Source: Spirogloea muscicola
Taxonomy: Eukaryota; Streptophyta; Zygnematophyceae; Spirogloeales; Spirogloeaceae
Assembly: GCA_009602725.1 (NCBI GenBank)
Contig: WELB01000299.1
Coordinates: 1 to 30,619 of the forward strand
Reading direction: 5' to 3'
Length of the DNA stretch: 30,619 bases
In this document: positions 1 to 30,619 of the stretch, in pieces
Numbering within the stretch: the first letter of the stretch is position 1
Layout of the letters: each line of letters opens with the position of its first letter
Notes under the pieces: model-generated
What the model saw: the letters and a program-made list of their open reading frames with translations, nothing else
What the model was told of the DNA's origin: nothing
Database searches by the model: none
Made by a program: the position numbers and the translations under genes

Positions 1-69
1 TCCCTTCCGCAACCCCTCTCTCGGGACAGGCCGAGTTTCTGGTTTGCCGTCTTCAACTCGAGAAGAACG

Positions 70-306
70 CGCCCATAGAGAAGAGGGGCTGGCAAAGCCA
101 GCCCAAAAAGAATGGACAATGTCCAAAGCCAAAGCAAGAGGAGCCGGAGAAAGGACTACACTCAACTCTCCCTTGCCTACGCCGTCCACACGCGAGCAGG
201 CCGTGCCATGGCCGTGCTATGGCTTTTCCCGGCTCCTCTTTCTTTGGCTTTAGACATTGTCCATTCTTTTTGGGCTGGCTTTGCCAGCCCCTCTTCTCTA
301 TGGGCG
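70..306. repeat. Inverted repeat (fold-back) with arms of about 85 bp
   Basis: The left arm (about 70-154) and the right arm (about 222-306) are near-perfect reverse complements separated by about 67 bp. Each arm holds a smaller palindrome, GGGCTGG-CTTTG-CCAGCCC, and the palindrome GGACAATGTCC (a TAGACATTGTCC variant in the right arm). The right arm lies inside a degenerate copy of the repeated small-ORF element (175-419). A third, direct copy of the arm is at about 695-785. This looks like a fold-back or MITE-like element or a local inverted duplication; no transposase is visible. Confidence 0.85.
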
Positions 307-425
307 CTCACTCCTCCCGCTATGGCTGCCGCCTCTGGTCTCGGCGGAGTGCCTCTTTGGGGGATAGTTTTCCGGCAGCTAGTCTGTCGGATGTGAGGCT
401 CCTCACTCGTAACTACTGAGTGGTC
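175..425 (+). repeat. Degenerate copy of the LTRGY small-ORF repeat
   Basis: The 5' part reads AVHTRAGRAMAV, matching the ALHxRAGRALA core of the better copies. The 3' part reads PAASLSDVRLLTRNY followed by TGA at 417-419. The two parts are separated by the right arm of the fold-back repeat, so the element appears interrupted. The reading frame is not continuous with the consensus. Confidence 0.6.
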
Positions 426-441
426 CATCCTCCCCCGTTCT

Positions 442-563
442 GCCATAGCTTCAGGCCCCGCAGTCGCTGCTTTGCGAAGCCCTTGCCCGAAAACAATTGA
501 CAAGGTTCGAAGGGGCCAAAGTACGAGCAAAGCAGCGACTGCGGGGCCTGAAGAGGCTATGGC
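442..563. repeat. Perfect 27-bp inverted repeat with extended arms
   Basis: GCAAAGCAGCGACTGCGGGG (527-546) and the bases after it are the exact reverse complement of 449-475. The arms extend imperfectly outward (442 and 563) through GCCATAGC/GCTATGGC. The spacer of about 51 bp contains ATTGACAAGGTTCGAAGGGG, a motif found again at 16231-16250, so the stem-loop flanks a member of another dispersed repeat. Confidence 0.85.
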
Positions 564-645
564 CCCCATTGGGAGAGCCACTTCTTCTTCCCCTGCAGCG
601 AGCTACTCCGACCTGATGTTGCTCACTCGCGGGTACTGAGCTTCC
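560..645 (+). repeat. 3' fragment of the LTRGY small-ORF repeat
   Basis: Only the C-terminal part of the repeated reading frame is present: PAASYSDLMLLTRGY with TGA at 637-639. It belongs with the copies at 330-419 and 16307 (minus), which share PAASxSDLxLLTR rather than the PLSSSDF version. Confidence 0.6.
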
Positions 646-689
646 CTTTGCATCGTCTTGCGTTTTGTAATGTGTTTTGTTTTGAAATG

Positions 690-885
690 TGTCCTTTTTT
701 TCGGCACCTCTTTTTCTTTGGCTTTGGACATTGTCCATTATTTTAGGGCTGGCTTTGCCAGCCCCTCTTCTCTACGGGCGAGCACTTTCGTCTTGGTGCC
801 GGCCCCCCTGTCCGCCCGAGTTGGCCCGTTGACTGAAGATCAAGCTCGATGAGAAAAGGCGTGCGGTGCGCATGAATTAAAAGAT
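690..885 (+). repeat. Third copy of the GGGCTGGCTTTGCCAGCCC module, followed by a GTGCGGTGCGCAT motif
   Basis: Positions about 695-785 repeat the arm of the 70-306 inverted repeat, including TTGGACATTGTCCAT and the GGGCTGGCTTTGCCAGCCC hairpin. About 70 bp further on is AAGGCGTGCGGTGCGCATGA (856-875), a motif that recurs at about 26458, 26514 and 27171 and in reverse at about 16076. No gene is recognised here. Confidence 0.7.
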
Positions 886-1110
886 GGCCACTTCGAGCCT
901 CACGGAAAGTCCTGGAATGGAGTGGCCACTAGCTTCGCAAAATTAGGTTGGCCGGTCCGGCCCCTTGGCTCCGTGGCCTGGCCTCTTAACATCCATTGGC
1001 TCCTATCCAAAGAGCCTCCTTACTTGGGCTGAGGTGAGGCTCTTCTCTCTGAAGCGGGCCCCACTCGCTCGACAGTCGTGGATTTGTCCCTCCTGTCACT
1101 GCACTTCCTG

Positions 1111-1395
1111 GAGGCTCGGTGCCTTTGGGTCTTGTGTCCTGCTACCGCATGCGATTGTCTATGTCCCTCCAGCGCTCCCAAGCGCTTGCTTTGCACCGCC
1201 GCGCCGGTCGCGCCTTTGCAGCAGCCTCTGCCTTGCGCAGCGGGGTTGCTCTTCCTCCCCTCAGCTCATCCGACTTCCTAGTGCTGACCCGGGGGTACTG
1301 AGAGCGCCCTGTCTGCCTAGCCTGTGGCTCCGTCAAGAACACTTGTATGCATCTGGCTGGCTTTCACAGCCGCTCTTTCAGTATCAGCAGCCGCA
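1111..1395 (+). repeat. Full-length copy 1 of the repeated LTRGY small-ORF element
   Basis: About 285 bp is nearly identical to 24063-24350. It contains an open reading frame ending at 1301. From the ATG at 1149 the frame gives about 50 residues, with LQRSQALALHRRAGRAFA in the middle and SSSDFLVLTRGY before TGA; the open frame extends about 10 codons further upstream without an ATG. The segment after the stop is also shared (CTGGCTTTCACAGCCGCTCT, then ATCAGCAGCCGC). I do not recognise the peptide. Whether it is translated is unknown; its silent-site divergence pattern against the 24-kb copy is described in the findings. Confidence 0.8.
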
Positions 1396-1399
1396 TTCA

Positions 1400-1790
1400 T
1401 CGTTGTCACTGCTTCCTCGCAGACACTTCGTCACATCTCTTGGGCTGGCCCACCTCAGCCAGCGCCGCCACATCTCAGCCACCGCCGCCCAGGAAAAGCT
1501 CACCTCGGGCGCGCTCGTGCGCGGGCTGCCGCCATGGCGGCGGCGAGCGCCCACCACCGGCGCCCGCAAGGCGGGCCTCGGCGCACTTCTGCGCGCTGTG
1601 ACCTGGAGGCGCCAGGAGGCCCCTCGCTGCGCCCGTCCGGGCGCCGGCACGGCCAGCCGTCGCCGGGCACCTGCCTCGCCGCGGTCCTGGGTAGCCCTGC
1701 ATCCCCACTGTACGCTGAAACCTATGAACCCTGAACCCTAAAGCCCGCCTTCAACCTGCGCGACGAGCCCTCCCCGCCGGGCACTGCCCC
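1400..1790. other. GC-rich spacer with CCCTAAA-like telomeric fragment
   Basis: Long overlapping open frames occur on both strands, as expected from GC-rich DNA with few stops, and none resembles a known protein. At 1718-1743 the plus strand reads AAACCTATGAACCCTGAACC then CTAAAG, a degenerate run of C-rich plant/algal-type telomere repeat. I see no gene that I can support. Confidence 0.5.
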
Positions 1791-2119
1791 GTGCCCGAGG
1801 CCGCGGACGATCTGCCGCCGCGGCTCCGTAGAGCCATCCCTTGCGCCAGCATCGCTCATTGACCACCCCGGAGCCGAGGCCCAGCTTGCCGCAACGGCAC
1901 GCGCCCGTTGTGGCGGCACCGCCGCTCGGTGGGCGGGGACTGTCCGGCCACGGCGGCTCCCGGGTGACCTCCCCCTTCAGCTGAAATAGCTCAGGGGACG
2001 CGTCTGTTTCACCGAGCCTTAGGCTCCACAGGAGCATAATCATCGGTCCCCAGCAGGCCGGGTCCCTCATGCCGACGCAGCAATCATCCATATGTCCTTC
2101 TCCAAGGGCGACTTTCTAG

Positions 2120-2332
2120 TCAGCAGCCGCATGCCAGCAGTGCGTCACCTGTGCAGCCGTGCCAGCTGCGGCTGGTGAATGCAAGTAGGCGCCACCGAGA
2201 TTTACCATGTATGTGTTCACCAGCATCTAGCAGGCAGATGCAAGCTTCGTCCACAGAAAATTGCTCTTGAGCTGCTTTGGTCCAGGCAAAAGTACCGCCG
2301 CTGATTGCCAATAATAGGACCAGTGATAGCAC
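2120..2332 (-). CDS. Possible exon of an unrecognised membrane or secreted protein
   Basis: The minus-strand frame begins with a hydrophobic run (VLSLVLLLAISGGTFAW) after an AG that could be a splice acceptor at about 2333, and continues through AAQEQFSVDEACICLLDAGEH. There is no ATG at the start; the codon is GTG and a TGA lies just upstream in frame, so if real it would be an internal or second exon. A donor-like GGTAAAT lies after the DAGEH segment. No family was recognised. It could be chance; codon choice and the hydrophobic segment are the only support. Confidence 0.2.
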   Translation of the reverse strand: MLSLVLLLAISGGTFAWTKAAQEQFSVDEACICLLDAGEHIHGKSRWRLLAFTSRSWHGCTGDALLACGC

Positions 2333-2554
2333 CTCTCAAGACGGAAGAAGGTGGGGCATGCACCTCTCATCTCCTTGTTAATTGCTTAATACAGTCACAG
2401 CACACTTCTATGTTCATTTGTGAGGTGCCACTTTTGTCGTTCTCCGATTATCAAAAGTAGTCAAATTTGTGAAGTCTGTAGGGTGTATGGTCTCAGTATC
2501 AAGATTGTCAAGTATCAAATTCTGTCAACCATCAGATCTATGGAGTACTCGCAA

Positions 2555-2720
2555 ATGCGCATGCATGTACGCACGCACGTACAGCACACACGCATGCGCA
2601 CACCCCGACTACCCCGTGCACACACATGCACGCAGAACACCTGCAGACACGCACGCCGGGGCGCGCGCGCGAATGCAGTCACACAGACACTCACGCATGC
2701 ACGTGCACGCACGCGCACGG
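2555..2720. repeat. CA/CG-rich low-complexity tract
   Basis: Alternating purine-pyrimidine sequence built from ACGC, CACA and GCATGC units. It lies just beyond the stop codon of the minus-strand PC-esterase-like gene (stop at 2794-2796), so it would fall in that gene's 3' untranslated or downstream region. Such tracts can adopt Z-DNA; that is inference only. Confidence 0.75.
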
Positions 2721-2725
2721 GCGGG

Positions 2726-2782
2726 CACATTGGGCAACTCGTGCTGCCAGACAAGCACACACATTGGGCAACTCGTGCTGCC
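2726..2782. repeat. Two-copy direct repeat, period 34 bp
   Basis: CACATTGGGCAACTCGTGCT with GCC after it is present twice, at 2726-2748 and 2760-2782, with 11 bp between. It lies 12 bp beyond the stop of the minus-strand gene, in its presumed 3' untranslated region. Confidence 0.85.
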
Positions 2783-2793
2783 GCCAACATTCA

Positions 2794-5571
2794 TCACCAA
2801 AAAATTGGAACATCAAGTTTGGGTGGGGGGTTTCGGGCCAAGTCCAAGCAAGGCTTAGCTGCAACTACGCCCTGCTCGCATAGAACTGCTACAGCAGTCG
2901 TGTAGAGTGAGTCCATGACAGGAAGCCACCACTCAACAACATTCGCAAAGTGCGTGCAGTCGCGCCGGGGTGTCTCAAGATGCACTTGGTGGAAGCCGTG
3001 CATGTCCATCTGCCAAAAGACTGGTTGGACTGACAGCTTGCGAAGGTCAGCCTCCTCTTCAAGAATCTGGTTTCTCCACAGCTGTGGGGGTCAAAGTCAT
3101 GAGGTGTACATAAGCCCCGTAGTCACCTCAGGCTTCGTGATTGACACGTCAACAAGCACATGTACAGTGAGGAGCCACAGATGCATTGATTCACAGTGTA
3201 TGCCAGAACAACGAAAATGAAGGTGCCACAGACAAGCATGGGGGCAGCTAGGAGCTGCACCTGCACAGTCTTGTTTGGAGCAGGGTGGCAGACGCTTTTG
3301 TCTTTAAGCGTTGCGTTAGCTGGCATTGGGTAGTAGCCAGAGCCGTCATAGGAGAAGAAGTGCTGGGGGAAGTTCTGGCGGAAGAAGGCCGCTTTCCCCG
3401 GTTGCTGATGAAACTTCTCCATGCGCTTGCCCAACGCCGTCAGGTCATGCTTAAGCTCCTCAGAAGATCCATAGTGAATTCCTAAATTGGATATGACCTG
3501 CAAAACAAAAGGGGACAATGATCAGGCCTGCAGATTTTCCTATGTGAGAAGCTGAAGCCAGAGGAGCCCATGAAAGATGTGGCGTCCGCTTTGCACCTTG
3601 TACCACCTGCAGCTAGTGGCTGTGAGTGGAGAATATTGCTACATTAGTGTTCACATAGGTATCGAGGTGCTGACCACGTCATATTCCTGGAATATGTAGT
3701 CCAGATGACTTGTGAACAGGTAGTCAGAGTCTGTCCTCCTCTCACGTAAACCAGGAATCAGCTTGTATCCTGTGAAATTCATGAATTGGGAAGATAGTCA
3801 GCAAGTGAAGAGGTAAAACGACCTTTTATCATGATTCCTATAGCAGGAAATCCACAGCAGCCAATGCCAGGCCCTTTTGCTCGCAGACGTGCTTGGCCGG
3901 GGCGATGGCAACTCACAGCCTTTGTGCTTTTTGTCACTCCGCCTTGGCACTAAGGGTGACACTAATCGACGTGTTTACCTACAGGTCATTAAGAGCACAG
4001 AGCACTTCTAAGTGCTGCTATCCTTCTTGCAAGAAGCAGTGCAGTCTGACAAGCTCGTGTTGTTGTTAGATGGGAGTGAATGAGTGGACTGGTCTTCAAA
4101 CGTGGAGGAAAGCATGCACAGCTTCGGCCTTACCTCGCCAGTATGACCAGGTGGCCCCTTCAAATGGACCGTTCAAGATGACGTCCTCTGTCCAGGTGTC
4201 CTCCCTTATGCCTCTCCGGCACGTACTTGTTCGTTTGGCTAGCATCTCCTCCACGCTGTCTGTGTAAGTCATGTTGTAGAAGTACCTGGAGAGGAGCAAC
4301 CTTCAAGTGTAAGGAAGGCTCTCTGTGAAGGCTAAGGGTGCCAGAGAATAGCAAACGGCGACAGAGGGATGACAGATATCACCTGCATTTTGTCTCCAAG
4401 TGACTTTGACCCTGAAGGAAGGAAGACCTACTGTGCTGTCAAGCGTTCTCTGTCATCCGTTGTCCAGCTTGTCATACTGCTCGTCGGGCCAGATTTATTT
4501 AACACAGTGGCCTGAGGCAACAATGAGCATGTGCCCGCACACATCTGACACGACAAGGGGAGATGTTGGCGTGCCTACCTGTGTGTGGGCCCCTCCATCA
4601 GACTCCCGTAACCCAGGGTTTGGAGGGACCTGCCAAACAGCCTGTAGACTTGGGCTGTCAAGGAGTCTCCAATCAGCGCCACCTTGAGACCTTTGAAAAG
4701 CTGCAATGTAAAGCGCAAGTTCGCGAGTGCGTTAGAGTCCGTGCAGTGCTGTAATTAGGCAGACAGAGCATCGAATGGCTCTCTTTCCAGTCAAGCACTC
4801 ATCCCCACATCTGAGGGACGGCTTGACAAAGTGAGGGACATGAAACAACTGAGGAACTTTGCTGCACATGTTACTCGGCCGACAAACTCATCTTCTAGCT
4901 GCATTGCATGGGAGCTTCCCCAAGATCACTCAGACTAGCATCTCAGCTCAGAGCAGTGCTTTGGGCCTGACCAAGTCCCCCAGCTCTCAGCCTCCCCTTG
5001 ACCTGGTTTCGCTCATGGGCTCTACCAAGCCGGTTCCGGCCAGTGAACGAGGCCCACAAACAGGCAACAAGATCAGTCCCCTCTCGTTCGGCTTCTCCCG
5101 GTGGTGGGGATGGTGACAGGGGATGGTGCTCACGAGCGCGACGTCGGCAGCACTGTAGACACGGGAGCCGTCGGTGTGGATGAACTCGAAGCTGCGGTGC
5201 TTCGTGTTCGCGTCGTCGCTGTCCCGGAACGAGGCAACGTCACGGTGCCTGATCGGGCCGACCCACTTGAACTCCGGCGTTGACGGCCGACGCGGGCGTG
5301 TGGGAGCGCGGACTTCCTCGGCCCGCTCGGCCAAAGACCTGCGCAGCTGCAGCCTGCCCTGCCGCACTGCTCCGCGCCGCGTCCTTGCCTGGCGCCGGGC
5401 CTCCAGGCCGTGCGGCTGATGGTCGCGCCACGCATGAGCTGCGCAGGAGTGCCGAGCGTCTGCGGCGGCAGCATAGCGGCCCACCGCCGGGAGATCGCTG
5501 GCGACCCAGCTGAGGCACAGGAGCGCGAGGCAGAGGAGCGGCCGCAGGCACGGCAGCTCCTGCTGCCCCAT
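2794..5571 (-). CDS. Secreted SGNH/PC-esterase-like protein (TBL-like), paralogue A
   Basis: Six exons on the minus strand: 5571-5134, 4700-4579, 4285-4134, 3769-3675, 3497-3261 and 3081-2794. All introns have GT-AG ends and phases join exactly to give about 443 residues. A signal peptide starts at the second in-frame ATG (PLLCLALLCLSWVAS); the ATG at 5643 would add 24 residues, but paralogue B starts at the equivalent of 5571. Exon 2 carries the SGNH block-I motif VALIGDSLTAQ (G157-D158-S159), and the last exon carries DCTH (389-392) followed by WWLPVMDSLY. This GDS...DxxH layout matches PC-esterase/trichome-birefringence-like proteins, which O-acetylate cell-wall or Golgi glycans. The substrate here is unknown, and similarity outside the motifs is too weak to call from memory. 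Of the three local copies this is the only one without visible lesions. It shares a very short divergent promoter with the SCCPDH-like gene. Confidence 0.85.
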
Positions 5572-5652
5572 CCCCGCTCGCTCGCCTGCTGTGCTCACCA
5601 CCGCGCAGCCGGGCTTGCCGGCTGCAACGGGCGGCCGGGCCATCAGGTCATC
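5572..5652. promoter_or_regulatory. Short divergent (bidirectional) promoter region
   Basis: At most about 80 bp separates the likely ATG of the minus-strand PC-esterase-like gene (5571) from the first ATG on the plus strand (5653) ahead of the SCCPDH-like coding sequence. The interval and its flanks are strongly GC and CpG rich, and no TATA box is visible. The two genes therefore probably share a bidirectional core promoter with overlapping 5' leaders. The real start of the plus-strand gene is uncertain. Confidence 0.5.
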
Positions 5653-8343
5653 ATGAGGTGTGCGAGAAGTGCCCGGGCATCGCCGCGCGCGCCGAAGGCG
5701 GCCGCAGCTCGGCGCCGCCGAGCGCGCTGGCCGTCGGGCCGGAGCGGCTCTGCCGCGGACTGGTCGTGGCGGCCGCCGGCCGGAGCCGGTCCAAGCTGGA
5801 GGCAGCTATTCGGTGGGCCGGTGCTCATGTTGCCAATGTGCCGATGGTCATTGCGGACGTCGCCGACGCCCGGTCGCTGGCTGCGCTTTGCGAGCAGACC
5901 GATATCGTCCTTAGCTGCGTCGGACCCTTCCGGTGAGCATGCGGAGCATTTGCTGTCTAACACCCACTTGCTGTTAGCACAGTGGCTGTGGCGACCTAGT
6001 TCTGTTGTACAGAGTTATGTCGTACAGAGTTTCTCTTCCAGCCTGTACCAGACTCTCCTTTTCACTCGAAAGTGATTTTGCAACGGTTGCTACTGGAACG
6101 GAAGGGCTAAGGTCTCAAGAAGAGGAAGTCACACTGATAAAGGTCTGGAGGTAGGATGTGCTATGCATCCTCCAAAGGTCAGGACGTCATGATGGCCACC
6201 TTGATAGCTGATGAGAGGCAGGGCACCGACTGAGTGCAGCTACTACGGGGAGCCCGTGGTGAAGGCGTGCGTGGAGGTGGGTTGCGACTACGTTGATGTA
6301 TGTGGGGAGCCAGAATTTATGGAGTGGATGGAGATCCAGTACCACGAGGCGGCGCAGCAGTCCAATACGCTGATCGTCACTGCATGCGGCTTTGACTCCA
6401 TTCCTGCAGACTTGGGTGTCGTCTTCACTGTACGCTCGTGCTTTGCTCGCTTGGCGCACTGGTCGATCTGTGTCTTCTGTGAATCCTGAGACCTTGGTGA
6501 AGCTCCTTGGTGAAGCTTGTGTGAGAATTTGACAAGCTTTGGAAGAAGTCAACAATTCCATAAACGCCAACAAGCTGGTCTATGAAGCTCACCTGTCCAG
6601 GGCGTCTTGATGAAGGTGTAGGTGTCATGTTCTGCCATGTTGGTGTAGCAAGATAGGCTTACATCAGCTCCTAGATCAGCTCCTGACGACAAAGTGTTGC
6701 CTAATGGCCCTTTTGTGCCTCTTGGCAGGCTCGACAATTTCCGCCATCTTCCATACCCCACAGCGTTGACTCCTTCCTGACAATCAAGGCCACGAAGTCA
6801 TTTGTAGGGCACTTTGGAACATGGGAGTCTCTAGTCCAAGGCTTTGCAAATGCGACCACTCTGAGGCAACTCCAAAGAGCGAATTCTTCCTAACACTACC
6901 TGCACGTTTTTTTCAAAACCCCTCATTGCTTAGACATAATAGACATTGTCAACCTGCTTCAGCTTGTGGGTCAGAAGAGCTCCTCTTCACGTCATGGAGC
7001 TTGCACAAGTGGCCAAAGTCACGATGCAGTGCTTATGATGTAGTGCTTGATTGTGGTCTTATTGTCCTCTGCTAGTGCTTGTGTAGCCCTAGTTCCATGC
7101 TCTCTTCAATTTGCTGAGCATCTGCTGTTCATGGTGGTCGGAGTACATTACATTCGCCCTTTACAAGCTTAATCACTCCTACTCGCAGCAAGCACTTGTG
7201 AGCTTCCAAATCGCATACTCTGAATAGGTGAAGCTGATTATGCAGGAGGATGAGGGCGGCAAGACCGATACCTAAGGTAGCTTATCCAGGGCAGCCTGTC
7301 ACGCGGAAAAGCAGACCATACTTTGAGAGGCGGCTGCAAACCTGGGCCATCCCCTTCCCTGGTGCTGACGCCTTCGTTGTTCGGAGGAGCACACAGAGCA
7401 TAGCCAAGATGTCAAGGGGTGTGCAGCAACCAAAAGACTTCAGGAGCATGAGGAGCTCATCACTGACAAGTGGAGTTGAGGAGAAGCTCCGCTTTAAGCC
7501 AGTCCAATATGGAGCTTACTTCACGGTGCCCAGTCTCTGGTATATGGCATTATTTATGATCTTCGGATATCTGTTTCGCTTCCTGGTAACCTACGCCTGG
7601 GGCAGGAAGCTCCTGCTACAGTATCCCCGCTTCTTCAGCTTTGGGCTCTTCAGCAGGCAAGGTTGTCATTGTGATCCAGTTGCAAACAGATTTCTTGGAC
7701 TGTAGACTTTTGGGGAGAACACTAAGTCCTGATGAGGCACAGTGGCATATAAGTGGCTCTCATGAGGTATGACTTGATCACGACCTTAAACATGTCAAAT
7801 GGCTTGACGGCAGGCCCGTCACAGGAGCAAATTGATGGCACGAGCTTCTTCATTGATTTTTTGGCAAAGGGTTACTCAAGTGCAGATCTGGTAGAGAAGC
7901 CGTTGTCACCTCCTGATCTTAAGTTGGCTACTCGCCTTAGTGGCCCGGTACGTTGTTGAGCTGGTATCACAGCCTGCCCTCCACCAATCTCTGAGCTTGT
8001 ATAGGAGCCCATTTGTGCTCAAAGCAGTGTACTGTGACAACAACAGGCACACTTTCTGCAGAATGCCTTTGGGCTTGCTGACTTGCACATTTGTTGACCT
8101 CGAACCTTTGTTGATCTTGACTCTTGGATGCAGGAGCCTGGCTATGAGGCAACATCGATGATTGTCACCCAAGCGGCCCTCTGCATGCTAGTCAACAGGC
8201 AGAAGCTGGTCGCAGGTGGCGTCTACACTCCTGGGGCAGCCTTTGCCTACACGGACCTGCAGCAGAGGCTACAAGCCAGAGGCATTGCATTTGCGGAGAT
8301 CAGCAGGGTACAAGCGGTGCAGGAAGCCTGCAACTCTTTTTGA
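5653..8343 (+). CDS. Saccharopine dehydrogenase-like oxidoreductase (SCCPDH family)
   Basis: Six exons: 5'-?-5932, 6240-6429, 6729-6865, 7246-7661, 7814-7947 and 8134-8343, with stop TGA at 8341-8343. Junction phases fit throughout. The intron after 6865 uses a GC donor. Family landmarks in order are AAGRSRSKLEA, DIVLSCVGPFR-YYGEPVV, GCDYVDVCGEPEFM, TACGFDSIPADLGVVF, GHFGTWESLVQGFAN, PFPGADAFVVRRS, a hydrophobic stretch SLWYMALFMIFGYLF, TRLSGP-EPGYEAT and GGVYTPGAAF. SCCPDH proteins are NAD(P)-binding-fold membrane or lipid-droplet-associated proteins of poorly known reaction, not true lysine-pathway enzymes. The N-terminus is unresolved. The conserved reading frame is open from 5514 but has no ATG. 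A GxxGxxG-like segment GCNGRPGHQVIM (about 5621-5655) lies in another frame, and a 50-nt GT-AG segment (5658-5707) would join the two. The family identity is firm; the first exon is not. Confidence 0.9.
6866..7245 (+). other. GC-AG intron in the SCCPDH-like gene
   Basis: The exon ends CTGAG and the intron opens GCAACT; no GT is available before the in-frame TAA 33 nt further on. The acceptor TATGCAG at 7239-7245 joins the phase exactly, giving LRRMRAARPIPKV, which matches the family's arginine-rich segment. GC donors are a known minor class of U2 introns. Confidence 0.8.
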
Positions 8344-9060
8344 GCCGATTGCACCAGCATGCCTAGTGGTGTGGATGCTGAAGAGGGCCCCTGGTGCCAA
8401 GCTTTTAGACGAGGCAAGCTGAATGAGGCAGGAGGTGCTGAGTCTAGACGAGGATTCGTTTGACACTAGGAGAGGACTTCCCTTGTGATGCATTTGTGGA
8501 CGAGCGGCCCCATTTGTGGGGGCATACATGTTGTCATACATGGTGGCATAACTTTTCTTTTCAGTAGGATTGATAATCTTGGCAAGAGACACTCAACGCT
8601 TGGTAGACTCTATATAGGCTAGGACGAGGCGGGGCGGCTGGAAATTGGTGAAGGCAAGCAACGGGCTTGCTTGCTGGGAGCTGCCCAGAAGGTGCTGAAT
8701 GGGCCAACAGCTTCCCAAGTGAGGGTGCCTTCTTGGTGGAACGAAGTCCGCTTGAAGTTTGAAAATTGAAGCATGCTTGTTACGAATCTTCTCAGCTTTG
8801 TTATATGCCATTTCCGCATGTAGTGCATTTGCAGCACAAGAGCTTGGCACCGCATGTTTACAAGAGCACCTCCCGCTTGAGACTTGAGGAACAAAGGGAA
8901 GGACTGCAGCATGTTTTGCGGCATGGACTTTGGGGTTGTTCCTGTAGCAAGCCACGCTTTGTCTTCGAGTATTTAGCAGTGATGAATAATGCGGTAAGCG
9001 CAGTTGCCAATTGCTGCGTCCTAATTTCTCAAAGTTCTTGTCAAGCTCGCGCTCTGCAAA
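8344..9060. other. Spacer or 3' flank downstream of the SCCPDH-like gene
   Basis: Open frames here are short and unrelated to known families. The first few hundred bases are presumably the SCCPDH-like 3' untranslated region. I see no convincing polyadenylation signal and no further gene. Confidence 0.4.
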
Positions 9061-9894
9061 CCCTCACTTCCCCAGGGTAGAGGAGCGCAAGGCTGGAAGT
9101 AGCCTCTCACAGCCATTGCTTTCATCTGGAAGAGCCCTTTCCTCGCCGGGTTCTGCAGGCCGCAGCCGCCAAGGCACGGGCGGAAAGCAGATGCAAGGCA
9201 CGCCGTTCGAGGAGTCGTGTAGCGAGACGGGGAGGCGCATGCGGCACAACCAAGCCAGCGAGCCCGCGGCGTGGGGGGACCTGACCCTCGCCTGCGGACG
9301 GTGGACGGGCCCGTCGGGCCACGGTCTCGCCCCTTTAAGCCAGGCCCTTGTTGCGCATAAATCGGAACAGAGGCCACATGAAGCCAACACACCGTTCAGG
9401 CAAAAGCTAGGTGCAAAGAACGTGGCGGAGGAACGGTGGCGATGAGCGTGGAGCGGGGCAGCGCCGTCGCGTGCCCGCCCCCTCTTTTCCCCTCTTGCCA
9501 TTCCAACGCCTCCGCATCACAAGCTCTGCCCTGGCTTCTGGCACCGTCCTGCCCCACTCGCATCTAGCCTGGCCGTCACAGCCTCTGCCCCAATGAGGAG
9601 GAGCGTGCTTGTCTTTCTTTGATCTGTCATCAGGCGAGCTATCCAAACCCCACGGCCAACCTTCCTGACTGCACCTGCCTGCTGAGTCGGACACCTGCCC
9701 TCGGCCGCCCATAGCTGGCAGCCTCCGAGCCTGCAGCCCTGCTAAGCGCGCAAGTGCCCAAGCTCCTGGCCACGAGAGCGATGTCTCGCTGTTTCCCGCT
9801 TTGCATCATTGGCAAAGTGGCTGAGGCGCCTGCGCAGGGGGCTTGCAGCAAGCCCAATGGCTCTTAATCAAGCTGCAGAAGGTCGTCCTCTGCG
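9061..9894. other. GC-rich spacer without recognised gene
   Basis: Overlapping open frames on both strands reach about 145 codons but are arginine/proline/alanine-rich shadows of GC-rich DNA with no recognisable domain. Confidence 0.4.
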
Positions 9895-10137
9895 TCACAC
9901 CTCGACTTTTGCGTTTTGGGCAGCATGTGCCAACCCTTTCATGTAGTTGTAGATCATGCAATTGCTACTCCACTTGAGTAGCTCAAGGCAAAGGTCACAT
10001 GCAATGCCTCGAACTTTGTCTGTGTAACGCTTGGGGACTTTGTCACCTCGCGCTGCTGGTGCAATCAAGAAAAGCAATCGGTCCACGGTGAACTTCGGAG
10101 CTGTGTCGCCCTGTTTGTAGGGGAGGGCTGACGACAT
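9895..10137 (-). CDS. Hypothetical 80-residue ORF
   Basis: It has an ATG start (10137) and codes for 80 residues, including KQGDTAPKFTVDRLLFLIAP and a Cys/Leu-rich middle (GIACDLCLELLKW). I recognise no family. Two further minus-strand open stretches with protein-like composition lie upstream (about 10284-10455 with QLGGKASLAGDVDLVDHAKA, and 10861-11151), so this may be the last exon of an unrecognised multi-exon gene. I could not find splice sites joining them with confidence. Confidence 0.25.
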   Translation of the reverse strand: MSSALPYKQGDTAPKFTVDRLLFLIAPAARGDKVPKRYTDKVRGIACDLCLELLKWSSNCMIYNYMKGLAHAAQNAKVEV

Positions 10138-10283
10138 TCTGGCCTTATCTTAAGTTGACTATGTCCCGGTCATTGGAACACGTCAAAGCACAGCATCCTG
10201 CCAAAAGACGTGACCAGGAGGCATACCATCCCAGGCATGTCTTAACACATGCACTAATGTAAGGAAGCCATGACGACTCTCAC

Positions 10284-10455
10284 ATGCTAACATGTCAAGG
10301 ACAAACTTCTTCGCTTGAGCAACAAGCCTTTGTCACTGCCGCTGGCCTCCAAACAGTACTTGGTCCGTGGTCAAAAGAACCCGCCTTTGCATGGTCGACC
10401 AAGTCAACATCACCTGCAAGACTTGCTTTCCCGCCTAGCTGCGGCAGCACATTGT
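10284..10455 (-). other. Open stretch, possible exon
   Basis: The minus-strand frame reads YNVLPQLGGKASLAGDVDLV then DHAKAGSFDHGPSTVWRP and ends at a TGA, after a GATGCAG that could be an acceptor. The composition is protein-like, but no family is recognised and there is no ATG. Confidence 0.2.
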
Positions 10456-10860
10456 ACCTGCATCGTCTTCATTCGAAGTACGTAGTCATGACAGCAAGGA
10501 TAATTATTAGTTGAATGCAGGTGCATCAATATGCACGCTCCCTTTGAGGTCATCTGATGATTACTGTGCGACTTGACGCGGCAGAGCAGACTTGGGCTAC
10601 AGCAGAATTGAAGGAGGCCGAGCGCAACTTAGTTGCACAGCTGCTGGGATAGAGCATGGATGCCATAATTACGTGGTCACAAATGCGTGGGGCCAAGTTA
10701 GCAGCACACGTACTCAGGTTAGTCACAACGGCTCAGTCATCAGCCCTGCTGCTGCTCACTTGGCTGTCGCTGGTCATGCCAAATAAGAGCAGGTTCTATG
10801 TTTGGCCAGCAAATCAAGATGGAGGACGCTTGGCCAGCAAATCAAGTCGGGTACATAACC

Positions 10861-11151
10861 TTAAAAACTATGTGGGTGGATGGTCCCAGCCGTTGCTATT
10901 GGGAGCGCTAATACTGGCACTTGCCAATCCTGAGTAGTACGACCCATACAGGTCATGGGAAAGAAGTCCTTCGCTTTCGACTGTGCTTCAGGAGGCCTAT
11001 GCCGTGAGATCCTCTTGTCCACGTCTTGCTGATACTGCTTATGGATGCACTTGGAAGCTACTCTACCAGCAGACAACTGAGTAGTTTCAGAAGACACAGA
11101 AGATACAAGAACTGAAAGGACTGCTAAGTAGCTCACTGTACTGTCATCCAC
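10861..11151 (-). other. Open stretch, possible exon of an unrecognised gene
   Basis: A 96-codon minus-strand frame starts at GTG, not ATG. It opens with a moderately hydrophobic segment (YLAVLSVLVSSVSS) and continues with VASKCIHKQYQQDVDKRISR. A preceding GACAG could be an acceptor. No family is recognised; it is treated as a candidate exon only. Confidence 0.2.
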
Positions 11152-11425
11152 TGTCTTGCCTCTTGGCCTACGTCATAAGTGCTCTTCTGCTGCCTATGGG
11201 CAAGCTTGGTGCGAGCTTGGGCTCAGGGTTGAATCGCATGATCATTGTGGCAAAGGCTCGCTGCTCTTCAAGAGCTGCTTTTGAGGTAGGCATGTCTCCA
11301 TGCATTGGTCAGCATGCTTATTTGTGGCGCTGTGCTGTCTCCATCTCACTTGAGTAGTGCCAAGGGATGCACATGTCCATGTATCTGAAAGGTGGCGAAT
11401 GTCGCCAAAGTACTGAAGATAATGG

Positions 11426-13972
11426 TCAAGGAGGGACGGTGAAGTCTGGTGGGGGGTTTTGGTCGAGGTCAAGGCAGTGCCTGGCAGCAGCTAGGCCTTT
11501 TTTGCACAGTACCTCTGCAGCGGTCGTGTGCAGCGAGTCCAAGACAGGGAGCCACCATCTAGGAACATGCACTAAATGCGTGCAGTCGCGCATGGGTCTG
11601 TCTAAGTGTGTCTGGTGGAGGCCGTGCATGTCCATCTGCCTACTGCCAGCCCCTCGCGCTCAGCCACATCCTCATTCAATCTATTTCTCCACAGCTGCAG
11701 GAGCCCGAGGCAACAATGTTAGTGGGGGCTATTTAACATCCAAGACTTCATGTGATGCTGGCTGGCTACTTGACATAAGAGACAATCACATCAGGTGGCT
11801 TCACTCTTCTTGGCAATGCAATGCTGCCACCGATTGGAAGGCATAAACAGAATTGCACAACCCACGGGAGATGCAAGCAATAGGATTTTTAAATCGCAGG
11901 AAGGCAGCCAAATGCAGGCTGGAAAATGATTATTGGGATGACCGAGGAAATACAGGAGCTTTCAGAATGGGTCAGCAGTTCACCTGCATAGCTAGTCTTG
12001 GAGCCGGTTGGCAGGTGGTCATGTCTTTGACTGTTCTATTGGCTAGTAAGGAAAATTCTCCTGAGCCATCGCTAGAGAAGAAAATGTTGAGGCAGGGTCT
12101 GCCGGAAGAAGGCCGCCTTCCGAGGATGTTGGTGAAAGGCCCCCATGCTGCGGCTCAAAGCATCTAGATCATATTTCAGTCGTGCCTCTTCCAAAGATGT
12201 ATAATGAATGCCCAAATTTGAGATGATCTGCAAGTAACAGAAGGTAAGGGGCTCTTGAAGATCCACTCTCCTACTTCCACATCCACCTGTATTTTGGATT
12301 CAGTCCACAATGTATGCTGACGGTGTATCTGTCTTTGACATTCTTCAAACAACAGAAACGGCATCACAGAGCACACATGGCTTACATATAATACTATCAG
12401 GTGCATCAAAAGCTACTGACCACGTCATAATTGCGAAAAATGTAATCCAGGTGAGCAGGGAGGAGGCAATAGCCTCCTGGCCTCTTTCCGCCCAGTCCAG
12501 GGGCAAGCTTGTACGCTGTCACAGACGGAGCTTACATGAAGCTACTGCTTCCAGATGAAGTCTGCATGCTGTCCTCCACAACAAGCATCTGGAGGTATTT
12601 ACTGCTACGATTGATATTATAATCCATTTGCCAGCTTCAAGATCCAAGCGGGTGGACTGTGGCCTGTGCCTCCTGTGCCTTTTGCTCTGCAAAGCTTGTT
12701 CAAGCCTGGGCTGAGTCCTTCTGTGACACCAGTGGCATCATCAACCCCAAAACTTTCTACATTCTGGACGCCAACAGCAGCGTCATGGATCTGAATAAGG
12801 TCGTTCGCTTACCTCGCCAATATGACCACAGTGCCCCTCCAAAAGGGCCCTCCAGGGACGCGGTAGTAGACCAAGTGTCCTCCCACTTACCCAGCCACTC
12901 AGTTGTGCCCTTGGCTAGCATCTGGTCAACGTCATCTGTCAGATTCATGTTGTAGAAGTACCTGGAAGGGCAACCGGCAGGGCAGGTATGGTGGGTTTCA
13001 GACAACACTAGTGCTGCAAATGTGTTGAGGAGACTGGCCAATATTTGGCATTGCATCCTTTCAGCAGCTTTCTCTGATGGTCCCTGTGGACAGCATGCCG
13101 TGATTAACTGCTTGGACATGAAGCACGAGCAGGCAATGCAGTTTGTATACGTTGTAGTTGGGCCTGTGATGTACTCCCCGTAGCCGCGTAGTTGTAAGGA
13201 CTTGCCAAAGATGGCGTAGACCTGAGCAGTCAGAGAGTCTCCAATGAGCGCCACCTTCTTTCCCCTCAGAAGCTGCACAAGAGGCAAGCACGTCAGTCCA
13301 GCAGAGTGTGGCAGCTATTGCAGCTCGTCAGCTAAAAAACGGCATCATGGTCATTGATGGCATGTGGGGCTAGTATGATAGTCTGTGGAAGACAGATCTC
13401 GAGCACCTACAGCAATTACCATGCTGGCAAATTGAGCTTCTAGCAGTCCTCTGCACCTCACTGACCCTCCCTGGTTGTGTGACAGCAGATTTCCTTTTGC
13501 AAGCACTCACACTTAGCAAAATGGATGATGAACAGAGTACTGATTGCAAAATGCTTGAGCTTACGAGCGCTACGTCGACCGCATCATAGACGTGGGAGCT
13601 ATCTGTGTGGATGAAGACGTAGCTGCGAAACTTTTCATTGGCGTCCTCATGGTATGTGAATGACTGGCAGGCCCGCTTTGTTATGGGCCCCATCCATTTG
13701 TACAGCTCTGGCGGCCGGCGCCGGGCACTGCCGCCAGCATTCTCACCTTCCTCCAAGGACCTCCGCAAGTGCAGCCTGTCCTTGCAACTGGTGCAATGCC
13801 CCCTGGCAAAGAGCTGGGCCCGTTGACTGCACAGATCTCTCCCAGCATGCCCAGCAAAGGGTTTGAATCGTTTCTCAATGTGAGCAGCAGATTGGGTTGC
13901 TGCCAAGATGTCACCCCCAACCCAGCTCAGAAACAGCGCGGCAAGGCATAGGAGCAATCGCGTCACTGGCAT
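11426..13972 (-). pseudogene. SGNH/PC-esterase-like paralogue B, two frameshifts
   Basis: It has the same six-exon layout as paralogue A: 13972-13565, 13272-13151, 12961-12813, 12515-12421, 12227-11984 and 11694-11426. Splice phases are identical and exon 2 is 122 nt as in A and C. The start is a clear ATG with a signal peptide (LLLCLAALFLSWVGG). Exon 2 has VALIGDSLTAQVY, and the last exon has DCTHL and WWLPVLDSLHTT. Two lesions break the frame. Exon 5 carries one extra T in the run encoding QHFFS (near 12078), which brings an immediate TAG. The last exon lacks about 13 nt found in A, just before QMDMHG (near 11640). Together they would separate the GDS block from the DCTH block. Either lesion could be an assembly error, but two independent ones favour a pseudogene. 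Confidence 0.82.
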
Positions 13973-14990
13973 CGTGCTAGGTTCCAGAATGTGTCGTCAC
14001 GCATGTCTCACATGGACTGCTCCAACCACTGTGCCTTGTCCCAGGGACCTCCTCCTCTGCCCATGAAGGGTGCCATCTGTGGTCTCAGGGATGTGCCAGC
14101 ATTGGCAGGGCGGGCCATGCCTCAATGGCGGACGAGGATTGCCGGCGTGCGCGACCTGCTGTGCAAGCTGGCAGTGTCAGCAGCCCAGGTACCTGGTACT
14201 GACGTGCCCCTTGAAAGCGGCGCTCAGGCGGGCGCGCGAGCCCAGCGCGGACAAGGGCCATTGCAGTAAAACTGGCAGAGGATCGGCGGCTGAGACGAGA
14301 TGAAGCTGCGGAAGGGAAGGGAGATTATGGCTGTCTCCTGTCTGGGGTGGCAATGGCTGGGAGGAGAAGCTGTTCCCAGCCAGCCCAGTGCGACTACCAT
14401 CAAGAGGGCGACGGCCTTGCAAGGCCAGCCCAAGAGAGCGCTAGCGGATCTCTGGCAGGCCGTGAGGCGTCGACGTGGTTCTCGACCCCGGCTGGAAAGG
14501 GAAGTCGGGAGTGCACCCCAAACCCCGAAGAGCAGGGGGCTGGTTCTGGCCAGGAGGTGGACGACGGCAGGAGGCTCCTCGGGGCCTGACAGCGTCAGCG
14601 TCCCGGCCCGAGCGGACCGAGGGGTATAACGATGGCGGCGGAGAGTGCGGGATGACGTCACAACGGCGGTCCGGGGCTGAGGGCCTGCGATGGCGAGATC
14701 GGGGTCACCTCGCCACCGGCCCGACTGCAGTAATGGAGCCGCTGTTGCTCGTCTCCTGGCCTGGTGCGGGCGTGGGTGGGGGCAAGCGGTGGGAGCACGC
14801 ACAGGTCCCGGCGTGGCTGGAGGCCGCTGCCGCGTGGGCACAGCGAGACGAGATGCGTGCTTCCCGGCGGGCCGGGAGGATCGCCGCCGGCTCCACCAGC
14901 GCCCTGAAGTGGCGCTCGCATCAACCCCGACGGAGGTGAGCAATCTCCAACCTCTCTCCGGGAGAATTGCCTGGCGGGGTTGATGCGAGT
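13973..14990. other. GC-rich spacer without recognised gene
   Basis: Long overlapping frames occur on both strands (up to 239 codons on the minus strand, 14224-14943), with Arg/Pro/Ala/Ser-rich composition and no domain. The interval nearest 13972 should contain the promoter of paralogue B. No gene is supported. Confidence 0.45.
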
Positions 14991-14994
14991 CGCT

Positions 14995-15060
14995 GCTTAC
15001 CGTCTGTATGCACCTGACTGGCTCTTACAGCCGCTCTTTCAATATCAGCAGCCGCATTCA
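14995..15060 (+). repeat. 3' tail of the LTRGY element, without its ORF
   Basis: TTACCGTCTGTATGCACCTG onward to ATCAGCAGCCGCATTCAAGC matches the segment following the stop codon in the copies at 1340-1397 and 24290-24346. The reading frame itself is absent, so the tail can occur alone. Confidence 0.65.
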
Positions 15061-15233
15061 AGCTTTTACCGTGGGGCGGTCGCTTTACTGAACGGCGCGC
15101 GATGGGCATGATAAGTAAGCAAGCAGACCTTGTCTATTCCTTTGGGCTGGCCTCTCCCAGCCACCGGTAAATCTGGCCGCGCTTGCTTCAAGTAAACAAG
15201 CTCATCCCAAGGCAACGGGGCGAGGGCTGTGCA

Positions 15234-15357
15234 AAGCCAGCCGAAATGCCAGCCCTAAACCGTTAAGCAAGCGAGTGACTGTATGTAAGAAGAACAAGCC
15301 AGCCGAAATGCCAGCCCTAAACCGTAAAGCAAGCGAGTGACTGTATGTAAGAATAAC
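15234..15357. repeat. Two-copy tandem repeat, period 62 bp
   Basis: The unit begins AAGCCAGCCGAAATGCCAGC and ends ACTGTATGTAAGAA; copies start at 15234 and 15296 with only a few differences. It sits immediately downstream of a GGGCTGGCCTCTCCCAGCCA module (15146-15165). Confidence 0.85.
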
Positions 15358-15714
15358 AAAGTAAAAACTAAGAGGGGGCTAAGTTAACAAAGCGAGAAGA
15401 CGAGCATTGAAGCAAGTTTTTGCCCATCACCACTGATGCCCAGGAGACGTTGTCGCCGCATCACCCTGAACCATCGTGAGGATGTGCAACCTGGCGGAGG
15501 ACCACGTGCAATGTTGACGTGGTTGTCATGGAAGTCTCCCGAAGGCCCTTCAATGACCTGAAATTTGGTGAGTAGTCCATATCAAAGAAGTGCGCTACCA
15601 CTTTCACGCGCCCGCCGTGATGACCTCCTACCAGCACCATTCGACAGCTGTGGTTGCACAAGTCCTCGATTCCCCACCTTGCTTGAGAGGACTGCTAGTC
15701 TTCTTGTTGTGCAC

Positions 15715-15935
15715 GTTGGATGGATGTGGTTCCAACCGTACTGGGAATGTCGGTAGCATTAAGCAAATTGTTGTTCTTGAGCAGCCGCGTGTCACTTTGT
15801 CTGCATCGAGCCAGGCCCATGCTTGGCACCAGAAAGCTGGGCGAGCATTATGTGGTGGCAGGGGGGCTTGAGGTATGCCGTCTAGCATCCGGGCATCAAC
15901 CTCTACGTACTGACTACCATAAAGCCGCGGATAGT
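15715..15935 (+). repeat. Degenerate copy of the LTRGY small-ORF repeat
   Basis: The frame gives SSQAHAWHQKAGRALCGGR, the conserved core, then a TGA. After a frame change, NLYVLTT appears where other copies have DLYVLTRGY. The element is broken by at least one stop and a frameshift. Confidence 0.65.
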
Positions 15936-16072
15936 AAGCCCTCCACCATGTCCGTCTGCACTGTCTTCTTAGCCCCTCCTAGTTCAGAGCTTCACCTTGC
16001 GTAGACCCAGAATTTTCACTCCCTGTGCTCTTTGCATGAACAACCTATTGACTCGGATTGGCCTCCTTTCAG

Positions 16073-16130
16073 TCCATGCGCACCGCACACCGTCTCTCTC
16101 GCTGACCCGTGGTTACTGAGCGGGTCAGCT
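16073..16130 (+). repeat. 3' end of the LTRGY element with hairpin
   Basis: CTGACCCGTGGTTACTGA (16102-16119) encodes LTRGY-stop. GCTGACCCG (16101-16109) pairs with CGGGTCAGC (16120-16128), so the stop codon lies in the loop of a potential hairpin. Just upstream is TGCGCACCGCAC (from 16077), the reverse complement of the GTGCGGTGCGCA motif found at four other places. Confidence 0.7.
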
Positions 16131-16304
16131 GATCAGTAGGCGGCCTCAACTGATTGCTTGTGTGCTTGGCCACGTTGGCCTTCTGTCACGCGTATTTCTC
16201 CCACCAGGAGACTAAGCCAGCCCGACAAGAATTGACAAGGTTCGAAGGGGCCAAAATACGAAGGGGGCCATAAGAGCTAGCTCAGAACTGGGGCAGGAGG
16301 AATC

Positions 16305-16640
16305 ACTCAATCACTGCGAGTGAGGAGCCTCAAATCCGACAGACTAGCTGCCGGACAATAATCCCCCTGACGAAAGCCAGAGGCTGCAGCGAGAGCACGG
16401 CCAGCACGCAGGTGCAAGGCGTGGGCCATGGACTGCTGAAGGGAGATGGACACCCACCAGGAGAGCATCGCCCGCGACCACGCGGCGGCTGAACAAAGAC
16501 TTGCGATACGCATTTTGGAGCAAGAAGCAGGGCGGCGAGGAGATGCAAGGCCAGCCAAGCCAGTACACTGATCTTGCAACTTCTATGCAAGGATTGGCTA
16601 TCTAAAGCGAAGGCCACAAGGCTGAGAGTGCCCTCCGCCA
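16305..16640 (-). repeat. Minus-strand copy of the LTRGY small-ORF repeat
   Basis: The minus-strand frame reads LQQSMAHALHLRAGRALAAA through PAASLSDLRLLTRSD to a TGA at 16307-16309. The core agrees with the plus-strand copies, but the final residues are SD instead of GY. The copy at 30300-30480 shares its nucleotide core. Confidence 0.7.
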
Positions 16641-16769
16641 ACCCCCGCTCCTGCTGCGCTTAGCTGGGGTCACGCCTGGCCTGCGGACCAGGGGCCACTC
16701 GCAGCAGCGGGCGACCTCAAGTATGTAGATCTGCTTGCTCATCTGTATGTGGGGTCTTCCGGCCCACCG

Positions 16770-16985
16770 CCTATCCTCCCCCTCTTGCCGGCAGCCTACT
16801 TGTCATTCTTGCAACGTCGAGTGTCAGCTTGTCTGCAGCGAGCTCAGGCTCATGCTTTGCATCAGAAAGCTGGTCGAGCCTTAGCTGGTAGCTCAAGAGC
16901 TTGTCGATTGCCGTCCGGTATGCGGGCATCAGTCAGCGACCTCTATGTGCTGACTCGTGGTTACTGAGCGGGTCAGCTTAGTAGC
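16770..16985 (+). repeat. Intact-frame copy of the LTRGY small-ORF repeat
   Basis: The frame is open to TGA at 16965-16967 and reads CLQRAQAHALHQKAGRALAG, later SDLYVLTRGY. Against the copies at 1111 and 24063 the differences include conservative changes (R to K, S to A). After the stop comes CGGGTCAGC, which can pair with GCTGACTCG upstream of it. Confidence 0.75.
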
Positions 16986-17199
16986 AGGTGACGTACATTT
17001 GTCAATGTGCCTGCCTTTGTGTTTGGCCACACAGGCCCTCCATCTCTTAGTACATACTCATCTTTACACACTGTTTTGGAGATGCGCTTCTGGCCCCTTC
17101 GTAGTTTGGCCCCTTCTTCGCCCCTTTCGTACCACCCCTTAGGTCCTCGTTTCCACACTCTCCTTCAAAATATCCCCAATCTAGGCTACACACGACATG

Positions 17200-17425
17200 C
17201 AGATGTGTTCCCGGCTGAGATGGGCTTGCCAGCTGCATATCTGTCGTTCTTGCGACGATGAGCACGCTACAAACGGCCTGTTTGCAGCGTGCTCAAGCTA
17301 ATGCTTTGCACCAGAAAGCTGGGCGAGCTCTAGTTGGTGGCAGAAGGGCTTCGTATCTGCCATCTAGTATTCAGGAATCGAATAGCGACCTTTATGTTTT
17401 GACCCGTGTTACTGAGCGGGTCAGT
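17200..17425 (+). repeat. Copy of the LTRGY small-ORF repeat with a terminal 1-nt deletion
   Basis: The frame reads CLQRAQANALHQKAGRALVG and SDLYVLTR, after which one base is missing relative to the other copies (CGTGTTACTGAG), so the terminal GY-stop is lost. It is closest to the 16.8-kb copy, suggesting local duplication. Confidence 0.7.
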
Positions 17426-17574
17426 CTGCTGTAGGTTATGTAGGTCTTCAGATGTGCTTGCCTTTGTACCTAGCCATTTGGCCTTTGTTCATTTCATATA
17501 CACGAACTCTTTTCTTCGTAGCTGCTTTGTTTCTTGTTGTGCTTGTTTCTCTTAGCGCTTTCCCTGGCCCCCTT

Positions 17575-17735
17575 CTCATACTTCGTTCATTCTCTTTTGG
17601 CTGGCTTTTCCAGCCCCTACCCTCAACGGGCGAGCCCTTCTCTTTCAGCACTTCTTCGCCCCTTGTCAATTTCGGGCTGGTTTCTCACAGCCCTTGCCTC
17701 CACCTGGAGAGCCACTTCTTCCCTGCCACTCACTT
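17575..17735 (+). repeat. Interspersed GGCTGG...CCAGCC / CACAGCC modules
   Basis: Two neighbouring units occur: TTGGCTGGCTTTTCCAGCCC with CTACCCTCAACGGGCGAGCC (about 17598-17635), and CGGGCTGGTTTCTCACAGCC with CACCTGGAGAGCCACTTCTT (about 17673-17727). Both types recur across the window in either orientation. Confidence 0.65.
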
Positions 17736-17880
17736 CACGCTTGTATCATGTCGGCAAGCCATCCAGTCACCGCAACAAAAAAGGAAAGTTCACCGCAATA
17801 GGAGGCCCCGCCACCGACCACCTACCACCGACCCTCGTCATCGCCAGGGTTGGCCGCAGCCGCCAAGCTCCCTTTTTGCC

Positions 17881-18112
17881 CGCGCCTCACGCGACAGCCA
17901 GCTCGCCCACACGCCCGCCTTCATACTTGCGGCACCCCGATAAAGTAGATGCCAGATACCCTCTGCATGCATTCGGCCCCTATCCTCAATGGGCGAGCCC
18001 TTTCTTCTTTTTGCTCGCGCCTCACGCGACACCCAGCTCGCCCACGCGCCCGCCTTCATACCTGCAGCACCCCAATAAAGTAGATGCCAGATACCCTCTG
18101 CATGCATTCGGC
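17881..18112. repeat. Tandem repeat, period 135 bp
   Basis: A unit beginning CGCGCCTCACGCGACA at 17881 is repeated from 18016 with a few changes, including GCCCGCCTTCATAC and GTAGATGCCAGATACCCTCT. The second copy is partial (about 97 bp). The unit contains a GGGCGAGCCCTTTCTTCTTT segment that is itself shared with other repeats. Confidence 0.85.
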
Positions 18113-18159
18113 TGGCTTTCGCAGCTTATCAGGCGAAATGTATAATAAGCTCTTCCAAG

Positions 18160-19086
18160 GGGGCCGAGGGCTGTCCCAAGCCAGCCCGAACATGCAGGGG
18201 GAATAGAAGTCGGGGCTTCTCAGCCTGCAGCTAGTATCAGCAGCCGCAAACTGTCTTTCCTTTCTTTCCTTCCTGCAAGCACTCCGTCGGCCTCTCCAAT
18301 CGTGAGAGGGCCTGCACTTCAGCCTATAGCGGCCCCTGGCCTTGCAGCCGCCCTGTAAGGGCTCGCTACGGCACTTCGCGGCAGCTCTGCTGGCCGTGGT
18401 GGCGCCCGCAGGGCTCTGGGTTACCAGCCCGGCCAGCGCCAGGGCCGGCTGGCGCTATGGTGCGACTACGTCGTGTGATTGCCACGAGCGGAGGAGGCAC
18501 CCGGCTAAGGCTGGCCAGCGGCGCTGCAGCCGGTCAGGCAGCGCATGCGGCAGTGAACCGCGCTGAGGCTTGCAGCTTGGTGGCCACTTCCAGAGCACAC
18601 TTTCGTGAATGCGAAGTGCTCATCCCAGTGGGAGCCAAGCGGCCAAGGGGTTCCGGCACAGTCCACAATGGGCGAAGCTCCGAGGCCTTTTGTTAGCCAG
18701 CTTGCAGCCTGCTTCGTTGCACTCGCACTCGCCTGAACCTGTGCGGAAGAGATGGCCTGGAGGACCTGCAGCTACTATAACGCCAGCAAAGTAGGCCCTG
18801 CCAATGCTGGCTGGCTTGTAAGCTTGGCGCACGCAGCAGTGGTTGCAGCCAATACTTAGTGGTGCACAGGTGCTAGGCGCAAAGCAACAAGCGCCAGGTG
18901 CAGGCTTCGCGGCTGCGGTAGTGCAGCCCTGGGATGGCCAAGCGCCTCAGTCCTTGAGAGGACGCGTGTGACCCGGACAGGAGCGTGTGACCACACTGCC
19001 AAGGGCTGGCTCGCAGCCACCAGCAGGACTGGTGGAAGCCGCAGGTCCAGAAAGCCCAGGCGATTAGGCGAGGCAGTTTTGAGTAA
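18160..19086. other. Spacer upstream of paralogue C
   Basis: No signal-peptide exon comparable to those of paralogues A and B could be found. One alanine-rich hydrophobic stretch (LRHFAAALLAVVAPAGLW, about 18366-18419, plus strand) looks like a signal peptide but has no in-frame ATG and does not join to paralogue C. Confidence 0.35.
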
Positions 19087-21441
19087 CGAAGCGACGTCTG
19101 CAGTCGGTCCAGTGCGGGGCTCAAGTGGGTGAACCTGACAAAGCTTGTGAGCAAAGACGTGCCATGTCAGACGGGGAAGTACAATCCACATCATGATAAA
19201 TACTCCTTCATCCACTCCGATGGCACCCGGACTTGGAACGCCGTTGACCTCGCTCTGGTGAGTAGCCCTCTTTCTGAGGCACGCCTCTGCACCTTCTGCA
19301 TTATCAGCAAGGCTTCCAGGCGCTCTATCACTATCGGTTCAGCATTACCTGTTGTGTTGATCAGCACGAGGCAGTGGAATGCCTGACAAACTCTGTTGCC
19401 TTTGCTGGTCGGGCAACTCAGCTGCTCAAGGGCAAGAAGGTCGGAGTGCTTAGCGACTCACTCTCTGGCCAGGTCTTCATCCACGTCCTTTCATCCCTTC
19501 AGAAGCACGGCTTGGGGGACTATGCCAGCTACGGCAACATCACGTACATTTTCCATGCTCAGCCTTCTGTCCTGTTGACATACTCGGGTTGCTTGTTAGG
19601 AAAGGCAAATTACACCAAGCACATGTAGCTGTTGAGCTGCTCGAGAGACCCTCGTGAGAACTCCTTGCACGAGGCCCAAGTCATACGCGAGTCAGCCAGG
19701 GCAGGCCGTCTGCTGTTGAAGGGGTGCATATGTCATGGTTCCCGCAATTGGCATACCTACTTAAAAATCATTTTTGTATCTGCTGTGACTCTTAACCCTT
19801 AAGAGGAAAGAAGGTGCTTTTCAAAGATGTGGGGTAGTCCTCTAATGCTATGCAGATGGGGGGCCTGCTGATGCTGCTATGTGCAGTTACTTTTACGATC
19901 TCAAGGTAGGGGATAGTGAGGAGGAAATGTTTGCCAAGGGCACTTCACAAGAGCGGCGGAACTAGACCTTCTCCACCTGGACGCAGCAGGCTGTGCTGGG
20001 AGGATTTGAGAATGCGACTTGGGCATACTAGCGAGGTCTGGTCAAGTGGCTCCAACCAGCCGTGGTTGTCGCAGGCTCTACTTTGTGAAGCACGACTGTT
20101 GTGGATTTGCCTCCTATTCGCTTCTTTGTTGAGCAGTCATTGGCGAGCCAATGCTGATTGTGACTCATGGAAGTTCTAGAGTACTAGCATACTACAAGTG
20201 GCATGCTTAGAGCTCCTGAGTTTATCAGCCAAATGGCATCTCCTGAAGGCTGACGAGGCTGTAAAGAAGAGGTTGGTGCTGGAAGCATCACAAGTGCTCT
20301 CGCTGTGGTTGTGCAGCATATCACATTGTCCCAAGTATACATGACTGGAATGGCCTCAACATATATCCATCACAGATCCAATATGCTTTCCTCGAATACA
20401 ATATTGTGAGTGCTGCTCTACACCTTTTATTATGTGTGCCGCCTCTGTTGTCATGTGCAACACATTTCTACTTTGTGCTGAATTTCAGAATGTGGTCAAG
20501 TACTCCACTATCTGTGGTCGTTAAGAGGGTCAGCATTCACACATTCTCAGGCAACTGGCCACTGCAGTCCTTAGCGATTTGCTCTCATGATTGCAAGCTG
20601 TTTGCAGAGGCTGAATAACAGATGATTGTGAAGTTGCAGATTATTATGAACTTGGGTATGCACTACCACAACTTCATGGTCAAGGGCCTGAGGCACGATT
20701 TGAACACCGTAGCAGATCTTTTGGCTGCCTTCAATAACCAGAAGAACAGAGTCGGCTTCTTCAGAGAAGCCTTCCCGCAGCACTTCTTCTCTGTAACTGG
20801 TTTTGGCAGTTTCCCTCATCCTGAGGGTTATCCTGCCAACATCTCGGTTGACTCAAGCAAACGTCTCCCTGACCCAAGAGTCCATCAGGTGCGCAGCTCG
20901 CGCAGAAGTTTGTGATGTAACATTGACATAATCAAGCAGCAATGTCTCCACTCAGGCGTAAATGAAAGTAATGGACTGGCAAGACAAAGCCCGGCATATA
21001 CATTTCCATGAAGTGGAGGTTTATGCAGCAAACTAAGCACAAGGGCCACAAGGCCAACCAATTGGAGCAGCTATTAGGGTTGACTGACGCACGAGTTGCC
21101 ATGGTGTGCAGTGCAGGAACGACGTGCTCTGGGAGGTGGCAATGCAAAAGAGTGTGCCGGTACAGCACGTCTTCTACCAGATGGACATGCACGGGTTCCA
21201 CAAAACCGACACCCCCAGGCTGGATTGCACCCATTCTGGCAATCGTGACACCTGGTGGCTGCCAGTCTTTGACACCTTCTACACCACAGTAGCCGCTGAC
21301 ATGTGCCGGTGGGCCATGCTTCCTGAGAGCGATTACGAGAACCACTTCACGCCTGGTGAAATTAGCACAACGCACTTTCCTCAACCAGCCCTTGAAGGGG
21401 ACACAAGGATGTCCAGCTGGGACCTTCAGCGTCAGGAATAA
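19087..21441 (+). pseudogene. SGNH/PC-esterase-like paralogue C, nonsense codons and missing 5' end
   Basis: Exons matching A and B: end of exon 1 (up to 19257), 19422-19543 (122 nt), 19887-20035, 20317-20405, 20640-20888 and 21112-21441. All junctions have GT-AG ends and the same phases. The final exon has DCTH and WWLPVFDTFYTT. Exon 3 contains two in-frame TAG codons, at 19963-19965 and 20029-20031; the second replaces the Trp of the WSYWRG motif in A and B. The SGNH motif GDSL is changed to SDSL. The open frame of exon 1 begins right after a TAA (19084-19086), so signal peptide and start codon are not visible. Exons 5 and 6 are fully open, so decay may be recent. TAG reassignment is unlikely because one TAG sits where A and B have TGG. 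Confidence 0.8.
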
Positions 21442-22065
21442 GCAGATGCCACATCTCTTCCTCTTTCACAGAGCCTCATAAATGTGCAGCATCTCCACCC
21501 CAATCTCCACAAAGGAGTCCTGCCTCAGCCGACTGTGTCCAAGCCGTGTGTCCAGTCCAATATTGCACAACATCTACACTGATGCAAGCAAAAAGGATCA
21601 CTGACGCGTCCAATTTATGCACACCAAAGCAGACTGACACGCTTTGGCTAGGGCTAGCCAGCCTTCTAGTCTATGTGTTTGTTGCTCCTGTCTTCGTCTT
21701 GCGAGTTGCTTATTGTGCAGACACCATTTTGTGCCATCAAGTGATGATTGCTTGTACCAGCTTTGCGGCCTGCACGAGCATGCACCGCCAAGGAATAGAG
21801 CCCCCTGGTTGGCCACCTTACAACATTGCAGCTCTGCGTGCTATACAGTGACCTGCTCAATCACATGCCATGTACCAACTGTTCCTACAATGTGCCCACC
21901 ACAGCTTATTGACTGACTCAATGTCATTGAGAAGGAAGCATCACCAGTGTAGCGCCTGCAGATCGAAACTGTTTTTCTTGCCCTTAATAAAACATATTTC
22001 AATCTTGAAAGCGCCACTTCATTCTTAGATATAAACAGCATAACCGTGATCCTGCACAAGACTTC
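21442..22065. other. Convergent spacer between paralogue C and the D27-like gene
   Basis: Both flanking genes end here. AATAAA at about 21985 on the plus strand could serve paralogue C. No further coding sequence is recognised. Confidence 0.4.
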
Positions 22066-23765
22066 TCACTGAGTAACATTGAGTTGGGGGCAAGGAGTAA
22101 AAGGAAACGAAGGGGATGAATTCGAGAGTATTGCAATGGGACAATCGTGCAGGCATGGCTTCTTGAGGTCTTCATCTAAGTCTCGTGGCCGAGCCGGGAT
22201 GCCAAACTTAAACTGCACAGTCATAAGAAGACAGGTGGCTCTCTAAGTGAAGACCATGTGCCGGCTCTTAATGCTAGTATTGAGGACCTATGTGCAGTTT
22301 AGACAAGAGCTGCAGATGACTAGCGACCTAGAAAATGCTTATGCCGTCTCATATTTGGCTTCTGTGGAATTATAATCACATCACATCTGAATTTCTCGAA
22401 ATGTCTGTGGGGACTGTCCTGCTGACCTCGCAGCTGTAATCCTCAAAGTTTGGCTCCATGGAGAGGGCGATTCCCATGTCCCTGCTGATAAACTCCTGCA
22501 GAGCAACTTGCCTAGGCAGGCGCTTACAAGGTGTGCTTTGGTGCTGCCTGTGCATGACATGTGCTTCTCCACCACACTTAGTGTACCATATGGATCACAG
22601 GATAGAGGACAGCATCTGCAGCAGTGTGGAGCCTGACCTGCGTGGGTAGCTTGCAAGTGTGGATGCAGATGCCTGTGCACTTGCTCTCCTCCAAGTACCG
22701 GCACTTCTCCACCTTTACCTGCTCTCGCAGCCGACATGATCCTGAACATGGTTGGCATGGCAATTCTAGCAGACTTGAGACAGTAAGCGCCATTGCGGCT
22801 CACAGGCAGGTCAGCATGCATTCGAGGGGCCCACTCACTCCGCTACTGAGCTGGCGACCATCTGGCCACTCGACAGTCGTCATGTGGCATGGACCCATGA
22901 GCCATTGGCATGTCGCCTGCGTGACACGGGCCGTGAGCCAGGCTGCGGGCTTGCCGTCGCCCAGACGTGCAATGAGGAGCCTGAAGAGCGGGAGCAGAGC
23001 TGGTGGAAACAGGGACCTCAAGATGCGCACCTGCGTTCAACATGGCAGAAAGGGGAGGTGCCGCTTGCAAAGTGCTGATGTGCAACAAATGACTTGCTCA
23101 GCAGTGGGCCCAGGCTGTTCGTGAAGGTAAGTAAGTAATCTTGGTGGCCCACCTGAAGCATCAGAGGACAAGGTTGCAATGTTTTGGTGGCTCACCGTGG
23201 CCTCCTCCGTGTCTAGTCGGCTGCGGTGCTTGGCCAGGAGACGACGGGCCACATCCACAAGACCGTCATATCCTGGGCGCCCCGAGTCCCAGCCCACTTC
23301 CTGCAACAGCCCACTTGCTCTGTTGCACAATAAAGTGCCATGTCTTGGTCACCCGGCCTGGCTGCTGGCACAAGGACTTGTGGAAGGGCAGCAACGGCTT
23401 CATCAGGGGCGTCTCCAGCTCACCGCCACCATCTTCCTCCGGAAAAGTGCGAGGAAGATGTCGTCCAGCAAGCCCGGCTGGTACACCGTGGCAGCCTGCG
23501 CCGCTGGCTGTGCGACCTCTGCGGCAGGTTGTGAGCTTGATGCCAGTGCGCTGCACTGCCGTGGGGCGGGCACCGGTACTCCAGCGCCTGCCCTGCCGGC
23601 AGGTGCTGGCGAACCCTTGCAGCGAGTAGGAGTGGCTGCCAGTCCCTCTGCTGCAGATGCAGTGCTGCTCCGGACCAGCGCGCTGCTGAGGTGACGCTGA
23701 ACAGTCGCTGCAGCCGCTGGAGGCAGACACTGCGGCATGGCTGCGGACCTCACCCACGGCAACAT
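22066..23765 (-). CDS. DWARF27-like beta-carotene isomerase (DUF4033)
   Basis: Six exons on the minus strand: 23765-23424, 23300-23196, 23030-22839, 22718-22638, 22495-22427 and 22212-22066. All introns are GT-AG and phase 0, giving 311 residues. The first about 95 residues are Ala/Ser/Arg/Pro-rich, typical of a plastid transit peptide. The D27 signature then follows in order: YQPGLLDDIFLALFRRKM, EVGWDSGRPGYDGLVDVARR, SLFPPALLPLFRLLIA, CQWLMGPC, EKCRYLEESKCTGICIHTCK, MEPNFEDYSCE and FKFGIPARPRDLD with PCLHDCPIA. Plant D27 is a plastid iron protein that interconverts all-trans and 9-cis beta-carotene in strigolactone synthesis; algal D27-like members act on carotenoids but their product role is less clear. 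The Cys-rich segments expected of the family are all present. The ATG at 23765 is the most upstream in this frame; a TTG-initiated extension to 23789 is open but lacks ATG. A copy of the LTRGY repeat ends about 300 bp upstream in the opposite orientation. Confidence 0.93.
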
Positions 23766-24062
23766 GGCTTCACGAGCCCGGCGCAGCAATCTGGAGGCAA
23801 GTAAGCTGGCACTGGCAAGGTCGACAAGACTTCACAAGAGTTCAGATTGCAGGCCCGCAGGACAAGCCGCCAGCTTGCTCAGCGGGTGTGCGCTTCTCCT
23901 CCCTCCGTGCCATCGCTGTGACTGTCACAGACAAGAGTTGCAATTGCGGCGACCGGCGCCTTGCAACCGTGTTCAGTTCACCAAAGCAGGCTGCTGCGTC
24001 GGTGAAGAGCAGGTGCCTGTTTATGATGGAATTGGCACATCAGTTCCTTAGCCCTTCCCGGT

Positions 24063-24350
24063 GGCTCGGTGCCTTTGGGTCTTGTGTCCTGCTACCGTAT
24101 GCGTTTGTCTATGTCGCTACAGCGTTCCCAAGCGCTTGCTTTGCATCGCCGCGCTGGTCGTGCCCTTGCAGCAGCCTCTGGCTTGCGCAGCGGGGTTGCT
24201 CTTCCTCCCCTCAGCTCATCTGACTTCCTACTGCTGACACGGGGTTACTAAGAGCGCCCTGGCTGTCTAGCCTGTGGCTCCGTCATGAACACCTGTATGC
24301 ATCTGGCTGGCTTTCACAGCCGCTCTTTTAATATCAGCAGCCGCTTGAGC
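24063..24350 (+). repeat. Full-length copy 2 of the repeated LTRGY small-ORF element
   Basis: About 285 bp is nearly identical to 1111-1395. The open frame ends at TAA (24249-24251), while copy 1 ends at TGA. From the ATG at 24099 it gives about 50 residues with LQRSQALALHRRAGRALA and SSSDFLLLTRGY. Only three amino-acid differences from copy 1 are seen, despite about fifteen nucleotide differences. Confidence 0.8.
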
Positions 24351-24559
24351 CCTTCTATACACTGAAGCGTACTAAAGTAAAAGTTTGAGATAGCCAGTTG
24401 CTCACGCTTCGGGGGCGCGAGCGTGTCCACACGCCCAGCTTTACGTGGGTTGTTGTCCTGACGACTGACTCTTACCGCTGTTAGTGATGAGAGTCACTAC
24501 AGAGTCCTGATCGTTGTCAGTACATGCCCACTACAGTACCTAACACACTCTCTTCCTCT

Positions 24560-24615
24560 TTGTTCAATCTCTGTTTTGGGCTGGCCTCTCACAGCCACCG
24601 CCCTCACCTGGAAAC
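24560..24615 (+). repeat. GGCTGGCCTCTCACAGCCACC module
   Basis: TTGGGCTGGCCTCTCACAGC followed by CACCGCCCTCACCTGG is the plus-orientation form of the module that appears in reverse many times between 24.78 and 27.3 kb. Confidence 0.65.
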
Positions 24616-24779
24616 GTCAATGGAAGCTTCTCCAGACCTTGATGGCCATATGGGTTGCCGAGGCGGCTAAACGGATGCTTGGGTAGGTGCCACCTCACCA
24701 CGCGGGCGAAATATAAAGATGAAGGACACAATTTGTTTGTGCGAGGAGATGGTCAGCTTCCTCGACAAGGTGGGTGAAG

Positions 24780-27400
24780 AAAGAGACAGCTCATCCAATG
24801 GAAGGCAGTGGCTGTGAGACGCCTACCTAAGGAATGAACAAGGTCTGAAAGGGCCGGAAGGTGCAAAAATCACGGCATTACTCTCCGTGGCTTCTGCAAG
24901 TGGATGCGGAATGACCTGTAGTCAGCAAGTGTAGATTGAAGTAATTCGAGGGCGGAAGGCGTCGCTTGGTTGCCCTGTAAGTGGCTCGTGGAGGTCCCGG
25001 AGTTGTGGTACGGAGAAGCGTGGAAGTGAAAGAATGCTAGAATGATTGGTAGGTGAAGAACTATGTGATTAGAACAATAGCTCTTCCTAGGTAAGGCAAT
25101 GGCTGTGACATGCCAGCCAAGTACGGAAAGAAAGTTCGTCTGGGCCGGAAAGTCGACATACTCTTGTGGAGCTCGCACTGGAGATGGCGCACAGTGCACA
25201 CGAAATCGATTAGAGACAAAATCAAGCCAACCCACTGTCAGGCAAAAGGTAGTTCGGAGAATGGGGCTACACAAGGCGAAGCCCTATGCTAGTGGGGTCT
25301 AAGGTGACTGTGCGAGAGCCGGCTGAAGGGGGAACATAAGTACCCACGACTGTACTGAGCGCACACAGATCCAATTGGCTAACTTGGAAAGCCGGAGCAC
25401 CGCCACGGAAGCCAGTGGCTAGAGAGGGTCACAGTAGGCGACCCCAGTGGAGGCTCTGACTGATGGAGACCTTGCTGCACATGAGGAAGACGAGCTTTTA
25501 CAGAGGAAGGCAGTGGCTGTGACTGGCCATAACAAGTAGCTCTCCTTAAGGGGCGAAGGTGTGGAAAGCCAGTCTCCCACAAAGGAATGAAGAATGTCCA
25601 GAGGAAGGCTATGCTGTGAGAGACCAGCCCAAAGGAATGAAGGAGTTCAGGGTTTAGGTTTAGGTTTAGGTTGTAGGGTTTGTTTGAGCAATCCCAACGG
25701 ACAAAAGGACTAGCTGATTTTGCTCAGGACACCTTTTGATTGTCAACATAACGTCAAGCCCACTCAAGAGTACGGCAGTTGTCAAAAAACGGCACTGCGG
25801 AGCTGTGCTTGGTACATGCGCTTCTGGATCGCGGGCCAACATCGATGCAGGAATGTAGTGGGCAAGAACACTGGCTGCATGACGTTCTTGCTACTAAGTA
25901 GCGTGATCCCTGATTGCAATTGTGAAACGGTAGGGGCACCAGGAGAAGTGAAATACTACTTATAGAGCTTGATGCAACACACGGGATAGCCACGATTACC
26001 AGTGCATCACAAAGCGTATGATGACGATCTCTTAAGGTCAGCACTTGATATGTAGGATGTTCGATGCCAGGAGGTGAAATGAGGGCACAGAAGGGACGGC
26101 TCTTCGCCTAAGCCGTTTTTGTAGAGAAAGAACGTGGCTCTCCCATGGGGGGCGAGGGCTGTAGTGGAGAGCGAGACGAGCTCTAGTGAGAACCTCGGCT
26201 GAAAACAAAACTGAAGGCTCTTGTATAGAAGGACAAAGCTTTATCTGGAGGAGGCAGTGGCCCTTCTCTCACTCTTTAAAAGGCCAGCCCAAATTAAAGA
26301 AGCTCCTTCGAAGTGGGTGAGGGTTGAAAAAGCTGGCCCACGATGATTGAGCAAGGTCAAGGTCCAAAATTTCGTGTATTAGAGACAAGGGGACAAGGGG
26401 GAAGCCCGATCCGAAAGCACAGATGACTCAGCAGACCATATGGCCAGACGAAAAAGAAGGCGTGCGGTGTGCATGAAATGAGAAGCGAGCCAGTACAGTC
26501 TGTAAGAGAGAAGGCGCGCGGTGCGCATCAAAGAGAGGCCAATTCTAGCCTTACAAATGTCCTAGTAACAACAGCCCTAGTAAATGTCCTGTAAGAGATG
26601 GAGAGATTCGAGAGGGGCTACGGTAACAATCTGAAACCACAATCGAAACAAGACTCAAGTGAAAGAAGGAAAGAAACAGCTCTTTCGATCTAAAGCAATG
26701 GCTGTGAGAGGCCATCCTAAATGACTGTACTCTGGCACCCACCAGTGAGCACATACATAATGATGGGCTCGTGGGCCTTACAGCAACCCCTAGTCTCCAC
26801 AGCAGACTACAGCCGCTTGACGGCGTGGCCATTGTACCGCCCCAGGCGAGAATTGGCCGGCTGGCTCCCGGCGGCGCAGATCTCCAGCTCGGGTCCTTGG
26901 CGGTACCCCATCATCCACCCGTACACGTGCCTCGCTGGCCAGGTCTAGACTGTGGATTGCTGCAATCGTAGGGCTTGACGGCGGCGGGTATAGAAGGGGT
27001 CACGCGGCGGGCTTGGAAGCAGTCCACGTGGAGCAGGGGGCCCGCGGCCGGCACGTGAAGAGACGCCCCCGGGGCGGTTGCCGCTCGACACGTGCGCATG
27101 GGAACGGATTGCAGGCCACCCTCCCGCTCTCCAACTGCAAAGAAAAGCGAAGTTATTCCCCAACGGAGGATGCGCGCGGTGCGCATGGAATGAGAAGGAT
27201 GGCCATTCAAGGCCATGCTTTGATCAGGCACAGGCAAGGGGGGGCGCTGGCTGTACCAGGCCAGCCCACAAGAGTTGGACTAGGCCGAAGGGCCCGGAAC
27301 GGGCTCGCCCATTGAGGATAGGGGCTGAAAACAGCCCTGCTGAATGAGCAGTAACTGCTCAAGAAGCAGCTCTTTCAAAGAAGTCGGCTCTTCCTGGGAG
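24780..27400 (-). repeat. Cluster of reverse-oriented GGCTGTGAGAGGCCAGCCC modules
   Basis: The pattern AGCTCTTCC...GGCAGTGGCTGTGAGAGGCC...CCAAAGGAATGAA recurs, variably degraded, at about 24785-24840, 25080-25125, 25490-25535, 25570-25640, 26225-26300, 26680-26725 and 27235-27275. Its reverse complement is the module at 24560 and 17673. The spacers contain no recognised gene apart from a 75-codon open frame at 26721-26948 that matches nothing I know. AAGGCG(T/C)GCGGTG(T/C)GCAT motifs at 26458, 26514 and 27171 lie in the same field. Confidence 0.6.
25648..25682 (+). repeat. Interstitial telomere-like TTTAGG tract
   Basis: CAGGGTTTAGGTTTAGGTTT then AGGTTGTAGGGTTT: three perfect TTTAGG units and degenerate flanking TTTAGGG-like units. 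It follows directly on one of the CCAGCCCAAAGGAATGAAGG modules. The orientation (G-rich on plus) is opposite to the C-rich fragment at 1718-1743. Confidence 0.8.
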
Positions 27401-27403
27401 GCC

Positions 27404-27748
27404 TCAAGAGCAGGGGGGGGCCTGGCATTGCAGATGTGTGTTTCTTGAGCTTGGCCCGCGCCGGGCCCCCATCTCCACTCAATACCCGTGTCCCCTCCCC
27501 ACGGCTCCCCTAGAGCTGGCCCGAGCTGGCCCGTCAGCGCAATCGCCGCACGCGCCGGATAAGCGCGGGCGGGGTCGCTTGGCGGCCGGCCCGCCGCCTC
27601 CAGCCGGACTGGACCCCACCCCCCCCCCCCCTTTTACTCAGAGGTCCTGCCTCGCCATTCCCCGACCGTCCCCGCGCTGCTCAGCGGCCTGACGCCTCGT
27701 CCGCTCCGCTCCCCGCCCTCCGTCCCCGGCCCCGCCGCCTGCGCCGCC
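27404..27748 (+). promoter_or_regulatory. GC-rich promoter region of the acetate-transporter-family gene, with poly-C tract
   Basis: CpG-rich sequence upstream of the ATG at 27749, with an interrupted run of about 16 C residues near 27613-27631 ending in TTTTAC. No TATA box is visible. The start context is GCCGCCATGG, an excellent eukaryotic initiation context. Confidence 0.5.
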
Positions 27749-29555
27749 ATGGCCGCCATGGACCGCCTGGACCCCGCGCAGCCCTACGTCCCCGGCCAGC
27801 GCGCCGGGCTGTACGCGCCTGGACAGGCCACCGGGCGCATCTCCGCCGCGCAGCAGGCCCCCTACGGCGCTGCCGCACCTGTCGATGCATATGCTGCCGC
27901 CATTGTGAGCGGAGTCCTCTGAGTCGACTCCTGTATTATCTCGACTCTTACGAACCTTGGTCGGTCGTCAGCTTGTCAGTCTCTGCCAGTTGGCCACTCG
28001 CACTCTGGCTTGTGGTGTTCGTTGCCTGGGGGACAACTGTTGCTGTTGCTGATGTTGGCGATGTTGCACCTTGCAGTACGAAACAAACCAAATTGCAGAT
28101 CCGGGGCCTCTGGGATTGGCTGCCTTTGCTCTCACCACCTTTGTACTGTCTGCTCACTATGCAGGCACGGCCTCAAAACACAACCTGTTGAAGCATGTAT
28201 GATGCTGCTGCAGTGTCTCCATTTCGGATGCTTTTGCCACCTTCACTTACTGGCTGCAAGCTCAAAGATGTAAAGCACTCCCTACAGACTTAGAACTAAG
28301 GTAATGGTCGCGACTGAGAGGATCATCCTCGTTCATCCATGGCAGGTTGGGCTCCTGACTATGCGTGGATTTCAGTTGCCCTGGCCTATGGAGGCCTTGG
28401 TCAGTTCCTGGCTGGGATGTGGGAATTCAAGAAGAATAACACCTTTGGTGCGACGGCTTTCACAACATACGGCTGCTTCTGGTTCTCTCTCGGCATCTTC
28501 ATCATCCTCGTTTTGACTCGTGTGGTGAGTGCCACACAGTCTTTGAAGTTTCTGACTGGTGAAACTGCTGCAGTTGCACTTGCATAAACCAGGCCGCTTA
28601 CAGCATTGGTTGCACATTGTTACATAGCTGGTGTCCAAGCATCTGCTGCTGATTGGCTTGTACTGCTAGTATGGTTGCAGATCCCAGAGCCGAACGTTCG
28701 CAACATGCTGGGGTGGATATTGACGGGTTTCTTCATTTTCAATACATACATGTTGGTCTGCTCCATGTTGCTCAGCAAGGCTGTGATGGCTATCTTCACT
28801 ACCCTGGAGATTACCTTTATATCCTGATGATAGGTGTGTAAATTAAAGTGCATTGGGAGCAAAGTGCAGCTGTCATATGCATCAGACAGGTGTCTTTTGA
28901 AGCATGCACATGAGCAGGTTACACCTAATGTGTCAGTCCTGGGAGGCGGGCACCTTGGTCAGAGTCAGGTAGTCACATGTACTGGTTACGCGCAGGTGGG
29001 TTCAACCACGAGGGGCCGACGCACAGGTGGACCTGTGCTGGAGGTTACGCAGGTGTGGTCACAGCCTTATGTGGTAAGCACTGCTCTTACCTGGATCTCT
29101 GAGTATAAAAATTCAGTGGTAGCGACTTCCTGCATCATAGAGTCTGGCAAAGTGATGCACGTGCACCTGTATGCTGGCTGAGAAGCGAGGTGTTCAGAGC
29201 ACTGCTCTCTGAAGCTGAGGTGTGAGGTCCTCGTAGTGATATTCTCCTTACAGAAGGAAGCTTTGAGGTTGGAGCTCAAGTGAGGAGGACCCTGTGGAGT
29301 CAGCTTGTCATTTGACAATCATGTGGCACTTGCGAGTTGATGGTGGTGCATATATAGGTCAGCGCGTGCACTGCTATTGGATTCCACTGACAAACGGCTT
29401 GATGTACGGGTGCAGCCTTTTATGCATCTGGGGCTTTTTGCTTCAATGCTACAGCCAAGTGCAAAGTTTTTCCAGTGGGGTCGCCTCTTATCAAGTTTGC
29501 TACACGTGAGTTGCCACCTTCTGGAGGAGACGAGATGAAGGACATAGAAGCATAG
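27749..29555 (+). CDS. GPR1/FUN34/YaaH (AceTr) family acetate/succinate channel or transporter, frame interrupted in exon 4
   Basis: Six exons: 27749-27904, 28077-28164, 28346-28524, 28681-28833, 28996-29073 and 29416-29555. The product would be about 263 residues. The N-terminus is hydrophilic; the family signature appears as ADPGPLGLAAFALTTFVLS (usually NPxPLGL, here with Asp for Asn). Then come YGGLGQFLAGMWEFKKNNTF, GATAFTTYGCFWFSLGIF, GWILTGFFIFNTYM, TLEITFI, AGGYAGVVTALCAFYASGAF and a soluble tail. Known members carry acetate, succinate or ammonium-linked fluxes across membranes as small hexameric channels; algal relatives are often microbody or plasma-membrane proteins. The intron after 28164 has a GC donor. 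In exon 4, TTTATATCCTG replaces the expected TTTATCCTG. The extra AT gives ITFIS-stop at 28825-28827; without it, the frame continues ILMIG and joins exon 5 in phase. This may be a sequence error or a real lesion. Confidence 0.88.
28165..28345 (+). other. GC-AG intron in the acetate-transporter-family gene
   Basis: Exon 2 ends CACTATGCAG and the intron opens GCACGG; the acceptor is CCATGGCAG (to 28345). This is the only junction that gives HYAG-WAPDYAW in phase, as the family requires. It is the second GC donor in this window. Confidence 0.8.
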
Positions 29556-30299
29556 ATTGCTCATAAGCTTCAATGTCCACTGTCCATGGGCTGTGCCAAC
29601 TCCTAAGGAGCACGCGAAGTATCTAGCCAGACCTCCGCTTCCAACCTGCTGCCACTACATACGTGGGGGCAAGATTCCAGGGCGTAAGTAGAAGCTGACC
29701 TCAGAGTAAGAGAGATGGTGGTACACTGGATATTGAGGCACCGATGTGCAACTTTGTCCTGTGGTTCAATTACCTTACAAGAGATCCCCTTTGCTGTTGT
29801 CGAGCAGTCTGGCGGCCTGAGTAGGTCGACAGCAGCCATCAAGCACACGCATATGCAGCTGCAATCATCATCTGGCTGCCCTTGTCAACATGCACTTGCA
29901 TATGGCGGTCACTTTAGTTTGCGGTGCACACCTCATATTTATGCAAGATACAGTGACCTGCCAGACTCGCACGTAGCAATCAGGACAGGAAGTGCGCTTC
30001 CTGTCCTTGCAGTGAGTCAAGTGACCACATTGACACTGACGCACCTGGTGGTCAGCATCACAATTCTGGCCAATGAACCTGGATCCTGTCAATCGCACAC
30101 TTGGCTTTCAGAAGCCTGCAACGGAGGTTTGCGAGCGAGCCGTTCGCTGGCCAAGGCATTTGCTTCTGCGGCTGCTTGGGCGTGCCAGCTGTGCAGGCTG
30201 GTATAGTAAGCATGTCTGAGCTTTCAGACTGGGGTAAGTTGCACGTGCTCAAAGCAATGTCCACCAGTCTCCCAGACACCAGCACAAAGACGCTTCCTG
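29556..30299. other. Spacer downstream of the acetate-transporter-family gene
   Basis: Only short or low-quality open frames are present, the longest being 163 codons on plus (29715-30206) with no recognisable domain. The first part is presumably the 3' untranslated region of the upstream gene. Confidence 0.4.
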
Positions 30300-30480
30300 T
30301 CGTCTTCCAGACCCACGCCAGAGGCTGCAGCTAGAGCACGGCCAGCACACGCAGACGCAAGGCGTGGGCCATGGACTGCTGGAGTTGCATGGGGAGGCGC
30401 ATAAGGGGAGAAAAGACTTCTCCAGTAGATGGGCGATGGCTGTGATCGGCCAGCCCAGAAAGGAAAGGCATGGGCGTTGA
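30300..30480 (-). repeat. Degraded minus-strand copy of the LTRGY element core plus a GGCTGTGA module
   Basis: The nucleotide core GCCATGGACTGCTG with CAAGGCGTGGGCCA matches the minus-strand copy at 16.4 kb. Translation gives LQQSMAHAL and, in another frame, AGRALAAASG, so the frame is broken. Next to it, GATGGGCGATGGCTGTGATC with GGCCAGCCCAGAAAGGAA is another interspersed module. Confidence 0.6.
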
Positions 30481-30593
30481 GCTGGGGGACTCCGGGCGGC
30501 CAGGGCGACAAGGCCTGGTGGCCGGCTGGCCGAGCCGCGGGGGCGACCGGCAACCACCCCCCACCCCCTGCAGCCACGGCAGGCCCGGCATGC

Positions 30594-30619
30594 GCGCCGC
30601 CGCCGCCGCCGCGCCGCGC
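30594..30619. repeat. GCC trinucleotide run at the window end
   Basis: Five to six GCC units in a CG-only terminal segment, truncated by the window edge; it could be the start of a GC-rich exon or promoter beyond. Confidence 0.6.

Follow-up and report, generated by a model that had tools for sequence, protein, structure and literature searches.

The window, by which we mean the whole stretch of 30,619 nucleotides of Spirogloea muscicola DNA, contains two copies of a repeat with a small reading frame that varies mostly at silent sites, and the question is whether this frame is a gene. The repeat pair, first delimited as 1111-1395 and 24063-24350, is real: 1101-1394 and 24051-24344 (copies A and B) align over 294 nt with 92% identity. 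Recounting the 63-codon frame (1113-1301 and 24063-24251) gave exactly the 15 differences that had been counted by eye in an earlier, sequence-only reading, namely 11 synonymous changes, TGA/TAA, and the three residue changes F/L, A/G and V/L. That reading saw in them the mark of either a selected peptide gene or a translated parent. The parent was found, since the same residues end R2-like proteins of about 1,350 aa, whereas the stand-alone selected gene was not borne out. We are nearly certain that A and B arose by 5'-truncated insertion of a single-ORF, R2-like non-LTR retrotransposon of the nuclear genome, called family 1 here. Their parts are as follows (L numbers denote genomic loci).

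1094..1102, plus strand: 5' member of the copy A target-site duplication, TGTCACTGC
1103..1403, plus strand: copy A, a 5'-truncated LINE family 1 insertion (C-terminal codons, stop, 3' UTR and 3' terminus) with a 9-nt direct repeat on either side
1113..1301, plus strand: 62 C-terminal LINE codons (GSVPLG...LTRGY) and stop in copy A, which also end the ORFs of about 1,350 aa of L040 and L044
1350..1372, plus strand: hairpin sequence in the 3' UTR of copy A, CATCTGGCTGGCTTTCACAGCCG
1404..1412, plus strand: 3' member of the copy A target-site duplication, the second TGTCACTGC
15004..15060, plus strand: very short 3'-end fragment of family 1, 90-91% identical to the 3' ends of A and B
24050..24057, plus strand: 5' member of the copy B target-site duplication, AGCCCTTC, overlapping the start of the element
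24050..24347, plus strand: copy B, a 5'-truncated LINE family 1 insertion, matching the full-length element of L044 at 100% over 297 nt
24063..24251, plus strand: the same 62 codons and stop in copy B
24348..24355, plus strand: 3' member of the copy B target-site duplication, the second AGCCCTTC

The automatic flank test missed the duplication around copy B. Copy A aligns with the full-length element of L040 from nt 3845 of that element to its 3' end, at 92% identity. Copy B equals the element of L044, copy A belongs to another, more diverged lineage, and the two copies fall in different parts of the tree; the silent-site pattern between them is the distance that separates two element lineages. 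Neither Rfam (at gathering scores) nor a tRNA scan found anything in the window. A query with the RuBisCO large subunit had no match in the assembly, while two light-harvesting proteins look like those of a green alga. In the whole genome the DNA search returned 40 near-full-length places of 91-100% identity, the best 40 of 2,297 first-look candidates (a rough total, of which the remaining 2,257 were unscored). When the assembly (153 Mb, 471 contigs) was searched with the 62-residue protein, 127 of the 150 matches were identical over all 62 residues, these being the best 150 of 15,559 candidates and thus biased toward identity. Both counts show that the repetition of family 1 exceeds chance.

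Many of the 150 places were reported to close long open frames. Stop-free frames of 1,278-1,349 aa in L040, L044 and L045 run into the 62-residue tail (the peptide) and share its stop. Searching with the whole 1,349-aa protein yielded 42 matches (the best 34 of 26,990 candidates), and 10 of these were stop-free from residue 32 or earlier to residue 1349. Pfam RVT_1 was matched at residues 626-836 (63 bits, E 4e-17). The closest PDB sequences were R2 proteins (E 1.9e-7 with the single sequence, 2.3e-10 with a six-row profile), with L1 ORF2 close after the R2 chains and group II intron reverse transcriptases (RTs) also behind them; a finger near the N-terminus stayed under the Pfam cut-off (zf-met, E 0.11). 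The full element, which we estimate at about 4.2 kb, encodes one protein of about 1,350 aa, in which a low-complexity N-terminus is followed by a possible Cys/His finger, the reverse transcriptase, a Cys/His knuckle, a probable restriction-like endonuclease (RLE) and a C-terminal helix, the peptide. Another possibility, giant host proteins with a common tail, had been raised by reported frames of more than 6,000 aa; judged on two places these look like N-run artefacts, 9,356 of the 10,000 letters of L043 being N and no frame of more than 6,000 aa being visible in L041/L042.

A second family (family 2), with long ORFs in L068 and L070, has the same layout and is 45-46% identical to family 1 over the last approximately 790 residues, from the RT to the C-terminus. 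Both keep C.CG...H...C and then HNLLRDA, R..(V/L)D, D.V..T and E..KL..Y; the R..D, D and E..K positions common to them are as in PD-(D/E)xK domains, with VD or LD in place of the usual PD. Judged from these motifs, the knuckle and the putative PD-(D/E)xK-like region behind it stand in the domain order of RLE LINEs. The knuckle is spaced CX1CX12HX3C in family 1 and CX1CX11HX3C in family 2, while the CCHC knuckle of RLE LINEs is CX2-3CX7-8HX4C according to the available part of PMC5678591; because the spacing is off this pattern, we label the element R2-like and place it in no named clade. AlphaFold modelled the part from the RT to the C-terminus with low confidence (pLDDT 30.8), and likewise the C-terminal 245 aa (pLDDT 44.5). 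The sole Foldseek match of this low-confidence 245-aa model below 1e-3 was R2Tg (9dou_A, E 1.4e-4), beside which its predicted helix/strand order was examined. VIA-align placed model residues 38-223 on R2Tg 1232-1390 with Z 4.6, a value that, like any Z below 8, may reflect merely a common arrangement, and ranked R2Tg fifth after two mitoribosomal chains (Z 5.9 and 5.8), HindIII (4.7) and another ribosomal chain (4.6). On these models the C-terminal region is a predicted domain with a probable resemblance to the R2 restriction-like endonuclease, and the peptide is likely a predicted helix after it. Family 1 is a previously undescribed R2-like LINE of known general type.

The further copies listed in the sequence-only reading are indeed relatives, but they belong to other families: those at 16.8, 17.2 and 15.7 kb match family 2, and that at minus 16.4 kb is the tail of a further one. 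The window contains these tails:

574..765, plus strand: tail of a further related family (ending in SYSDLMLLTRGY and a stop) with its own 3' UTR hairpin
15448..15904, plus strand: older family-2-like fragment containing stops, 38-66% identity
16316..16453, minus strand: tail of a further related family (...SDLRLLTR), 59-65% identical to the family-1 tail
16785..16967, plus strand: C-terminal fragment of LINE family 2 (...SDLYVLTRGY and stop), 78% identical to the family-2 protein of L045
17106..17407, plus strand: second family-2 C-terminal fragment, 71-89% identity

Pfam gave no match at E <= 1 for the family-2 fragment P0003. A DNA search with 610-765 found 85-100% identity in the best 40 of 1,338 candidates. 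Tail segments of 77-94 nt with a strong GGGCTGGCTTTGCCAGCCC hairpin lie at 60-153, 223-316 and 710-787 of the window, in direct and inverted copies, and probably come from the 3' ends of another LINE family, lying in either orientation. Direct repeats of 106 nt (17872-17977 and 18007-18112), 135 nt apart and 94% alike, adjoin LINE tails.

How selection acted on the 62-codon frame was followed in 41 copies, which were the DNA matches closest to A (39 plus A, the best 40 of 2,297) and B, six partial matches having been dropped. Variants present in at least 4 of the 41 copies comprised 1 replacement and 10 silent changes (codon positions 0/1/10), those in 2-3 copies 20 and 9, and private ones 64 and 31 (codon positions 25/34/36), the last being near the neutral expectation; the opportunity N/S was 2.26 with a transition weight of 2. 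On a FastTree tree of the same copies, parsimony counts with the stop codon included gave 5N:25S on internal and 106N:51S on terminal branches (Fisher 2.6e-7), the latter with 2 stop gains, and N/S divided by opportunity was about 0.09 and about 0.92, respectively. The frame is interrupted by an internal stop in L012 and L017, and further members of the 41 carry indels within it. Purifying selection is strong in the line of active elements, while the inserted copies are near neutral, with selection undetectable. The excess of silent changes that had drawn attention to the frame thus arose because the parent was selected and its copies were free after insertion. The proposed check by dN/dS and codon positions therefore had two outcomes, selection on internal branches and among shared variants, near neutrality on terminal branches and among private ones; the first of these makes the frame more than incidental. 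A small repeated frame can in this way seem selected because it descends from an active retrotransposon, and 41 copies of 63 codons are enough to see this once internal and terminal branches are counted apart.

The ends of the copies tell how they were made. Family 1 copies have a constant 3' end and 5' ends that are scattered up to full length. The 5' end lay within the sequence piece in 33 of the 41 copies, the other 8 running to its edge; among the 33, flank words of at least 9 nt were shared in 6, compared with 0.6% for re-paired flanks; the other 27, two of which abut N, had no such word. In 50 copies the 3' flanks are, for about 10 nt, A/T-rich and then pyrimidine-rich ((A/T)TTC-like) and patternless beyond, as either a short tail or a weak preference for certain targets would leave them. 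Target-primed reverse transcription with early stops leaves just such features: 5' ends at many positions, one constant 3' end and, in part of the copies, target-site duplications. In such a process the protein would nick the DNA and copy its own RNA from the 3' end, and reverse transcription would usually stop early, leaving short 3' pieces with the last codons, the stop and the 3' UTR hairpin. A preference for insertion into other LINE tails was considered and dropped; many flanks hold other tails, and local density was uncontrolled.

A sample of 81 copies (the 2 window copies, 39 found by DNA and 40 of the best 150 protein matches) contained 12 with a common internal deletion and nearly the same 5' end. 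The deletion is 110 nt long, has GT...AG ends and spans nt 3734-3843 from the ORF start of L044; of 39 loci, 35 have exactly this length and 4 have 107 or 111 nt, and the ends of the deletion are of the type GTGATACC...A(A/G)CAG. The copies with the deletion derive from spliced RNA. In them the reading frame changes at the junction and meets a stop 176 nt beyond it, so that the peptide is no longer in frame with the coding sequence before it. A search with the exon junction (best 40 of 492 candidates) recovered 11 spliced copies already in the sample and added 29; with an extra copy in L023, and L075/L129 (42 loci) counted once, this makes 41 distinct spliced copies. Spliced copies lie in L002, L004, L018, L020, L023 (second copy), L029, L076-L082 and L113-L141; of these, L018 was missed by the motif filter and is counted in the 81-copy sample only, its exon-1 length being taken from the 5'-end mapping. 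Among the few family-2 matches, about 15 loci, there was neither a second intron nor a comparable deletion.

By longest match, 40 of the 41 spliced copies retain 12-34 nt of exon 1, and 30 of them 24-30 nt; the sole exception, L114, retains about 197 nt or more. It was also the only one to match across the full query when a query of exon 1 (60 nt) fused to exon 2 (40 nt) was searched against the whole genome (best 40 of 598 candidates). The junction query requires some exon 1, and shorter spliced copies escape it, so that the upper limit of the range is its informative side. In the 81-copy sample the 5' end fell in the 12-34 nt zone in 12 of 12 spliced copies, as opposed to 2 of the 42 unspliced ones that keep at least 12 nt of exon 1 (Fisher 2.7e-10); the remaining 27 unspliced or unclassifiable copies start further downstream. 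Longest-match 5' ends cluster at 25-29 nt, those limited by the duplication have a median of 24 nt and a range of 16-32 (13 copies), and the typical range overall is about 23-29. The spliced copies have flank repeats of their own: at least 7 nt were repeated in 13 of 29, compared with 6.8% for re-paired flanks, in a test that excluded L114, L129 and 11 loci whose 3' end was unreadable. A second cluster of 5' ends, 7 of the 81 copies within 22 nt, lies around the start of exon 2 and consists of A (about 1099-1103), B (about 24050), L013, L015, L023, L024 and L036; L037, which abuts N, was excluded, and in the cluster copies the junction is uncovered and splicing unreadable.

Exon-2 trees were built from 104 rows of more than 220 nt. 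With 33 rows labelled as spliced the label changed 17 times (19 times with 34 labelled), compared with a mean of 28 and a minimum of 22 after shuffling, so the spliced copies are clustered beyond chance. A single clade of all spliced copies was rejected (delta lnL 195.5, p-AU 3e-51, quick tree). L082 and L123 group with B and L044, and L079 with L092, spliced copies thus standing amid near-identical unspliced ones in separate lineages. L128 and L130 form a diverged spliced lineage (support 100) with the same altered letters in exon 1 and perhaps represent a separate source element; ten spliced copies group with the unspliced L039, and within each of these two groups the copies may share a source.

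Could A and B be something other than truncated insertions? We give next to no credence to a stand-alone, translated and selected micropeptide gene that was duplicated many times. It would account for the silent-site excess between A and B and for the 127 identical proteins among the best 150 of 15,559, but that identity is partly an effect of scoring the best 150, the same residues end RT proteins of about 1,350 aa, the terminal branches (106N:51S, 2 stop gains) are near neutral, internal stops (L012, L017) and indels interrupt the frame, and the coding sequence upstream of the peptide in spliced copies is in another frame. It is very unlikely that A and B belong to a non-autonomous, SINE-like element whose 5' end is defined. 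The starts of A and B a few nt apart, joined by five others within 22 nt, would suit it, as would the 12 of 81 copies that combine the internal deletion with nearly the same 5' end; the 5' ends of the other copies, however, are scattered up to full length, A and B lie apart on the tree, and the AU test on the quick tree (p 3e-51) is against one clade of deleted copies.

For the narrow zone in which the spliced copies begin, three explanations were compared. An internal promoter about 25-28 nt upstream of the splice donor, giving short transcripts that are almost always spliced, would explain why the 5' end is nearly fixed in several lineages; the 5' ends are nevertheless spread across 12-34 nt, and unspliced copies rarely start there (2 of 42), so that short transcripts would have to be spliced almost fully and long ones almost never. 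We consider this explanation unlikely. Improbable to a similar degree are a few short spliced sources, at least one per LINE lineage, multiplied with the help of the full element. Groupings such as L128 with L130 (support 100) or the ten spliced copies with L039, and the 17 label changes against a shuffled mean of 28, speak for such sources, but the spliced copies among near-identical unspliced ones in separate lineages (L082, L123; L079) would require several sources that all share one 5' end, and the long spliced copy L114 lies within a mostly spliced group. The third explanation, which we prefer and regard as quite possible, if somewhat short of probable, is that spliced LINE RNA is trimmed from its 5' end, or its reverse transcription stopped, at the exon junction complex (EJC), and that the protected 3' piece is inserted. 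Footprints of the complex would then have been left at one intron in several lineages, repeatedly, in dozens and perhaps hundreds of copies.

In the explanation by the EJC, decay would shorten the spliced LINE RNA from its 5' end until it reaches the complex, and what is protected on the 3' side would then be the template for genomic insertion. According to the available part of PMC10226599, the complex is deposited 20-24 nt before a junction, and in plants, worm and human the 5'-phosphate ends of decay are enriched on the upstream side of junctions, most of all at 25-30 nt; the same part gives a peak near 27 nt for Arabidopsis, citing Lee et al. 2020. The 5' ends of the spliced copies agree with the published 25-30 nt by longest match (24-30 nt in 30 of 41), while their median is 24 if they are limited by the duplication; their range is inside the published footprint range, or at or slightly below it. 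Two loci encode Mago nashi, which belongs to the core of the complex. A block to the RT at the 3' side of the complex fits less well, and 5' trimming is preferred to it because the copies reach about 23-29 nt upstream. In the open-licence literature we found nothing on point for a LINE or processed pseudogene together with the exon junction complex, or for green-algal RLE LINEs; the accessible text of PMC13174262 has one exon-junction mention and none of the EJC, and the accessible parts of PMC8476143, PMC4640811 and PMC7998949 added nothing decisive. If the explanation is true, LINE 5' truncation would partly record RNA decay, not enzyme failure alone, and genomes would keep a fossil record of exon junction complex positions. 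The spliced sub-class is the part worth following, and it is possibly weightier than the main result.

It is useful to compare family 1 with known systems. R2 elements are not known to have a poly(A) tail, and the copies of family 1 have none. The R2 clade proper inserts at one site in the 28S rDNA, whereas family 1 has no one fixed target, the 3' flanks of 50 copies diverging after about 10 nt. With R2 (R2Tg, PDB 9dou and 9nl3) and the RLE LINEs it shares a single ORF, an RT, a C-terminal knuckle, a putative endonuclease-like domain and 5'-truncated copies, but its knuckle spacing differs from that of RLE LINEs. The 5' truncation and target-site duplication typical of RLE LINEs are present, the duplications reaching at least 9 nt in 6 of 33 copies. 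The spliced copies are comparable with the SpIREs of human L1, which the accessible part of PMC5860796 describes as genomic copies of spliced LINE RNA: in family 1, too, a GT-AG intron was removed exactly and the inserted copies have target-site duplications. Compared with the SpIREs of that description, the family 1 intron interrupts coding sequence close to the 3' end, and nearly all 5' ends lie just upstream of the junction; neither 'exon junction' nor 'EJC' was matched in the main text of PMC5860796, as far as it was available. The EJC footprints in plant degradomes are alike in position, with 5' ends 25-30 nt upstream of junctions and a peak at about 27 in the available part of PMC10226599. 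The footprints described there are 5'-phosphate ends of RNA, whereas in family 1 it is genomic insertions whose 5' ends lie there, at a single intron.
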